Positions 1-64,000 of a DNA stretch of 64,000 bases are shown in pieces (the first letter of the stretch is position 1; every line of letters starts with the position of its first letter). The translations under genes were made by a program, and so were the position numbers. The notes beneath the pieces were generated by a model. That model searched no databases. It worked only from the letters and a program-made list of their open reading frames with translations, and was not told where the DNA came from. Source of the stretch: Actinomycetota bacterium (GTDB lineage: Bacteria; Actinomycetota; Actinomycetes; S36-B12; GCA-2699445); the NCBI GenBank assembly GCA_020438795.1, contig JAGQTY010000011.1, positions 1 through 64,000 of the forward strand. Direction: 5' to 3'.

Positions 1-10
1 GGAGCACCGC

Positions 11-1741
11 ATGACCACCACCGCTCCCACCCTCACCCCGATGGGCGTGACCGCCGACCACGGCGACGACAAGCCGGTGCTCCTCGCCGTCTCCTACCTG
101 CGTGTCTCCACTCGTGAGCAGGCCGAGCGCGGCGGCACCGAGGAAGGATTCTCCATCCCCGCCCAGCGTGAGGCCAACCAGCGCAAGGCCGACGAACTCG
201 GTGCCAGGGTCGTGCGGGAGTTCATCGATGCTGGTGAGTCAGCACGGTCTGCGGATCGTGACGGGTTGCAGGAGATGCTGGCGTTCATCGCTGCGACCCG
301 CGTCACGTTCTGCATCGTGCACAAGCTCGACCGGCTCGCCCGCAACAGGGCAGACGACGTCGCCATCCACCAAGCACTCCTCACGGCCGGGGTCACCCTC
401 GTCTCCGCTACCGAGTCGATCGATCAGACCCCGTCGGGGATGCTCGTGCACGGCATCATGTCCTCCATCGCCGAGTTCTACTCCCGTAACCTCGCTACCG
501 AAGTCACCAAAGGGCTGACACAGAAAGTCGCGCAAGGGGGCACCCCGATGCGTGCCCCCATCGGCTACTTGAACGTCCGCAAGACGGATGACAACGGGCG
601 TGAGGTGCGCACGGTCGAGGTTGACCCTGAACGCGCACCACTCATCACCTGGGCGTTCGAGCACTACGCGACCGGCGAGACCTCCGTCACCGGCCTCCTC
701 CGCGACCTCACCGCACGGGGTCTGCTGACGGTGCCGACGCCGAAGCGCCCATTGAAGCCATTGGGGAAGAACACCCTCTACAAGCTCCTGACGAACCCGT
801 ACTACGCGGGCGTGATCCGCTACAAGGGCGCGCTGCATCCCGGCGCGCACGAACCGATTGTGGGGCCGGAACTGTTCGACAAAGTGCAATCACTCCTGAA
901 AGCGCGCACGGCGAAGATGACCCGCCACGTCCAGCACGCTCACCACCTCAAAGGACTCCTGCACTGCGGCACCTGCGGGTCACGGATGCTGTTGGATTTC
1001 GCCACCAACCCGCGCGGCACCACCTACGCCTACTTCATCTGCTCCGGCCGCGCCGCGAAGAAGACCAGCTGCACCCGGCGCGCGGTTCCCGTCGCGGTCG
1101 CAGAACGCTTGGTCGCAGATTCCTACGCTTCGATCACAATCAGCGACAGCACCTATCAGCGGCTCGCCGCTGACGTGGATGCGGCGTTCGACAAGCGCAA
1201 CACCGGCCAGGATCGGGAAGTCGCGGACTTGACCGCGAACCGGGCACGCCTGGAAGCAGAGTCCGACAAGCTGCTCGCGGCGCACTTCGCCGACGCCATC
1301 GACCTCGACACCTTGAAGCGGCACCAGGACCGCATCCGCGCGGGTCTGGCGGACATCAACCGTCGCCTCGCGGAGCACAGTGAGCACCACACCGGCGGGC
1401 GCGCGTTCCTCCATGACAGCCTGCGCCTGCTGACCGACGCGCACCGCGCCTACGCGCACTCCGGTGATGCCGATAGGCGATTGGCGAACCAGGCGTTCTA
1501 CACCCGCCTCGACATCACCGACAACGAACAACTCCGGCCACACCTCGCCGAACCCTTCGCCACGATCTTCCGTCAAGCACACGACAGCGGCGACGAAGGC
1601 AAGGAAGCCAAACGGGAACACACCACATCTACCGATGTCGCATGTTCCCGTAAGACACTATGGGTGGAGCTAAGGGGACTCGAACCCCTGACCCCTTGCA
1701 TGCCATGCAAGTGCGCTACCAGCTGCGCCATAGCCCCATGA
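11..1741 (+). CDS. Large serine recombinase (integrase) of an integrated element
   Basis: This 576-aa protein is a large serine integrase that would catalyse site-specific insertion and excision of a mobile element. The N-terminal resolvase fold carries the catalytic serine in YLRVSTREQ (Ser33) and the IVHKLDRLARNR helix. A recombinase domain follows (about 180-300), then a zinc ribbon starting HCGTCGSRM (about 318-365) and a charged coiled coil (about 400-455). The ATG has GGAG six bases upstream. The last 25 or so residues (RGLEPLTPCMPCK onward) are simply the antisense of the adjacent tRNA-Ala, so this tail depends on the integrated state. Most of the element must lie to the left of the window. 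The family call is certain; the element type (phage or ICE) is unknown. Confidence 0.95.
   Translation: MTTTAPTLTPMGVTADHGDDKPVLLAVSYLRVSTREQAERGGTEEGFSIPAQREANQRKADELGARVVREFIDAGESARSADRDGLQEMLAFIAATRVTFCIVHKLDRLARNRADDVAIHQALLTAGVTLVSATESIDQTPSGMLVHGIMSSIAEFYSRNLATEVTKGLTQKVAQGGTPMRAPIGYLNVRKTDDNGREVRTVEVDPERAPLITWAFEHYATGETSVTGLLRDLTARGLLTVPTPKRPLKPLGKNTLYKLLTNPYYAGVIRYKGALHPGAHEPIVGPELFDKVQSLLKARTAKMTRHVQHAHHLKGLLHCGTCGSRMLLDFATNPRGTTYAYFICSGRAAKKTSCTRRAVPVAVAERLVADSYASITISDSTYQRLAADVDAAFDKRNTGQDREVADLTANRARLEAESDKLLAAHFADAIDLDTLKRHQDRIRAGLADINRRLAEHSEHHTGGRAFLHDSLRLLTDAHRAYAHSGDADRRLANQAFYTRLDITDNEQLRPHLAEPFATIFRQAHDSGDEGKEAKREHTTSTDVACSRKTLWVELRGLEPLTPCMPCKCATSCAIAP
1665..1737 (-). tRNA. 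tRNA-Ala (anticodon GGC)
   Basis: On the minus strand the gene folds into a full cloverleaf. The acceptor stem GGGGCTA pairs with TAGCTCC, the anticodon stem is CTTGC/GCAAG with loop ATGGCAT (anticodon GGC), and the T arm contains GGTTCGAGTCC. The discriminator is A and CCA is not encoded. The gene is 73 nt long. The 3' end faces the integrase, whose reading frame runs antisense through the whole tRNA, so this gene is the probable attachment site. Confidence 0.95.
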
Positions 1742-1750
1742 GTACACCCC

Positions 1751-1779
1751 ATATTAGCGTCCCGGACGTCGAGCTCCAA
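1751..1779 (-). promoter_or_regulatory. Promoter of tRNA-Ala
   Basis: Read on the minus strand, a -35 box TTGGAG (1779-1774) and a -10 box TAATAT (1756-1751) are separated by exactly 17 bp. They lie 13 bp upstream of the mature tRNA 5' end. This is the clearest sigma-70-type promoter in the window. The rest of the gap from 1742 to 2009 holds no gene; it contains only a 10-bp palindrome CTTGCGCAAG at 1987-1996. Confidence 0.7.
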
Positions 1780-2009
1780 CCGCGACCGGAGGAAGCTCCC
1801 CGCACGACCACGAGCCGGCTCCGGGACATCGGCGGACGGCTCGTCGATCGGGGCCCCACCAACTGCGAGGCTCCGTGGCCGATCCGTCGCTCTGGGCTCA
1901 ATCCTCCCGAATCCGGCATTTCGCCCTGGCTCGCTGACCCTGCCGGATCCCGGTCGCTGAACGGGTGACAGCGGTTTGATCGCGTACTTGCGCAAGCGAA
2001 TCTCGGGCT

Positions 2010-3599
2010 ATGGGTCTCCTGGTCGGCAGTGCGCCAGCAAGCTCGGCCGAGCAGACCCCGCAACGGGCAAGGCCGAGATTCTGGCGCGATGCCCTGTGGC
2101 TTCCGAGTGTGGTGGCACTCGTCATCGGTGGATTCATGCTGATGGTGCCACAACCCCACTGGGACGAGGCCGCGTCGGCGTCGGCGGCCACGAGAACGCT
2201 GCCGGAACTGCTGGAGCTGCTCGGCAACCAGGATGCAGTCCACGGGTTGTACTACCTGCTCATGTACGCAATCCTGCAGTTCGGGGGACCGACGCTGCTG
2301 ATCGGTCGTCTCGTCAGCCTGCTGGCGATCGTCTCGACCACGCTCGGCACGACCATGCTGGGGGTGCGGCTCGGTGGCCGTGCCCTCGGTCTCACCTCCG
2401 GGCTTGTGTTCGCATTGTTGCCGGTCTCTTCGCACTTCGCCATGCAGATGCGCTCGCAGGCGCTCACCGCCGCCGTGGTGGTGTGGGCGAGTCTGCTGCT
2501 GCTCCGGCTGCTGGACGATGACCTGATCCACACGCGGATCTGGTGGTTCGGCTACGGCCTGCTGATGCTGGCGGGCGTTTACCTCTCCTTGGTGGTGCTC
2601 GCGGTGGTCGCTGCGCATGTGGTCACAATGGTGATCCTGCGACCACCGCGACCCATCGCGATCCAGATGATGGTGGCTGCTGCATCAGTGTTCGTCCTGG
2701 CCCTACCCCTGGTTCTGCTCGGCAGCAATCAGAGCGAGGTGGTCGGTGGGCTGATCCAGGTTGCGCCGAAGCACTGGCGGACCGTCCTGGAGACATGGAC
2801 CACGATCGATGCTCAGCAGGATCTGGGCTGGTCCCTGGCCCTGAGCCTGGTCCTGTGGCTGAGCCTGATCGTGGGTGCGATCGTGTCGTACCGCAGCCGC
2901 AGGACCGACACAGGATTCGCACGGCGCTATGCGCTGCTGCTGCCGTGGCTGCTGCTGCCGCTGCTGGGCCTCATCGTCGTCTCACAATTCAGCGAGTGGT
3001 ACGCGGTCCGGTTCCTGTTCCTGTGCGCCCCCGCATTCGCCGTGGCGGCAGCCTGTGGCCTCGTGCTGCTACGACCGCGCTGGCTCACGGCTGTTGCGAT
3101 TGTGCTGCTGTTCGTCATGGCCATCCCTGCCTACCGTGTGGACCGGGATGTGCATGCCAAGGCCAACACCGGGGACGTCGCGGCATTCGTTGCTGACGAA
3201 GCCAGAGCCGGGGACGGGGTCGTCTTCCTGCCCGACCGCCGTGCGCGGATGATGGCGCTGTTCCCGCGGGAGTTCGCCGGGCTGCGCCTGGTGGGTGTCA
3301 AGGCGGATCCGATCCGGGCCGCGAACTTCAATGGTCTTCGTGCCAAGGGTCCGCTGTTCGAGAGAAACCTCGGGACCGTCGCCCGGGTCTGGTTCGTCCG
3401 TCTCAAAGCACACGGCAACCAGATGCCGGCCAGCTACCGGCGTGCGCTGAGCAACGCCTCGTACGCGGTGTCCGCTCGCCACTCGCTGTCCGAGGGGACC
3501 GTGGTTGTGCGGTACGACCGGGTGCCGCAGGTGTGTGGCCTGGACCCCGAACTGCTTGCCTACTGGCCGATCCGGGTGGACTGTCCGGCTGAACAGTGA
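2010..3599 (+). CDS. GT39/GT-C-type membrane glycosyltransferase
   Basis: This 529-aa polytopic membrane protein has about ten hydrophobic segments between residues 30 and 375 and a soluble C-terminal domain. The first extracytoplasmic loop carries an Asp-Glu pair in PQPHWDEAA (residues 47-55). That is the hallmark of GT-C fold enzymes of the GT39/ArnT type, which transfer sugars from polyprenyl-phosphate donors outside the membrane. The acceptor cannot be told from sequence. The start is not supported by a clear ribosome binding site; the first Met gives a plausible short cytoplasmic N terminus. The gene stands alone and is followed 20 nt later by a strong hairpin that could terminate it. 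Confidence 0.75.
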   Translation: MGLLVGSAPASSAEQTPQRARPRFWRDALWLPSVVALVIGGFMLMVPQPHWDEAASASAATRTLPELLELLGNQDAVHGLYYLLMYAILQFGGPTLLIGRLVSLLAIVSTTLGTTMLGVRLGGRALGLTSGLVFALLPVSSHFAMQMRSQALTAAVVVWASLLLLRLLDDDLIHTRIWWFGYGLLMLAGVYLSLVVLAVVAAHVVTMVILRPPRPIAIQMMVAAASVFVLALPLVLLGSNQSEVVGGLIQVAPKHWRTVLETWTTIDAQQDLGWSLALSLVLWLSLIVGAIVSYRSRRTDTGFARRYALLLPWLLLPLLGLIVVSQFSEWYAVRFLFLCAPAFAVAAACGLVLLRPRWLTAVAIVLLFVMAIPAYRVDRDVHAKANTGDVAAFVADEARAGDGVVFLPDRRARMMALFPREFAGLRLVGVKADPIRAANFNGLRAKGPLFERNLGTVARVWFVRLKAHGNQMPASYRRALSNASYAVSARHSLSEGTVVVRYDRVPQVCGLDPELLAYWPIRVDCPAEQ

Positions 3600-3619
3600 G
3601 TGGGGGACTCGACGGCGAG

Positions 3620-3651
3620 GGGGTCAGGCACCCGCCTTGATGCCTGACCCC
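3620..3651. terminator. Strong hairpin, probable bidirectional terminator
   Basis: An 11-bp perfect stem (3620-3630 pairs with 3641-3651; arm GGGGTCAGGCA) encloses a 10-nt loop. It lies 20 nt after the glycosyltransferase stop codon, and 7 nt after the stop of the small minus-strand frame at 3659-3772. No T-run is present on either side, which is common for actinobacterial terminators. Confidence 0.7.
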
Positions 3652-3658
3652 AGCTCAC

Positions 3659-3772
3659 TCACCGAGCGGCGACGCTGTGCCGCTGGTCCTGCGTCTGCCG
3701 GCTCTGCGACTGTGTGTCCGACCGGTCCTGGTAGCTCGGAGTTCCCAGATACTGAACGATGTATGCGTACAT
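3659..3772 (-). CDS. Possible 37-aa small protein
   Basis: A minus-strand frame of 37 codons starts with ATG at 3772 and is preceded by a good ribosome binding site, AAGGGGAG, with 6-nt spacing. The peptide begins MYAYIVQYLGTPSYQ, with a short hydrophobic or aromatic start, and then becomes a Gln/Ser/Arg/Asp-rich hydrophilic tail ending SVAAR. It stops just before the hairpin at 3620-3651, so it has a start signal, a frame and a terminator. I recognise no family. It could be a genuine small protein, a leader peptide, or chance. No convincing -10 box was seen upstream. Confidence 0.4.
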   Translation of the reverse strand: MYAYIVQYLGTPSYQDRSDTQSQSRQTQDQRHSVAAR

Positions 3773-3854
3773 GATGTCTCCCCTTCGTCTGTAGCCCTCG
3801 TGGCTCACAACCAGTGCCTGCCCCCGCCGCGGTGGCGGCTAACCGAGCGCCAGA

Positions 3855-3949
3855 GGCGAACCGCTTCGGCAGTTCCGCCGAAACGGTTCGCCAGCCGGAC
3901 CCGGGCGGCAAGAAGCCGCCATGTGCCAGCAGATCCGCAAGCCGGATCT
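3855..3949. promoter_or_regulatory. Cluster of three stem-loops in the intergenic region
   Basis: Three inverted repeats lie in 95 bp. The first is a 16-bp arm pair with one mismatch and a 6-nt loop (3855-3870 with 3877-3892, arm starting GGCGAACCG). The second is a 6-bp stem GGCGGC with an AAGAA loop (3904-3920). The third is a 7-bp stem AGATCCG with a CAAGC loop (3931-3949). They sit between the small minus-strand frame and the diguanylate cyclase promoter at 3976. They could be terminators, a structured leader or an RNA, or protein-binding sites. I could not match them to a known riboswitch. Confidence 0.45.
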
Positions 3950-3975
3950 CGGGGCTGAGGCACCCGATGGCGAGG

Positions 3976-3990
3976 TAGATTGTTCCTGTG
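3976..3990 (+). promoter_or_regulatory. Leaderless promoter of the GGDEF gene
   Basis: The -10 box TAGATT (3976-3981) is followed after 6 nt by the GTG start at 3988. This spacing puts transcription start at or next to the first codon, so the mRNA would be leaderless. No Shine-Dalgarno sequence is present. Confidence 0.6.
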
Positions 3991-5109
3991 AAGGTTGACT
4001 CTGATGGTCGCGCCGGCGAGCGGAAGCGACCCCAGGACGGTCCCGGCCGCCGATCCTGGCTGGCCAGTCTGCGCGCTCCGGAGTCGGAGGAACTGCGGCG
4101 CCGCAAGGATGCCGCATGTCGTGCGGCGCTGCCACTGCTGTCCGTGGGCCTCGGTGCCATCCTGTTGCTGTCCCTGATCTTCCGGCTCACCGGCGACCTG
4201 TCCTTCTGGGCGGTGGTGGCGCTGATGTTCACATTCCTCGCCGGCTGCGGCCTGGTGATCTCGGGCTGGCGGATTCGTGCGGATCAGGGCAGCCTCTCCG
4301 GGTGCCAGCAGCGGACCCTCGCCGTCATCGCGTTGACCGCCGTCTCGCTCATGCTGCAGATGTGGGCCTATGAGTCATTGGTGCAGACCACCTACCTGGA
4401 ACTGCTCCCCGTGGCTGCCAGTGCCACGCTGTTGCGGATGCGTTGGTTCGGCGCAGCACTCGGCATCGTCTGGGCGTGCTGGCTACTGCCGTTCTGGACC
4501 GTGGGAGCGCAGGCCGGCTGGTTCCTGGCGATGCTGGCCGGCACGCTGATCGCCTTCGTCGTGCACCTGATGAGGATCGACGCGATGCGCTCCCTGGCCG
4601 ATGCCCTCGACCTCGCGGAGGCTGCCGCGATCCAGGACGAACTCACAGGGCTGATGAACCGGCGAGGGCTGGCGGTCGTGGGCGATGAGCTTGTGGCCCT
4701 GGCCGCGCGCTCACGCGATCCGGTCGCCTGCACGTTCATCGACGTCGATCATCTGAAGCGGGTCAACGATGAGGTCGGACACGATCGCGGAGATGAACTG
4801 CTTGTCGCGCTGGCCAGCGCACTGCGCGACGTTTTCCGGGAGGCTGACGTCATCGCCAGGCTCGGTGGTGACGAGTTCGCGGTGCTGACCATGGGCGCAG
4901 GGCCTGCGGCCGAAGAGGTCGAGCGCCGCGTCTCGGCTGCGTTGCGCCGTTCGCTGGGGGACCTTGATGTCGACCTCGGGATCTCGGCAGGGCGGGTCAT
5001 CCACATGCCATGGCAGGACGAGGATCTCTCTGCGCTGCTGGACCGCGCGGATCAGGAGATGTACCGACGGCGGCGGATGCGACGCTCAACACTGGACCTC
5101 AGCGACTGA
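3988..5109 (+). CDS. Membrane diguanylate cyclase (GGDEF)
   Basis: This 373-aa protein probably makes c-di-GMP from two GTP at the membrane. About six transmembrane helices occupy residues 45-190 and form a sensor module of no recognised class. The GGDEF domain follows, with DELTGLMNRRGL, FIDVDHLKRVND and the catalytic LGGDEFAVL (GGDEF about 293-297). A READ sequence five residues before GGDEF matches the RxxD inhibitory site, which suggests product feedback. No EAL or HD-GYP phosphodiesterase domain is attached. It is monocistronic with an apparently leaderless start. A second GGDEF protein is encoded at 40510-41436. Confidence 0.9.
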   Translation: MKVDSDGRAGERKRPQDGPGRRSWLASLRAPESEELRRRKDAACRAALPLLSVGLGAILLLSLIFRLTGDLSFWAVVALMFTFLAGCGLVISGWRIRADQGSLSGCQQRTLAVIALTAVSLMLQMWAYESLVQTTYLELLPVAASATLLRMRWFGAALGIVWACWLLPFWTVGAQAGWFLAMLAGTLIAFVVHLMRIDAMRSLADALDLAEAAAIQDELTGLMNRRGLAVVGDELVALAARSRDPVACTFIDVDHLKRVNDEVGHDRGDELLVALASALRDVFREADVIARLGGDEFAVLTMGAGPAAEEVERRVSAALRRSLGDLDVDLGISAGRVIHMPWQDEDLSALLDRADQEMYRRRRMRRSTLDLSD

Positions 5110-5275
5110 TCGTCTCTGCGCCGGTCGGACGCGGCCGTATCGACGTAGCCGCCCAACTGTGCTGATCGACCGGCTGCGCTGGTGCGGCGAAGCAGCACAG
5201 CCGGGCGGTCGGGCCCGGCCCTGTCCGGCTTTACCATTGACCTTGACGTGACTTCGACGCGTGTGGAGGACTTTC

Positions 5276-7747
5276 ATGGCTGAAGACGGTGATCGGGCCG
5301 ACTTCGATGTGGCATCGATCCAGGACAGGTGGCTGCCCGTCTGGGAGGCACTACGGCCCTTCCGGGCTTCGGAGTCCGACGATCAGCGCGAGCGCATGTA
5401 TGTCCTGGACATGTTCCCCTACCCCAGCGGCGACTTGCACATGGGCCACGCCGAGGCGTATGCCCTCGGCGACGTCGTGGCCAGGTACTGGGTCCAGCGG
5501 GGCCGCAATGTGCTGCACCCGATCGGCTGGGATGCCTTCGGGCTGCCCGCGGAGAACGCGGCGATCAAGCGTGGCGTGGACCCGGCGGCTTGGACCTACG
5601 ACAACATCGCGGCGCAGAAGGCGTCCATGAAGCGCTATGCCTGCGCCTTCGACTGGACCCGCACCCTGAACACCTGCGATCCCGACTACTACAAGTGGAA
5701 CCAGTGGATCTTCCTCAAGATGTTCGAACGGGGCCTCGCCTATCGGAAGGCGAGCAGCGTTAACTGGTGCCCCACCGACCAGACGGTGCTCGCCAACGAG
5801 CAGGTGATTCAGGGACTCTGCGAGCGCTGTGACACCCCCGTCACAAAGAAGAAGCTCACACAGTGGTATCTGCGGATCACCGACTACGCTGAACGACTCC
5901 TCGATGACATGGACCAGCTGGAGTCGGGCTGGCCCGAGAAGGTGCTGTCCATGCAGCGCAACTGGATCGGCAAGTCGACCGGGGCCAATGTGGACTTCGT
6001 CATCGAAGGACGCGAGGAACCCGTCACCGTCTACACGACCAGACCCGACACGCTGTTCGGAGCCACATTCTTCGTCGTGGCGGCAGACTCCGACCTCGCG
6101 GCGGAACTCGCAGCGGGCAGTGGTGCCGAAGAAGAGTTCGAGCAGTACCTCGAGCAGGTGAAGCTCACCAGTGAGATCGACCGCCTGGCTACCGACCGTG
6201 AGAAGACCGGGGTGTTCCTGAACCGCTACGCCGTCAACCCGGTCAACGGGGAACGGCTGCCGGTCTGGGCCTCCGACTACGTTCTGGCCGACTACGGCAC
6301 AGGCGCGATCATGGCGGTCCCGGCCCATGACCAGCGTGATCTGGACTTCGCCAAGGCATTCGGCATCCCGGTCCGGGTGGTCGTCGCCTCGGACGAGGAT
6401 CCGGAGCAGACCGGCATGGCAACCGCGGATGACGGCCCCCACGTCAACTCCGGTCCCTTGGACGGGCTCGACAAGGAGGCCGCCATCGCGGCGATCATCG
6501 AGATACTGGCGGAGCGCGGCACCGGCGAGGCGGCAGTCAACTACCGGTTGCGTGACTGGCTCATCTCGCGGCAGCGCTACTGGGGCACGCCGATACCCAT
6601 CATCCACTGTCCTTCCTGCGGCGAGGTCCCGGTCCCGGAGGCCGAATTGCCGGTCGTGCTGCCACCGGCCTCGGGGCTGGATCTGCAGCCCAAAGGTTCT
6701 TCCCCCTTGGGGGCGGCTGCTGCCTGGTCGGCTGTGACGTGCCCCTCCTGTGGCGGCGGGGCTAGCCGTGACCCGGACACCATGGACACATTCGTCGACT
6801 CCTCCTGGTACTTCCTGCGTTACCTCGACCCTGCCAACACCGATGCCCCCTTCAGCCGTGAGGACGCGGAGAAGTGGCTGCCCGTGGATCAGTACGTCGG
6901 GGGCGTCACGCACGCGATCCTGCACCTGCTCTACGCGCGGTTCTTCACCAAGGTGCTGCATGATCTCGGGATGGTCAGCTTCACCGAGCCCTTCACGCGC
7001 CTGCTCAACCAGGGCATGGTCCTGATGGATGGCTCGGCGATGTCGAAGTCGCGGGGCAATCTGGTGAAGCTGTCGGACGAATTGGCCGACCACGGCGTGG
7101 ATGCTGTACGGCTCACCATGGTCTTCGCCGGTCCGCCGGAGGACGATATCGACTGGTCGGAGGTCTCGGCGGCCGGCGCCAAACGATTCCTGGCCCGAGC
7201 CTGGCGACTGTCCCGCGATGTGACCAGCAGCCCCGGCGCCGATCCGGCACAGGGCGACCTCGCAGTTCGGCAGGCCACCCACCGGACGATCGCCGAAGCT
7301 GCCACCGCCGTGGAGCGATTCCGCTTCAACGTCGCCATCGCCAAGGTGATGGAACTGGTGAACGTGCTGCGAAAAGCCATCGATTCCGGGGTAGGCCCAG
7401 CGGATCCGGCGGTCAGGGAGGGCGTCGAGGCGACAGCCATCATCCTGTCCCTGGTGGCTCCCTACACGGCCGAGGACATGTGGGCGAACCTGGGACACAA
7501 TCCGCCGGTCGCCCGGGCGGGCTGGCCGGAGGTGATCGATGATCTCGTCAGGCAGGAGACAGTCACCTGCGTTGTCCAGATCAAGGGCAAGGTGCGGGCG
7601 AGGCTGGAGGTCCCGGCGGACGTGACGCAGGCCGAGCTCGAACGACTCGCCCTGGCCGACGACACGATCGCGCGCCTCGTGGGAGAGGCGCCGCCCCGAC
7701 GCGTGATCGTGCGGGCGCCCAAACTGGTGAACGTCATCCCCGGCTGA
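5276..7747 (+). CDS. leuS: Leucyl-tRNA synthetase
   Basis: LeuS charges tRNA-Leu with leucine in the cytosol. The 823-aa protein has the class Ia signatures: [10 protein letters not shown] (HMGH at 55-58), a CP1 editing domain (about 220-420) with [12 protein letters not shown], a zinc-binding segment ([10 protein letters not shown] and CPSCGGG), and the KMSKS loop, here AMSKS (about 588-592). The ATG at 5276 is chosen because GGAGG lies six bases upstream; a GTG fifteen bases earlier overlaps that site. I found no T-box antiterminator in the 166-bp leader. It stands upstream of a minus-strand gene and looks monocistronic. Confidence 0.97.
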
Positions 7748-7841
7748 CCGCACCCTGGGTCGGCGTCCATGGGGCCTCGGCGCCGTGAACGTCAGTGGCG
7801 GTCCGGGCGACCCCCGAGCGGCGAAGGGCGCCCGAACCCGC

Positions 7842-8600
7842 TCAGTCCTTGTAGCTCGGGTCGAGCCGGTCGAGCCTGCGCCGGATGCCGGGCCAGGCGA
7901 AGTCGACGCCCTGCCCGGCGGAGACCTCGATGGAGTTCGCCAGCTGGCTCTCCAGGATGTCCTGACCGATCGGGATGAGATCATCGCCCCCCATGGCCTG
8001 GGCCATGGTCTGGATCTCGCAGGCGCGGACGAGGTTGTGCATGATCACGAAAGCCGTGCCCACGTTGGGGCCGACCGTCAGCAGACCGTGGTTGCGCAGG
8101 ATGAGGGCGAAGTTGCCCCCCAGATCCTCCACCAATCGAGGCTTTTCCTCGTCGCGCAGCGCGATACCTTCGTAGTCGTGGTACCCGATCAGCCCGTAGA
8201 GCAGGGAAGCGTGCTGGGAGATCATCTCGAGGCCGTTGGGCTGGATGGAGACCGCGACACCCGGGGCGTAGTGGATGTGCAGGACGCACTGGGCATCCTC
8301 GCGGGCGGCGTGCACGGCCGAGTGGATCACGAAGCCGGCGGGGTTCACGAGATAGGGGCTGGAGCCCACCTTGTTCCCGTCCAGGTCGATCTTCACCAGG
8401 CTGGAGGCAGTGATCTCGTCGAAGAGCATGCCGTAGGGATTGATGAGGAAGTGATGGTCGGGGCCCGGGATCCGCACCGAGATGTGGGTGAAGACCAGAT
8501 CGTCCCAGCCGTACATCGCCACGGCCCGGTAGGCGGCTGCAAGATCCTCGCGCAGCTCCTCCTCGGTCTGTGCCCCTTCGCTGACCGGTACCTCTGTCAT
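7842..8600 (-). CDS. Class II aldolase/adducin-family protein
   Basis: This 252-aa protein belongs to the zinc-dependent class II aldolase family, which includes fuculose-phosphate aldolase, ribulose-phosphate epimerase and decarboxylases. Visible metal ligands are the HIH pair in VLHIHYAPG and the later His in LILRNHGLLTVG; the phosphate-loop region FTHISVRIPG is also typical. The substrate cannot be assigned. The gene is divergent from degV, and its promoter region (-10 TAGGCT at 8687-8682, minus strand) is overlapped upstream by a perfect 18-bp palindrome at 8700-8717, so a repressor is likely. The leader also contains an 8-bp inverted repeat (8657-8664 with 8676-8683). Confidence 0.85.
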   Translation of the reverse strand: MTEVPVSEGAQTEEELREDLAAAYRAVAMYGWDDLVFTHISVRIPGPDHHFLINPYGMLFDEITASSLVKIDLDGNKVGSSPYLVNPAGFVIHSAVHAAREDAQCVLHIHYAPGVAVSIQPNGLEMISQHASLLYGLIGYHDYEGIALRDEEKPRLVEDLGGNFALILRNHGLLTVGPNVGTAFVIMHNLVRACEIQTMAQAMGGDDLIPIGQDILESQLANSIEVSAGQGVDFAWPGIRRRLDRLDPSYKD

Positions 8601-8656
8601 CCGCTGTCCCTTCCATGGATTCCCGGGCTCGGAAGGAGTGGAATCACTCTCTCCGC

Positions 8657-8683
8657 CTTGTCCGGCGCCGGGCTACGGACAAG
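8657..8683. repeat. Inverted repeat in the aldolase leader
   Basis: CTTGTCCG (8657-8664) and CGGACAAG (8676-8683) are perfect inverted repeats with an 11-nt loop. They start immediately downstream of the putative minus-strand -10 box and would fold at the 5' end of the aldolase transcript, or serve as a second operator. Confidence 0.45.
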
Positions 8684-8699
8684 CCTAGGAGCAGAGGCC

Positions 8700-8717
8700 G
8701 TTCCGCGATCGCGGAAC
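8700..8717. promoter_or_regulatory. Perfect 18-bp palindromic operator candidate
   Basis: GTTCCGCGATCGCGGAAC is fully self-complementary. It lies 13 bp upstream of the minus-strand -10 box TAGGCT (8687-8682), over the expected -35 position of the aldolase promoter, and 120 bp upstream of the degV -10 box. A dimeric repressor site for the aldolase gene is the simplest reading. No regulator gene is adjacent. Confidence 0.55.
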
Positions 8718-8836
8718 CGTCGAACTGGGCAGGCACATACATGGAAGACCGACCTGAATGCGCGAGCCGATCCTCGGATTCTCACCCGGCTCATGCTGCC
8801 CGGCGTCACGGCACAGCATCAGTGCAGACGCCCCGG

Positions 8837-8852
8837 TAGTCTGACCAGCGTG
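8837..8852 (+). promoter_or_regulatory. Leaderless promoter of degV
   Basis: The -10 box TAGTCT (8837-8842) is followed by a 7-nt spacer and then the GTG start at 8850. There is no Shine-Dalgarno sequence. Confidence 0.6.
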
Positions 8853-9689
8853 AGTGTTGCTCTCGTCACCGATTCCACGGCCTACTTGAATCCGGAGCAG
8901 GTGACGCGCTCTGATGTGAGCGTGGTCCCTGTTCAGGTGATCATCGAGGGTGCCGTGTTCGCGGAGGGCCTTGACATCTCGTCGGCCGAGATCGCCGACG
9001 CGATGCGGAGCAACAAGCAGGTCAGCACCTCGCGGCCGACCCCGGCGCAATTCGCTGAAGCCTACGATCGACTGGCAGGGCAGGGGGCGCAGGCCATCGT
9101 CTCGGTGCATCTGTCCTCCGAGATGTCGGGTACCTGCGACGCGGCGCGGTTCGCCGCCAAGCAGGCTGCAGTGCCGGTGCAGGTGGTGGACAGCCGGACG
9201 ATCGCCATGGGCATGGGGTTTGCGGTCCTGGACGCCGCTGCGGCCGCACAGCGAGGGGCGGAGCAGGAACAGGTTGCGGCAGTCGCCGAGGACTCCGCTG
9301 CCCGTAGTCACGTGTACTTCTACGTGGATTCGCTGGTGTATCTGCAGCGGGGCGGACGGATCGGTTCGGCTCAGCGACTCGTCGGGACCGCTCTGGCGAT
9401 GAAGCCGATCCTGCATGTCGCCGACGGCAGGGTCGAACCCCTGGAGAAGGTGCGCACCCGCAATCGCGCCATCACCCGGCTCGAGGACCTGGCGGTGGCG
9501 GATGCGTCGCTGGCCCCGAGCCGGATCGCCGTCTCGCATCTTGACGCCGGCGCCACCGCCGGCGACCTGGCCGACCGCCTGCGTTCCCGGCTCCCGGACA
9601 CTCCTGTGGAGATCGGTGAGGTAGGGGCGGTCGTGGGTGCCCATGTCGGACCGGGCATGGTGAGCGTCACCGTCAGCCCGCAGCCATGA
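8850..9689 (+). CDS. DegV family fatty-acid-binding protein
   Basis: DegV-fold proteins bind fatty acids and in some bacteria (FakB) present them to a kinase. The 279-aa protein starts MSVALVTDSTAYL, has the lipid-headgroup loop SSEMSGT (about 89-95), and has LVYLQRGGRIG and AMKPILHVADGRV, all typical of the family. GTG at 8850 is chosen because the family alignment begins here and a -10 box sits 7 nt upstream; the frame stays open further upstream only as antisense of the aldolase. No FakA-type kinase is seen in the window. It overlaps plsY by four bases, which links fatty-acid binding to phospholipid synthesis. Confidence 0.92.
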   Translation: MSVALVTDSTAYLNPEQVTRSDVSVVPVQVIIEGAVFAEGLDISSAEIADAMRSNKQVSTSRPTPAQFAEAYDRLAGQGAQAIVSVHLSSEMSGTCDAARFAAKQAAVPVQVVDSRTIAMGMGFAVLDAAAAAQRGAEQEQVAAVAEDSAARSHVYFYVDSLVYLQRGGRIGSAQRLVGTALAMKPILHVADGRVEPLEKVRTRNRAITRLEDLAVADASLAPSRIAVSHLDAGATAGDLADRLRSRLPDTPVEIGEVGAVVGAHVGPGMVSVTVSPQP

Positions 9690-10279
9690 CGGTCAGCCCG
9701 TGGCTGTTCGTGGCTGCTGCCGTGATCGGGTACGCGTTCGGCTCCATCAACCCCGCCAGCCTGTTCGCCCGCGCTCGTGGCATCGATCTGAAGGACGTCG
9801 GTTCGGGCAATCCAGGGGCCACCAACGCCTCCCGCGCGATGGGCAAGAAGATGGGGGTCCTCATCGCGCTGCTGGACGTGCTCAAGGGATTCATCCCTGC
9901 ACTGGCGTTCTCGCTGATCTACGACCCTGCCGGCGAACTGGCGGGTTTCGCTGCCGTCGTCGGGCATATCACCTCACCATTCCTGCGGGGCAGGGGAGGC
10001 AAGGGTGTTGCAACCACCCTGGGCGCGGTCATGGGGGCCCAACCGATCTGGACGCCGTTCCTGCTGGCCGGATTCGCGGTCGGCTACCTGGCCACACGCC
10101 GGGTGGGAATAGGGGCAGTCTGCGGGGCGGTCGTCCTGATCATCGTGTCGCTGTTCGCGCCGGGAGTTCACACGACGATCTTCGGCATTGCGATGGGGCT
10201 GCTGATCATCGTGCGGCACTACAAGAATCTCGGGGCCGCGTGGCGGGACTGGCCCGATCTGCGCAAAGCCAAGTCGTAG
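9686..10279 (+). CDS. plsY: Acyl-phosphate:glycerol-3-phosphate acyltransferase PlsY
   Basis: PlsY transfers an acyl group from acyl-phosphate to sn-glycerol 3-phosphate in the membrane, the first step of phosphatidate synthesis. The 197-aa polytopic protein shows the three family motifs: GSINPASLFAR, the glycine-rich GSGNPGATNASR with LDVLKG, and GHITSPFLRGRGGKGVAT. Translation is coupled to degV through an ATGA overlap, which fits lipid-related functions for both genes. Confidence 0.95.
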   Translation: MTVSPWLFVAAAVIGYAFGSINPASLFARARGIDLKDVGSGNPGATNASRAMGKKMGVLIALLDVLKGFIPALAFSLIYDPAGELAGFAAVVGHITSPFLRGRGGKGVATTLGAVMGAQPIWTPFLLAGFAVGYLATRRVGIGAVCGAVVLIIVSLFAPGVHTTIFGIAMGLLIIVRHYKNLGAAWRDWPDLRKAKS

Positions 10280-10363
10280 CGTCGTGCCCGGTGGAGCGCT
10301 GAAGCGATCCACAGATTCCGGGTCTTAAGCCTCGCGGACGCGTCCAGCGCCGACTGTGGGGTC

Positions 10364-11038
10364 ATGCCGACTCGAATCAGGATCCCCGCCCGTTCCGACC
10401 TGAGGTCGATTCTCGTCATTCTGCTCCTCGGCCTGCTGGGTGCGGGGTTCATGTGGTGGAACAGTCGACCCGCTGCCATGATCCAGCGCAGCACCACGCA
10501 GTCGGTGGCCCCCAGCCAGGCGACACCGCCGGATTTGCAACCCACCGAGCTGGGGCTGCCCGTCACCCAGCCGCTCTCGGGTGGCTCCCCATCTTTGGCG
10601 GCGGTTGGCCTTGTGACCGTGTACGTGCACGGCGCCGTTCGCCATCCCGGCGTCTATGAGTTGCCCGTGGGGTCTCGAGTGACCGATGCGCTGGGGGAGG
10701 CGGGCGGAATGCTGGCTCGGGCCAGGCCCGGTGATCTCAACCTCGCCCGGCAGGTCAGTGACGGCGAGGCGGTCTTCGTGTCCGGTCGGGGCCAGCCGTC
10801 GATGACCGTGGTGGAAGACCCGGTCACGTCTGGTACACCACAGTCGGGCGCGCCCATCTCGCTTCGCACTGCGACGCTTGAACAACTCGAGACGCTGCCG
10901 GGGGTCGGCCCGGTTCTGGCTGAACGCATCATCAGGCACCGGGAGACTCAGGGATTCGCATCCGTCGAGGAACTGCAGGACGTGCCCGGAATCGGGCCCA
11001 AGACATTCGCCGAACTCGCGCCGAGGCTGTCTCCGTGA
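10364..11038 (+). CDS. comEA: DNA-binding competence protein ComEA
   Basis: ComEA is a membrane-anchored double-stranded DNA receptor for natural transformation. The 224-aa protein has a short N-terminal cytoplasmic stretch, one transmembrane helix (about 16-34), a linker, a SLBB-like domain (VYVHGAVRHPGVYELPVGSRV, split here as about 84-104) and C-terminal tandem helix-hairpin-helix motifs (TLPGVGPVLAERI and VPGIGPKTFAELAP). It overlaps comEC by four bases. The upstream 84-bp gap shows no clear ribosome binding site, so the ATG is the likeliest but not a proven start. Confidence 0.93.
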   Translation: MPTRIRIPARSDLRSILVILLLGLLGAGFMWWNSRPAAMIQRSTTQSVAPSQATPPDLQPTELGLPVTQPLSGGSPSLAAVGLVTVYVHGAVRHPGVYELPVGSRVTDALGEAGGMLARARPGDLNLARQVSDGEAVFVSGRGQPSMTVVEDPVTSGTPQSGAPISLRTATLEQLETLPGVGPVLAERIIRHRETQGFASVEELQDVPGIGPKTFAELAPRLSP

Positions 11039-12342
11039 GCGGCGCGCTGGACGTCAGGACCTCGGTGCCAGGGGTCTCGGTGTGGATCGGGGAAGTGGCG
11101 CAGTTGTGCGGTCGATGGCAGGCATCGCTGTCCTGGCTGCTACTGGCCGTTTCGATCCCGCTGCTGCTGCACAAAGAGCGACGAGGCGCAGCCGTGCTCC
11201 TCGTGGTCGCGATGAGTCTGCTGACGGGTGTGCTGCTGGCGAGCGCGACGCAGGCGCGCGCAACGGTTCCCGCGGCGCTGGTCGAGCAGACACTGCCCTT
11301 GCAGCTGGTCGTGGACAGACCGTCGAAGCCCTCGGCGTCGCAGCGTTGGAGCCTTGCCACGACGATCGTGGCCGCCGGCCCGACGCCGCTCGCTGCTCGG
11401 GCGATCCTGATGACTGACACTCGGTCCGACTGGCCGGTCGGCTCAACCCTGGGCGTGAGAGGCGTCATCAGTCCCGGCAAGACCCCGCTCAGCTACTTCG
11501 TGTCGGTCCGGGGCCCGCCCAACGTCGCGCCACCACAGGGACTGGCGGCTGCCGCGGCCGAGGTCCGGTCGGGACTGCTCGGAGTCGTCCGCGAGCGAGC
11601 TGGAGGTGCGCTGGTGGCGGGTCTGACGGTCGGGGACGAGTCCCTGCAGAGCGCCGAACTCGCCGCCAGCATGCAGCAGTCGGGCCTGGCCCACCTGACC
11701 GCGGTCTCCGGAGGCAACATCGCGATCGTGCTGCTGCTCACCTGGGGTGTCGTCCGGTTCTTCACCCCTGCCATCGCTCCGCAGGTGTGTGCCGGAACGG
11801 GCGCGATCCTCGGCTACTCGCTGCTGGTCGGCCCGCAGCCGAGCCTGCTGCGAGCAGCGCTCATGGGTGCGGTGCTGGTCTTCTCGCTGATCCGGGGTGG
11901 GCCCACCACGGGGCTGCCCGCGCTGGGCACGGCAGTGTGGCTGTTGCTGCTGCTGGATCCGGGGCTCGCCGTCTCGCTGGGTTTCCTGCTATCGGTCGTG
12001 GCGACCGCGGGCCTGATCCTGCTCACACCGGTGGTCACGTCCGTGCTGCGGCGGGCGGCTGTCATCGAGCGACTGCCCCGCCGCCTGGTCCAGGCTGCGG
12101 TCGTGGCCCCCGTGGCGTATCTGGCCACACTCCCGGTGCTGGCCGTACACGGGCTGGCAACGTCGCTGTCCGCGATCCCAGCCAATCTGCTTGCCGCCCC
12201 AGCGGTCCCGCTGGTCACCGTGAGTGGCTTGCTGGCCACCGTGGCAGCGCCGGCGAGCGAACCCCTGGCACAGTTGCTGGTGGTTCCTGGGCTCGAGGGC
12301 GCGGTATGGATCGAGCGGGTCGCAGAGGTCTTCGGTGGGTGA
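11035..12342 (+). CDS. comEC: ComEC competence channel domain (N-terminal half of a split ComEC)
   Basis: ComEC forms the inner-membrane channel through which single-stranded DNA enters. This 435-aa frame contains the N-terminal segment and the multi-pass Competence domain, with LTVGDESLQSAEL and the conserved HLTAVSGGNIAIVL, followed by about ten hydrophobic helices. It ends at TGA 12340-12342, right where a ComEC of usual length would continue into its beta-lactamase-like domain. That domain follows in the +1 frame with an 8-bp overlap. The pair is therefore a split or frameshifted comEC; a real two-gene arrangement, recoding and a sequencing error all remain possible. Confidence 0.88.
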   Translation: MSGALDVRTSVPGVSVWIGEVAQLCGRWQASLSWLLLAVSIPLLLHKERRGAAVLLVVAMSLLTGVLLASATQARATVPAALVEQTLPLQLVVDRPSKPSASQRWSLATTIVAAGPTPLAARAILMTDTRSDWPVGSTLGVRGVISPGKTPLSYFVSVRGPPNVAPPQGLAAAAAEVRSGLLGVVRERAGGALVAGLTVGDESLQSAELAASMQQSGLAHLTAVSGGNIAIVLLLTWGVVRFFTPAIAPQVCAGTGAILGYSLLVGPQPSLLRAALMGAVLVFSLIRGGPTTGLPALGTAVWLLLLLDPGLAVSLGFLLSVVATAGLILLTPVVTSVLRRAAVIERLPRRLVQAAVVAPVAYLATLPVLAVHGLATSLSAIPANLLAAPAVPLVTVSGLLATVAAPASEPLAQLLVVPGLEGAVWIERVAEVFGG

Positions 12343-13183
12343 GCGAACAGACGTGTGGGCCATCCGGGCTCTCGCAGTTGTACTGCCGGGCCTGCTCGCC
12401 TGGTGGGTCGTGGCACAAGGTGGGTCGTTCGACTGGCGGGTGGTCGTGTGCGACGTCGGACAGGGCAGCGCGACGGTGGTCCGCGGGGGTGAGCAGGTGG
12501 CGGTCATCGATGCGGGTCCGGACAACGGCAGGGTGCTGGACTGCCTCGCCGACCTGGGGGTGCAGGAGGTCGCAGCGGTGTTCATCTCCCACCTCGACCG
12601 GGATCATGTCGGTGGCCTGGGACAACTCCTGACCAGCCTCCCGGTTCAGCGGGTCCTGGTGAGCGGCGCCGGGCAGGAGCAGGAGGATCTGGCCGAACTC
12701 GCCGCGACGGTTCCTTCCCACGTACCGATCAGTGCTCTGGGTGCGCCAGCCGCGGTGGCAGTCGGCGACGAGCTCGTGCTCCGGGTGGTGTGGCCGCAGC
12801 AGGGTAGCCCGGCCGCTGAGGCCAGTGCCAACGACGGCTCTCTCGTCCTGGCCGCGAATTGGCCGGACGGGGCGGCGGCGCTGATCCCCGGTGACATCGA
12901 AGCGCCCGTCCAGGGGTTGCTGGCCCGCAGCCTGGACCGCGCAGCCTTCGACGTGGTGGTCGTGCCACACCACGGCTCGGCCAACTTCGATGAGGTGTTC
13001 CCGGACCGCTTGCGCCCTGCTGTTGCCGTCGTCTCCGTCGGAGCCGACAACGGTTATGGTCACCCCGTCGATCGGGTGCTGGCTACCTACGAAGCCGCTG
13101 GGGCACAGGTCTGGCGCACCGATCGGGCAGGCAACATTGCGCTGGCCTGGAACGCCGATGCAGTGCTGCTGGACTCGTGGTGA
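12335..13183 (+). CDS. ComEC C-terminal metallo-beta-lactamase domain
   Basis: This 282-aa frame begins with a hydrophobic helix (AIRALAVVLPGLLAWWVV) and then the beta-lactamase-like domain found at the C terminus of ComEC: VVCDVGQGSATVV, the metal motif SHLDRDHVGG (about 85-94), GDIEAPVQ and VVPHHGSAN. In ComEC this domain is proposed to degrade the non-transforming strand. The GTG at 12335 overlaps the upstream frame by 8 bp, so translational coupling would work. A +1 shift around 12335-12342 would fuse the two frames into one protein of about 718 aa. Confidence 0.85.
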   Translation: MGERTDVWAIRALAVVLPGLLAWWVVAQGGSFDWRVVVCDVGQGSATVVRGGEQVAVIDAGPDNGRVLDCLADLGVQEVAAVFISHLDRDHVGGLGQLLTSLPVQRVLVSGAGQEQEDLAELAATVPSHVPISALGAPAAVAVGDELVLRVVWPQQGSPAAEASANDGSLVLAANWPDGAAALIPGDIEAPVQGLLARSLDRAAFDVVVVPHHGSANFDEVFPDRLRPAVAVVSVGADNGYGHPVDRVLATYEAAGAQVWRTDRAGNIALAWNADAVLLDSW

Positions 13184-13233
13184 GCGCACGATCCCGCCGG
13201 GGTCGCGGCGGATTCCGGGTCGTGGCAGCGTGC

Positions 13234-13248
13234 CAGAATGGAGCCATG
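13234..13248 (+). promoter_or_regulatory. Possible leaderless promoter of holA
   Basis: The -10-like box CAGAAT (13234-13239) lies 6 nt before the ATG at 13246. It departs from TANNNT at the first base, so support is moderate. Confidence 0.35.
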
Positions 13249-14247
13249 GCGCGTGAGGTGACTCTGGTGACCGGCCCGGAACCGTTCCTCGTGGAGCGGC
13301 AGGTTCGCGAGGCGGTCGAACAGACGCAGCAGCGACACCCGGAGCTCGAGGTTGCCAGGCTGAGCAGTAGCTCCGGCGAGGACGGCCTCAGCCTGTCGGA
13401 GCGGCTCACCCAGAACCTGTCCCCGTCGTTGTTCGGCGAACCACCCATCGTGGTCGTGCCGGAGCTCGCCACCGCCGACGAGACAGCCATCGATCTCATC
13501 AGGTCCGAGCTGACGCAGGAGGGGTCGCCGCTGATCATCGGGCACAACGGGGCAGCCCGCGGCAGGGGAGTGATCAACGCGGCCAAGAAGGCCGATTGCC
13601 GGATCATCACGGTCAAGAAGCTTCGCGAAGCCGATCTGCGGTCATTGGTGAATCAGGTGGCCAGGGAGTCAGGGGGTCAGCTCTCACCGGAGGCTGGACA
13701 ACGACTCGTGGAAGCGATCGGCACCGATCAGCCCGAACTGCTCGTCAGCGCCGTACGGCAGGCCGTCGCCGATGCACCGGAAGGGAGGGTGGATGAGTCC
13801 GCGGTGCACACCATGGTTCCCCTGCAGGCCAGGATCAGCTCGTTCCAGGTCGTCGACCATATCTGGGCAGGCAGGCTCCCCGAGGCCGTCCGGCTGCTTC
13901 GCGGGATGGAACAGCGTGAGCGGGGTGTGGGGGTTGCGGTCATCGCTGCGATCGCTCACGGCCTGCGAATGATGGCGGTCGCCGAGTCCGGTAGCAGTAT
14001 CGAAGGGCTAGGGGTTGCTCCCTGGCAATTGGACCGGGCTCGTCGCAATCTCCGCAGCTGGCATGCGACCTCGGCGAGGATCGCGCACGTGGTGGCTGCC
14101 CTGCCCGAGTATGACGCCACCATGAAGGGTGGACTGGGCGACGGAGTGGCGCTTGATGACGAGCAGAAGCTCGCAGTCGTGGAGGAACTGGTGGTCAGGC
14201 TGGCGGCAGGTGACCGGCCGGATGTCGTGATCGACTCAGGCGACTGA
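13246..14247 (+). CDS. holA: DNA polymerase III subunit delta
   Basis: HolA is the clamp-loader subunit that opens the sliding clamp. The 333-aa protein starts [20 protein letters not shown], the usual N-terminal signature (VxGxExFL), followed by the degenerate AAA+ core and the helical collar domain. The ATG at 13246 is preferred to an upstream GTG because the family motif starts five residues in and a -10-like box is placed for a leaderless start. The 3' end overlaps the convergent rpsT gene by 12 bp. The comEA-comEC-holA-rpsT-lepA order is the conserved actinobacterial one. Confidence 0.93.
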
Positions 14248-14499
14248 GTTCGCGGCGCGTGAGACGGCCGATTTCCGGTTCGCCGCCTGGTTCTTGTGCA
14301 GCACGCCCTTCGAGACGGCGCGGTCCAGTTCCTGGCACGCGTGCCGAGCGGCAGCTTCGGCCTTCTGCGCGTCACCTGCGGCGACAGCCTCGTGCACGCG
14401 CCGGATTGAGGTCTTCAGGCGAGACTTCACGTCCTTGTTGCGCTGCCGGGCCTTCTCGTTGGTCCGGTTGCGCTTGATCTGAGACTTGATGTTGGCCAC
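14236..14499 (-). CDS. rpsT: 30S ribosomal protein S20
   Basis: S20 binds 16S rRNA early in small-subunit assembly. The 87-aa basic protein begins [22 protein letters not shown] (in parts ANIKSQIKR and RTNEKAR), and contains the typical [15 protein letters not shown]-terminal segment. The start has AGGACC upstream. The 3' end overlaps holA by 12 bp. It is divergent from lepA, and the two promoters overlap. Confidence 0.97.
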
Positions 14500-14578
14500 A
14501 GTGGTCCTTTGTAGTACAGCCTTGCTTGCAGGGGTTGCGATATGGGCTCGCCGGGAACCGGCGCTCAGGCCCAGCCTT

Positions 14579-14585
14579 TAGAATA
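14579..14585. promoter_or_regulatory. Overlapping divergent -10 boxes of rpsT and lepA
   Basis: TAGAAT on the plus strand (14579-14584) and TATTCT on the minus strand (14585-14580) are almost the same base pairs read in opposite directions. RNA polymerase could bind one orientation at a time, coupling S20 and LepA expression. Confidence 0.4.
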
Positions 14586-14626
14586 GCCACACTACCGCCG
14601 ATCGGCTAATTCGAACAGGACCACAT

Positions 14627-16453
14627 GTGAGTGACACCACACCAGGACAGACCGATCAGGCGCTCATCCGGAACTTCTGCATCATCGCGCACATCGATCA
14701 TGGCAAATCGACGCTGGCGGACCGCATGCTGCAAGCCACCGGCACCGTCTCCGAGCGGGACATGCGCTCGCAGTATCTGGACCGGATGGATATCGAGCGG
14801 GAGCGTGGCATCACCATCAAGAGTCAGGCCGTTCGGATCCCGTACCGGACCCCCTTGGGGCAGACCTATGTCCTGAATCTCATCGACACGCCGGGGCACG
14901 TGGACTTCACGTATGAGGTGAGCAGATCGCTGGCGGCCTGCGAGGGTGCGGTGCTGCTGGTCGACGCGGCGCAGGGGATCGAGGCGCAGACACTGGCCAA
15001 CCTCTATCTGGCCCTCGACAACGATCTCGAGATCATTCCGGTCCTGAACAAGATCGATCTTCCTGCCGCACAGCCGGAACGCTTCGCCGAGGAACTCAGT
15101 CACATCATCGGGTGCGATGAGAGCGACGTGCTGCGAGTCTCCGCCAAGACGGGGGAGGGCGTGGCCGAGCTTCTGGATCGTGTTGTTGAAGTGATCCCAG
15201 CGCCCTCGGGCGACCCGCAGGCGCCGGCACGTGCGCTGATCTTCGACTCCGTCTATGACACCTACCGCGGCGTTGTTACCTATGTCCGCATGGTTGATGG
15301 GGCACTGGCGCAGCGCGACCGCATTCGCATGATGTCGACCCGAGCCACGCACGAGACCCTCGAACTCGGGGTGATCTCACCTGAGCCGGTACCAGCCAGC
15401 GGGATCCGCGCGGGAGAGGTGGGTTACCTCATCACCGGTGTCAAGGATGTGCGGCAGAGCAGGGTGGGTGACACCGTCACCTCAGAGCGCGATCCCGCCG
15501 CGGTGTCGCTGGGCGGATATCAGGACCCGAAGCCGATGGTGTACTCGGGATTGTTCCCCCTCGACGGTTCGGACTATCCAGACCTTCGCGACGCACTGGA
15601 CAAGCTCAAGCTCAATGACGCCGCCCTGGTCTATGAGCCCGAGACCTCGGCTGCCCTCGGCTTCGGGTTCCGGTGCGGATTCCTGGGCCTGCTGCACCTC
15701 GAGATCATCAGAGAACGGCTCGACCGCGAGTTCGGGCTCGATCTGATCGCCACAGCTCCCAGCGTGGTCTATGAAGTGTTGCTGGATGACGGCAGCGAGT
15801 CCGTCGTGACGAATCCCAGCGAGTTCCCTGACGGCAAGATCGCCGCTGTCAGTGAGCCGGTGGTGAAGGCGACGGTCATCGCTCCGTCGGAATATGTCGG
15901 GGCCATCATGGAACTCTGCCAGTCGCGCAGGGGAGCGTTGCTGGGTATGGACTATCTGTCGCCGGAGCGGGTGGAACTGCGCTACACGCTGCCGCTGGCG
16001 GAGATCGTCTTCGACTTCTTCGACGCGCTGAAGTCCAAGACACGAGGGTACGCGAGTCTGGACTACGAGCCCGCCGGCCAGCAGGAGTCGGACCTGGTGA
16101 AGGTGGACATCCTGCTGAACGGGGAACCGGTCGACGCCTTCTCCGCAATTGTTCATAGGGACAGCGCCTACAACTACGGCGTGGCCATCGCTGCCAAGCT
16201 GCGGGAGCTCATCCCCCGCCAGCAGTTCGAGGTGCCGGTCCAGGCGGCGATCGGCAGCCGCATCATCGCCCGGGAGACCATCCGCGCGATCCGCAAGGAC
16301 GTGCTCGCCAAATGCTACGGCGGTGACGTCTCCCGCAAACGCAAGTTGCTGGAGCGCCAGAAGGAAGGCAAGAAGCGGATGAAGATGGTCGGCCGCGTCG
16401 AGGTCCCCCAAGAAGCCTTCATCGCTGCGTTATCGGCCGACAACGACAAGTGA
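14627..16453 (+). CDS. lepA: Elongation factor 4 (LepA)
   Basis: LepA is a ribosome-associated GTPase linked to back-translocation and initiation fidelity. The 608-aa length is standard. Visible motifs are the P-loop AHIDHGKST, the switch region [22 protein letters not shown] and the LepA-specific C-terminal region with [16 protein letters not shown]. The GTG at 14627 is the first family-consistent start and is preceded by AGGACC. It is transcribed away from rpsT. Confidence 0.97.
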
Positions 16454-16579
16454 CCAAACGCCGAATTGTCCATTGCTGGCGGGGCGGAAAGTGTCAGCCG
16501 AGGTCCCCGAGACCATGATCATCTGGAAGGATGACCGCAGGACACCGTGTGCGTGCCAGTGCGCCGATCTAGCGACGGC

Positions 16580-16594
16580 CCTGTCACGGACAGG
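16580..16594. repeat. Short stem-loop upstream of the acyl-CoA synthetase
   Basis: CCTGTC (16580-16585) and GACAGG (16589-16594) form a 6-bp stem with a 3-nt loop. It lies about 20 bp upstream of a possible -10 box TATATT (16615-16620). The remaining part of the 214-bp gap after lepA shows no gene. Confidence 0.3.
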
Positions 16595-16667
16595 TGAGGA
16601 AATGCGCAGGGCGCTATATTTGCGCAAGCGGCGCACACGATGAGCGCTAGCTCAATAGGAGGCGGAA

Positions 16668-18518
16668 GTGACCGAAGCACCCTCGGCAGGACGGACCACG
16701 GGGTCCCTGAACGAGCCCTACCCGACACCGGCGGCGACAGTCGGCCAGATGATCTTCGACAGGCAGGACAAGAGCGGTCCCGAGGAGGCCTTCCAGGCTC
16801 CGACAGCCGACGGTGGCTGGCGCTCCTTCACCTGGAACCAGGTCATCGACGAGGCGACCGAAGTCGCCGCAGGCCTGATCGCCCTCGGTATCGAGCCGGA
16901 GCAGCGGGTCGCGATCGCCAGCAACACGCGACTTGAGTGGATCATCGCGGACATGGCGATCATGCTGGCAGGCGCGGCGACCACCACGGTCTACCCCAGC
17001 ACCGGTGCCGAGGATGTGGGATTCATCCTCGGTGACTCGAACTCCAGGATCGTCTTCGCCGAGGACGAGAGTCAGGCTGAGAAGGCCAAGGAGCAGAAGG
17101 ACAAGCTCTCGGAACTGGAGACAATCGTCCTGATCGACGGTGATGCCTCCAGCGATGATGAGATCTCATGGGCCGATCTCCGCGCCAAGGGCAAGGCCTA
17201 CCTCGAGGATCACCCGAACATCGTCCGCGAGCGTGTCGACAACACCAAGTCCGACGACCTGGCCACGTTGATCTACACCTCCGGCACCACGGGCAAGCCC
17301 AAGGGTGTGGAACTGACGCACGCCAACTGGGCCTATGAGGGCGCCGCAATGGCGGCCCTGGGCATCATCCGGCCGGACGATGTCCAGTTCCTCTGGCTGC
17401 CGCTGGCACACTCCTTCGGCAAGGTGCTCATCTGCGCCCACCTGCAGATCGGCGGCGTGACCGCTGTCGACGGTCGGGTGCCGAAGATCATCGAGAACCT
17501 GCCGGTCATCCGCCCCACCCTGATGGCGGCCGTGCCGCGCATCTTCGAGAAGGTGCACGCCGGTGTGACCCACCAGGTCGAAGTGGAGGGCGGCGCGAAG
17601 GCCAAGATCTTCAACTGGGCCTTCGCCAAGGGAGCCCAGGCTCGTGAGAAGCGCATGGCCGGCGAGAATGTCGGCGGCCTGCTCGGTATGCAGCTTGGCC
17701 TCGCCGACCGGCTGGTCTTCTCCAAGATCCGCGAGCGGCTCGGTGGCCGGTTGCGCTACTTCGTCTCGGGCTCCGCGGCGCTGAGCTCCGATATCAACGA
17801 GTGGTTCGATATCGTCGGGATGCCGGTTCTCGAGGGCTACGGGCTCACGGAGACCTCGGCGGCTACCACCGTGAACCGGCCCAACAACCGGATGTCTGGA
17901 ACGGTCGGCGAGCCCCTGCCTGGGACCGAGGTCAAGATCGCCGACGATGGCGAGATCCTGATCCGGGGTGGCGGTGTCATGCGTGGCTACCGCAACCGCC
18001 CGGAGGCGAACGAGGAGGTTTTCGGTGTGGCCGAGGGCTGGTTCGCGACCGGCGACATCGGTGTCATCGACGACGGCGGCCGCATCAAGATCACTGACCG
18101 CAAGAAGGACCTGGTCAAGACCTCGGGCGGCAAGTACATCGCTCCGGGAGCGATCGAGGCCTCCTTCAAAGCTGTCTGTCCTCTGGCCGGCGCCGTGGTC
18201 GTCATCGCGAACGACCGCAAGTTCGCGTCCATGCTCGTGGCGCTCGACCCCGACGCGGCGAAGACGTTTGCGACCGCTCATGGGATCTCCGACGACTCGA
18301 TCGAGGCCATGTCGAAGGATCCTCAGGTTGAGGCGTCGGTGCAGGAGGCGATCGACAAGCTCAACCAGGGACTCAACCATTGGGAGACGATTAAGAAGTT
18401 CGTGATCCTTCCTCGCGAGCTCACTGTCGAGGGCGGCGAGCTGACGCCGAGCCTCAAGGTCAAACGCAAGGTTGTTGAGCAGGAGTTCGAGGACGACGTG
18501 AACGGCATGTACTCCTGA
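16668..18518 (+). CDS. Long-chain acyl-CoA synthetase (AMP-forming)
   Basis: The 616-aa enzyme would activate a fatty acid with ATP to acyl-AMP and then acyl-CoA. It shows the AMP-binding P-loop YTSGTTGKPKGVELTH (about 200-215), the A8/A5-type motifs GYGLTETSAAT and GDIGVIDDGGRIKITDRKKDL, and the C-terminal lysine region GELTPSLKVKRK. The overall form matches bacterial FadD15/FACL-like proteins. The GTG is set by AGGAGG seven bases upstream. It is monocistronic and followed by the strongest terminator in the window. The chain length preference cannot be read from sequence. Confidence 0.92.
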   Translation: MTEAPSAGRTTGSLNEPYPTPAATVGQMIFDRQDKSGPEEAFQAPTADGGWRSFTWNQVIDEATEVAAGLIALGIEPEQRVAIASNTRLEWIIADMAIMLAGAATTTVYPSTGAEDVGFILGDSNSRIVFAEDESQAEKAKEQKDKLSELETIVLIDGDASSDDEISWADLRAKGKAYLEDHPNIVRERVDNTKSDDLATLIYTSGTTGKPKGVELTHANWAYEGAAMAALGIIRPDDVQFLWLPLAHSFGKVLICAHLQIGGVTAVDGRVPKIIENLPVIRPTLMAAVPRIFEKVHAGVTHQVEVEGGAKAKIFNWAFAKGAQAREKRMAGENVGGLLGMQLGLADRLVFSKIRERLGGRLRYFVSGSAALSSDINEWFDIVGMPVLEGYGLTETSAATTVNRPNNRMSGTVGEPLPGTEVKIADDGEILIRGGGVMRGYRNRPEANEEVFGVAEGWFATGDIGVIDDGGRIKITDRKKDLVKTSGGKYIAPGAIEASFKAVCPLAGAVVVIANDRKFASMLVALDPDAAKTFATAHGISDDSIEAMSKDPQVEASVQEAIDKLNQGLNHWETIKKFVILPRELTVEGGELTPSLKVKRKVVEQEFEDDVNGMYS

Positions 18519-18534
18519 TCACGCTACGAAGACT

Positions 18535-18566
18535 CGGATGGGGACCGGTGCACCGGTCCCCATCCG
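18535..18566 (+). terminator. Intrinsic terminator of the acyl-CoA synthetase gene
   Basis: Two 16-nt arms (18535-18550 and 18551-18566, arm CGGATGGGGACCGGTG) are perfectly complementary with no extra loop bases, so the tip must open. They are followed by CATTCTTGTT, a short T-rich stretch. The hairpin begins 17 nt after the stop codon. Confidence 0.9.
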
Positions 18567-18592
18567 CATTCTTGTTCCGCGACGTTGCTGCG

Positions 18593-18608
18593 CAGAATGG
18601 AGTCCATG
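18593..18608 (+). promoter_or_regulatory. Possible leaderless promoter of hemW
   Basis: CAGAAT (18593-18598) stands 7 nt before the ATG at 18606. The same CAGAAT box precedes holA. Confidence 0.35.
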
Positions 18609-19766
18609 GCTGATGTCGACGCTGTGACCGTGACGGCGCAGACGGTACGAGGGAGCTTCGGCGTCTACGTGCACGTGCCGTACTGCACGAGCCGGTGTGG
18701 CTACTGCGATTTCAACACCTACCTCGCCGGCAGTGCCGATATGGTCGAGCTGGGGGCGCAGTGGGCGGCGGGAGTGGCGGCGGAGATCAGTGCTCACCGC
18801 CGAGCGGAGACGCTGGCCATCGAACGGCCCGTGGACACCGTGTTCTTCGGTGGTGGTACGCCGAGTCTGCTTCCGGTCCCGGCGATCGCGACCGTGCTGG
18901 ACGCGCTCGCCGAGACCTGCGGGATCGAGCCGGGTGCCGAGATCACGATCGAGGCCAATCCGGAGTCGGTCAGTCCGCGCAATCTGAGGGACCTTCTCGC
19001 GGTCGGGGTGAACAGGCTCTCCGTAGGGATGCAGAGTGACGATCCGCGTGTGCTTGACGTTCTGGATCGCGCCCACCAGGCCGGTGCAGCACAACGGGCC
19101 GTGGCGCTGGCCATGCAGGCAGGTTTCACGCGATGCAGCCTGGACCTGATCTACGGCACACCGGGCGAGACGATCGAGAGTTGGAGGGCATCGCTTGCTG
19201 CCGCACTTGCCACTGAGGTGGGTCACATCTCCGCCTACGCCCTGGCAATTCCGCGAGGCACCGCCATGGCCCGCCGGATCGCCGCCGGTGAGCTGCCGAT
19301 GCCCGACGATGACGATGCTGCCACCAAGTACGAGATCGCCGACGAGTTGTTGGGCGCAGCGGGGCTCGACTGGTACGAGGTGTCCAACTGGGCAGCACCG
19401 GGCCAGGAGTGCCGGCACAATCTCGGCTACTGGCGCGGCGGGGACTGGTGGGGGCTCGGCCCGGGTGCCCACGGCCACGTCCGGGGAGTCCGCTACGAGA
19501 ACCACAAGCTGCCCGACCGCTGGTTCAGGGGCACCACGGACGGCACGAGCGTGGCACGAAGCGAGACTCTCGATCCAAGTCAGCGGCACACCGAGCACGT
19601 GATGCTGGCGACGCGGTTGCGGGAAGGCCTGGATCCGGCCATGGTTCCGCAGTCTGCGGTGCAGAGTCTTGTCGAGCAGGGATTGCTGATCCACGACGAC
19701 CGGCTCCGGCTGACAAGGCGCGGTCGGCTGCTCGGCGACCGTGTGGTCCTGGCCCTGCTCGAATAG
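18606..19766 (+). CDS. hemW: HemW-type radical SAM protein
   Basis: HemW is a radical SAM haem chaperone, often misnamed coproporphyrinogen III dehydrogenase. The 386-aa protein has the [4Fe-4S] cluster motif CTSRCGYC preceded by YVHVPY, then FFGGGTPSLLP, EANPESV and GVNRLSVGMQS, and the HemW C-terminal domain. The CxxxCxxC spacing fits HemW; HemN has additional N-terminal residues absent here. Three starts are possible (18585 TTG, 18597 ATG, 18606 ATG); 18606 is chosen from family length and the -10 position. It follows a strong terminator. Confidence 0.92.
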   Translation: MADVDAVTVTAQTVRGSFGVYVHVPYCTSRCGYCDFNTYLAGSADMVELGAQWAAGVAAEISAHRRAETLAIERPVDTVFFGGGTPSLLPVPAIATVLDALAETCGIEPGAEITIEANPESVSPRNLRDLLAVGVNRLSVGMQSDDPRVLDVLDRAHQAGAAQRAVALAMQAGFTRCSLDLIYGTPGETIESWRASLAAALATEVGHISAYALAIPRGTAMARRIAAGELPMPDDDDAATKYEIADELLGAAGLDWYEVSNWAAPGQECRHNLGYWRGGDWWGLGPGAHGHVRGVRYENHKLPDRWFRGTTDGTSVARSETLDPSQRHTEHVMLATRLREGLDPAMVPQSAVQSLVEQGLLIHDDRLRLTRRGRLLGDRVVLALLE

Positions 19767-19893
19767 GTGGGACCGGACTGGTCAACGGCGGCGTCCACGC
19801 TTGACCCGGACAGGGAAACAGGGTGTGAACGCGTGGTGAATGATTCAGTATCCCTGCGGTCTGATGGATACGGTCATACCGAGGAGCTCTGCT

Positions 19894-20916
19894 GTGATCC
19901 GATCCATTTTTCGCTACCACGACGGCATCCCCACCGCCGTGGATGCAGACATCGCTGAGCTCGTTCCCGGCGCCGTGCCCGCAGCGACCTTGCAGCGATT
20001 GGCCAGGCAGGCCCGTCACGAAGGGAAGAAGTCACCGGGTTCCTTCATCTGGCTCAAACTCGCCGACCCGACCGAATCCGAATGGCGCGATGTTGCCGAA
20101 GCGTTCTCGCTCCCGCCCCTGCAGGTGGACGACGCGAAGAACCCACGACAGCGCCCCAAACTGGAATCGTCGCGACATGCAGCGTTCATGATCCTCAAGG
20201 AGCTCCGGTACGTCGAGGAGAGTTCGGATGTCGAGACGGGGCAGGTGTCGGTCTTCGTCGGGCGTGGGTATGCCATCTCGGTCCGGCACGGCAGTGCTGC
20301 GCCGGGCTCGTCGCGCGAACGTCTGGCGCAGGAGCCGGAACTGCTGCGGTACGGTCCGATCGCAGTCCTCTACGCGGTGGCCGACGTCATCATCGACGGC
20401 TACCTCGACGTCTCGAATGAGCTCGACAACGACGTGACCATCCTGGAGGACTGGGTCTTCAGCGGCCGTGCCCGCAATGCCGCAACCACCATCTATGAAC
20501 TCAAGCGTGAGAATCTCGAGCTTCGCCGAGCCCTGGCTCCCAGTGCCATGGTCGCCAGACGGCTGTTGCGCGGCGACCATCCACATATCCCTGACGGCAT
20601 GGCGCCGTACTTCGCCGACGTGGGCGAGCACATCCTGCGGGCCTACGAACTCGCGGACAGCCACGACCAGTTGCTCATGGCCATGCTGATGGCGGTCACC
20701 TCGCAACAGGAACTGCAGCAGAACAAGGACATGCGCAAGATCTCGTCCTGGGCCGCCATCATCGCGGTGCCCACCGCCATCGCCGGCATCTACGGCATGA
20801 ACTTCACCGACATGCCCGAGCTCAACGAGCCCTGGGCCTATCCCGCCGTACTACTGGTGATGCTCTCGATCTGTGTGTTCCTGTTCATCACGTTCAAACG
20901 CTCGAAGTGGTTGTGA
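19894..20916 (+). CDS. CorA-like divalent cation channel
   Basis: CorA-family channels move Mg2+ (or Co2+/Ni2+/Zn2+) through a pentameric pore. The 340-aa protein has a large soluble N-terminal funnel, the long pore helix ending before the selectivity motif GMN (in IYGMNFTDMPEL), and two C-terminal transmembrane helices, with a basic tail FKRSKWL. GTG 19894 is chosen because GAGGAG stands seven bases upstream; an ATG 54 bases earlier has no such site. Its last 66 bp overlap the 3' end of the convergent FtsH-like gene. Confidence 0.9.
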   Translation: MIRSIFRYHDGIPTAVDADIAELVPGAVPAATLQRLARQARHEGKKSPGSFIWLKLADPTESEWRDVAEAFSLPPLQVDDAKNPRQRPKLESSRHAAFMILKELRYVEESSDVETGQVSVFVGRGYAISVRHGSAAPGSSRERLAQEPELLRYGPIAVLYAVADVIIDGYLDVSNELDNDVTILEDWVFSGRARNAATTIYELKRENLELRRALAPSAMVARRLLRGDHPHIPDGMAPYFADVGEHILRAYELADSHDQLLMAMLMAVTSQQELQQNKDMRKISSWAAIIAVPTAIAGIYGMNFTDMPELNEPWAYPAVLLVMLSICVFLFITFKRSKWL

Positions 20917-22746
20917 CTCGCGAAGGTCCAGGACCGATGGCTCATTCGTGCTGCCGCCCGGCTGCGCTGCGTGGAGCACATCCAGTATCTCGGTGCCGAT
21001 CAGCTCATTGCGCTCGAGCAGGGCGTCCCGCAGCGCCTCGACCAGATGACGGTGCTCGCGCATGAGGTTCTGTACCAGTTCGAACTGGTTTCGCAGCAGC
21101 CCCTCCACGGCTGCCCGTCCCTCGGAGTCGGAGAGCACCTTCGAGACGAGGTTCGCCTCTGAGATTCCCCCTCCGGCGATGGCGGACAGGCTCACCAGGG
21201 AATCACCCATGCCACAGGCGCCGATCATCTGCGCGGCCACAGTGGTCGCGTAGCTGAGGTCGCTGGCGGGTCCGGTGCTGGTCTCGCCGAAGAACAGGTC
21301 CTCGGCCACCATGCCGCCGAACGAGATCTGCATGAGCGCTTTGAGCTCCGACTCCGACCTGGTGAAGACATCCTCTCGGTCGCCATGAGCGAGCATGCCC
21401 AGGGCGTCACGCCGCTTGATGATACTGAGGATGTCCAGACGGCGATGGGGGGCTACCAGGTAGGCCACGGTGGCATGACCGGCCTCGTGGGTGGCGATCA
21501 GCCGGCGCTCGTGGTCGGTGTATCCGATCGGTTGACCGAGGCCCACCTCCTCGGTCAGGCGTGCCCGTTCGACATCGCCGCGGTTCATGAGCATCGATCC
21601 TCGGCGCAGTGCATTGACCAGTGCCTCGTCGAAGGTATGCTCCAGCATCGCTGGCGTGTAGCCCTGTGTGACTGCCGCCAGCCCCTGCCGGACGGCGTCT
21701 TCGTCGAGCTCTGTCTCATGGCTGCGTGTGGCGAGGAAGCCGTCGATGAGCTGACGACGGCCCGCCAGCGGCGGTGGCTCGAAGGTGATGCGACGATCGA
21801 ACCGTCCCGGTCGCAGCAGGGCCGGATCGAGATTGTCGGCACGGTTGGTGGCCGCCACGAGCAGAACGTTCGCCGGGGGTGCTTTGGGACGATCGAGCCT
21901 GCGGGAGGCGGGTAGGAGCAGATTGATCCTGTCCACGAACCAGGTGGTGAAGCGCTGCCAGCCGGTGGGATTGTCGAAGGACTGCATCTGCACCAGCAGT
22001 TCGTTCACCACGCCGCCGGTGCCCTCGGAGATCATCCGGTTCTGTTCGTTCGCGAACCGGGCTGGGGCGACGCTGGCTGAGACGCCCCGGCGAGTCATCG
22101 CGATGGCGTCGATCTCCTCGATGAAACCGATCGCGCCGCCTTCGGCCCGCGCGGCCCGACGCAGTGCCTTGAAGTAGGAGCGGATCTTGCGGGCGGTCGC
22201 CCCGTAGTACATCGATTGGAAGCTGGTGGCCGACACGAAGAGGAACGGCACTTCAGCCTTGCGTGCGACTCCCTTCGCCACGTAGGTCTTGCCTGTTCCC
22301 GGTGGGCCCTCGAACAACAGACCTCGGCGTGGCGACCCGCCCATTCGGTTCGCGAATTCCTTGTGGGCCAGAAAGAGTTCCAGCGACCTCGAGATGTCCT
22401 CCTTTATGGGGTCGATGCCCACAATCGTGTCCAGATCCACATCGATCTGTTCGGGCCGGAAGGTGACGTGAGGGGACCGGCCCGCGACCACCGTCATGCT
22501 GAGCACCATTGCGATCATGAAGATGAAGAACACCGCGACGATGATCAGGAACGGATCGACGCTGGGCAGTGAGAGCTGGTTGATCAGGAAGGGATCCCCC
22601 AGCGCGAGGCGCACCAGGAGGAAGATCAGCGGGATGGCCAGGATGGCAGCGATCCGCCACAGCCGCCGACGGCGCCGGTGTTCGCGCTCGGCGGCCACAT
22701 CACCTGCCTGCAGCAATGCGGACGGTTCCGAATGGTCCCGGTTCAT
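20851..22746 (-). CDS. FtsH-like membrane AAA+ metalloprotease (atypical)
   Basis: The 631-aa protein has two N-terminal transmembrane helices (about 28-50 and 66-90), an AAA+ domain and a zinc protease domain. Walker A is GPPGTGKT (147-154). Walker B reads GFIEEIDA, with Glu in place of the first Asp. The arginine-finger region is RPGRFDRR. The zinc motif HEAGH is at 420-424, with the third ligand probably in ASDLSYAT. The pore loop is MYYG instead of FtsH's usual MFVG, and about 40 extra residues lie between Walker B and the sensor region. It is therefore catalytically plausible but not canonical FtsH. Its 3' end overlaps the CorA-like gene. Confidence 0.85.
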   Translation of the reverse strand: MNRDHSEPSALLQAGDVAAEREHRRRRRLWRIAAILAIPLIFLLVRLALGDPFLINQLSLPSVDPFLIIVAVFFIFMIAMVLSMTVVAGRSPHVTFRPEQIDVDLDTIVGIDPIKEDISRSLELFLAHKEFANRMGGSPRRGLLFEGPPGTGKTYVAKGVARKAEVPFLFVSATSFQSMYYGATARKIRSYFKALRRAARAEGGAIGFIEEIDAIAMTRRGVSASVAPARFANEQNRMISEGTGGVVNELLVQMQSFDNPTGWQRFTTWFVDRINLLLPASRRLDRPKAPPANVLLVAATNRADNLDPALLRPGRFDRRITFEPPPLAGRRQLIDGFLATRSHETELDEDAVRQGLAAVTQGYTPAMLEHTFDEALVNALRRGSMLMNRGDVERARLTEEVGLGQPIGYTDHERRLIATHEAGHATVAYLVAPHRRLDILSIIKRRDALGMLAHGDREDVFTRSESELKALMQISFGGMVAEDLFFGETSTGPASDLSYATTVAAQMIGACGMGDSLVSLSAIAGGGISEANLVSKVLSDSEGRAAVEGLLRNQFELVQNLMREHRHLVEALRDALLERNELIGTEILDVLHAAQPGGSTNEPSVLDLRESQPLRAFERDEQEHTDREHHQ

Positions 22747-22975
22747 CGTTCCCCCCAGAAGACTCCCTGGCGCCCATCTTCACCCACCCGCAGCCCAAAT
22801 CCCAAAACCCCTCTGGCTGCCGAGCGCCCGCGCAGGCCGGAACAAAGCGGATCCGCGCGACGTTCCCGATATCATCGGACTGTTCGCCCAACCAGTGGGG
22901 GCCAGGTGCCAGGGCCGTCACTGTGAGCCGGGCAGCACAGGCTGGTGGACGACCATGTGAGGGCGAGGTGCGCAG

Positions 22976-23992
22976 ATGAGCGATGAGCGGCGGCTCATGG
23001 TGCTGCGTGCCATCGTCGAGGACTTTGTGGCCACCAAGGAACCGGTCGGCTCCAAGGCGCTCGTGGAGCGCCACGATCTCGGTGTGTCCTCAGCCACCGT
23101 CCGCAATGACATGGCATCCCTGGAGGATGAGGGCTACATCGTGCAGCCCCACACCAGCGCCGGTCGCGTCCCGACGGACAAGGGCTACCGGATGTTCGTG
23201 GACCGGCTTGCCTCCATCAGGCCGTTGTCCGAGGTGGAGCGCCGCGCCATACGGGCCTACCTGGACGAGGCGGCCGACCTCGACAATGTGGTCGACCGCA
23301 CCGTTCGGGTGCTCTCACAGCTGACCCGCCAGGTGGCCATGGTGCAGTACCCCTCGCTCGGCCGAGGCCTGGTCCGCCACGTCGAACTGGTGCAGATGGG
23401 GCCCGATCGCGTGCTGGTGATCATGATCGCCGATTCCGGGCAGGTGGATCAGCGAGTGGTGGAACTGCCGGCCGATGTGGACGCGGCCGTGCTCAGTGAG
23501 TGGCGGGCGCGTATCAACACCGTGGTCCACGATCAGCCGTTCAAGACACTGGCCTCCGCTCTGGTTGACGTGGCCGAACAGCTCCCACCCGCTCAGCGGG
23601 AGACCTTCGCAGCCGTCTGTGACGCGCTGAGCGGTTTCGCCCTCGAACACGTCGACCAGCGAGTGGTCATCGCGGGGGCCGCCAACCTTGCCCGCCACGA
23701 TATCGAGCTGAATGCCTCCCTGCACGATGTCCTCGAGGCGCTGGAGGAACACGTGACACTGCTGCGGCTCCTGGGTGAGGAGACCGTCAGCGAGCAGATC
23801 GCGGTGCGGATCGGCCAGGAGAACGAGGTGGCGGGAATGAACACGATCTCGGTGGTAACCTCCGGCTACGGCGCGGAGGGGGAGGCCATCGGCCACCTCG
23901 GTGTCGTCGGACCCACGCGGATGGACTATGCCTCCAACATGGCCAAGGTCCTGGCAGTGGCCAGGTACCTGGGTCGTCTGATCGACAGCTGA
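22976..23992 (+). CDS. hrcA: Heat-inducible transcription repressor HrcA
   Basis: HrcA represses groE and sometimes dnaK operons by binding CIRCE. The 338-aa protein starts MSDERRLMVLRAIVEDFV and has the winged-helix segment VSSATVRNDMASLEDEGYI, then the HrcA domain. GCGAGG precedes the ATG. I found no CIRCE element (TTAGCACTC-N9-GAGTGCTAA) in the 229-bp upstream gap, so autoregulation by that site is not supported here. The gene precedes dnaJ with a 62-bp gap, the usual actinobacterial hrcA-dnaJ2 arrangement. Confidence 0.95.
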   Translation: MSDERRLMVLRAIVEDFVATKEPVGSKALVERHDLGVSSATVRNDMASLEDEGYIVQPHTSAGRVPTDKGYRMFVDRLASIRPLSEVERRAIRAYLDEAADLDNVVDRTVRVLSQLTRQVAMVQYPSLGRGLVRHVELVQMGPDRVLVIMIADSGQVDQRVVELPADVDAAVLSEWRARINTVVHDQPFKTLASALVDVAEQLPPAQRETFAAVCDALSGFALEHVDQRVVIAGAANLARHDIELNASLHDVLEALEEHVTLLRLLGEETVSEQIAVRIGQENEVAGMNTISVVTSGYGAEGEAIGHLGVVGPTRMDYASNMAKVLAVARYLGRLIDS

Positions 23993-24011
23993 GGAATTTT
24001 CCGATTCCCGG

Positions 24012-24039
24012 TCCCGCTGTGACAATGGTGTGAGCGGGA
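24012..24039. repeat. Inverted repeat between hrcA and dnaJ
   Basis: TCCCGCT (24012-24018) and AGCGGGA (24033-24039) are perfect inverted repeats separated by 14 nt. They end just before the dnaJ ribosome binding site and could hide or expose it in the mRNA. Confidence 0.4.
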
Positions 24040-24054
24040 GAAGAAGGAGTGTCT

Positions 24055-25179
24055 GTGGCGACGGACTATTACGCAGCGCTCGGTGTGAGCCGAGATGCCG
24101 CCCCTCAGGAGATCAAGCGCGCCTACCGTCGCCTGGCCAGGGAATTGCACCCGGATGTGAATCCTGACGCAGGTGACCGGTTCAAGGAGGTCACCGCGGC
24201 CTACGAGGTCCTCAGCGACCCTGAGAAGCGTCGTCTCTACGACCATGGCGTGGACCCCAGAGCGTCGTCACAGGGACCGGGGCCCGGCGCCGGCTTCGAC
24301 TTCAGCGACATCATGGACGCGTTCTTCGGCGGCGGGGGCGCCCGGCAGACCGGACCCGCCTCACGAACCCAGCGTGGCCAGGACGCGCTGATCCGGCTCC
24401 AGGTCGACCTGCGTGAGGTGGTCTTCGGGTCCGAACGCGAGATCACCATCGACACGGCCATCGCCTGCAATGTCTGTGAGGGCGCGGGCACCGCGCAGGG
24501 CACCGAGCCCGAGACCTGCGCCATGTGCAAGGGCCGCGGGGAGATCCAGTCCGTGCAGCGATCGCTGCTCGGTCAGGTGATGACATCGCGCGTATGTCCG
24601 CAGTGCCGGGGCTTCGGCACCACCATTCCGCATCCGTGTCCCGAATGCAGCGGCGACGGCCGGGTCCGGACCCGCAGGAGCCTGACCGTCAGGGTGCCTC
24701 CCGGCGTCGAGACGGGCACCAGGATCCAGCTGGCGGGACAGGGCGAAGTGGGACCCGGCGCCGGACCGGCGGGCGACCTGTTCGTGGAGATCATCGAGAA
24801 GCAGGACCCGGTCTTCCACCGTGAAGGAGACGATCTTCGCTGCACGGTGTCGCTGCCCATGACCGCCGCAGCCCTCGGGGTCGACATCCCACTGCAGACC
24901 CTGGACGGTGAGGAGAAGATCCACGTACCGGCAGGCACGCAGTCCGGGCACACCGAGGTGCTGCGGGCGCGTGGGGTGCCGCATCTGCGGGGCAACGGAC
25001 GAGGGAGCCTCGCGGTGACGATCCGCGTCGAGACGCCGACTCACCTCAACGGTCAGCAGCGAGAACTGCTCGAGCAGCTCGCCACCCTGCGCAACGAGGA
25101 GAATCCCGACGGGACCGCGCTTGAGGAACAGAGCGGCCTGTTCAGCCGGATCAGGGACGCCTTCTCCGGGAAACAGTGA
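24055..25179 (+). CDS. dnaJ: Chaperone DnaJ
   Basis: DnaJ delivers substrates to DnaK and stimulates its ATPase. The 374-aa protein has the J domain with [11 protein letters not shown] and HPD (in LHPDVNPDA), a G/F-rich linker, the four CxxCxGxG zinc repeats ([32 protein letters not shown]) and the C-terminal substrate domains. GTG 24055 is preferred to GTG 24049 because AGAAGGAG ends at 24049, giving normal spacing only for the later start. No dnaK or grpE is in the window, so this is the hrcA-linked DnaJ copy. It overlaps rsmE by four bases. Confidence 0.96.
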
Positions 25180-25925
25180 CGGCCTGGGACGTCAGCGACG
25201 CGGTAGTGCTCACCGCGCCCGCCTCGCAACTTCAGCCGGGTGAGCTGACGCTGAGCCCCGAGGAGTCCCACCATGCGCGGGTCCGTCGGCTCGCGCCGGG
25301 AACGACCGTGCACCTGGTTGACGGGCAGGGTGGACGAGCACTGGCGGAGATCGAAGGTCCGCGCGGCCCGGCCCTCAGGGTTCGCGTCCTGTCTGTGCGC
25401 CACGAACCACGGCCCTGCCCCCAGGTCACGCTTGTCCAGGCTCTCATCAAGGGTGACCGGGCGATGGCGGCGGTCGAGATGGCGTGTGAGGCCGGGGTCG
25501 ATCGAATCATTCCCTGGCAGGCCGAGCGCAGTGTCGTGCGCTGGCGCGGACCCCGCGCGGAGCAGTCCCTGGCCAAGTGGCGTTCAGCGGTGGTATCGGC
25601 CGGCAAGCAGTCTCGCCGCTCCTGGTTCCCGGACGTGGAACCGGTGCGGACCTCCGCGCAGCTGGCTCAGGTGCTCGCAGGGGCGGACCTGGCCCTGGTC
25701 CTGGACGCGGGCGCCGCCATGCGTCTGTCCGCCATGTCGCTGCCGGAGCGCGGCAGCATCGTCCTGGTGGTGGGTCCGGAAGGCGGGCTCAGCCCAGGGG
25801 AGATCGACACGTTCGTCCGGGCGGGCGCGATCACGACCAGGCTGGGCAGCCCGATCCTGCGCGCAGGCACCGCCGGAGTGGCTGCGTTGGCAGTCGTGAT
25901 GGCCAACAGTGGACGCTGGGACTGA
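25176..25925 (+). CDS. rsmE: 16S rRNA (uracil1498-N3)-methyltransferase
   Basis: RsmE methylates U1498 of 16S rRNA. The 249-aa protein is of the SPOUT type, with the knot motifs [14 protein letters not shown] and [13 protein letters not shown] and an N-terminal PUA-like domain containing [14 protein letters not shown]. Its GTGA start overlaps the dnaJ stop, so it is translationally coupled. The 3' end overlaps the region of the HIT-gene promoter. Confidence 0.95.
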
Positions 25926-25941
25926 TACGGTCGTGAGCATG
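25926..25941 (+). promoter_or_regulatory. Leaderless promoter inside the operon, before the HIT gene
   Basis: TACGGT (25926-25931) is followed by 7 nt and then ATG 25939. This would give an internal, leaderless transcript starting at the HIT gene. Confidence 0.4.
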
Positions 25942-26283
25942 CAAGGTTGCCTGTTCTGCGGGATCGCTGAGGGCACGGTCCCCGCTGAGATCGTCTGGTC
26001 CGACGACGAGTTCGTCGCTTTCCGGGATATCGATCCGCAGGCCCCGGTCCATGTTCTGGTCATCCCCAGACATCACGCGCCCGATCTCGCTGCGCTGAGC
26101 GCGACTGATGCCGCACAGGCCGGCCGCCTGTTGGCCGCGGTCGCGGCGGTGGCGCATGGGGAGGGACTCGATGGCGGCGGTTACCGCACTGTGCTGAACA
26201 CAGGGGTGGACGGAGGCCAGACCGTCAGTCACGTCCATGCCCACGTGCTCGGTGGTCGTCAGATGATGTGGCCGCCGGGATGA
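25939..26283 (+). CDS. HIT-family nucleotide hydrolase
   Basis: Histidine-triad proteins hydrolyse or transfer nucleoside-phosphoramidates. This 114-aa protein has the early Cys pair in CLFCGIAEG, the FRDIDPQAPVHVLVIP region, and the triad HVHAHVLGG near the C terminus, matching the bacterial HinT type. ATG 25939 is chosen on a -10 box 7 nt upstream; GTG 25933 is an alternative in the same frame. It lies between rsmE and phoH, a usual actinobacterial position. Confidence 0.93.
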   Translation: MQGCLFCGIAEGTVPAEIVWSDDEFVAFRDIDPQAPVHVLVIPRHHAPDLAALSATDAAQAGRLLAAVAAVAHGEGLDGGGYRTVLNTGVDGGQTVSHVHAHVLGGRQMMWPPG

Positions 26284-26307
26284 CAGTGCTGAGTGGTTGG
26301 CGCGCCC

Positions 26308-26348
26308 AGGAGGCGCTCATGGGATGGGCAGGTTCGGTTGACGAGTGA
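26308..26348 (+). promoter_or_regulatory. Shine-Dalgarno-led nine-codon mini-frame over the phoH start
   Basis: A strong AGGAGG (26308-26313) with 5-nt spacing leads into ATG 26319, but that frame encodes only nine residues (MGWAGSVDE) and stops at 26346-26348. It overlaps the TTG at 26338 and ends 10 nt before the GTG at 26359, both in the phoH frame. The arrangement fits reinitiation or a leader peptide; an indel in the assembly is the alternative. Confidence 0.35.
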
Positions 26349-27324
26349 ATCGCCTGAGGTGACCTCGGCCAAGGTGGAGGTGCCCTCTTCCCAGCCGATG
26401 GTGAGCGTGCTCGGCGTGGGCGATTCGTTGCTGCGCGTCGTCGAGTCGGCCTTCCCCCGGCTGGAGTTGCTGGCCCGGGGCAATGAGATCAGGATGCACG
26501 GACCCGCGGACGACGTACACCTCGCCGAGCTTCTGTTCGCCGAGATGCTGGCTGTACTGCGGACCGGCCAGGGACTGACCCCAGAGGCGGTGGAACGCTC
26601 GATCACGATGCTGCGAGGTGGCGACGGGCGCCCTTCCACGGTGCTCACCGCGAACATCCTGAGCACCAGGGGCAAGTCGATCCGGGCCAAGACGCTGAAC
26701 CAGAAGCGCTACGTGGACGCGATCGACCAGCACACGATCACGTTCGGCATCGGGCCGGCTGGCACGGGCAAGACCTACCTGGCCGTGGCCAAGGCGGTGC
26801 AGGCGCTGCAGAACAAGGACGTGAACCGGATCATCCTGACCCGACCCGCCGTGGAGGCCGGTGAGCGACTCGGCTTCCTTCCGGGAACCCTCAGCGAGAA
26901 GATCGATCCGTATCTGCGACCGCTTTACGACGCCTTGCACGACATGCTCGATCCGGACTCGATCCCCAGGCTCATCACCAGTGGCACCATCGAGATCGCC
27001 CCGCTGGCCTACATGCGCGGGCGGACGCTCAATGATGCCTTCGTCATCCTCGATGAGGCGCAGAACACCTCGCCGGAGCAGATGAAGATGTTCCTGACAC
27101 GACTCGGTTTCGGCTCCACGATCGTGGTGACCGGTGACGTGACCCAGGTGGACCTGCCCCGCGGCACCGCATCGGGGCTGCGTGTCGTGGAACAGATCCT
27201 GTCAGGCGTCGAGGATCTGGCCTTCTGTCAGCTCGACGCCCGCGATGTGGTGCGGCACCGGCTCGTGGGCCGGATCGTGGAGGCCTACGGTCGCTACGAC
27301 GCAGCGCGCGGTGAGGGGAACTGA
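26338..27324 (+). CDS. PhoH-like ATPase
   Basis: PhoH-like proteins are cytoplasmic ATPases linked genetically to ybeY and RNA metabolism. The 328-aa protein has an N-terminal KH-like segment, Walker A GPAGTGKTYLA and Walker B FVILDEAQNTSPEQMK, with the TRPAVEAGERLGFLPG motif specific to the family. The start is uncertain: TTG 26338 fits the family length, GTG 26359 and GTG 26293 are alternatives, and the only strong ribosome binding site leads another frame. It overlaps ybeY by one base. Confidence 0.93.
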   Translation: MTSESPEVTSAKVEVPSSQPMVSVLGVGDSLLRVVESAFPRLELLARGNEIRMHGPADDVHLAELLFAEMLAVLRTGQGLTPEAVERSITMLRGGDGRPSTVLTANILSTRGKSIRAKTLNQKRYVDAIDQHTITFGIGPAGTGKTYLAVAKAVQALQNKDVNRIILTRPAVEAGERLGFLPGTLSEKIDPYLRPLYDALHDMLDPDSIPRLITSGTIEIAPLAYMRGRTLNDAFVILDEAQNTSPEQMKMFLTRLGFGSTIVVTGDVTQVDLPRGTASGLRVVEQILSGVEDLAFCQLDARDVVRHRLVGRIVEAYGRYDAARGEGN

Positions 27325-27788
27325 TGGGTGTCGAGATAACGGTCGAGGATGATGTCGCGGGCATGGTGGATGCCAGCGACGTCGTCGACCTGGCCCGCAG
27401 TGTCCTGGCGCAGCTGCGGATCTCCAGCGCCGCCGAACTCTCGATCGCGGTGGTCGACGAGGACGAGATGGCCAGGCTGCATCAGGAATGGCTCCACGAG
27501 CCGGGCCCGACCGATGTCCTGAGTTTCCCGATGGACGAACTGCGTGAGCCGCTGGCCGATGAACAGCCGCCCTGGGGCGTGCTGGGAGACGTGGTCATCT
27601 GTCCGGCGGTCGCGCAACGACAGGCGGCGCAGGCAGGTCATTCGGCGCAGCGGGAGGTCCGCTGGTTGCTCATCCACGGCATCCTCCATCTGCTCGGGCA
27701 CGACCATGCCGAGGCCGACGAGGCGAAGGTGATGTTCGCCCGGCAGGCGGCGCTGCTCGAGGAGTACGAGGAGTCCCTGTCCCGGTGA
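27324..27788 (+). CDS. ybeY: Endoribonuclease/rRNA maturation factor YbeY
   Basis: YbeY is a zinc-dependent RNase involved in 16S rRNA 3' maturation. The 154-aa protein has the metal motif HGILHLLGHDHAEAD and the upstream TDVLSFPMDE. The TGATG junction with phoH and a four-base overlap with the next gene indicate one operon. Confidence 0.96.
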   Translation: MGVEITVEDDVAGMVDASDVVDLARSVLAQLRISSAAELSIAVVDEDEMARLHQEWLHEPGPTDVLSFPMDELREPLADEQPPWGVLGDVVICPAVAQRQAAQAGHSAQREVRWLLIHGILHLLGHDHAEADEAKVMFARQAALLEEYEESLSR

Positions 27789-29065
27789 ACAGCATCGTCG
27801 CCTACTTCCTCCTCGCATTCCTGCTGATCGTGATCGCGTGGCTCACCGTCGCGGCAGACACTGCCATCGACCGGCTGTCCAAGGCACACATCGCCGAGAT
27901 CGAGGAGACCGACCCCCGCAAGGCCGCGCGCCTGCAGTCGCTGGCGGAGAACCCCGCAAGGTATGTCAACGCGCTGCTCCTGCTGCGCAGCCTCACCAGC
28001 CTGGGTGCATTCGCCTTCCTGGCCCTGGCGCTGCTGGATCTGCTGAGCTGGCCCAGCGGCTGGGTGCTGACCTTGGCCACGGTCATCATGGCCGTCGTCA
28101 GTTTCGTCGTGCTGGGAGTCTCCGCCAGGACGACGGGCAGGCAACGCACCTACACGGTCGCCTCGGCTACCGCCTGGTTCGTGCGCCCGGTGACGGCTGT
28201 CATCCACCCGATCACCGCGCTGCTGATCCATCTCGGCAACGCCATCACACCCGGCCCGGGCTTCCGCACCGGCCCCTTCTCATCGCAGGCGGAGTTCGCC
28301 GAGGTGCTCGACGCAGCCGAGGCGTCCAGAGTGATTGAGGCCGGGGAACGGCAGATGATCCGCTCGGTGTTCGCTCTCGGTGACACCATCGCCCGCGAGG
28401 TGATGGTCCCGCGGACCGACATGGTGTTCATCGAGTCCGACAAGAACCTGCGGCAGGCGCTGTCGTTGGGGCTGCGTTCCGGCTACTCGCGCATACCGGT
28501 GGTGGGGGAGGATCCGGACGACATGCTGGGAGTAGTGTTCCTCAAGGACATCGTCCGCAGGGTCTTCGAGGACCGCAGCGCCGAACTCGGTCTGCGGGTC
28601 GCCGACCTGATGCGCCCGGTGCACTTCGTACCGGACTCCAAGCCCGCCGACGACCTGCTCGGTGAGATGCAGGCGAAGCGGGAGCACATGGCGATCGTGG
28701 TCGACGAGTTCGGTGGCACTGCCGGGCTGGTGACCATCGAGGACATCCTTGAGGAGATCGTCGGCGAGATCGACGACGAGTACGACACGTCGGCCCCCGA
28801 CGTGGAGCGGATATCCGACGGCGAACTCGTGCTCAGCTCCAGACTCTCGATCGAACACCTGATGGAGGAGACCGGTATCGATCTCGATCCCGAGGAGGAG
28901 AGCGTCGAGACGGTCGGCGGTCTCATGGGCCGGCGTCTCGGCCGGGTGCCAATACCCGGAGCGCAGATCGAGGAGCAGGGCTGGCGCTTCAAGGCGCAGG
29001 CCGGCACCGGGCGGCGCAACCAGGTCACCTCGATCAGGGCGGTCCGTATCGGGGCAGAGGAGTGA
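27785..29065 (+). CDS. CorC/HlyC-type CBS-domain membrane protein
   Basis: The 426-aa protein has an N-terminal DUF21 domain with about three or four transmembrane helices (residues 1-150), a CBS pair (about 200-320, starting MVPRTDMVFIES) and a C-terminal CorC/HlyC FAD-like domain (from about 340). Members take part in magnesium efflux or homeostasis; older annotations as haemolysins are not supported. The position between ybeY and era is conserved in Actinomycetota. The GTG start overlaps the ybeY stop. Confidence 0.92.
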   Translation: MNSIVAYFLLAFLLIVIAWLTVAADTAIDRLSKAHIAEIEETDPRKAARLQSLAENPARYVNALLLLRSLTSLGAFAFLALALLDLLSWPSGWVLTLATVIMAVVSFVVLGVSARTTGRQRTYTVASATAWFVRPVTAVIHPITALLIHLGNAITPGPGFRTGPFSSQAEFAEVLDAAEASRVIEAGERQMIRSVFALGDTIAREVMVPRTDMVFIESDKNLRQALSLGLRSGYSRIPVVGEDPDDMLGVVFLKDIVRRVFEDRSAELGLRVADLMRPVHFVPDSKPADDLLGEMQAKREHMAIVVDEFGGTAGLVTIEDILEEIVGEIDDEYDTSAPDVERISDGELVLSSRLSIEHLMEETGIDLDPEEESVETVGGLMGRRLGRVPIPGAQIEEQGWRFKAQAGTGRRNQVTSIRAVRIGAEE

Positions 29066-29067
29066 GG

Positions 29068-29991
29068 ATGGCTGAGTACCACAGTGGTTTCGCCTGCGTC
29101 GTGGGGCGCCCCAACGTCGGCAAGTCGACACTGGTGAACACACTGATCGGCCAGGATGTCGCGATCACCTCGCCCACGCCGCAGACGACACGACACTCGA
29201 TAAGGGGCATCGTGTCGCAACCGGACCGGCAACTGGTGCTGGTGGACACCCCGGGGCTCCACAAGCCCCGAACTGTGCTCGGCAAGCGGCTCAACGAGCT
29301 CGTCCGGGAGACCTGGGCAACCGTGGATGTGCTTGTCATGTGTGTGCCTGCCGATCAGCGCGTGGGACCGGGGGACCGCTTCATCGCCTCGCAGCTCGGC
29401 CGCTCGGCGGCCCGCGGGGCTGCCACGGTGGCCGTCGTCACCAAGACCGATCTCGCGGACCGGGACCGGACCGCAGAACAACTGCTCGAGGTATCCGGGC
29501 TGAGCGAACAGATCGGCCGGGACTGGACCGAGATCATTCCTGTGAGCGTGCGATCGGGCGAGAACGTCGAGACGCTCAAGCAGGTGCTGCTCGGGTTGCT
29601 CCCCGTCGGGCCGCAGCTGTATCCCGAGGACGAGATCACCGACGAGCCCACCGCCACCTTCATCGCCGAGGCGATCCGTCATGCAGCGATGCAGGAGATG
29701 CACGACGAACTGCCGCACTCGCTGGCGGTGCAGGTGGAATCCGTGACACCCCGGGCCGACCGCCCGGAAACGGACCCGCTCACTGACGTGGAAGCGACGA
29801 TCTTCGTTGAGCGGGACAGCCAGAAGCCCATCGTGCTCGGCCGCAAGGGGGCCGGTATCCGCAGGATCGGCACACAGGCCCGCGAGCGGATCGAGCCGTT
29901 GCTCGGCACAAGGGTCTACCTGGACCTCCGGGTCAAGGTCGCCAAGGACTGGCAGAAGGACCCGAAGCAACTGCGCAGGCTGGGGTTCTGA
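29068..29991 (+). CDS. era: GTPase Era
   Basis: Era binds the 16S rRNA 3' end and acts in 30S assembly and cell cycle. The 307-aa protein has the G1 motif GRPNVGKST, G3 DTPGLHKP, G4 TKTD, and the C-terminal KH domain with GRKGAGIRRIGTQARERIE. ATG 29068 is preferred to GTG 29062 because GAGGAG (29057-29062) has normal spacing only to the ATG. It follows the CBS gene by 2 nt. Confidence 0.97.
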   Translation: MAEYHSGFACVVGRPNVGKSTLVNTLIGQDVAITSPTPQTTRHSIRGIVSQPDRQLVLVDTPGLHKPRTVLGKRLNELVRETWATVDVLVMCVPADQRVGPGDRFIASQLGRSAARGAATVAVVTKTDLADRDRTAEQLLEVSGLSEQIGRDWTEIIPVSVRSGENVETLKQVLLGLLPVGPQLYPEDEITDEPTATFIAEAIRHAAMQEMHDELPHSLAVQVESVTPRADRPETDPLTDVEATIFVERDSQKPIVLGRKGAGIRRIGTQARERIEPLLGTRVYLDLRVKVAKDWQKDPKQLRRLGF

Positions 29992-30030
29992 GGTGGCGCT
30001 CGAGGACGGCGGGTCCTGAGTCAGGCTGGG

Positions 30031-31245
30031 TCAGTGCGGCTCGCTCGGCGATGAGGTCGCCTGGGCGACCTCCTCCTCGGCGTGTTCGATCGTCGGGTCG
30101 TCGTCCTTGTGATCGCGCATCTCGGAGATCAGTTCATACCGAGACCCGTAGGTGTCGATCACGGCGAGGATGGCCGCGGCGATCGGGATGCCGATCAGGG
30201 CGCCGATCGGGCCCCACACCGCCGCACCGATGAACACCGCGGCCAGTGCGACGGCCGGGTGGATGTCCATCGTTGCGCGGCTGACACGCGGGGTCAGTAC
30301 GTAGTTCTCGATCTGCTGGTATACGGTCGCGAAGATCACGATCCAGACCGCAAGGATCGGTTTGTCGAGCGCGCCGATGAGCACGGGGACGGCCACGCCG
30401 ATGTAGGTGCCGATCGTGGGGATCAGCTGGCTGGCGAACCCGGCGAAAATACCCATGGGCAGCCAGTAGGGCAGGTCGATGATCAGGAAGAAGATCGAAT
30501 GGGCCAGTGCTGAGATACTCGCGAGGATCAGCTTGCTGATGACGAAGCCACCGGTCTTGGCCAGGCTGATGTCCCAGACGGTGATCATCACCTTCTGCTG
30601 CCGGGGTGGCAGCCAGGAGGCGATCGTCCGGCGCAGTCGTGGCCCGTCGGCGGCGATGTAGAACGAGAAGACCAGGACGGTGAAGATGTCGAAGATCACC
30701 GAGAAGGCGACGCCGAGGGCGCCCACGATCCCACCTGCGAAGTCGGTGGCGAAGCCGGCCACTGCGCTGGCGTCGATGTTGAGCTGGCCGATGATGTCGT
30801 TCGGGTTGATGTTGAGGTCGAAGGTGCTGTTGAGCCAGGCGACCACCTCGGTCACGATGCCGGGCAGTGACTGCACGAACTCGGCCAGCTGGGCGGAGAA
30901 CACCCCACCCAGCAGGATCAACGTGATCACCGCGATCACGAAGCCTACGAAGAGTGTGATTCCGGTCCCGAACCCTCGTCGCAGACCCCGGCGCTCGAAG
31001 AACCGGATGGAGGGTTCCATGGCGATCGCGATGAGCCAGGCGAGCAGGATCAGGAACAGGAAGTGGCCGATGGCTCCGAAGATCCAGATGGCCAGTGTGT
31101 AGAGCGTGAGAATCACCAGGATGATGACGAGCGCGCGACGAAGCCACTTCGGTTCGAAGGCGATCAGCTGGACGTCGTCACTGACCGGACGTGTTCCGGA
31201 CTCCGGCTCTTCGCCGGAACTCCTCGCACCACGTGAACCCGCCAC
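30031..31245 (-). CDS. AI-2E family transporter (PerM/YdiK-like)
   Basis: The 404-aa polytopic protein has about eight hydrophobic segments and the family features GIPIAAAILAVIDTY near the C terminus and LPYWLPMGIFAGFASQLIPTIG in the middle (split here). Family members export AI-2, sodium/protons or are of unknown substrate; assignment to AI-2 is not supported by sequence. Charged tails lie at both ends. GTG 31245 is preceded by a -10 box TAATTT with 7-nt spacing, which indicates a leaderless start. It is divergent from recO. Confidence 0.85.
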   Translation of the reverse strand: MAGSRGARSSGEEPESGTRPVSDDVQLIAFEPKWLRRALVIILVILTLYTLAIWIFGAIGHFLFLILLAWLIAIAMEPSIRFFERRGLRRGFGTGITLFVGFVIAVITLILLGGVFSAQLAEFVQSLPGIVTEVVAWLNSTFDLNINPNDIIGQLNIDASAVAGFATDFAGGIVGALGVAFSVIFDIFTVLVFSFYIAADGPRLRRTIASWLPPRQQKVMITVWDISLAKTGGFVISKLILASISALAHSIFFLIIDLPYWLPMGIFAGFASQLIPTIGTYIGVAVPVLIGALDKPILAVWIVIFATVYQQIENYVLTPRVSRATMDIHPAVALAAVFIGAAVWGPIGALIGIPIAAAILAVIDTYGSRYELISEMRDHKDDDPTIEHAEEEVAQATSSPSEPH

Positions 31246-31258
31246 ACTTCAGAAATTA
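31243..31258 (-). promoter_or_regulatory. Leaderless promoter of the AI-2E family gene
   Basis: On the minus strand TAATTT (31258-31253) is followed by 7 nt and GTG (31245-31243). Confidence 0.6.
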
Positions 31259-31308
31259 GACGCTGCGCCGCGGCGTGGCTCGCTGACCCGCCGCACCGTG
31301 ATCGGTGG

Positions 31309-31323
31309 GATACTGAAGGTGTG
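31309..31323 (+). promoter_or_regulatory. Leaderless promoter of recO
   Basis: GATACT (31309-31314) is followed by 6 nt and the GTG start at 31321. Confidence 0.5.
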
Positions 31324-32061
31324 CCGTCCTACAACGACGAGGGTGTGGTCCTGCGAACCCACAAGCTGGGTGAAGCAGACCGGATTGTCACGATTCTGAC
31401 CCGCGGCAACGGTCGGGTTCGGGCGGTCGTCAAGGGTGTCCGACGCGTGGGGAGCCGTTTCGGCGCCAGTTGCGAACCGCTGAGTCACATTGATGTGCAG
31501 TTGTACGAAGGCCGCAATCTGGACAGGATGACCCAAGCCGTCATCCGCAGGTCGTACGGAACCGAGCTGGCTGGGGACTATCCGGACTGGACCGCTGCGA
31601 TCGCGCTGGCCGAAGTGGCGGAACGGCTGACCCCCGTGGAGCGCGAGGCGAATCTGCAGCAGTACCTGCTGCTCATCGGGGCGCTGCGTGCGATCTGCGA
31701 TGACCGCAGGGACGCCAACCTGGTGCTCGACGCGTTCGTGCTGCGCTCCATGGCAGTGGCCGGGTGGTCCGCCTCTTTCCATGACTGTGCACGCTGTGGC
31801 GCTGCGGGTCCCTGGCGTTCCTTCCAGCTGGCCAGCGGTGGAAGCGTCTGTGATGCGTGCCGGCAGTACGGGGCCACAACACCCCGTCCACAGACGGTGG
31901 CGCTGCTCGGGGCGCTGCTGAGTGGGGACTGGGACGAGGCGACGACCGCTGGGCCGCAGGTGCGCTCCGAAGCCAGCGGTCTGGTCGCGGCATTCCTGCA
32001 GTGGCACTCGGAGCGGGGCCTCAGGTCCTGGCCCCTGGTGGAAAGGGCTGGTTCGGTATGA
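31321..32061 (+). CDS. recO: DNA repair protein RecO
   Basis: RecO anneals single-stranded DNA and loads RecA with RecR in gap repair. The 246-aa protein starts with the OB-fold segment [21 protein letters not shown] and has the zinc motif CARCG followed by CDACRQYG (about 157-182). The GTG start has a -10 box 6 nt upstream. It overlaps uppS through ATGA. The era-recO-uppS series is conserved; here the AI-2E gene on the opposite strand separates era from recO. Confidence 0.94.
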
Positions 32062-32837
32062 GCAACACACCCCAGCCCCCGAGCCCGCACAGCAGCGGCG
32101 TGCCGCCCCCACACTTCGACTCGCTGCCCACCCATGTCGCCATCGTGATGGACGGTAATGGTCGTTGGGCCAAGGAACGCGGGCTGCCCCGGACCGAGGG
32201 CCATCGGATGGGGGAGCACTCCCTGTGGGACGTCGTCCATGGTGCGCTGGAACTCGGCATCCCATGGTTGTCCGTCTATGCCTTCTCGACCGAGAACTGG
32301 CGCCGATCCCCTGACGAGGTGCGCTTCCTGATGGGCTTCAACCGCGAGGTGCTACGCCGCCGACGCGATGAGATGAACCGGTTGGGGGTCCGCGTACGGT
32401 GGGCGGGGCGTCGGCCCAGGCTGTGGAAGTCCGTGGTGTCCGAGCTCGAGGAGGCCGAGGCGCTCACCGCAGGCAACCGGACGATGAACTTCACCATGTG
32501 CGTCAACTACGGGGGCCGGGCCGAGATTCTGGATGCCGCCGCCGGGGTGGCCAGGGATGTAAAGGCCGGCCGGCTCTCTGCCAACCGGATCACGGAGAAG
32601 ACGTTCAGCCGCTATCTCGACGAACCGGACATGCCCGATGTCGATCTGTTCATCCGGTCCTCCGGTGAACAACGGATCAGCAACTTCCTGCTGTGGCAGG
32701 CGGCGTATGCGGAGATGGTCTTCCTGCCGGAACTGTGGCCTGACTTCGACCGGCGCCAGTTGTGGACCGCACTTGAGCAGTATGGTGGCCGCGATCGTCG
32801 CTACGGCGGTGCTCAGCCGAATCAGCCTGCCGAGTGA
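32058..32837 (+). CDS. uppS: Isoprenyl (undecaprenyl) diphosphate synthase
   Basis: This cis-prenyltransferase makes the long polyprenyl diphosphate used as lipid carrier for cell-wall sugars. The 259-aa protein shows [30 protein letters not shown] and [15 protein letters not shown], all conserved. A proline-rich 18-residue N terminus precedes the domain. ATG 32058 overlaps the recO stop. Product chain length (decaprenyl as in mycobacteria or undecaprenyl) cannot be read from the sequence. Confidence 0.95.
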
Positions 32838-33061
32838 GCAACCCGCGCACGACGACCGGGCAAGCCTCGGACATCGGGGTGGTGCTGAGTGGAGACACCC
32901 TGCGCGAAGCGTTCGGCGGGGCCGGTGCCTGTCGTGGACATGGTCCGGACTTGCCGCAGCCGGTGCTGCTTTGCGAGGATGGACGAGGTGACGCTTGGTC
33001 ACCGGTCCACCGTGCTCAGCTGAGCGTGGAGCCGAACCATACGGGCGCAGGGGGCGCAGAA

Positions 33062-33442
33062 GTGTCGAACAAACCTCGGAGCAAGCAGACCCGCACCCGA
33101 CGGCCGCAGCCGAAGGTCGGTCAGCCGACCCGGCAGGCACCCACGCAGCAGGCCACAGGCTGGCGCCGGAAGCTGGAGCTGCGCACCGGCCCACTGCTCG
33201 TGATGTTGCACCAGATGCCGCGCTGGGTGCTCCCCGTCGCACTCGCGGCGCTGCTCTTCTTCGGCCTGATCCTCGGCGACTCACTGGCCTGGCTCGGTGG
33301 CATCTGCCTGATCCTCATCGCGCTGTTCCTGGGCTGGCTGCTGGTGCTCTCCTGGCCGATGCTGTCGGCGGGGTCCCGGTTCATGCGGGGCGTGGTGGTC
33401 GTGATGGTCTTCGGCGTGGCCATCTTCAAGTTCGTGGGCTGA
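33062..33442 (+). CDS. Small basic two-helix membrane protein
   Basis: The 126-aa protein has a basic N terminus (SNKPRSKQTRTRRPQPK) and two or three hydrophobic helices (from about residue 55 on), ending FGVAIFKFVG. It resembles short DUF6703-type membrane proteins of Actinomycetota, a tentative match from memory. GTG 33062 is chosen because AGGGGG precedes it. The frame is open back to GTG 32834, which overlaps the uppS stop, but that extension is low in recognisable composition. The 224-bp stretch 32838-33061 otherwise shows nothing. Confidence 0.6.
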   Translation: MSNKPRSKQTRTRRPQPKVGQPTRQAPTQQATGWRRKLELRTGPLLVMLHQMPRWVLPVALAALLFFGLILGDSLAWLGGICLILIALFLGWLLVLSWPMLSAGSRFMRGVVVVMVFGVAIFKFVG

Positions 33443-33462
33443 GTACGCGCCCACCAGGTAGC

Positions 33463-33855
33463 TCAGCCGTCGGCATCTGCGCGCGGGGTTTGTGGCTCGG
33501 TGCCGGGGCGCTGCGGTCCACTGGTGCTGGCATCGACGGCGAGGTCGCTCGCTTCGACTCCGGTCGTCCTTGAGTCGGCCAGAACCTCGAAGGCGCTGGG
33601 CTGATCCAGCATGAACTGCTGAATGGGCCCCACCGCCATCTTGAACTCGAAGCTTGACAGGGAACGCCGGTAGCTACCGACGTCCTCCCACAAGGAAGCC
33701 AGACAGTAGGCACGGGGGTCGTCCGGGCTGCGCCCCAACCAGCCATCACGGTACCCGGGCCGGTCTCGCAGTGCGGCAAGCACAGCCGACAAACTGTCGA
33801 CGAGTGGAGTAATGTCCACGGAGGGCGGCAGATCGAACCGCATGAGGACCAGCAT
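33463..33855 (-). CDS. Antibiotic-biosynthesis-monooxygenase-fold protein
   Basis: The 130-aa protein starts [13 protein letters not shown], contains [20 protein letters not shown] and ends in a charged low-complexity tail. The ferredoxin-like pattern of a dimeric alpha-beta barrel (ABM) protein is visible, with [19 protein letters not shown]. Members are oxygenases, haem-degrading enzymes or unknown; no catalytic residues can be assigned. Starts at 33864 and 33843 are also possible. It is convergent with the small membrane protein and divergent from glyS. Confidence 0.65.
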
Positions 33856-33987
33856 GGTCCCCATTGTGTCGCGTGCCGGTGCCTGCTCGGGCGTGGTCTG
33901 CCGGGACTGGCGAAACGATATGCTTGTCAGCAGGCCGGAACCGCGACTCTCGTCGCAGCGGCCCGCCCCGTCAATGGAAGGAAATCT

Positions 33988-35358
33988 GTGGCAGACCGCG
34001 TGGACGCTGTCGTCAACCTGTGCAAGCGGCGTGGCTTCGTCTTCCCCTCCTCCGAGATATATGGTGGCACCCGCTCCGCCTGGGACTACGGTCCGCTCGG
34101 CGTGGAGCTCAAGGAGAACATCAAGGCACAGTGGTGGCAGGCGGTGGTCCGGGGACGGGCCGATGTGGTGGGGATCGACTCGAGTGTCATCCTGGCGCCG
34201 CAGGTCTGGGTCGCCTCGGGGCACATCGAGGCGTTCGTGGATCCACTGACCGAGTGCCGCAGCTGCCACCACCGTTTCCGCTACGACCACCTGTTCGAGG
34301 AGTTCGAGGAACGCAAGGGCCGTCCGGCGGCCGACATCTCCGAGATTCCCTGCCCCAACTGCGGGGCCAAGGGGGAGTTCACCGAGCCTCGGGAGTTCAA
34401 CGGTCTGCTGCGGACCTCGATCGGACCTGTCGAGGACGAGGGCGCTGTGCACTACCTACGGCCCGAGACCGCTCAGGGCATCTTCACGAACTTCGCCAAC
34501 GTGATGACGACTGCTCGCATGAAACCGCCCTTCGGCATCGGCCAGACGGGTAAGTCGTTCCGCAATGAGATCACGCCGGGCAACTTCATCTTCCGCACCC
34601 GTGAATTCGAACAGATGGAGATGGAGTTCTTCGTCCCGCCCGGTGAGGACGAGACCTGGCACGACTACTGGCTCGATGAGCGGGAGCGCTGGTACACCGA
34701 TCTCGGTATCGATCCTGCGAACCTGCGACGCTTCGAGCACCCGAAGGACAAGCTCTCCCACTACTCCAAGCGAACCGTGGACCTCGAATACCGCTTCGAG
34801 TTCAAGGGATCGCAGTGGGCGGAACTCGAGGGGATCGCCAATCGCACCGATTTCGACCTGCGAACGCACATGGAGCATTCCGGTGTCGACCTGACCTACC
34901 GGGACCCGGCGACCGGGGAGCGCTGGATCCCTTACGTCATCGAGCCCGCAGCGGGGCTGACTCGTTGCGTGCTGGCCTTCCTGCTTGACGCCTACGCAGA
35001 GGACGAGGCGCCCAACGCGAAAGGTGGGGTGGATCGACGTACGGTGATGCGTTTCGATCGGCGACTGGCCCCGGTGAAGGCGGCCGTGCTGCCGCTGTCC
35101 CGCAATGCGGACCTGTCGCCGAAGGCCAAGGACCTCGCCCAGGAACTACGAGCGCACTGGAACGTCACCTTCGACGACGCCGGCGCCATCGGGCGCAGGT
35201 ACCGGCGCAATGACGAGATCGGCACGCCGTTCTGCGTCACGGTGGACTTCGACAGCCTCGAGGATGACGCTATCACCATCCGGGAACGGGACACCATGGC
35301 GCAGGAACGGGTGGCGATCGGTCAGGTGGTGCCCTGGTTGGCCGAGCACCTGAAGTAG
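33988..35358 (+). CDS. glyS: Glycyl-tRNA synthetase (class II, single chain)
   Basis: The enzyme charges tRNA-Gly. The 456-aa protein is of the dimeric, eukaryote-like type: [19 protein letters not shown], the zinc motif CRSCHHRF with [36 protein letters not shown] and the class II motif 3 region [14 protein letters not shown]. The GTG has AAGGAAA upstream. A possible -10 box TATGCT lies about 65 bp upstream. It is the usual gene at this position in Actinomycetota. Confidence 0.97.
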
Positions 35359-35436
35359 GTGTTGGTCTGCGCCCGACACGAGTTCCCACCACGGGACTTG
35401 CCTGGCATTAACTTCTGGTGAAGATGTCGGCCAGGT

Positions 35437-35450
35437 GTTGCATCTGCAAC
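35437..35450. promoter_or_regulatory. Palindrome upstream of apbE-like gene
   Basis: GTTGCATCTGCAAC is a 6-bp inverted repeat with a 2-nt centre, a usual size for a dimeric repressor site. It lies in the 249-bp gap between glyS and the ApbE-like gene, 158 bp before its ATG. The rest of the gap holds no gene. Confidence 0.4.
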
Positions 35451-35607
35451 CAAGGTCGGGAATGCTCGAAGGCAGGTCACCGATCGGCTCCCTTCGCCGA
35501 TGATGTCCCGGATCGTGGATTACGGCACTTCTATCGCTCGTCGGTCCGGGTGGCTGAACACCGGCTCCGGTGTTCGGATCCACGGTGATCGGACTGGAGG
35601 GGACCGG

Positions 35608-36348
35608 ATGTACGCCGATCTCGACTTCCCGGCCATGGCCACGCGCATCAGGCTCACGATCCTGGTGTCGGGACAACCGGAGGCGAACCGTCTCGGGGCC
35701 CTCCTCGGTCGTGTCTTCGAGGAGGCCGATCGGCGCTTCAACGCCGCTCGGTCCGACTCGGAGATCAGCAGAATCCGCCGGGGAGAGCTCTCGGAGCAGG
35801 ACGCCAGCGAGGAGATACAACGGGTGCTGGACCGCTGTCGTCTCGTGTTCGCGATGACCGATGGCGCCTTCACGGTCCGGACACCTGAGGGGGACCTTGA
35901 CGTCGCCGGAGTTGCCAAGGGGTGGGCGCTCAAGCGGGCCAGTGAGTGGTTGCTCGAGCATCAGTACTCGGATTGGCGCCTGGCTGCCGACGGCGACGTG
36001 CTCACGTCCGGCCAGGGTCCCGGGGGTGACTGGCAGGTCGAGATCCATGACCGCAGCGACAACAGCATCACCACACTGGCCGTGAACGGACATGCGCTGG
36101 CGACGACCGGACCCGGGTCGGGAATCATCAGGGCCTCCGCTGGAGCGACACCGTACGAAGCCGGGGCGGCCACGGTGGTCGGACCCTGTATTGACATCGC
36201 GGATGCCCTCGCGACGGGCAGCTGGGCGCTGGGCAGAGCCGCGATTTCGGTGCTTGACCGGGTTCCGGAGTATCATCTGATGATGGTGACGGACGAGGGT
36301 GTCCAGTTTTCTCACGGTTTCCCCCGAGAGACATTGATGCCCGCGTGA
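35608..36348 (+). CDS. ApbE-type FAD:protein FMN transferase
   Basis: ApbE enzymes attach FMN from FAD to Thr/Ser of flavoprotein substrates. The 246-aa protein shows DLDVAGVAKGWALKRA, VNGHALATTGPGSG and ATVVGPCIDIADALATGSWALG, which match the FAD- and Mg-binding regions. It lacks a lipoprotein signal. ATG 35608 is set by GGAGGGG five bases upstream, and the in-frame extension upstream has no support. Substrate proteins are not visible in the window. It is shorter than the usual 300-340 aa. Confidence 0.8.
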   Translation: MYADLDFPAMATRIRLTILVSGQPEANRLGALLGRVFEEADRRFNAARSDSEISRIRRGELSEQDASEEIQRVLDRCRLVFAMTDGAFTVRTPEGDLDVAGVAKGWALKRASEWLLEHQYSDWRLAADGDVLTSGQGPGGDWQVEIHDRSDNSITTLAVNGHALATTGPGSGIIRASAGATPYEAGAATVVGPCIDIADALATGSWALGRAAISVLDRVPEYHLMMVTDEGVQFSHGFPRETLMPA

Positions 36349-36410
36349 CCCGGCGGTGATCCGGGCCCTCCGTCGTTGGGAAAACGATCTTGATTTCCGA
36401 TTCGTTCGGG

Positions 36411-36426
36411 TAGGGTGTGGCGAGTG
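36411..36426 (+). promoter_or_regulatory. Leaderless promoter of the secreted metalloprotease-like gene
   Basis: TAGGGT (36411-36416) is followed by 7 nt and GTG 36424. A TTGATT sequence about 15 bp upstream of the -10 box is a weak -35. Confidence 0.55.
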
Positions 36427-37404
36427 CGTAGCTCCGTTCTGGTCGTCGGTGCGCTGCTGCTCGCCGGTCTGGCGGCGCTCGTGGCCCACCCGACCGGACT
36501 TGACGGTTCGGCCGCTGCAGCAGCCCTGACCCCTCCCGGTGAACTGGTCAATCTGCTCGATCGCGCGGACCCGGTCAAACCTGAGCGCACGAGCAGCACG
36601 CGAGGAGTGCACTTCCGGGTTGCGCCGGGCAGGTCTGGCGTCACCGGCAATCACAAGCTGAAGACGTTCACGGTCGAGGTCGAGCGCGGCATCGACATCG
36701 ACATCAACCGGTTCGCGGCCGAGGTCGAGGACCGCCTGTTCGACCATCGCAGCTGGGCCAACGTGGATGGCCGTTCCCTGCAACGGGTCTCGGGACCCGA
36801 TCCGGACTTCCGGGTGTCTCTGACCACTGGGGCATCGGTGGACACCCTCTGCTATCCGCGCCACACCGCCGGCATCGTCTCCTGCAACACCGGCGAACGG
36901 GCGGTCCTCAACATTCTGCGGTGGCGCAAGGGTGCCCCGGACTTTCCGACCCTGGAGGGTTACCGGACCTACCTCATCAACCATGAGGTGGGCCACGGTT
37001 TCGGCAAGGGACACGTCTACTGTCCCGCCAAGGGCGGGCCCGGCCGGTTGATGATGCAGCAGACGTTCATGGGACCCCGGCCATGTCCCCCGGAGAATCA
37101 TGCGCGCCCCAACGCCGAGCAGTTCACCTCCGAGTGCCGGATCGAGACGCAGGCTGACGGCAACTACTTGGTCGTTCGTGGCGCGGTCACTGCGACACCT
37201 CGGCGCGTGAAGGTCGACCTGAACACGGTGGGTGGACCGGACGGCCACGGAGTGGGCCGGGTCACCACAACCCCCGACGGTGAGTTCGAGGTGCAACTGC
37301 CGGTGGAATCGCTCGGTGTACAGCAGTCCGGTATCGCGGTCTCCTTCCCCGGTGATCGAGATCTGGGCTCCTGTGGCGCCCAGACCGACATTCTGGGCGG
37401 ATGA
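36424..37404 (+). CDS. Secreted DUF3152-type protein with a metzincin-like zinc motif
   Basis: The 326-aa protein has an N-terminal signal or anchor helix (SVLVVGALLLAGLAALVA). A metzincin-like motif HEVGHGFGKGH (187-197) follows, with a Met-containing turn RLMMQQ about 15 residues later. The rest includes paired cysteines. The form fits DUF3152 proteins of Actinomycetota, which have no confirmed function. Residues about 225-326 form a second beta-rich domain. The GTG at 36424 is chosen on the -10 box; GTG 36415 is an alternative. The gene overlaps dusB by four bases. Confidence 0.8.
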   Translation: MRSSVLVVGALLLAGLAALVAHPTGLDGSAAAAALTPPGELVNLLDRADPVKPERTSSTRGVHFRVAPGRSGVTGNHKLKTFTVEVERGIDIDINRFAAEVEDRLFDHRSWANVDGRSLQRVSGPDPDFRVSLTTGASVDTLCYPRHTAGIVSCNTGERAVLNILRWRKGAPDFPTLEGYRTYLINHEVGHGFGKGHVYCPAKGGPGRLMMQQTFMGPRPCPPENHARPNAEQFTSECRIETQADGNYLVVRGAVTATPRRVKVDLNTVGGPDGHGVGRVTTTPDGEFEVQLPVESLGVQQSGIAVSFPGDRDLGSCGAQTDILGG

Positions 37405-38516
37405 CGACCACGCTCGACCCGGGCGTCGTCCTGGCGCCGATGGCGGGGATCACCAACCGGCCCTTCCGGCGACTGTGCCGTGAGGCTGGTGCGGGCGTGT
37501 ACGTCTCGGAGATGATCACCGCGCGCGCCTTCCTCGAGGGGAGCGAACGGACCGACCGGCTCATCGCCTTCGATGAGGATGAGACTCCACGTTCGATGCA
37601 GTTGTACTCCGTTGATCCGGGCGTGCTGGCCAGGACGGTCGAGATCATCCGGGCCGACGACCTGGCCGATCACATCGACCTCAACTTCGGCTGTCCCGTG
37701 CGCAAGGTGACCCGCAAGGGTGGGGGAGCGGCACTGCCCTGGAAGCTCGATCTCTATGCCGAACTCGTCGAGGCTGCGGTCACCAACGCGGGTGAACTGC
37801 CAGTGACAGTGAAGATGCGGATGGGGATAGACGGTGATCACCTCACCTACGTCGATGCAGGGGAGATCGCCGCGCGGGCCGGGGTGACGTGGGTCGCGCT
37901 GCACGCCCGCACCGCCTCGCAGTACTACGGCGGCCACGCGGACTGGGACGCCATCGCACGGCTCAAGGACCACCTGGCTCCCTATGGGACCCCGGTGCTG
38001 GGCAACGGCGACATCTGGACCGCGAGCGATGCCACGGACATGCAAGCCCGCACCGGGTGTGACGGCGTGGTTGTGGGGAGGGGATGTCTGGGGCGCCCTT
38101 GGCTGTTCGGGCAGCTCGCAGACGCACGGGCCGGGCGCCCGATCCGTCCCGATCCCGGTGTCGACGAGGTGGCTAGGACCTACCGCCGGCATGCGCAACT
38201 GCTCGTGGACGCATTCGGTGAGCACATCGGCTGCCGGGAGATCCGCAAGCACCACGCCTGGTACTTCAAGGGGTTTCGTGTGGGCAGCGAGGTGCGCCAG
38301 GGTCTCGGTCGCGTCGCCAGTCTGGCGGAGATCGATGCCCTGCTCGCTCGTATCGAGCCGGGACAGCAGGCCGACCCGCAGGTGGTGGCGGCCCCCCGGG
38401 GACGTACGAACGGTGACAGGACCGTGACGCTGCCTGACGGCTGGTTGTCCTCACGCAGCGTGGGGCTTCGCCGGCAGGAGCTGGCCGCCGCTGAGATCGA
38501 CGCCAGTGGTGGCTGA
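37401..38516 (+). CDS. dusB: tRNA-dihydrouridine synthase DusB
   Basis: DusB reduces uridine in tRNA with FMN and NADPH. The 371-aa protein has VVLAPMAGITNRPFRRLC, the catalytic Cys in LNFGCPVRKVTRKGGG, VTVKMRMG, VALHARTASQYYGGHADW and GNGDIW. The ATG overlaps the upstream stop. The tail after about 320 is not conserved. It converges with the histidine kinase gene, 6 nt apart. Confidence 0.94.
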   Translation: MTTTLDPGVVLAPMAGITNRPFRRLCREAGAGVYVSEMITARAFLEGSERTDRLIAFDEDETPRSMQLYSVDPGVLARTVEIIRADDLADHIDLNFGCPVRKVTRKGGGAALPWKLDLYAELVEAAVTNAGELPVTVKMRMGIDGDHLTYVDAGEIAARAGVTWVALHARTASQYYGGHADWDAIARLKDHLAPYGTPVLGNGDIWTASDATDMQARTGCDGVVVGRGCLGRPWLFGQLADARAGRPIRPDPGVDEVARTYRRHAQLLVDAFGEHIGCREIRKHHAWYFKGFRVGSEVRQGLGRVASLAEIDALLARIEPGQQADPQVVAAPRGRTNGDRTVTLPDGWLSSRSVGLRRQELAAAEIDASGG

Positions 38517-38522
38517 GAAGGC

Positions 38523-40028
38523 TCAGATGTCCTGTCCGCTGAAGGTCTCGCTCTTGGGGGCCGGGAGCCGCAGATTGACAGCGGTGCCCGAGCGGCCGTC
38601 ACTGTCCAGCCAGACGGCCCCGTTGTGCTGCTGCACGATGCGTCGCACCAGCGCGAGTCCGACGCCGGTTCCCGGCTGATCGGTGCGCAGGCGCTGGAAC
38701 ATGGTGAAGGCGCGGTCCGACAGCTCTGCAGGAATACCAGAGCCGTTGTCGATCACACTGATCCGGACGGTGTCCCCCTGTGAGACAGCTGAGACTGTGA
38801 CCTGCGGCGTCCGATCCGCGGCACGGTACTTGATCGCGTTGGTCAGGAGTTCGGCAAAGACCGAGCCGAGATGTTCGGCGTTCCCGGTCACGAGGAGGTC
38901 CTCAGCCACCTCGTTGACCACCCGCGCGCCGGTCGCGTCGATCCTGGTCCCGTTCTCGGCCAGAGCCGCATCGATGAGGGCACGCAGCTGCAGCGGTGCC
39001 GGTGTGTAATCGGTCCGGGCGGCGCGGCTGAAGGAGAGGAGGTCCGCGACCATCGTCCGCATGATCTCGACGGACGCGCGGATCTCGTGCATGTACTCCA
39101 GCGGCTCCTCGGCAATATCGGTGCCCAGCGCTTCAGCGAGCAGGTCGGTGTAGGTGCCGACCACGCGCATGGGTGCCTGCAGGTCGTGGCTGGCGACGTA
39201 GCTCCAGTGCTGGAGTTCCTTGTTGGTCACCTCGAGCTGCTCGATCAGCGCCTTCTCATCACTGAGATCTGCGATCTGGGCGATGAAAGTCACGAACGTC
39301 CCATCGTCCCGCCACAGCCCCGAGGCGTGCAGCCGGACCCACACGATGGAACCGTCGGCGCGGAAGTAGCGCTTGTCCATCACGTAGCTGTCGATCTGAC
39401 GCTCAGCCACCTGCTGCACGAGCTCGAGGTCCCGGTCGAGGTCCTCCGGGTGGGTGATCTCCTGGAAGGTCTTGGTCAGCAACTCGTCATGGTCGTAGCC
39501 TGCGATCCGGCAGAACGCGGGACTCAACCAGGTGAACTCGCCCTGGGCGCTCACCAGCGCCATGCCGACCGGGGCACGTTCGATGATCCGGTCCGAGATC
39601 TCGCCCTGCTGCGCGAGCCGTTCGAGTTCCACCCGTTCCTTGACCCGGTCGGTCACATCGTTCCACCAGAACGCGAACCCGTCGAGGTGCTTGATGGCCC
39701 GGATGTCATAGATACGGGGGATGACCTCCTGTGTGCCCCAGGTGTCGTCGTAGCCCGCTTCCCTGACCTCGAAGGGTTCACCGGTCTCCACGACACGCGA
39801 GTAGGCCTGGAACAGGCCGTTGCGCTGCTCCGGCAGGAGCTCGAGCAGCCGCTGCCCGATCAGGGTGTCGCGGTCCACGGGGATCTCAGCAGCACCGGCA
39901 TCATTGATGTGGTCCCAGACGAAGTCGACGATGGTCCCCTTACTGTCCCGGAGCGCATGGAGCACGGCCAGCGGCTGGGGGACCGCATTGATGAGGGTGT
40001 CCTCGATGCCCTGTTCAACCTCGCTCAT
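38523..40028 (-). CDS. PAS-domain sensor histidine kinase
   Basis: This 501-aa soluble kinase has two PAS domains (about 10-130 and 145-265, the second with GEFTWLSPAFCRIAGYDHDEL and a PAC segment, split here), a HisKA helix with the phospho-accepting His in YVASHDLQAPMR, and HATPase motifs NAIKYR, VIDNGSGIP and GTGVGLALVRRI. No transmembrane helix is seen. It is the last gene of a minus-strand trio with a single-domain receiver and a GGDEF response regulator. ATG 40028 has AGGAG at 5-nt spacing; GTG 40034 overlaps that site. Confidence 0.9.
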   Translation of the reverse strand: MSEVEQGIEDTLINAVPQPLAVLHALRDSKGTIVDFVWDHINDAGAAEIPVDRDTLIGQRLLELLPEQRNGLFQAYSRVVETGEPFEVREAGYDDTWGTQEVIPRIYDIRAIKHLDGFAFWWNDVTDRVKERVELERLAQQGEISDRIIERAPVGMALVSAQGEFTWLSPAFCRIAGYDHDELLTKTFQEITHPEDLDRDLELVQQVAERQIDSYVMDKRYFRADGSIVWVRLHASGLWRDDGTFVTFIAQIADLSDEKALIEQLEVTNKELQHWSYVASHDLQAPMRVVGTYTDLLAEALGTDIAEEPLEYMHEIRASVEIMRTMVADLLSFSRAARTDYTPAPLQLRALIDAALAENGTRIDATGARVVNEVAEDLLVTGNAEHLGSVFAELLTNAIKYRAADRTPQVTVSAVSQGDTVRISVIDNGSGIPAELSDRAFTMFQRLRTDQPGTGVGLALVRRIVQQHNGAVWLDSDGRSGTAVNLRLPAPKSETFSGQDI

Positions 40029-40093
40029 GGTCACTCCTGCTCGGCCGCTGATGAGCTGGCCGGTGTCACCGACTGGACAGTGCCGGACATCGG

Positions 40094-40510
40094 CTACTCG
40101 TTCGAACTGGGGATACGCACAATCTGGAACCAGTAGTCGGTCAGCGATCTCAGGATCGTCTGGAAGCCGGCCGCGTCCACGGGCTTGACCACGTAGGAGT
40201 TGACGGCCTCGGAATATGCTCTTGCCACCTCTTCCGGGTCGTCACTGGTCGTCAGGAACACCACCGGCAGTCGGGCGATGCTGGGGTTCTCGCTGCCACG
40301 GATGGCCTGCAGCACCTCGTGGCCGTTCATCACGGGCATGTTGATGTCGAGCAGGACCAAGCCGGGAAGGGGTTCGGTCTCCAGGTAGGACAGCGCTTGC
40401 GGTCCGGATTCCACGTGGACGATGGGGTTGGCGATCTGGGCCAGTTGCGCGAAGCGTTTGATGAGCTTCGCGTCGGTCACCGAGTCGTCCACCAACAGAA
40501 TGTTGAGCAT
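40094..40510 (-). CDS. Single-domain response regulator (Rcp1-like)
   Basis: The 138-aa protein is one receiver domain: DD in LVDDSVTDAKL, the phospho-acceptor Asp in VLLDINMPVMNG, Thr in VFLTTSDDPEE and Lys in YVVKPVD. No output domain is present; such proteins relay phosphate or act by protein contact. It overlaps the upstream GGDEF gene by one base (ATGA), and lies 65 bp from the histidine kinase, with which it probably pairs. Confidence 0.9.
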   Translation of the reverse strand: MLNILLVDDSVTDAKLIKRFAQLAQIANPIVHVESGPQALSYLETEPLPGLVLLDINMPVMNGHEVLQAIRGSENPSIARLPVVFLTTSDDPEEVARAYSEAVNSYVVKPVDAAGFQTILRSLTDYWFQIVRIPSSNE

Positions 40511-41436
40511 CAGTTGTCCTCACTGCCGACGGCTTCACGCGCTCTGATGCCGTTCTTGTCGTCGTACATGTTCAGGTCCGCGGTGCGGAGGAGTTCGTCG
40601 AACTGGGGCACCCCTGCCTGGGACAGGGCCGCACCGAGACTGAGGCGGACGGGTACCTCAGCGTCCTGATCGTCCTCACCGGCGATCGAGACGCTGAATC
40701 GTGTCGCCCCGCGGATGCGATCGACGAGGGAAGCGAAGTCATCCGGGTGAATACGACCGAAGATGGTGAACTCGTCTCCTCCCCACCGTGCCACTAGGTC
40801 TGAGGTCCGCACCGCCTCACGCAAGCGTCCGGCGACCTCCCGAAGGACCTGGTCACCTGCCGCGTGTCCGTAGCCATCGTTGATCTCCTTGAAATTGTCC
40901 ACGTCGGCGAACAACAGGAAGATGCCGTCCTCCGGACCGGTGTGTGTCAACTGGCTCTCAGCGCCCTCGTGGAACGCCTGACGGTTGAGCACCCCGGTGA
41001 GGCTGTCGTGCGAACTCTCGTACTGCGCGCGGTTCACCTGTTCGGTGCGCAGCACGGCGTACTCGATGGCTCGTGCCAGCGTCTTGGAGTTCATCTCATC
41101 CTTGGGCAGGAAGTCCTGGGCCCCCGCGCCGATGCACTCGACGCCACGGGCTTCGTCGGTGGTCAGCGCGATGACCGGATTGCCGGGAAAGGCCGCTACC
41201 ACTGCGGTCACGGTGGCGACGCCGCCGCTGTCGGGGAGGTTGAGATCGGTGAGAATCACGTCGAAGGCCATAGTGCTCAGGTCCTGCGCGTCAGCCAGCG
41301 ACAGGCAGTGGGTGAGACTCGGGGGCGTCGGCAACGAGTTGAGGTAGGTGGCCACGAGCCTGGCATCGGTACGACTGTCTTCGATGAGCAGGACGGCACG
41401 ATGCGGGTACTTCACGCCGTCATTCGTCTCATTCAT
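40510..41436 (-). CDS. Response regulator with diguanylate cyclase output
   Basis: The 308-aa protein has a receiver domain (residues about 15-130, with LLIEDSRTDARL and phospho-Asp in VILTDLNLPDSGG) and a GGDEF domain (about 145-300) with SHDSLTGVLNRQAF, FADVDNFKEINDGYGH and RWGGDEF. The RTSD sequence five residues before GGDEF is an RxxD inhibitory site. It should make c-di-GMP when phosphorylated. ATG 41436 is chosen as the first Met before the receiver. It opens the minus-strand trio. Confidence 0.9.
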   Translation of the reverse strand: MNETNDGVKYPHRAVLLIEDSRTDARLVATYLNSLPTPPSLTHCLSLADAQDLSTMAFDVILTDLNLPDSGGVATVTAVVAAFPGNPVIALTTDEARGVECIGAGAQDFLPKDEMNSKTLARAIEYAVLRTEQVNRAQYESSHDSLTGVLNRQAFHEGAESQLTHTGPEDGIFLLFADVDNFKEINDGYGHAAGDQVLREVAGRLREAVRTSDLVARWGGDEFTIFGRIHPDDFASLVDRIRGATRFSVSIAGEDDQDAEVPVRLSLGAALSQAGVPQFDELLRTADLNMYDDKNGIRAREAVGSEDN

Positions 41437-41818
41437 TGCGTTCACAATCCCGGCCGTCGCCACTGCATTTATGGGCACTGCCTCATAGGAACCGATCTCG
41501 GTATGATTCTGCCGCAGCGGCGCCATCTTTTCAGCGCGGGAGGACACTTGGGCGACAAGATCACCGCGGGGGACCAAAGGCCTGACCCGATCCATGCTCC
41601 GAGTCGGCCCAACGAGTGAGGTGATCGGGCTAATGTGAGGCTTGCCGGGGCCACGCTTGCTAGGTTGAGCGCGTGGGCAGGTCGTGGGCGAGCCGAGGGG
41701 CTCGTCGTGCACTGGTCGGTACCAGGACTCGGGGTGCTCACTGCCGGGGTGAGCACCCCCCGTTGCGAACAAGCCTGCCGAGACCTTGTGGATGTCCGGC
41801 TCAGGAGAGGAAACGACA
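41437..41818. other. 382-bp intergenic region between the signalling cassette and ppdK
   Basis: This stretch separates the two divergent genes. It holds the ppdK leader hairpin (41731-41759), the ppdK ribosome binding site (AGGAGAGG at 41803-41810) and a possible plus-strand -10 box TAGGTT (41660-41665). No convincing gene was found in either strand. Confidence 0.5.
41731..41759 (+). promoter_or_regulatory. Stem-loop in the ppdK leader
   Basis: GGGGTGCTCAC (41731-41741) pairs perfectly with GTGAGCACCCC (41749-41759) across a 7-nt loop. It ends 59 nt before the ppdK start. It is strong enough to act as an attenuator or mRNA stabiliser, and no gene upstream needs it as a terminator on the plus strand. 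Confidence 0.55.
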
Positions 41819-44524
41819 GTGACCAAGTGGGTATATTCCTTCGCCGAGGGAAACGCCGAGATGAAGGATCTCCTGGGTGGGAAGGGGGCCAACCTCGCTG
41901 AGATGACCAATATGGGCATCCCGGTACCGCCCGGCTTCACCATCACGACCGAGAGTTGCCGCTACTACCACTCACATCGTGAGCCGCCGGCCGGGATGTG
42001 GGACGAGGTACAGGCCCACGTGCTGGACCTGGAGGCGGCCACCGGTCGCGGCTTCGGCGATGCGGAACGGCCCCTGCTGCTCTCGGTCCGCTCGGGCGCC
42101 AAATTCTCCATGCCGGGCATGATGGACACGGTGCTGGACATCGGCCTCAATGACGAGACCGTGATCGGGCTGGCCCGCCAGGCCGACGACGATCACTTCG
42201 CATGGGACTCCTACCGGCGCCTGGTTCAGATGTACGGCAAGACCGTTCTCGGGGCGCCTTCCGAGCCCTTCGACGCGCTGATCGAGGCGGCGATGCTCGC
42301 CAACGACGTCAAGTACGACGTGGAACTACCGGCTGCCGCAGTGAAGGAACTGACCGAAGCCTTCAAACAAGTCGTCGTGGACACCACAGGCCAGGTCTTC
42401 CCACAGGATCCACTGGAACAGCTCCAGGGTGCCGTCCAAGCGGTCTTCGACTCCTGGGACACCCCTCGAGCCAAACTCTACCGGCGCCAGGAGGGCATCC
42501 CACAGGACCTCGGCACCGCTGTGAACATCCAGGTCATGGTCTTCGGAAACGTGGGCGAAGGGTCTGGGACCGGCGTGGCCTTCACCCGTGACCCGGCCAC
42601 CGGAGAGCGAGGCGTCTACGGTGACTACTTGGCCGACGCCCAGGGAGAGGATGTCGTTGCCGGTATCCGCAACACCTCACCGCTCAGCGCACTGGGGGAG
42701 ACCGATCCGCAGAGCTACGAGCAGCTCCTGCAGATCATGGCGGACCTCGAGGAGCACTACGCGGATCTCTGTGACATCGAGTTCACCGTTCAGGAGGGCA
42801 AGCTCTGGATGCTCCAGGTGCGGGTCGGCAAGCGGACTCCGGCAGCCGCGTTCCGGATCGCGGCCCAGCTGGTCGACGAGGGACTCATCGACCTCGACGA
42901 GGCTGTCCGTCGTGTGACCGGACAGCAGCTCGCTCAGCTGCTGTTCCCGCAGTTCGACCCGACCGCACCCAAGTCGCTGATCGCCGAGGGCATGGGCGCC
43001 TCGCCAGGAGCAGCTGTCGGCGAGATCGTCTTCGACTCGGCCGTGGCAGTCCGCCGACACGCGGAGGGACACGAGGTGATCCTTGTGCGCCCGGAGACCA
43101 GCCCCGATGACCTGGCCGGGATGGTGGCGTCCGCCGGAATCCTGACATCCCGGGGCGGCAAGACCTCGCATGCAGCGGTGGTCGCACGTGGCATGGGCAA
43201 GACCGCTGTCTGCGGAGCAGACTCGCTGCGGATCGACACCGAGGCGGGCGAACTGCACCTGCCGGACGGGCGGACATTCTTCGCCGGCACGGTCATCAGC
43301 ATCGACGGCAGTGACGGTGAGGTCTACGAGGGCAGTGTGCCGGTTCGGCCGTCAGCCGTCGTTGAGTACTTCGAGAACGGGCTCGAGGCCGCGCTCGAGG
43401 GGGTCAACGAGGCGACCGCCGAGTTGCTGGAGGCGGTCGACCGCATCATGCGTCACGCGGACGAGAACCGCCGGATGCAGGTGCGCGCCAACGCCGACAC
43501 GGCCACGGATGCCAGGCGGGCCCGCGAGATGGGTGCGCAGGGCATCGGGCTGTGCCGCACCGAACACATGTTCCTCGGTGAGCGCAAGGCCATCGTGCAG
43601 CGCCTGATCCTTTCCGAGACGGATGAGGAACGAGACGCCGCTCTTGCCGAACTGCTGCCATTGCAGCGCAAGGACTTCATCCGCATCCTCGAGGCGATGG
43701 ATGGCCTGCCCGTCACGATCAGGCTGCTCGATCCGCCGCTGCACGAGTTCCTCCCCGACCTGACCGAGCTCACGGTCAAGGCCGCAGTCGCAGAGCAGGG
43801 GGGTCAGACCGGAGTCGATCCACGCCTGCTGAACGCCGTGCGCCGGATGAAGGAGGAGAATCCCATGCTGGGCCTTCGAGGCGTGCGCCTCGGCCTCGTG
43901 CTGCCGGGACTGTTCGCCCTGCAGGTGCGCGCGATCGCCGAGGCCTCGTGTCATCGAAGGAAGGTGGGGGGCGATCCCCGGGCGGAGATCATGATCCCCT
44001 TGGTCGGCTCGGTGCACGAACTCGACCTCATCATCGACGAGGCAAGCCGGGTGCTGGCGGCGGTCTCCGAGGAGAACGGCTGCTCGCTGGAGTTCCCCAT
44101 CGGTACGATGATCGAACTGCCGCGTGCCGCGCTCACCGCCGGGAAGATCGCGGGTTCCGCGCAGTTCTTCTCCTTCGGGACGAATGATCTCACCCAGACG
44201 ACCTGGGGATTCTCCCGGGACGACGTTGAGGCCAGCTTCTTCGCGCAGTATCTGGATCGCGGGATCTTCCGCGTCTCCCCGTTCGAGTCCCTGGACGTGG
44301 AGGGTGTGGGACGCCTCGTCGAGATGGCTGCTGTTGCGGGACGCGAGGTCCGCCCCGGCATGCCCCTGGGCGTGTGCGGCGAGCATGGTGGTGATCCGGC
44401 GAGCATCGAATTCTTCGACAGCATCGATCTCACCTACGTCTCCTGTTCTCCGTTCCGGGTACCGGTGGCGCGGCTTGAGAGCAGCAGGGCCCATCTGGGC
44501 GCCGGAGGCGCTGCCAGCAAGTAG
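41819..44524 (+). CDS. ppdK: Pyruvate, phosphate dikinase
   Basis: PPDK interconverts pyruvate, ATP and Pi with PEP, AMP and PPi. The 901-aa protein has the nucleotide-binding domain (LLGGKGANLAEM at the start), the swivelling domain with catalytic His in GGKTSHAAVVARGMG (His451), and the PEP-binding barrel with LCRTEHMF and CGEHGGDPASIEFF. It is full length. GTG 41819 is set by an upstream AGGAGAGG. Direction in the cell (gluconeogenic or glycolytic) is unknown. Confidence 0.97.
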   Translation: MTKWVYSFAEGNAEMKDLLGGKGANLAEMTNMGIPVPPGFTITTESCRYYHSHREPPAGMWDEVQAHVLDLEAATGRGFGDAERPLLLSVRSGAKFSMPGMMDTVLDIGLNDETVIGLARQADDDHFAWDSYRRLVQMYGKTVLGAPSEPFDALIEAAMLANDVKYDVELPAAAVKELTEAFKQVVVDTTGQVFPQDPLEQLQGAVQAVFDSWDTPRAKLYRRQEGIPQDLGTAVNIQVMVFGNVGEGSGTGVAFTRDPATGERGVYGDYLADAQGEDVVAGIRNTSPLSALGETDPQSYEQLLQIMADLEEHYADLCDIEFTVQEGKLWMLQVRVGKRTPAAAFRIAAQLVDEGLIDLDEAVRRVTGQQLAQLLFPQFDPTAPKSLIAEGMGASPGAAVGEIVFDSAVAVRRHAEGHEVILVRPETSPDDLAGMVASAGILTSRGGKTSHAAVVARGMGKTAVCGADSLRIDTEAGELHLPDGRTFFAGTVISIDGSDGEVYEGSVPVRPSAVVEYFENGLEAALEGVNEATAELLEAVDRIMRHADENRRMQVRANADTATDARRAREMGAQGIGLCRTEHMFLGERKAIVQRLILSETDEERDAALAELLPLQRKDFIRILEAMDGLPVTIRLLDPPLHEFLPDLTELTVKAAVAEQGGQTGVDPRLLNAVRRMKEENPMLGLRGVRLGLVLPGLFALQVRAIAEASCHRRKVGGDPRAEIMIPLVGSVHELDLIIDEASRVLAAVSEENGCSLEFPIGTMIELPRAALTAGKIAGSAQFFSFGTNDLTQTTWGFSRDDVEASFFAQYLDRGIFRVSPFESLDVEGVGRLVEMAAVAGREVRPGMPLGVCGEHGGDPASIEFFDSIDLTYVSCSPFRVPVARLESSRAHLGAGGAASK

Positions 44525-44643
44525 CGCCCGGCCGTGTCCGCCTCGATGTAAGAGGACGGTATGCCGCGGTTCACAACAGGCGTCAGATGCGGGACACTCC
44601 TACTATGAGTGCTGTCGGGACGAAGACCCGTGCAGGAGGGCCT

Positions 44644-45267
44644 GTGACCTCGCCGCCCCAGCGGACCAAGAGCCGTGGCGCAGCGATGAAGTTCGTCCTG
44701 TTCGGGATCGTGACCGCCGTTGTGGGGCTGCTGCTGGTCGCCGGAAGCATCGTCGTTGCGGGTCGCGCCTACGACACCACTCGCACCGATGCGATCGTGG
44801 TACTCGGCGCCGCCCAGTACTGGGGAGATCCGTCCCCGGTGTTCGAGAACCGGCTCGATCACGCTCTGGACCTCTACCGGGAGGGCGTCAGCGACACGAT
44901 CGTGACCGTCGGGGGTGGCATGCCCGGGGACAAGACCACTGAGGCGGAGGCTGGGGCGGCGTATCTGGCCGCCAAGGGGGTCCCCGAAACCGCGCTGGTA
45001 GCGATTCCGACCGGCTCGGACACGATCGAGTCGGTCGAGGCGGTGTCGCGGCGCTCCCAGAAGCAGGGCTGGCAGTCTCTCACGCTCGTGTCCGACAGGG
45101 CGCACGTTGCGCGTTCCAGTGCCATCGCACAGGGCCTGGGATTCGAGACCCACACCAGCGGTCCGGCTTCAGGTGACGGTTCGAAGTTCACCTTCGAGCG
45201 GGTCGGCTGGGAGACCCTCGGACTGGTCAGGTTCTACCTCTGGGATCGCTGGCAACTGGACAGCTGA
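44644..45267 (+). CDS. SanA/YdcF-like DUF218 membrane protein
   Basis: The 207-aa protein has one N-terminal transmembrane helix (VLFGIVTAVVGLLLVAGS) and an extracytoplasmic DUF218 domain with TDAIVVLGAAQYW, TVGGGMPGDKTTEAEA, SDTIESVEAV and LVSDRAHVARS. Members are tied to cell-envelope permeability and peptidoglycan precursors, but activity is unknown. GTG 44644 is chosen because AGGAGGG (44634-44640) precedes it; a possible -10 TACTAT lies 38 bp upstream. It precedes dgt by 32 bp. Confidence 0.85.
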   Translation: MTSPPQRTKSRGAAMKFVLFGIVTAVVGLLLVAGSIVVAGRAYDTTRTDAIVVLGAAQYWGDPSPVFENRLDHALDLYREGVSDTIVTVGGGMPGDKTTEAEAGAAYLAAKGVPETALVAIPTGSDTIESVEAVSRRSQKQGWQSLTLVSDRAHVARSSAIAQGLGFETHTSGPASGDGSKFTFERVGWETLGLVRFYLWDRWQLDS

Positions 45268-45284
45268 GGGCCGCCGGCGCTGAG

Positions 45285-45302
45285 TACACTGGCTCCAGCA
45301 TG
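45285..45302 (+). promoter_or_regulatory. Promoter of dgt
   Basis: TACACT (45285-45290) is followed by 9 nt and ATG 45300. Slightly longer spacing than at other genes would leave an RNA leader of a few bases. Confidence 0.4.
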
Positions 45303-46550
45303 CTTCTCCAGCCAGCCGAGTACGACCCGAGCGACACCGAGCGATTCGTGCTGGAGTCCGACACCAAGGTGGGAGCGCGCAGCCCGTTCGCCAGAGACCG
45401 GGCCAGAGTGCTGCACTGCTCGGCGCTGCGACGCCTGGCCGGCAAGACCCAGGTCGTGATGACCGGGGTGTCAGACATTCCTCGCACTCGCCTCACGCAT
45501 TCTCTGGAGGTGGCCCAGGTCGCCCGCGAGCTGGGGGGCGAGCTTGGGTGTGACCCCGACCTCGTCGACGTCGCTGCACTGTCCCACGATCTGGGACACC
45601 CACCGTTCGGGCACAACGGGGAGGCCGTCCTGGACGAACTCGCCACAGAGTGCGGGGGATTCGAAGGCAATGCCCAGACCTTCCGGATCCTCACCCGACT
45701 GGAGGCCAAGGTCCGTAGCGATGATCGCAGCGTCGGGCTGAATCTCACCAGGGCGACTCTGGACGGCTGCTTGAAGTATCCGTGGTTCAGCACTGGGCCT
45801 GCGAGCAAGTACGGCGTCTACGCCGAGGACGCCGAACTGTTCGACTGGGTGCGGTCGTCAACGGTGCCGCGAGCCCGCTGCCTCGAAGCCCAGGTGATGG
45901 ACTGGGCCGACGACGTCGCCTATTCCGTGCACGATCTCGATGACGCGATCCAGCTGCGGCTGTTCGATCCAGCCTGGCTCGACTCCCCAGCAGAGCGGAA
46001 TGCTGTCGTGTCCCGCTGTATCGAGTGGTACCTGCCGCGGGCGGATCCCGGAGAGTTGCTCGCTGCACTCGAACGCATACGGGCGCTGCCGCAGTGGCGT
46101 GGCGGTTTCGACGGCTCCATGCGCGGCCTTGCGCTGGTCAAGGAACTGACCAGTGTGCTGATCGGGAGGTTCTGCACGTCGGCCTACCGATCCACGCGCG
46201 AGGTATGGGGTGAGAGGCCACTCAGGCGGTACGCCGCAGCGCTCGAGGTGCCCGACGACATCCGGGCGGAGGTAGCGGTGCTCAAAGCCGTGTCCGCGCA
46301 CTACGTCATGAGCCGGCCGGGTACCGATCCGCAGTACGAGGCTCAGGCGGACATGATCAGGACCGTGTTCCACCACCTGCGTGCCACGGGCGAGGAACTG
46401 CTCGAACCCTGGCTACGACCGGCCTGGGCCCTGGTCGATGATGACTCTGCTCGCACCCGGCTGATCGTTGATCAGATCGCCAGCCTCACCGACCGAGGTC
46501 TGCGCGACTGGGCCGAAGCAGCCACGGGCAAGTCCTGGCTGAGCGTGTGA
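45300..46550 (+). CDS. dgt: Deoxyguanosinetriphosphate triphosphohydrolase-like protein
   Basis: dGTPase-type HD enzymes hydrolyse dNTPs to nucleoside and triphosphate. The 416-aa protein has RLTHSLEVAQVAREL, the HD pair in ALSHDLGHPPFGHNGE (His96-Asp97), and YPWF and DWADDVAYSVHDLDD motifs. The family is a standard member of the dgt-dnaG neighbourhood in Actinomycetota; here an aminotransferase gene on the other strand lies between them. Confidence 0.94.
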   Translation: MLLQPAEYDPSDTERFVLESDTKVGARSPFARDRARVLHCSALRRLAGKTQVVMTGVSDIPRTRLTHSLEVAQVARELGGELGCDPDLVDVAALSHDLGHPPFGHNGEAVLDELATECGGFEGNAQTFRILTRLEAKVRSDDRSVGLNLTRATLDGCLKYPWFSTGPASKYGVYAEDAELFDWVRSSTVPRARCLEAQVMDWADDVAYSVHDLDDAIQLRLFDPAWLDSPAERNAVVSRCIEWYLPRADPGELLAALERIRALPQWRGGFDGSMRGLALVKELTSVLIGRFCTSAYRSTREVWGERPLRRYAAALEVPDDIRAEVAVLKAVSAHYVMSRPGTDPQYEAQADMIRTVFHHLRATGEELLEPWLRPAWALVDDDSARTRLIVDQIASLTDRGLRDWAEAATGKSWLSV

Positions 46551-46590
46551 CTGCTGTGTCATGACCGCTGCGGCGAGGGCGTCCTGTCGG

Positions 46591-47802
46591 TCACGAGAGC
46601 TCGCTGAGCGTCCTCAGCGCGAGATTGAGATCCGATTCATCGTTGAAGGCGTGCGGGCTGAGTCGTACGGTCGAACGTCCGTCGAGGTCCACGGGGTTGA
46701 TCCCAGGTCGCACGACTGATGCGGTCACCGACGCGGCGGCGAGGGCGCCGACCACATCCGCGGCCGTCAGGCGCGTATGCACGAAGGTGACGATGCCACT
46801 GCGATGGGCGCCCCGGTCGAGCACCTGATAGCCGGGCGTGGCACCGATCCTGCACCGGAGGAACTCCGCGTTGCGCTGGATCGCCGCGAAGACCCCATGT
46901 TGGTCGGTTTCCTGCAGGTAGTCGACCGCCCGGAAGAGGCCCATGAAGTTGGCGTAGGACCGCTCGAAGTTCTCGAAGCGGATCGCGGTGTCGGCCAGCT
47001 GGAAGCTGTCGCTGTTCGTCCACTCACCGCCATGCACATCCGTGGGGAAGCCGTCGAGTCCAGCCATGGCACGAGGTGCGACATACAGGAAACCGGTGCC
47101 TCGCGGTCCGCGCAGGAACTTGCGTCCCGACGCGTAGAGGAAGTCCGCCCCGATCTCGCCGACATCCACAGGTACCTGCCCCACAGACTGGCAGGCATCC
47201 ACGACGTACCACGCATGCGAACCCAGGTCGCGCAGCCGCCGACCGAGGGCGGTCACATCGTTGACCAGTCCGTTGTGGCTGGGGCACTGGACGGCGAAGA
47301 CGGCTCGCACGTCGTCGTCGAGCAGACGATCCAGGCTCGAGGCATCCAGGCTGCCATCCTCCCCGTCGGGGATGATGTCGAGGCGCACCCCCAGCCTGCG
47401 GGTGAGCTGCAGCAGTGGCAGGATGGTCGATCCGTACTCCGAGGCCGCCACCAGGACGCGATCGCCCCGCCGGATGGGCAGCGTTGACAGGATCCGGTGC
47501 AACGCGACCGTCGAGGATTCCATGAAGGCGATGTCGTCGGCGTCGGCGTTGACCAGCCGGGCCACCCCGGCGCGTCCGGTCGCGATCTGCTCGGTACGCG
47601 CTTGCGCGGCCTCGTAGCCTCCGACAGCCTCCTCGAGCCGGAGATGCTCGATGATCGCCTCGGTGACGACCGAGGGGGATGGGGCACTGCCGGCGTTGTT
47701 GAGGTGCACACGATGATCACAACCCGGTGTGTCCGCGCGCAGCTTACTTCGGTCGAAGGAGTCCACAATCACCACGGAGGGGTCGAGCAGGGTTCGAGCC
47801 AT
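46591..47802 (-). CDS. Class V aminotransferase (cysteine-desulfurase-like fold)
   Basis: The 403-aa PLP enzyme begins with a typical [11 protein letters not shown] segment. It has [27 protein letters not shown], and the Schiff-base lysine in [17 protein letters not shown]. It lacks a conserved Cys in the usual desulfurase loop position as far as I can see, so a lyase or aminotransferase activity is more likely than a desulfurase one. ATG 47802 is preferred; GTG 47817 is possible. It is divergent from dnaG and convergent with dgt. Confidence 0.85.
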
Positions 47803-47837
47803 GCAACATTGGAACACACTTTACTCCGCATCAGAAG

Positions 47838-47853
47838 TAGAATTCAGGCCATG
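47838..47853 (+). promoter_or_regulatory. Leaderless promoter of dnaG
   Basis: TAGAAT (47838-47843) is followed by 7 nt and ATG 47851. This is the best example of the leaderless pattern in this window. On the minus strand TAAAGT (47827-47822) is a candidate -10 box for the divergent aminotransferase. Confidence 0.65.
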
Positions 47854-49629
47854 GCCGGTCGTATCAGGAGTTCCGACGTCGAGCAGGTGCGGGAGCGTGC
47901 TCAGATCGCCGACGTCATCTCCGAACACATCACGCTGCGGCAGGCCGGGCATGGCTCCCTCAAGGGGCTCTGCCCCTTCCACGATGAGCGCACTCCCAGC
48001 TTCCACGTCACACCGGCCAAGGGCCTCTACTACTGCTTCGGCTGTGGGGCGGGCGGAGACGCCATCGATTTCCTGATGCAGCACGATCACCTGTCATTCG
48101 TCGAGGCAGTCGAGAAGCTGGCCGGTGCCGCCGGCGTGACCCTGCGATACGAAGGGGGTTCACCCGGTGATCAGCGCCGGGCGGGCCGTGCCCGGCTCGT
48201 CGCGGTGAACCGTGCGGCATCCGATTTCTTCACCGAACGACTGCAGTCGGGCGAGGCCGGCGCTGCTCGGGCGCTGCTGACCGACAAGGGCTTCACTGAG
48301 CCGGACTGGCGTCGGTTCAACGTCGGCTACGCTCCCCGTACCGGCCTGCTGCGACATCTGCGCGCTGAGGGCTTCTCGGCCAAGGACATCCTCGATGCAG
48401 GACTGGTGGCTCAGGGTGACCACGGGTTGTATGACCGGTTCCGCGAACGCGTCATGTGGCCCATCACTGATGTCTCCGGTGATGTCGTGGGCTTCGGCGG
48501 TCGCCGGCTCGGCGACAAGGGAGCCAAGTACCTGAACACGCCGGAGACCGAGCTCTACCGGAAGAGTCAGATCCTCTACGGGCTGCACGAGGCGAAGAAG
48601 GAGATCGCGACCAGTCAGCAAGTGGTGGTGGTCGAGGGGTACACCGATGTGATGGCCTGTCATGTCGCCGGGATCACGAACGCCGTGGCAACGTGCGGCA
48701 CGGCGTTCGGCGCCGGTCACGTGAGCGTACTTCGACGAGTACTGCTCGACGACCCGGCCAGCCAGATCATCTTCACTTTCGATGGCGACGAGGCGGGTCA
48801 GCGTGCCGCGATCCGTGCCTATGCAGAGCACGAGAGTTTCGAGGGGGTTCCGTACGTCTGCGTGGAGCCTTCCGGGCTGGACCCGTGTGACCTGAGGCTC
48901 AAGGAGGGCGATGATGCACTGCGGGAACTGATCGCGGCGCGTCGCCCCCTGCTCGAATTCGTGCTGAGAACCGAGATCGACAAGTACGACCTGAGCAACC
49001 CGGCCGGGCGCGCGCGGGCGGCCAGTGCCACCCTGCCCCTGCTCAACGATGTGAAGGATCCGATCCTCGCCTCGGAGTACGCGCGTGAGGTGGCCGGCTG
49101 GCTCGGCGTGGACCCACAGCAGTTGCAGTCACAGCTCTCCGGCGCCCAGCAACCTCGCAGTCCCGCGAGATCCGGCAGGGCTCCCGAGGCGCCCCTGGAG
49201 CGTGAGGCCCTGCGAGTGATGATCCAGGTGCCCCAACTGGTCTCGGACTGGTGGCCAAACGTCACCGTGGCAGCATTCGTCTCACCCATGGGGCGCCGGG
49301 TCTTCGAGACCGTCTCCGCAGTGCCGGCGGACCTCGAGGAGCGGATGCGGATCTCCGAGGTCCTGCAGGCTGCGCCTGACGACGAGGTTCGCCAGCTGAT
49401 CAGAGCCCTGGCGGTGGAGCCGCTGCCAGTGCAACGGGTGGATGAGGCGTACGCGGTCGGGGTCATCGCGCGCCTCCTCGATCGTCAGGCTGAGCGGGAA
49501 GCCGGCGAGCTGCGCGCAGTGCTGGCTCAGGGGGTCTCGGGGCAGGAGGAAGTGAACGTGCTGGCGGACCTCATGGAGCTGGAGAACTACCGCCGTTCAC
49601 TACGGGGACATTGGGCCGGAGAGGAGTGA
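47851..49629 (+). CDS. dnaG: DNA primase
   Basis: DnaG makes RNA primers at the replication fork. The 592-aa protein has the zinc-binding domain ([13 protein letters not shown] and [11 protein letters not shown]), the RNA polymerase domain with the Toprim motifs [13 protein letters not shown] and [16 protein letters not shown], and a C-terminal helicase-interaction domain. ATG 47851 is favoured because the -10 box lies 7 nt upstream; the frame is open further upstream but only as antisense of the aminotransferase. It is followed by a small gene 3 nt downstream. Confidence 0.97.
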
Positions 49630-49632
49630 GCG

Positions 49633-50148
49633 GTGCGATTGCGTTTCGTGAGGCCTGCGCGAGTACCGGCGGCGGTGAAGGCCGCAGTCCCGATGGCACA
49701 GGGTGAGAGTGTGATGGCCGTGGCAGCCAGCGGCAGGACGGCGTTCGTGGTGGCCACCGACCGGGCCCTGAGCAGGGTCGAGGCGCAGGATTCGCCCGAG
49801 GTGCTGTGGCGGTTGCGCTGGGACCAGATCGACAATGCACGCTGGGAACCGCCGGAACTCGAACTCGATGTGAGACTCGAACAGGGTCAGCATTCGGTTG
49901 TGATCCCGGTGGATCATCGCTCGGACCTGCCCAGCGTGACCCGCGAACGGATCACGTCTTCGATCATCGTCAACGAGGAGGCCGATGTCGGGCCGGGCAC
50001 TGCCCGGATCGTCGCGCGTCGGCACTCCGATGACAACCGGCTCGTGTGGCGGATCATCATGGGGGACGGGATCGACCCCACCGATGAGGCTGCCCGCACG
50101 GCTGCGGAGCAGGCCCTGAATGACCTGCGCGCCAGGCTCGGGGTCTGA
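49633..50148 (+). CDS. Conserved hypothetical protein downstream of dnaG
   Basis: The 171-aa protein has no motif I can name. It begins MRLRFVRPARVPAAVK and contains beta-rich stretches (VMAVAASGRTAFVVATDRAL; VLWRLRWDQIDNARW; HSVVIPVDHR), suggesting a PH-like fold. It follows dnaG by 3 nt, so it is in the same operon. Genes of similar size follow dnaG in several Actinomycetota. The GTG start has GAGGAG just upstream. Confidence 0.8.
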   Translation: MRLRFVRPARVPAAVKAAVPMAQGESVMAVAASGRTAFVVATDRALSRVEAQDSPEVLWRLRWDQIDNARWEPPELELDVRLEQGQHSVVIPVDHRSDLPSVTRERITSSIIVNEEADVGPGTARIVARRHSDDNRLVWRIIMGDGIDPTDEAARTAAEQALNDLRARLGV

Positions 50149-50209
50149 GCCTGGCCACAACGCCACGTCGGGACCCGGTTCGGCAAGGCGAGGCTATCCT
50201 GTACTGAGC

Positions 50210-50286
50210 GGGGCGATAGCTCAGTCGGTTAGAGCAGCGGACTCATAATCCGCCGGTCCTGGGTTCGAGCCCCAGTCGCCCCACCA
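50210..50286 (+). tRNA. tRNA with CAT anticodon (Met elongator, or Ile2)
   Basis: The gene has acceptor GGGGCGA/TCGCCCC, D arm GCTCAGTCGGTTAGAGC, anticodon stem GCGGA/TCCGC with loop CTCATAA (anticodon CAT), T arm CTGGGTTCGAGCCCCAG, discriminator A and encoded CCA; length 77 nt. A possible -10 box TATCCT lies at 50195-50200. The CAT anticodon can belong to elongator Met, or to Ile2 that is lysidine-modified; the sequence alone does not decide, although the elongator Met reading is more likely. Confidence 0.93.
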
Positions 50287-50334
50287 ACCCACGTGAATTG
50301 CTTCGCCTACTGTGCTGTGTGCCACCCTTTCATG

Positions 50335-50390
50335 TTCGGCTGATGCTTTACATCTGTTTCGGCTGATGCTTTACATCCATTCCGGCTGAT
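50335..50390. repeat. 23-bp-period direct repeats (possible remnant of an IS end)
   Basis: TTCGGCTGATGCTTTACATC occurs at 50335-50354 and 50358-50377, exactly 23 bp apart, and a third partial copy (TCCGGCTGAT) at 50381-50390 keeps the same period. Short multiple terminal repeats of this kind are a known feature of IS21-family ends. No transposase gene is nearby, so this would be a solo end, or else a regulatory repeat in the 207-bp gap before aroE-like. It starts 49 bp after the CAT tRNA. Confidence 0.5.
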
Positions 50391-50480
50391 CCGAGACGAC
50401 GCGGCCTGACTTCCGGAGGCTGCAGTGCGCCATTCGCATGACCCGGCAGGGCGTGGGGTGGCGAAGGGCATCGTGCCCAC

Positions 50481-50496
50481 TACGCTCTTCTGCATG
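50481..50496 (+). promoter_or_regulatory. Leaderless promoter of the AroE-like gene
   Basis: TACGCT (50481-50486) is followed by 7 nt and ATG 50494. Confidence 0.55.
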
Positions 50497-51363
50497 ACTG
50501 CTGCGCTGCCGGACCCGATCTCCCTCATGGCGATGGTGGGTGACCCAGTGGCTGAGAATCCCATCGACCAGCTCTTCAACGCCGTCTTCACCCAGCACGA
50601 GGTCCCGATGTATTTCGCCAAGGTGCTGCTGACGGACCCGGGCAAGCTGCCACAGGTGCTGGCCGGTGCCAGTGCCATGGGCTTCGCGGGACTCGGCATC
50701 ACGGTCCCCTACAAGGAGGTCGTGATTGCGCATCTGGACCGGATCGACCCCGATGCCTCGCGGATCGGGGCCGTCAACTATGTGACCTTCGAGGACGGCG
50801 AGTCGGTGGGACACCAGAACGACGCCTCCGCCGTGGTCGCTGCCATTGAAGAGCGGCAGCCAGTAGCAGGGGCTTCGGTCCTCCTGCTGGGCGCCGGGGG
50901 TGCCGCGAGGGGGGTCGGCGCAGGTCTCGCCGCCGCCGGAGTCCGACGACTGGTGGTCGCCGCGCGTCGGCCCGAACAGGGTGAGCCGGTCGCGCGGATG
51001 CTGGCTGATGCTGGAGAAGTCCCTATGGAGTATCTCCACTGGCAGGGCGATCTGGCATGTCCGGATGGCGTGGACATCGTGATCAATGCCACCTCTGCCG
51101 GTGCTGCTCCCCAACTTGTGGCACTGGCGCTCGACTGGGACACCTTCTCCGCCGGCATGCTTGCCCTCGACATGGTCACCGGCCCGCGTAACACCCCGTT
51201 CATCGAAGCGGCAGCGGACCGAGGCCTGGCCACGATCGACGGTGTCGACGTCCTCAACTACATCGGCTACTACGTCTGCAAGGATCGGGGCCTGGATGTG
51301 CCCGTCTCTGACATTGCCCGGATCTCCGATGGGATCGCAGGCGTGCCGAGAAGGGACCGATAG
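50494..51363 (+). CDS. Shikimate-dehydrogenase-fold oxidoreductase (divergent AroE-like)
   Basis: The 289-aa protein has the AroE fold: GLGITVPYKE with catalytic Lys (about K74), GAVNYVTFED, ND in HQNDASAV (about D110) and a Rossmann loop LLGAGGAARGVG. The shikimate-binding Ser pair (normally HSxSP near residue 15-20) is missing; the corresponding segment reads GDPVAENPIDQLF. The usual NADP clamp NRT is AARRPEQ. It is therefore probably not the biosynthetic enzyme; a quinate-like or other substrate is possible. Confidence 0.75.
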   Translation: MTAALPDPISLMAMVGDPVAENPIDQLFNAVFTQHEVPMYFAKVLLTDPGKLPQVLAGASAMGFAGLGITVPYKEVVIAHLDRIDPDASRIGAVNYVTFEDGESVGHQNDASAVVAAIEERQPVAGASVLLLGAGGAARGVGAGLAAAGVRRLVVAARRPEQGEPVARMLADAGEVPMEYLHWQGDLACPDGVDIVINATSAGAAPQLVALALDWDTFSAGMLALDMVTGPRNTPFIEAAADRGLATIDGVDVLNYIGYYVCKDRGLDVPVSDIARISDGIAGVPRRDR

Positions 51364-51400
51364 CCCGGGACTCGCGCACCCGGACACCCTGGCGAGCGGC

Positions 51401-52000
51401 TCAGCCCCCGGATCGCGCCAATCCCCGGCGTTTCGCGGCTGCGGCCCCCGATCGTTCGGCCCAGCGATGCACGCCGACCGCCAATGGAACGCTGATCAGT
51501 CCCGTGACCAGGAACGGAACAGGCCCGACGACTGAGTCTCCCGTAGGCAGCAGCACCAGCGCCACCACGTACACAACCCAGAGCACCGCTGCGAATATCC
51601 CCAGCACGAGCCCGGCTATCGCGTGCCATTTGACGCTGAGAGGCTCAGCGCTCTGGTGACCGAGCGCGGCACGGCTCATTCCGAGGGCGGCCCCGACGAG
51701 GATGAGGCTGAGGCAGCCGAGTACCACCGACACCATGCTGGGAGTGAAGCTTGACACCAGGAACAGCACCACACTGCCGCCCGCAAGCAGGAAGCCCACG
51801 GTTCCGAGCAGCTCACCCACCTGCTGGATGGGGGACTCTTCTGTGGCGGGCCGCCTGCGGGCCGCGCGGGTGCTCGGGGACAGAGTCTCGCCGCAGTTCG
51901 GGCAGTGCACGGCTGTACCGCTGACCCGCGCGTCGCACTGCGGACATGAGGAACGCTTCGCCTGACCGGTTCCGGTGACCATGACACCAGCATCACCCAT
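51401..52000 (-). CDS. Zinc-ribbon membrane protein
   Basis: The 199-aa protein has a double-CxxC zinc ribbon at the N terminus (CPQCDARVSGTAVHCPNCG), a basic linker, and four or five transmembrane helices (from about residue 65 to 180). The function is unknown; such proteins are common in Actinomycetota. ATG 52000 and ATG 51982 are both possible starts. It converges with the aroE-like gene. Confidence 0.75.
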   Translation of the reverse strand: MGDAGVMVTGTGQAKRSSCPQCDARVSGTAVHCPNCGETLSPSTRAARRRPATEESPIQQVGELLGTVGFLLAGGSVVLFLVSSFTPSMVSVVLGCLSLILVGAALGMSRAALGHQSAEPLSVKWHAIAGLVLGIFAAVLWVVYVVALVLLPTGDSVVGPVPFLVTGLISVPLAVGVHRWAERSGAAAAKRRGLARSGG

Positions 52001-52153
52001 TGCGGCCCGATGACCAAGTACCGACCTGATCGAAGCCGTTGCCGCAGGGGCTTCCCCGCCCGCTGCGTCCAGACTCGGGCCGGCAGGTGAACGTTGCGTG
52101 AACGCATGTCCCGGGGATGGCGTGGATCACGGTGCCCTTGACACCGTGGAACC

Positions 52154-53593
52154 ATGTCGGCAGCGAGAGTCTCCATGGGCAACGCACTCGACAATGCCCG
52201 TTGGGGAAAGTGGCATCTGCGCTACTGGTGGCTGGGCGGCCTGGGAATCATGCTCGACGGGTACGACTTCTTCATCATCGGGGCGGCGAATCCGCTCGTG
52301 GAGGACGAGTTCTCGGCAAGCGCCTGGCAGCTGGGGCTGGTCTCGACCGCGGCCATCCTGGGCGCCTTCATCGGGGCGGCATTCCTCGGTCCTCTGGGCG
52401 ATCGCTTGGGCAGACGCCGGATCTTCAAGTGGGACCTCATCATGTTCGTGGTCTTCTCGATCGCATGCATGTTCGCCTGGGACGTCTACTCCCTCATCGT
52501 GATGCGCTTCCTGGTGGGCATCGCCATCGGACTGGACTATCCGATCGCTGCCTCGTTCCTGGCCGAGATACTGCCGATCAAGAACCGGGGACGCTGGCTG
52601 GTCTCCGCATTCGCGCTGCAGGCCGTGGGAATGTTGCTCGGCGCGCTCATCGGGGTCCTGGCGCTCACCCTGCTGCCCAGCGACGGGTCGTGGCGCTGGA
52701 TGCTCGGATTCGGCGCCATACCCGCGTTGCTGATCGTATTCCTGCGCCGGGTGATCCCCGAGAGTCCGCGATGGCTGGCGCAGAACGGTGCAGAGGCGGA
52801 GGCGATCGCAGTGGCCTCCCAGATCACCGGCCGTGATGATATCGAGCTGACCGCCAAGGACAGGAGGAAGCCCGATCAGGCCCCTCAGGGGCCCAGATCC
52901 CTCTTCCAGCCAGCACTGTTCAGACCAGACATGATCCGGCGCACGATCTTCACCGCCGTGCCGTGGTTCCTGATGGACATCGCCGTCTACGGGGTGGGAA
53001 TCTTCACACCCACACTGCTGGCAGCGATGCATCTCGCAGGGAGTGACGCGGGGTACATCGCCCAGGATCGTGCAGCGGTGGAGGGCAGCGCTCTGCTCGA
53101 CGTCTTCCTCGTCCTCGGCTTCATCGCTGCCATCTTCTTCATCGACCGTATCGGGCGCGTCCGGCTGCAACTCGGGGGCTTCGTGATGATGGCGGTCGGG
53201 CTCGCTCTCCTCGCGATCGTGAGCGCACTGCCCGGAGGCGGCGGGGCGCACATCCCCCTGGTGTTCATTGCATTCGCGGTCTTCAACTTCTTCATGAACG
53301 CCGGGCCGAACGCGACCACCTACGCCTTACCTGCCGAGATCTTCCCGTCACACATTCGGGCAACAGGGCATGGATTCGCGGCCGGGATGGCGAAGCTGGG
53401 TGCTGCGCTCGGCGTCTTCTTCTTCCCGATCCTGCTCGATCACGTCGACGAATGGATGCTGCTGGGGGGCCTGGCGCTCATCTGCGTCGTCGGATTCATC
53501 GTCACGCTGGTGTTCCAGATCGAACCGGCGGGCAAATCGCTCGACGAGATGTCCGGACGCAAGGCCGGCGCTCTGCAGCCGGTCGCAGGCTGA
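52154..53593 (+). CDS. MFS transporter (sugar/phosphate-type)
   Basis: The 479-aa protein has twelve predicted transmembrane helices. The MFS signatures are LDGYDFFIIGAANPLVED in helix 1, GDRLGRRRIFKWDL (loop 2-3), and PESPRWLAQNGAEAEAI after helix 6. The pattern PIAASFLAEILPIKNRGR is seen in sugar porter and phosphate-type (PHS) members. The substrate is not certain. ATG 52154 and ATG 52175 are alternatives. Gap 52001-52153 holds no gene. Confidence 0.9.
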   Translation: MSAARVSMGNALDNARWGKWHLRYWWLGGLGIMLDGYDFFIIGAANPLVEDEFSASAWQLGLVSTAAILGAFIGAAFLGPLGDRLGRRRIFKWDLIMFVVFSIACMFAWDVYSLIVMRFLVGIAIGLDYPIAASFLAEILPIKNRGRWLVSAFALQAVGMLLGALIGVLALTLLPSDGSWRWMLGFGAIPALLIVFLRRVIPESPRWLAQNGAEAEAIAVASQITGRDDIELTAKDRRKPDQAPQGPRSLFQPALFRPDMIRRTIFTAVPWFLMDIAVYGVGIFTPTLLAAMHLAGSDAGYIAQDRAAVEGSALLDVFLVLGFIAAIFFIDRIGRVRLQLGGFVMMAVGLALLAIVSALPGGGGAHIPLVFIAFAVFNFFMNAGPNATTYALPAEIFPSHIRATGHGFAAGMAKLGAALGVFFFPILLDHVDEWMLLGGLALICVVGFIVTLVFQIEPAGKSLDEMSGRKAGALQPVAG

Positions 53594-53707
53594 TCCCCGT
53601 CGGTGACGTGCCGCTCAACGCAGTCTGAGAAGCATCCGCAGCCCACGTCGGGTGAATCGTCACCATCGCCGGAGTGCGCGGATAAGCTGGTCTGGGAGGT
53701 GAGGCCG

Positions 53708-54640
53708 ATGTACAAGGGCCGCAGGATCGCAGCCGTGGTTCCCGCCTACAACGAGGAGTTGCTGATCGGGAAGACGCTGGCGGACATGCCCGATCTCATT
53801 GACGTCATCGTGGCCGTCGATGACTGCTCGACTGACACGACGCTTGCCTGTATGCAGGAGTCCCGCGACCCCCGGCTACAGATCGTGGCACTTCCGGAGA
53901 ACCAGGGTGTGGGTGGAGCCGTCATCGCCGGTCACCGTGCCGCCATCCAGGCCGGTGCCGAGATCATGGTAGTGCTGGCCGGCGACAATCAGATGGACCC
54001 CATCTACCTGCCTGATCTGCTGGAGCCGATCGTCACGGATGGCTACGGCTTCACCAAGGGGAACCGCTTCTACAGCCGGGAGAGTCTCAACGGCATGCCC
54101 CGACTGCGGGTCATGGGCAACATGGCGCTCACCTTCCTCAACAAGGCGGCCAGCGGCTACTGGCACATCGCCGATCCTCAGAACGGCTACACTGCCGTCA
54201 CTGCGGAATCCCTGGCACAGGTGCCACTGGACCGGGTCTCGAAGCGCTACGACTTCGAGAACGACCTGCTGGTGTGGCTCAGCATCGCGGGTGTGAGGGC
54301 CAAGGATGTCCGGATCCCCAGCCGCTATGGCGCCGAAACGTCCACCCTGGCTGTTCCCTCAACGGCATTGCGGCTGTCCGTCTGCTTCTTCCGGGGCTTC
54401 TGGCGCCGGATGTGGCTCAAGTACATGCTCTGGTCCTTCTCCCCGATTGCGTTGCTCTTCGGGGCGGGACTGTTCCTGACCGGAGCAGGGATGGCGGTGG
54501 GACTGTGGGCGAGCGCTGCCGCCTTCACCGGAACTTCACCAACGGCCGGCACCACGGTCCTGGCGGTGCTGCCATTCCTGTGCGGTTTCGTGCTGCTCAC
54601 GCAGGCGCTTGTGCTGGACATCCAGGAGTCGCCGGACTGA
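53708..54640 (+). CDS. GT2 family glycosyltransferase (DPM1/GtrB-like)
   Basis: The 310-aa protein has a GT-A domain with IAAVVPAYNEELLIGKTL, the DXD-like VAVDDCSTD, VLAGDNQMDP and NGYTAVT, and two C-terminal transmembrane helices. This form transfers sugar from UDP-glucose or similar to polyprenyl phosphate. The ATG is set by GGAGGTGAGG upstream; the frame is open before but unsupported. It shares ATG/TGA with the next gene, a GtrA-like flippase, so the pair makes and translocates a lipid-linked sugar. Confidence 0.88.
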   Translation: MYKGRRIAAVVPAYNEELLIGKTLADMPDLIDVIVAVDDCSTDTTLACMQESRDPRLQIVALPENQGVGGAVIAGHRAAIQAGAEIMVVLAGDNQMDPIYLPDLLEPIVTDGYGFTKGNRFYSRESLNGMPRLRVMGNMALTFLNKAASGYWHIADPQNGYTAVTAESLAQVPLDRVSKRYDFENDLLVWLSIAGVRAKDVRIPSRYGAETSTLAVPSTALRLSVCFFRGFWRRMWLKYMLWSFSPIALLFGAGLFLTGAGMAVGLWASAAAFTGTSPTAGTTVLAVLPFLCGFVLLTQALVLDIQESPD

Positions 54641-55065
54641 TGGGTGCGTTCATCAGGTTCCTGACCACGGGAGTGCTCAGCTTCTCCACGGACTTCACCA
54701 CCTACCTCGTGCTGGTGGGTCTGATCGGCCTCTGGGCCCCGGTCGCCGGAGTACTCGCCTATGCGGCGGCGTTCTGCGTCAACTTCTTCGTGAACCGTTC
54801 CTGGACGTACGACTCAGCTGGTGCCGGTGCTGGGAGTCAGCTGCTTCGCTATGTGCTGCTCGTACTGGCGAACACCGGCATCGTCTTCGTCGGACTGGCC
54901 GTGCTCACAGCCTCGGGGTGGGGTGCGGTGACCGCCAAGCTCGTACTCGTCGTGCTGATGACACCAGTCAACTTCCTCATCATGCGCCAATGGGTCTTCC
55001 GAGACCGTACCGACGAAGTCGACTCGACGATGCCCGCCTCTGGGGCGATCGGTGCCGGGCGTTGA
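54640..55065 (+). CDS. GtrA-like polyprenyl-linked sugar flippase
   Basis: The 141-aa protein has four transmembrane helices and begins MGAFIRFLTTGVLSFSTDF. The central motif AAFCVNFFVNRSWTY is characteristic of GtrA, and the C-terminal VNFLIMRQWVFRD is also typical. It flips polyprenyl-phospho-sugar to the outer leaflet. It overlaps the GT2 gene by one base. Confidence 0.92.
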   Translation: MGAFIRFLTTGVLSFSTDFTTYLVLVGLIGLWAPVAGVLAYAAAFCVNFFVNRSWTYDSAGAGAGSQLLRYVLLVLANTGIVFVGLAVLTASGWGAVTAKLVLVVLMTPVNFLIMRQWVFRDRTDEVDSTMPASGAIGAGR

Positions 55066-55112
55066 GACTCTGGGGCAGGGAGCACATGGCGCCTGCCAAG
55101 GCTGTCCCGAAG

Positions 55113-55184
55113 CTCCCGCGGTTGGATTCGAACCAACAACACACCGGTTAACAGCCGGATGCTCTGCCATTGAGCTACGCGGGA
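55113..55184 (-). tRNA. tRNA-Asn (anticodon GTT)
   Basis: On the minus strand the acceptor stem TCCCGCG pairs with CGCGGGA, the anticodon loop CTGTTAA gives GTT, and the discriminator is G, as expected for Asn. CCA is not encoded. Length 72 nt. A minus-strand -10 box TACACT (55203-55198) and a -35-like TTGTCC (55228-55223) are 19 bp apart. Confidence 0.95.
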
Positions 55185-55253
55185 AAGACCACTGTCGAGT
55201 GTAGCGTGAACCCGCCTCGTCAGGACAAACGGGCAAGAGCGATCTCCGCGCCG

Positions 55254-56186
55254 TCAGGGGATCGCGGTGGGCCAGGGACTCCACCATTCGGCGACCCAGC
55301 CCCGATAGGCCACGATGTCCTGCTGCTCGCATGTCGCCCGGTGCGGGGCGGCGGCGAACTCGGCGCCACCGTAGTGCTCCCAGAACGTCTGGCTCATCTG
55401 CCACTTGCCCATGTAGCGGCCGTTGGGGTTCGTGATGGCGCAGTTGCCGCCCGACTCACGGTCCACGACCATTCGGGCAGTCCAGGACCCCACGAAGTCC
55501 GCGACCGGAATCGTGGCACGATGACTGGCTGAGCTGCGGGCGGCCTCACTCGTCGTCGGGTCGACGGCGGGAGCCGTCACCCGATCGCCAAGGGCCTGCC
55601 AGGTGGCAGTGTCAACGACTCCGCTCACCGGCAATCCCGAGGCGCGTTGGAAATCCTCCACTGCTGCCTGCGTCCCGGGCCCGAAGACACCGTCGGCGTC
55701 GATCGCCAGTGCCGCCTGTAGCGCCCGCACCCATTCAGAGACGTGACCACGCCGCAGCTCCGGCCAGTCCCCTCGATCGCTCGCCGGAGCGGGTGCCGCT
55801 GGTGTCTGCGACGGTGGCTGTGCCGGTGGCACGACTCGGTAGCCGAGGTAGCGCCAGGTCTTGCGGTTCACCTTCATCCTGGGTGTGAGACCGACTGAGC
55901 GGCGGAACCTCTTCACCGCCCTCCCGGTGGGCCGGTTGAAACGGCCGTTCACCGGGACGCTGAGGGCAGTCTGGACCGCGCTCACCCACGGTCCACGTGA
56001 ACCTCGACGCAGCACCGGGCGGGTGCGGGCCTCGTCCCGTGGCAGGAGTTGCGCGCTGGACGAACTGGCGGTGGGGGCGCTATGAATCGCGGGCTCCACT
56101 GCGACGGCCTCCGTGGGTGCGCTGATGAGCCAGCCGGGGACCGCGAGCAGGCCCACCAGCGAAAGGATCACGAATCTCGGTGTCAT
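55254..56186 (-). CDS. Secreted cell-wall hydrolase with two peptidoglycan-binding domains
   Basis: The 310-aa protein has a signal peptide (TPRFVILSLVGLLAVPGWL). Two PG_binding_1 repeats (about 70-110 with RRGSRGPWVSAVQTAL, and 155-210 with RRGHVSEWVRALQAAL) are joined by a proline-rich linker. The C-terminal transglycosylase/resuscitation-promoting-factor-like domain has the catalytic Glu in DRESGGNCAITNPNG. It probably cleaves peptidoglycan glycan strands outside the cell. ATG 56186 has GAGGAG upstream. Direct repeats upstream (56244-56270) may be its regulatory site. Confidence 0.85.
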   Translation of the reverse strand: MTPRFVILSLVGLLAVPGWLISAPTEAVAVEPAIHSAPTASSSSAQLLPRDEARTRPVLRRGSRGPWVSAVQTALSVPVNGRFNRPTGRAVKRFRRSVGLTPRMKVNRKTWRYLGYRVVPPAQPPSQTPAAPAPASDRGDWPELRRGHVSEWVRALQAALAIDADGVFGPGTQAAVEDFQRASGLPVSGVVDTATWQALGDRVTAPAVDPTTSEAARSSASHRATIPVADFVGSWTARMVVDRESGGNCAITNPNGRYMGKWQMSQTFWEHYGGAEFAAAPHRATCEQQDIVAYRGWVAEWWSPWPTAIP

Positions 56187-56243
56187 TCCACTCCTCAAAG
56201 CGCCTTTCGACGCTATCGAGCCACAATCTTGAGGCGAAGGCAT

Positions 56244-56270
56244 GTTATTCGTCCGTTATGTTCAGATATC
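56244..56270. promoter_or_regulatory. 11-bp-period direct repeats upstream of the hydrolase gene
   Basis: GTTAT occurs at 56244-56248 and 56255-56259, and GATAT at 56266-56270, all 11 bp apart. One helical turn between direct half-sites is the pattern of OmpR-family regulator sites. They are about 58 bp upstream of the minus-strand start at 56186 and may overlap a -10 box TAACAT (56247-56242). Confidence 0.35.
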
Positions 56271-56382
56271 TGTTCGCGATGAGTGCTTGGGCGGTGACCG
56301 ACGGTCTACGCGGGGTGCAGGGCCCGGGAACCTGTGGGAATGTTCACCTTTGCCGTAGTGATCACTCAACGTCGCGCTCAGC

Positions 56383-56411
56383 TACAATCAGGACATCCTC
56401 AGGAGGTGATC
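56383..56411 (+). promoter_or_regulatory. Promoter and full-length Shine-Dalgarno of the hydrolase gene
   Basis: TACAAT (56383-56388) is a -10 box, and AGGAGGTGATC (56401-56411) is complementary to the 3' tail of 16S rRNA over 11 bases, ending right at ATG 56412. A 10-bp palindrome AGTGATCACT at 56357-56366 lies near the expected -35. The rest of the 225-bp gap holds no gene. Confidence 0.55.
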
Positions 56412-57377
56412 ATGGCAGGGTTCGCTGATCTGGAGGTCCAGTACCTGCGAATCCATGGCTATGACCGGGCCTTCGTGAAGACCGGCAAGGGCCCCGCCGT
56501 CCTGTTGCTGCACGGCATCGGCATGAGCCACAACTCCTGGGCTGACGTCATCCCTCTGCTGGCGCGCAATCACACGGTGATCGCTCCGGATCTGCTCGGT
56601 CATGGTGCCAGTGACAAGCCGCGGGCGGACTACACCCTCGGTGGCTACGCCAACGGCATGCGAGATCTGCTGGCGCTGCTGGGGATTCCGCGGGTGACGG
56701 TCGTGGGTCACAGCTTCGGCGGCGGAGTCGCCATGCAGTTCGCGTATCAGTACCCGCATCTGGTGGAACGGTTCGTACTCGTTGACAGTGGAGGGCTCGG
56801 TCGCAGCGTGAACCCCGGGCTGCGACTCCTGGCGGTCCCCGGGACCGGACCGTTCGTGGCGGCGATCTCGCGACCTTCAGTTCGGCGGCGGATGATCCCG
56901 ACGCTACGACGCCTGCACGCCACCCGTCTGCCTCTGACGCAGGACCTCGGCGGCCTCGCCGACGTGTACGAGGAGTTCGCGGACCCCAAGGCGAGGGCAG
57001 CCTTCCGGCACGTGCTGCGAGCTGTCGTTGACTGGCGCGGTCAGGTCATCACCATGCTGGATCGCGGCTACCTGGCCGAGTACATGCCGGCGCTGGTGGT
57101 GTGGGGCGCCAAGGACCTGGTCATCCCGGTCCGGCACGCATACTCGGCCAAGGAGCTGATCCCGGGGGCAAGGCTGGAGATCTTCGAGGACTGCGGCCAC
57201 ATGCCCCACGAGGACGATCCCCAGCGATTCGCCACCGTGATCCACAACTTCATCGCTTCCACCCCTGCCTCCGTCTGGGATCCGAGGGTGTTCAGGGATG
57301 CACTGGCGTCCGGCCCGGTCGTGCGGCGCAGGACACCCAGCGAGATCGATCTCACAGAGGTCCCTGAACCCGCCTGA
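56412..57377 (+). CDS. Alpha/beta hydrolase
   Basis: The 321-aa protein has an alpha/beta hydrolase fold with oxyanion region LLLHGIGMSHNSWAD, nucleophile elbow GHSFGGG (Ser101), the acid in WGAKDLVIPV and catalytic His in CGHMPHEDDP. It has no signal peptide or anchor. Substrate is unknown; the C-terminal tail after about 285 is not conserved. The gene has an optimal Shine-Dalgarno sequence, unusual in this window. Confidence 0.88.
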   Translation: MAGFADLEVQYLRIHGYDRAFVKTGKGPAVLLLHGIGMSHNSWADVIPLLARNHTVIAPDLLGHGASDKPRADYTLGGYANGMRDLLALLGIPRVTVVGHSFGGGVAMQFAYQYPHLVERFVLVDSGGLGRSVNPGLRLLAVPGTGPFVAAISRPSVRRRMIPTLRRLHATRLPLTQDLGGLADVYEEFADPKARAAFRHVLRAVVDWRGQVITMLDRGYLAEYMPALVVWGAKDLVIPVRHAYSAKELIPGARLEIFEDCGHMPHEDDPQRFATVIHNFIASTPASVWDPRVFRDALASGPVVRRRTPSEIDLTEVPEPA

Positions 57378-57418
57378 CCGGATTTCGTGGCCCGCCCCGC
57401 CATCCCGGAGCGAATGGC

Positions 57419-57751
57419 TCAGCGGTGCTGATTCTGGTGGTCAGGTGCTGCCCGGGTCTGATCGGTCCATTGGTGACCGTCCCAGTACCACTGCGTCGCG
57501 TCGTCCTCGGGTGAGTCGTACCAGCCCGGATCGGCATCCGGGACCCGGTGACGTTCGATGAGCAGCCACTGGACGAAGCCTGCGAACCCGCCGAAGATGA
57601 GCACCCCGAGGACGAATGCCAGCAGCGCGTCCTGAAGACTGGCGAGGCCCGGTTGCGAAATGCTGGCGAACTCGACCACCAGTGCCATCAGCACGCCGAT
57701 GGGCAGCCCGACCGCCAGTCCGAGCCGAACCGGATGCATACGTCGTTTCAT
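57419..57751 (-). CDS. DUF2510-containing small membrane protein
   Basis: The 110-aa protein has two N-terminal helices (about 12-30 and 38-60) and a short C-terminal DUF2510 motif, GWYDSPEDDATQWYWDGHQW, which follows the pattern GWYxDP...YWDGxxWT. DUF2510 is widespread in Actinomycetota membrane proteins and has no known activity. It converges with the hydrolase gene. Confidence 0.7.
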   Translation of the reverse strand: MKRRMHPVRLGLAVGLPIGVLMALVVEFASISQPGLASLQDALLAFVLGVLIFGGFAGFVQWLLIERHRVPDADPGWYDSPEDDATQWYWDGHQWTDQTRAAPDHQNQHR

Positions 57752-57836
57752 CGACTTCTCCTTCGTGCGCTGACATTGTCCCCCGTCGGTGGCGGGCTCG
57801 CTGCCGGTGAACTGCCGCTGTGATCAATCCGTGACG

Positions 57837-59381
57837 CTACGCGCTGGGCTGGGCGCTGGACTCAGGTCTCGTGCCGCCCGTCGGACCGAGACCCAGGCCG
57901 TGCCGGGCCAGCCACGTCAGTCCGTTCGCCACCGGCTCGAGTCTATTGGCGATGCTTGTCCCGGAAGGCAGGGGAACGGTCGTCAGCTCCTGCATCAGTC
58001 TGGTGAGGTTGGCCCGTTCGGCGTCGCCCGCACCCGGCATGCCCAACAGGTCTGCGGTTCTGGCCCGCGCCAGCATCTGTTGGATGACTCCGGTCAGGTC
58101 GAGCTCGAGGGAGTCGGCCGCGCGGTGAACCCGTTCCCGGCTCGAGCCAGGCCAGCCGCGGCTCGCCTGGCGTGGCGCTACCACTGCCGAGGCCTCACTC
58201 AGGCTGCGACGTGCGATGACCAACCACTGTTCAGGAAGGTCCAGTTCCGCCGCGACCCGCTCGCGGGCGCGCCGGACCACCGCGGCCGGTACATGCACGG
58301 AGAATGACGAGAAGGGATCTCCCTGCGAGAGTGCAACCAGGATTGCGGGAATGTCCGATTCCCGTAGTCCCCGGCGCAGCGTCTCCTCGTGGTCAGTCGC
58401 AGGGTCGGCGGCCCGCACGCCGAGCTCCATGGCCTGTTCGGTCAGGATGAGGCTGCGGGCCGCCTCTGCCCTGAGCCAGTCGTGCGGGGTCGCTGATGCG
58501 GTGGGGAGCTCCTCCAGGATCCGCAGCGTGAGTTGTACGAGCAGCAGGTAGAGTGCCTGATCCGTGCTGAGCTCCGGTGACTCATCACCGTCTGTCGGTT
58601 GGTCGGGAGGCTGCACGGCGAGCCGGACCAGGTCGGCCACTCCCGGCTCCGCCAGACAGGTTCGAAGGTTGTGGTCGCCCAGGCTTCCGTGGACGCTCAC
58701 ATCCACGGCCTGGGGGAACCTTGCCCCGATCGGTTCGCCGCGGGTCACGACGTCCCCGGTGTTGAACACGTTCAGCCAGCCATGCACCTGCTCGTAGGGG
58801 AAGTGATACCGCAGGTCGAAGAGCGTCCAGGGGATCCGGTCGCGTGCCAGGGGAGAGGCAGCCGTGATCAGGAGCGGGACGTCCACGTCCGCAGGCAGGT
58901 GCTGGATCAGGTCGAGGGCCACGACGGCACCGAGGGAATGCCCGACAATGATCACCCTGGTGTGTCCCGCCAGACCTGCCAGCACTCGTTCCCGGATGGC
59001 TACCCGGCGACCTTCGTCGCTGAAGAAGTTGGCCAGTCGCCGCGAGAAGACCCTCACCACCAGTTGTTCACCGACGCTGTCCAGCACCTTCGGCACGCGT
59101 CCGACGCCTCCGCGGGCGCTGACCGAGCCGGCTCGAGCCTCCGCCAGGATCGCGAACATCCGTGTCTGCTGGGCACGGTAGCGCCGTCGGGTGGCCTCTG
59201 TGATACTGCGGTGCGTCAGTGCTGCTGCGCCGACCGCCCGCCAGCGCTGCGGCTCGCTCTCGAGCAGGTCGGAGAAGTCAGGTGCACTGATCCTCGTCGC
59301 CGCTGGCAGTCCCAGCGCGTCGACCCAGTCACGGCTGGTTCCGTCGTCACCCACGCCGTGGAGATACAGGATGGACACCAC
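57837..59381 (-). CDS. Large alpha/beta hydrolase of unknown substrate
   Basis: The 514-aa protein starts MVSILYLHGVGDDGTSRDW. The nucleophile elbow is GHSLGAVVA (Ser149), and VFNTGDVVTRGEP and GDHNLRTCL supply the acid and His regions of a hydrolase. Residues after about 265 form a long helical C-terminal domain that I cannot assign, with a low-complexity tail. A -10 box TACGAT (59393-59388) precedes the GTG by 6 nt, so it should be leaderless. Confidence 0.75.
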   Translation of the reverse strand: MVSILYLHGVGDDGTSRDWVDALGLPAATRISAPDFSDLLESEPQRWRAVGAAALTHRSITEATRRRYRAQQTRMFAILAEARAGSVSARGGVGRVPKVLDSVGEQLVVRVFSRRLANFFSDEGRRVAIRERVLAGLAGHTRVIIVGHSLGAVVALDLIQHLPADVDVPLLITAASPLARDRIPWTLFDLRYHFPYEQVHGWLNVFNTGDVVTRGEPIGARFPQAVDVSVHGSLGDHNLRTCLAEPGVADLVRLAVQPPDQPTDGDESPELSTDQALYLLLVQLTLRILEELPTASATPHDWLRAEAARSLILTEQAMELGVRAADPATDHEETLRRGLRESDIPAILVALSQGDPFSSFSVHVPAAVVRRARERVAAELDLPEQWLVIARRSLSEASAVVAPRQASRGWPGSSRERVHRAADSLELDLTGVIQQMLARARTADLLGMPGAGDAERANLTRLMQELTTVPLPSGTSIANRLEPVANGLTWLARHGLGLGPTGGTRPESSAQPSA

Positions 59382-59393
59382 CCCCCGATCGTA
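59379..59393 (-). promoter_or_regulatory. Leaderless promoter of the large hydrolase
   Basis: TACGAT (59393-59388) is followed by 6 nt (CGGGGG) and the GTG (59381-59379), all on the minus strand. Confidence 0.5.
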
Positions 59394-59475
59394 GTCGAGC
59401 GATCACGCAGAGGTGGCGAACCGGCGTTCCGCGTCGTCCCGCGCCCAGGATGGAGCGGTTCCGCCGGGTGAGTCG

Positions 59476-59769
59476 CTACTCGCTGGGCCAGGGATCCTCG
59501 TGCTCGGCCGCCTCCTCAAGGTCGGCCGAGCTTGTCGCGGGCTGCGGCGGACTGAGCAGGACCCAGAGCCAGAAGGAACCCGCGAGCAGCAGCAGGCCGA
59601 TCCCCGTCCAAAGGCTGATGTTGACCCCGGCCGCCTTCTCGATGTCCTCCGGGGTGGCCCGCAGGCCCGTGATGGTGACCATCACGCCGAAGATGGTGAA
59701 CAGGCAGGCGATGAGGAACCGCAGATCCAGCAGCCGGTCGTTGAACGTCACTCTCTGCTGCTCGCTCAT
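59476..59769 (-). CDS. Small membrane protein coupled to the symporter
   Basis: The 97-aa protein starts MSEQQRVTFNDRLLDLRFLIA, has two transmembrane helices (about 17-36 and 52-72), and a Glu/Asp-rich tail. It overlaps the sodium symporter stop codon by four bases (ATGA), so the two are made together. I know of small partner subunits for some sodium:solute symporters, but this sequence matches none by memory. A chaperone or regulatory subunit role is an inference. Confidence 0.75.
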   Translation of the reverse strand: MSEQQRVTFNDRLLDLRFLIACLFTIFGVMVTITGLRATPEDIEKAAGVNISLWTGIGLLLLAGSFWLWVLLSPPQPATSSADLEEAAEHEDPWPSE

Positions 59770-61493
59770 GAGGGACTCCAGAAGATGAAGATCAGATACA
59801 TCGCCATGGCCAGAGTGATCGCCCCGGTGCCCAGGACTGCCGGACGTTTGATCCAGACGGTCTGCTCGGTCCGGGTCTCTGTGGCGACTCCGAGGCCTTT
59901 GACGAGTCCGACCAGCTCTGTATCGGGTTTCGGTTCGGTACGTTTGCTGACAGCAACGGTGACGACGAGGTCCACAGCGCCTGCCACGATCCCCATCCAC
60001 ATCGCCTGGGCGAAGGATGACCGGAAGAACTCGTCGTAGACGGTTGCGAAGACCCAGATGCCACCGGCCGAGATGATCCCGGAAAGCATGCCCCAGAATC
60101 CACCCCAGGCAGTGGTGCGCTTCCAGAACATCCCGAGGATGAACGTGACGAAGACTGGTGCCTGGAAGAATGAGAACAGCGTCTGAAGGTACTCGTTGAT
60201 GTTGTTGTACTGCGCGGCGATGAACGCGGTACCGATCCCGATGAGCACCCCGATGACCGTGAGCCATCGCCCCAGCCGCAGGTAGTAGTGGTCCCCACGG
60301 TTCCGGCGGACGTAGGCCTGCCAGATGTCGTAGGTCACGACGGTGTTGAAGCTGCTCACGTTGGCCGCCATGCCGGCCATGAACGCGGCGACGAGTCCAG
60401 TCACCGCAACGCCGAGCACGCCGGTCGGAAGCAGATCCGCGATGAGCAGCGGGATCGCGTTCGTATAGGTCATGCTCTCGTCGCTCGGGTCCTTCCCCAG
60501 TTCAGGGAACAGCAGAGCCGCGATGATGCCGGGCAGGAGCACGATGAACGGGATGAAGATCTTGGGGTAGGCGCCGATGATCGGCGCCCGCCGAGCACTG
60601 TTGAGGTTCTTCGCGCTCATGGCGCGCTGCACCTCGGCGAAGTTCGTGGTCCAGTACCCGAACGACAGGATGAAGGCCTGACCGAGGATGATCCCCACCC
60701 AGTCGCCGATGGGGTTGGCCGCCTCCCCGCTCGTTGCGATCCCGGTGCCGGACCACGGGTCGTACCAGTAGGCGGGATAATCGGCGAGCCGGTCCATGAG
60801 TTCCACGGGGCCGCCGATCGCGATGATCCCGACGATCGTCAGCGGGATCAGTCCCGCGATGATCACGAAGAACTGCAGGACCTCGTTGTACATGGCCCCC
60901 ATGAGACCGCCCGCAAGTATGTACAGCAGCACCAGAATGGCCGCCACGATGATGGCGTGTACCAGACCCCAGCCCAGCAGCGCACGCAGCACGATGGCCA
61001 GCGAGTAGAGATTGACCCCGGCGATCAGGACGGTCGAGATCGCGAAGCTGCCGGCGTTCACCAGATGTGTTGGCTTGTTGTACCGGCGTCGCAGGTATTC
61101 GGGAACGGACTTGAGCTTCGACCCGTAGTAGAAGGGCATCATGATGACGCCGAGGAACACCATCGCCGGTATGGCACCGATCCAGTAGTAGTGCACCGAG
61201 GCGAAGCCGAACTGGGCACCGTTGGCCGCGAATCCCAGGATCTCGAGTGCCCCGAGGTTGGCGCTGATGAAGGCGAGGCCAGCGATCCATGCGGGTAGCG
61301 AACGTCCGGCCTGGAAGAAGTCCTTGGAGTTCTTGATGGAGCGGCGAACGATCCACCCGATCCCGATCACGAAGATGAAGTAGATGATCAACATTGCGTA
61401 GTCGACCCACTGCATATCGAGCAGGGCGGCCTCTTCGTTGGGTGCGTCCTGCGCCATCACCGCAGCACTGAGTGCTGTCGTCAGTGCGCTCAT
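59766..61493 (-). CDS. Sodium:solute symporter (SGLT-type)
   Basis: The 575-aa protein has about fourteen transmembrane helices and SSS-family patterns: SLPAWIAGLAFISANLGALEI near helix 1-2 (split here), VPEYLRRRYNK, and FGYWTTNFAEVQRAMSAKN in the core. SGLT-type members import sugars, but substrate cannot be set from sequence. It is divergent from a trehalose-synthase-like GT4 gene, which is suggestive of a sugar. The small protein downstream is translationally coupled. Confidence 0.88.
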   Translation of the reverse strand: MSALTTALSAAVMAQDAPNEEAALLDMQWVDYAMLIIYFIFVIGIGWIVRRSIKNSKDFFQAGRSLPAWIAGLAFISANLGALEILGFAANGAQFGFASVHYYWIGAIPAMVFLGVIMMPFYYGSKLKSVPEYLRRRYNKPTHLVNAGSFAISTVLIAGVNLYSLAIVLRALLGWGLVHAIIVAAILVLLYILAGGLMGAMYNEVLQFFVIIAGLIPLTIVGIIAIGGPVELMDRLADYPAYWYDPWSGTGIATSGEAANPIGDWVGIILGQAFILSFGYWTTNFAEVQRAMSAKNLNSARRAPIIGAYPKIFIPFIVLLPGIIAALLFPELGKDPSDESMTYTNAIPLLIADLLPTGVLGVAVTGLVAAFMAGMAANVSSFNTVVTYDIWQAYVRRNRGDHYYLRLGRWLTVIGVLIGIGTAFIAAQYNNINEYLQTLFSFFQAPVFVTFILGMFWKRTTAWGGFWGMLSGIISAGGIWVFATVYDEFFRSSFAQAMWMGIVAGAVDLVVTVAVSKRTEPKPDTELVGLVKGLGVATETRTEQTVWIKRPAVLGTGAITLAMAMYLIFIFWSPS

Positions 61494-61557
61494 CGGGCGT
61501 CCTCGCTGAAAATGACTGCTTCGTGCGGAATGATGGCAGTTGGGCCAGCACGTGTCC

Positions 61558-61569
61558 TGATCAAGATCA
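61558..61569. promoter_or_regulatory. Palindrome between the symporter and GT4 genes
   Basis: TGATCAAGATCA is a 5-bp inverted repeat with a 2-nt centre, lying about 35 bp before the GT4 start and 65 bp before the symporter start. It is a candidate shared operator. Confidence 0.35.
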
Positions 61570-61602
61570 CGAAGCCCGGCCTAAAGGGACAGAAGGGGTA
61601 GC

Positions 61603-63042
61603 ATGTTCGAGGTTCCGCTGCAACCACGGTCACTGGAACAGTTGGCCGAAGTCATTCCGCAGGACAGGATCCAGCGCCTGGCCGACGAGATCGCGCCACG
61701 GATGCGGGAGATGTTCGAGGGCAAGAACATCATCAATGTCAACTCAACCGACAAGGGCGGCGGGGTCGCCGAGATGCTGCATGTACTGCTGCCGCTGACG
61801 CTCGGAACCGGCGTTCCCACCCGGTGGTTCGTCGTCGAGGGCGACCCCGTCTTCTTCACCCTGACCAAGCGGCTGCATCACCGTCTCCACGGGAACAAGG
61901 GCGACAATGGCGAATTGACCACGGTGGAGCAAGGACTCATGAGCGGGGTGGTCGCACGCAACGCCCCGGAACTGCTGCAGAAGGTCTCCCCGGGGGATGT
62001 CGTCATCCTGCACGATCCCCAGCCCGCACCGCTGGCGCCCATGCTCAAGGAGCGGGGCATCGCTGTGGTCTGGCGCTGTCACGTCGGCGTGGACAAGGAC
62101 AACGAGTACACCGACGAGGCATGGGGTTTCCTGCGGACGTTCCTGGAAGGGAACGTCGACGAGTACGTCTTCACCCGCGCGTCCTATGCGCCGGACTGGG
62201 TGCCACCGGACAAGTTGCGGGTCATCAAACCATCCATCGATCCGTTGGCGCCCAAGAACCAGGATCTCTCGGAATCGGACATCCTGGGTGCGCTGTCCGG
62301 CGCCGGCATCATCAAGGACGGTGGCTTCGGATCCGCGTCGTTCGTGCGGTCGGACGGGAGCACCGCCCCCTTCACCATGAAGGCGGAGATCGTCCGCTCC
62401 GGTGAGGCCCCGACCATGGATGTGCCGCTGATCGTGCAGGTCTCCCGCTGGGATCCGCTCAAGGACATGGCGGGGGTGATGCACGGCTTCATCGAACACA
62501 TCGCCGACCGCAGCGATGCCCACCTGATGCTCGTCGGTCCCTCGACCGCATCGGTGTCCGACGATCCGGAGGGCCAGCAGGTGCTCGATGCCCTCACCGA
62601 GGAGTGGCGCGCCCTGCCTCACGACGTGCGCGACCGGATTCATCTCGTGAGCCTGCCGATGGACGATCCCGAGCAGAACGGCGCCCTCGTGAACGCGATC
62701 CAGCGCCACGCTGCGGTTGTCACGCAGAAGAGTCTGGCCGAGGGCTTCGGTCTGACCGTGACCGAGGCGATGTTCAAGGCCCGCCCGATCGTCGCCTCGG
62801 CGGTCGGCGGCATCGTGGATCAGATCGATGATCACGTCAGCGGCATCCTGGTCTCGGACCCGCGCGATCTGGAGATGTTCGGCCACGCCGTCGTCGAGGT
62901 GCTCGAGAACCCGGACTTCGCCGAGCGCCTCGGCGCAGCTGCACGTCAGCGTGCCATCGATGTGTTCCTGCCCGACACGAGCCTGGACGTCTGGAACGAG
63001 ACGGTCGCCAGTGCGCTTCGGCTGGCGGCCGAGGGGGACTGA
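61603..63042 (+). CDS. Trehalose-synthase-like GT4 glycosyltransferase (TreT type)
   Basis: The 479-aa protein has a GT-B fold. Its N terminus includes NVNSTDKGGGVAEMLHVLLP, a TreT-like pattern, and the C-terminal region has VQVSRWDPLKDM and KSLAEGFGLTVTEAMFKARP. TreT makes trehalose from NDP-glucose and glucose. About 70 residues (approximately 225-265) around an alternating SGAG/SASF stretch separate the domains. A GAAGGGG ribosome binding site precedes the ATG. Specificity is by family analogy only. Confidence 0.8.
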   Translation: MFEVPLQPRSLEQLAEVIPQDRIQRLADEIAPRMREMFEGKNIINVNSTDKGGGVAEMLHVLLPLTLGTGVPTRWFVVEGDPVFFTLTKRLHHRLHGNKGDNGELTTVEQGLMSGVVARNAPELLQKVSPGDVVILHDPQPAPLAPMLKERGIAVVWRCHVGVDKDNEYTDEAWGFLRTFLEGNVDEYVFTRASYAPDWVPPDKLRVIKPSIDPLAPKNQDLSESDILGALSGAGIIKDGGFGSASFVRSDGSTAPFTMKAEIVRSGEAPTMDVPLIVQVSRWDPLKDMAGVMHGFIEHIADRSDAHLMLVGPSTASVSDDPEGQQVLDALTEEWRALPHDVRDRIHLVSLPMDDPEQNGALVNAIQRHAAVVTQKSLAEGFGLTVTEAMFKARPIVASAVGGIVDQIDDHVSGILVSDPRDLEMFGHAVVEVLENPDFAERLGAAARQRAIDVFLPDTSLDVWNETVASALRLAAEGD

Positions 63043-63090
63043 GCTGCGCGCCAGCATCTTCCCGGTGGATCGCCGACCGTCCTGACCGGC

Positions 63091-63105
63091 TACGATGGCG
63101 AGGTG
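63091..63105 (+). promoter_or_regulatory. Leaderless promoter of the carboxyltransferase gene
   Basis: TACGAT (63091-63096) is followed by 6 nt and GTG 63103. Confidence 0.5.
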
Positions 63106-64000
63106 ATTCAGGATGCGGCCGTGCTGAGCAGTCGCCTGGATCCGGAGTCTGCTGCGGCGCTCGCCAACCGGGCCCATCATGCCGAGCTGGCGCACGAGCT
63201 CTCGCAGCGACTGGCGGCGGTACGCCTCGGCGGGTCGCCGCGCGCCAGGGAGAAGCACAAGGCAAGAGGCAAGCTGCTGCCCCGGGAGCGGGTCGAGCAG
63301 CTCATCGACCCCGGCTCGCCGTTCCTCGAACTGAGCCAGCTTGCAGCCACCGGTATGTACGACGATGACGCGCCCGCGGCCGGTATCATCACCGGGATCG
63401 GTCGGGTGAGCGGCCAACTGTGCATGATCATCGCCAACGATGCCACCGTCAAGGGCGGCACCTACTACCCGATGACGGTCAAGAAGCACCTGCGCGCACA
63501 GGAGATCGCCCGGGAGAACCGGTTGCCGTGCATCGCGCTGGTGGACTCCGGCGGGGCGTTCCTGCCGATGCAGGACGAGGTCTTTCCGGATCGCGACCAC
63601 TTCGGCCGCATCTTCTACAATCAGGCGCAGCTCTCGGCCCTCAACGTCCCGCAGGTGGCGGCGGTGATGGGGTCCTGCACCGCCGGCGGCGCATACGTGC
63701 CGGCGATGAGCGACGAAGCGGTCATCGTCCGCAACCAGGGCACCATCTTCCTCGGTGGTCCGCCCCTCGTGCGTGCAGCCACCGGCGAGATTGTGACCGC
63801 CGAGGAACTCGGCGGGGGAGAGGTCCACTCCCGAGTATCCGGGGTGACGGACCATCTCGCCGAGAACGATGCCCACGCCCTGGAGATCCTGCGCCGGATC
63901 GCCGCAACGTTCCCGCCCCCGGCACCAACGCCCTGGCAGCGCAGGGAATCGCGTCCCCCCGCCGTATCGGAAACCGAACTGTACTCGGTGATCCCCTCGG
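63103..64000 (+). CDS. Acyl-CoA carboxylase carboxyltransferase subunit (methylcrotonyl-CoA type), partial
   Basis: The frame runs off the window after 299 codons. It encodes the beta subunit of a biotin-dependent acyl-CoA carboxylase: [20 protein letters not shown], FVIADDAxVK-type [42 protein letters not shown], and [16 protein letters not shown]. The last two are typical of 3-methylcrotonyl-CoA carboxylase, an enzyme of leucine breakdown. A geranyl-CoA or related carboxylase is the alternative. The start GTG is fixed by a -10 box 6 nt upstream. The biotin subunit is probably to the right of the window. Confidence 0.9.

Follow-up and report, generated by a model that had tools for sequence, protein, structure and literature searches.

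The interval at 3600-3990 of the window (the whole 64-kb stretch of DNA that was analysed) quite likely carries, on its minus strand, a stand-alone gene encoding a 37-residue protein, with a tandem pair of operators 77-82 bp before its start, a strong ribosome binding site and its own hairpin terminator. The elements that the first-pass annotation had reported here, namely an 11-bp hairpin, a 16-bp imperfect one, two short hairpins and a 37-codon minus-strand frame with a ribosome binding site, were all present. The 11-bp perfect inverted repeat has its arms at 3620-3630 and 3641-3651, the 16-bp repeat with one mismatch at 3855-3870 and 3877-3892, the short hairpins fall at about 3904-3920 and 3931-3949, and the frame runs from an ATG at 3772 to a TGA stop at 3659. 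The features of the region are as follows.

2010-3599, plus strand: membrane-protein gene, convergent with the small gene.
3620..3651, minus strand: 11-bp perfect hairpin, putative terminator, 7 bases 3' of the stop codon.
3659..3772, minus strand: small-protein gene, 37 aa, MYAYIVQYLGTPSYQDRSDTQSQSRQTQDQRHSVAAR, with homologues at six other places, an N-terminal motif and mostly synonymous change.
3778..3783, minus strand: Shine-Dalgarno GGGGAG, 5 bases 5' of the ATG, with GGAG in seven of seven copies.
3805..3823, minus strand: conserved promoter-like block, GGGCAGGCACTGGTTGTGA, which can be aligned across the four operator-bearing copies although its flanks cannot.
3855..3870, minus strand: putative gene-proximal operator, GCCGAAGCGGTTCGCC, one half of a paired motif in four of seven copies, 82 bp from the ATG.
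3877..3892, minus strand: putative gene-distal operator, GGCGAACCGTTTCGGC, 22 bp centre to centre from the proximal site.
3904..3949, strand unassigned: two short hairpins of 6-7 bp, between the operators and the GGDEF gene.
3988-5109, plus strand: GGDEF (c-di-GMP) gene (Pfam GGDEF, E 2e-31), divergent from the small gene.

The view that this spacer is too structured for an ordinary one was borne out for the two long stems and for the minus-strand fold, but did not extend to short stems of 7 bp or more. With at most one mismatch, the 16-bp stem was the single instance in the 64-kb window and did not occur in shuffles, which gave 0-1 perfect 11-bp stems where the window has four, and folding of the minus strand was more stable than that of shuffles (z -4.4), the plus strand being weaker (z -2.2). 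Short stems of at least 6 bp were found four times against 0.7 expected, one of them being part of the 16-bp repeat and another (3665-3684) lying within the reading frame, and those of at least 7 bp showed no excess (1 versus 0.22, P 0.2). No counterpart of the two short hairpins aligned in the paralogue on contig C129 of the same genome (G000), and they probably lie outside the small-gene unit. Elsewhere in the window, a serine-recombinase gene with Resolvase, Recombinase and Zn-ribbon domains (11-1741, plus strand) ends inside a tRNA-Ala (GGC) gene (1661-1738, minus strand), so that its C-terminus is read from the opposite strand of the tRNA gene; the arrangement resembles one border of an element that inserted at the tRNA.

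That the 37-codon frame is a real protein-coding gene of a small family is strongly supported by sequence comparison, because its homologues have a common N-terminus, the changes are biased towards synonymous ones and every copy has a Shine-Dalgarno sequence. A search of 60 relatives recovered the C129 paralogue, from the window's own genome, and one copy in a genome of the same family; when 166 genomes of the order Nanopelagicales were searched with a profile, the set grew to seven (the window, C129, and one each in G006, G007, G004, G025 and G041). Conservation of the peptide in relatives had been set beforehand as one test, and it was answered by these six further members of 34-40 codons. 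They share the N-terminal motif M-x-[GA]-x-[VI]-[VI]-x-[YF]-L-G-[TA]-P, the remainder being variable, and all seven have GGAG 5-7 bases 5' of the ATG; when the same 166 genomes were scanned with a more permissive N-terminal DNA pattern, the seven came back along with unrelated frames, and the GGAG accompanied the seven only. In their first 14 codons the window copy and the C129 paralogue differ by five synonymous and two non-synonymous changes (pS 0.54, pN 0.06), and over the whole frame dS exceeds dN in the G006/G007 and G025/G041 pairs by a factor of only about 2. Third-position changes predominate in the N-terminal codons, and identity at the amino-acid level extends across families of the order.

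The copies are spread patchily, over six of the 166 Nanopelagicales genomes, and the family appears restricted, as far as searched, to some uncultured members of this order. No convincing member beyond the order was found by profile search of 395 genomes of the class. Among 84,980 species scanned for the Shine-Dalgarno sequence plus motif, true members were confined to four Nanopelagicales contigs, two of which are the contigs of G041 and G006, and this places the window in that order of Actinomycetota; the other nine hits either have no family sequence or continue into a long protein of another kind. The protein had no match in Pfam, NCBIfam, PHROGs or PADLOC, and searches of phage, plasmid and viral contigs for the gene returned nothing. 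An AlphaFold2 model was of low confidence (pLDDT 64) and uninformative. The gene resembles the stand-alone small proteins that ribosome profiling revealed in mycobacteria (PMC4633059) in being short, unannotated and independent of a downstream gene; unlike those, it has a strong Shine-Dalgarno sequence in place of a leaderless start, putative operators and a terminator of its own, and conservation limited to Nanopelagicales.

The hairpin at 3620-3651 is the putative terminator of this gene and may also serve the convergent gene at 2010-3599. Similar hairpins follow the stop codon in C129, G006, G007 and G004, that is in five of seven copies including the window, and no comparable one was seen after the stop in G025 and G041. 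Like the intrinsic terminators of high-G+C bacteria it is a strong hairpin directly 3' of a stop codon; unlike them it has no T tract, and its efficiency is thus unproven. Upstream of the gene, a sigma-70 promoter scan found none, and we infer that the core promoter lies in the conserved block at 3805..3823.

Two 16-bp sites separated by a 6-base spacer precede the window, C129, G025 and G041 copies. Given as distal/proximal site, they read GGCGAACCGTTTCGGC/GCCGAAGCGGTTCGCC in the window (ending 82 bp from the ATG), GGCGAAACGTTTCGTC/GCCGAAGCGTTTCGGC in C129 (77 bp), GCCGCATCGTTACGTC/GCCGCATCGTTGCGGC in G025 (80 bp) and GCCGCATCGTTACGGC/GCCGCATCGTTGCGGC in G041 (80 bp). All eight are centred on CG, and each arm is itself palindromic in 5-7 of 8 pairs. 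Both pairwise alignments show the sites as islands of conservation amid flanks that are not conserved. The pattern CGNANCGNTNCGNC-N6-GNCGNANCGNTNCG occurs at four places only in the 166 genomes of the order, all of them before family members, and at two further, unrelated places in the 395-genome class sample; matches in six viral contigs were set aside as chance, their letters being unlike the family's sites. The three g5 copies (G006, G007 and G004) lack the pair, which is therefore not essential to the family.

The imperfect stem is better explained as two putative DNA operators, each bound by a DNA-binding dimer, than as an RNA stem, because its arms are individually CG-centred palindromes, stand at a fixed position and recur singly elsewhere; its capacity to form a hairpin would be a by-product of two palindrome copies. 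It could instead be a stem-loop in a long 5' UTR, riboswitch-like or protein-binding, that controls translation of the small protein, as is suggested by the 15 of 16 pairs between the arms in the window copy, the stable folding of the minus strand (z -2.3 over the 5' region, -4.4 overall) and the constant distance from the start codon. This structured leader is unlikely, since an RNA stem has no need of palindromic arms, the G025 and G041 copies fit direct repeats (14-15 of 16) better than a stem (12-13 of 16), and the same 16-mer stands singly 70-94 bp before other genes. Still less credible is a non-coding RNA gene with an incidental 37-aa frame, to which we assign a very low probability. 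The strong structure, the terminator and the want of a downstream gene would suit it, but it is opposed by the codon-patterned conservation and the Shine-Dalgarno sequence in all copies, and RNA-specific covariation is not needed to account for the stem. For either RNA reading, Rfam at gathering and permissive thresholds gave chance-level matches only, mostly to eukaryotic miRNA families. An attenuator or leader peptide was rejected because the small gene ends in a terminator that faces the convergent gene.

The conserved N-terminus and variable C-terminus would also suit the leader and core of a precursor peptide that is made on the ribosome and then modified or secreted. We consider this improbable, as no modifying or dedicated export gene was recognised beside any copy (by eye, and the neighbours differ), the protein has no cysteine or other typical core, and there is no family hit. 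The suggestion that the operators and hairpins form a regulatory module mainly for the divergent c-di-GMP synthase gene at 3988-5109 has in its favour that the operators sit in the 215-bp divergent intergenic region, and an added effect on that gene is possible. As the main role it is very unlikely, because the pair accompanies the small gene at equal distance in C129, G025 and G041, where no adjacent GGDEF gene was seen. The reading as a small-protein gene was upheld among those first proposed, by its homologues, synonymous change, universal Shine-Dalgarno sequence, promoter-region elements and putative terminator.

Operators of the LacI family are even palindromes of 16-22 nt with a central CG, located 30-140 bp 5' of the start (PMC4052901). 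The paired sites are even, CG-centred palindromes of 16 bp, and in the four copies the proximal site lies 77-82 bp and the distal site 99-104 bp before the ATG. The small gene is thus probably switched by a LacI-type protein on two adjacent operators. These differ from the described LacI-family operators (PMC4052901) in standing in tandem, 22 bp apart, and in being dedicated to a 37-aa gene, no sugar-utilisation operon having been recognised under their control. Above the Pfam cut-off there are six lacI genes in G000, on C201, C127, C168, C212, C88 and C159, while G025 has five and G041 six; each g5 genome, without the operator pair, has one. As the proposed mechanism, a LacI-family-type regulator would bind both 16-bp sites cooperatively, its two dimers occupying one face of the DNA, since 22 bp is about two turns. 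Responding to a small molecule, it would more likely activate than block transcription from this upstream position. The product would act through its conserved 12-residue N-terminal segment, to which a partner protein would bind, and the remainder would be a variable, probably disordered tail.

A LacI regulator often has its own site close to its gene as well. Similar single sites are found near lacI genes on contigs C212 and C168 of G000 and C65 and C143 of G025, and are not unique to these. On C212 the site CCCGAAACGCTTCGGC lies 90 bp before a 68-aa frame directly 5' of lacI, and on C168 the site CCCGAAACGCTTCGGA lies 69 bp before an 87-aa frame; these small frames, of 87 codons at locus L202 (694-1042) and 68 codons at L203 (minus strand, about 3200-3520), have no family matches. 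The sites on C65 and C143 stand 77 and 76 bp before exported-protein genes, and further ones in G025 and G041 (C36, C18, C29 and C465) stand 70-94 bp before genes preceded by a Shine-Dalgarno sequence. The single-site genes examined look exported (signal sequences judged by eye) except for the fatty-acid hydroxylase on C18, and none of the exported-looking ones has a Pfam match above cut-off. Allowing one mismatch, the G025-type site occurs 25-26 times per genome in G025 and G041 against 11 for a control pattern, and 29 against 20 times in G014, which lacks the small gene; the G000 site type shows a small excess in its own genome (30 versus 22). Other CG-centred palindromes near lacI lie about 79-89 bp before exported-protein genes, at about 933 in L226 (G002:C87), 2616 in L207 (G025:C65) and 2774 in L211 (G041:C83), and two exported proteins encoded divergently both start 79 bp from GGTGCACCGGTGCACC. 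These patterns suggest that LacI-type control of exported proteins is a habit of this order; the candidate single-site regulon is a post hoc lead.

The genomic neighbourhoods differ between copies (neighbours were named by eye from sequence, except GGDEF). In the three g5 genomes the small gene adjoins an ABC transporter operon of the oligopeptide type; its neighbours are a glucoamylase-like and a DUF520/YajQ-like gene in C129, the GGDEF and membrane-protein genes in the window, and valS and an AMP-binding-type ligase gene in G025 and G041. The valS-ligase interval measures 620-740 bp, small gene included, in G025 and G041, and about 90 bp in G009 and G014, relatives of G025 from the same genus, where the family member is absent; therefore a gain or loss of the gene within the genus is indicated. 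Between the small gene and the ligase of G025 (L126, contig C74, about 7290-7700, minus strand) we also read by eye a frame with one membrane segment (NATIGIILIVLAVAAVLVYAGVHAVTA...), which has no ordinary start codon 3' of its GGAG and of which G041 lacks about 150 bp; it is possibly a decayed partner gene.

Nanopelagicales is an order of mostly uncultured freshwater actinobacteria, and LacI-type regulators are normally switches of sugar catabolism. The small-protein family described here was previously unnamed and is missing from all four annotation libraries searched. Its patchy distribution, down to its absence from the G009 and G014 interval, makes gain and loss testable, and the operator sequence may serve as bait for fishing out the regulator. 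More tentatively, and with some doubt, an undescribed LacI-type regulon of Nanopelagicales might comprise exported proteins together with the 37-residue protein, under CG-centred operators about 70-100 bp before their starts, and the small protein would then be a trans-acting partner in an envelope or secretion programme.
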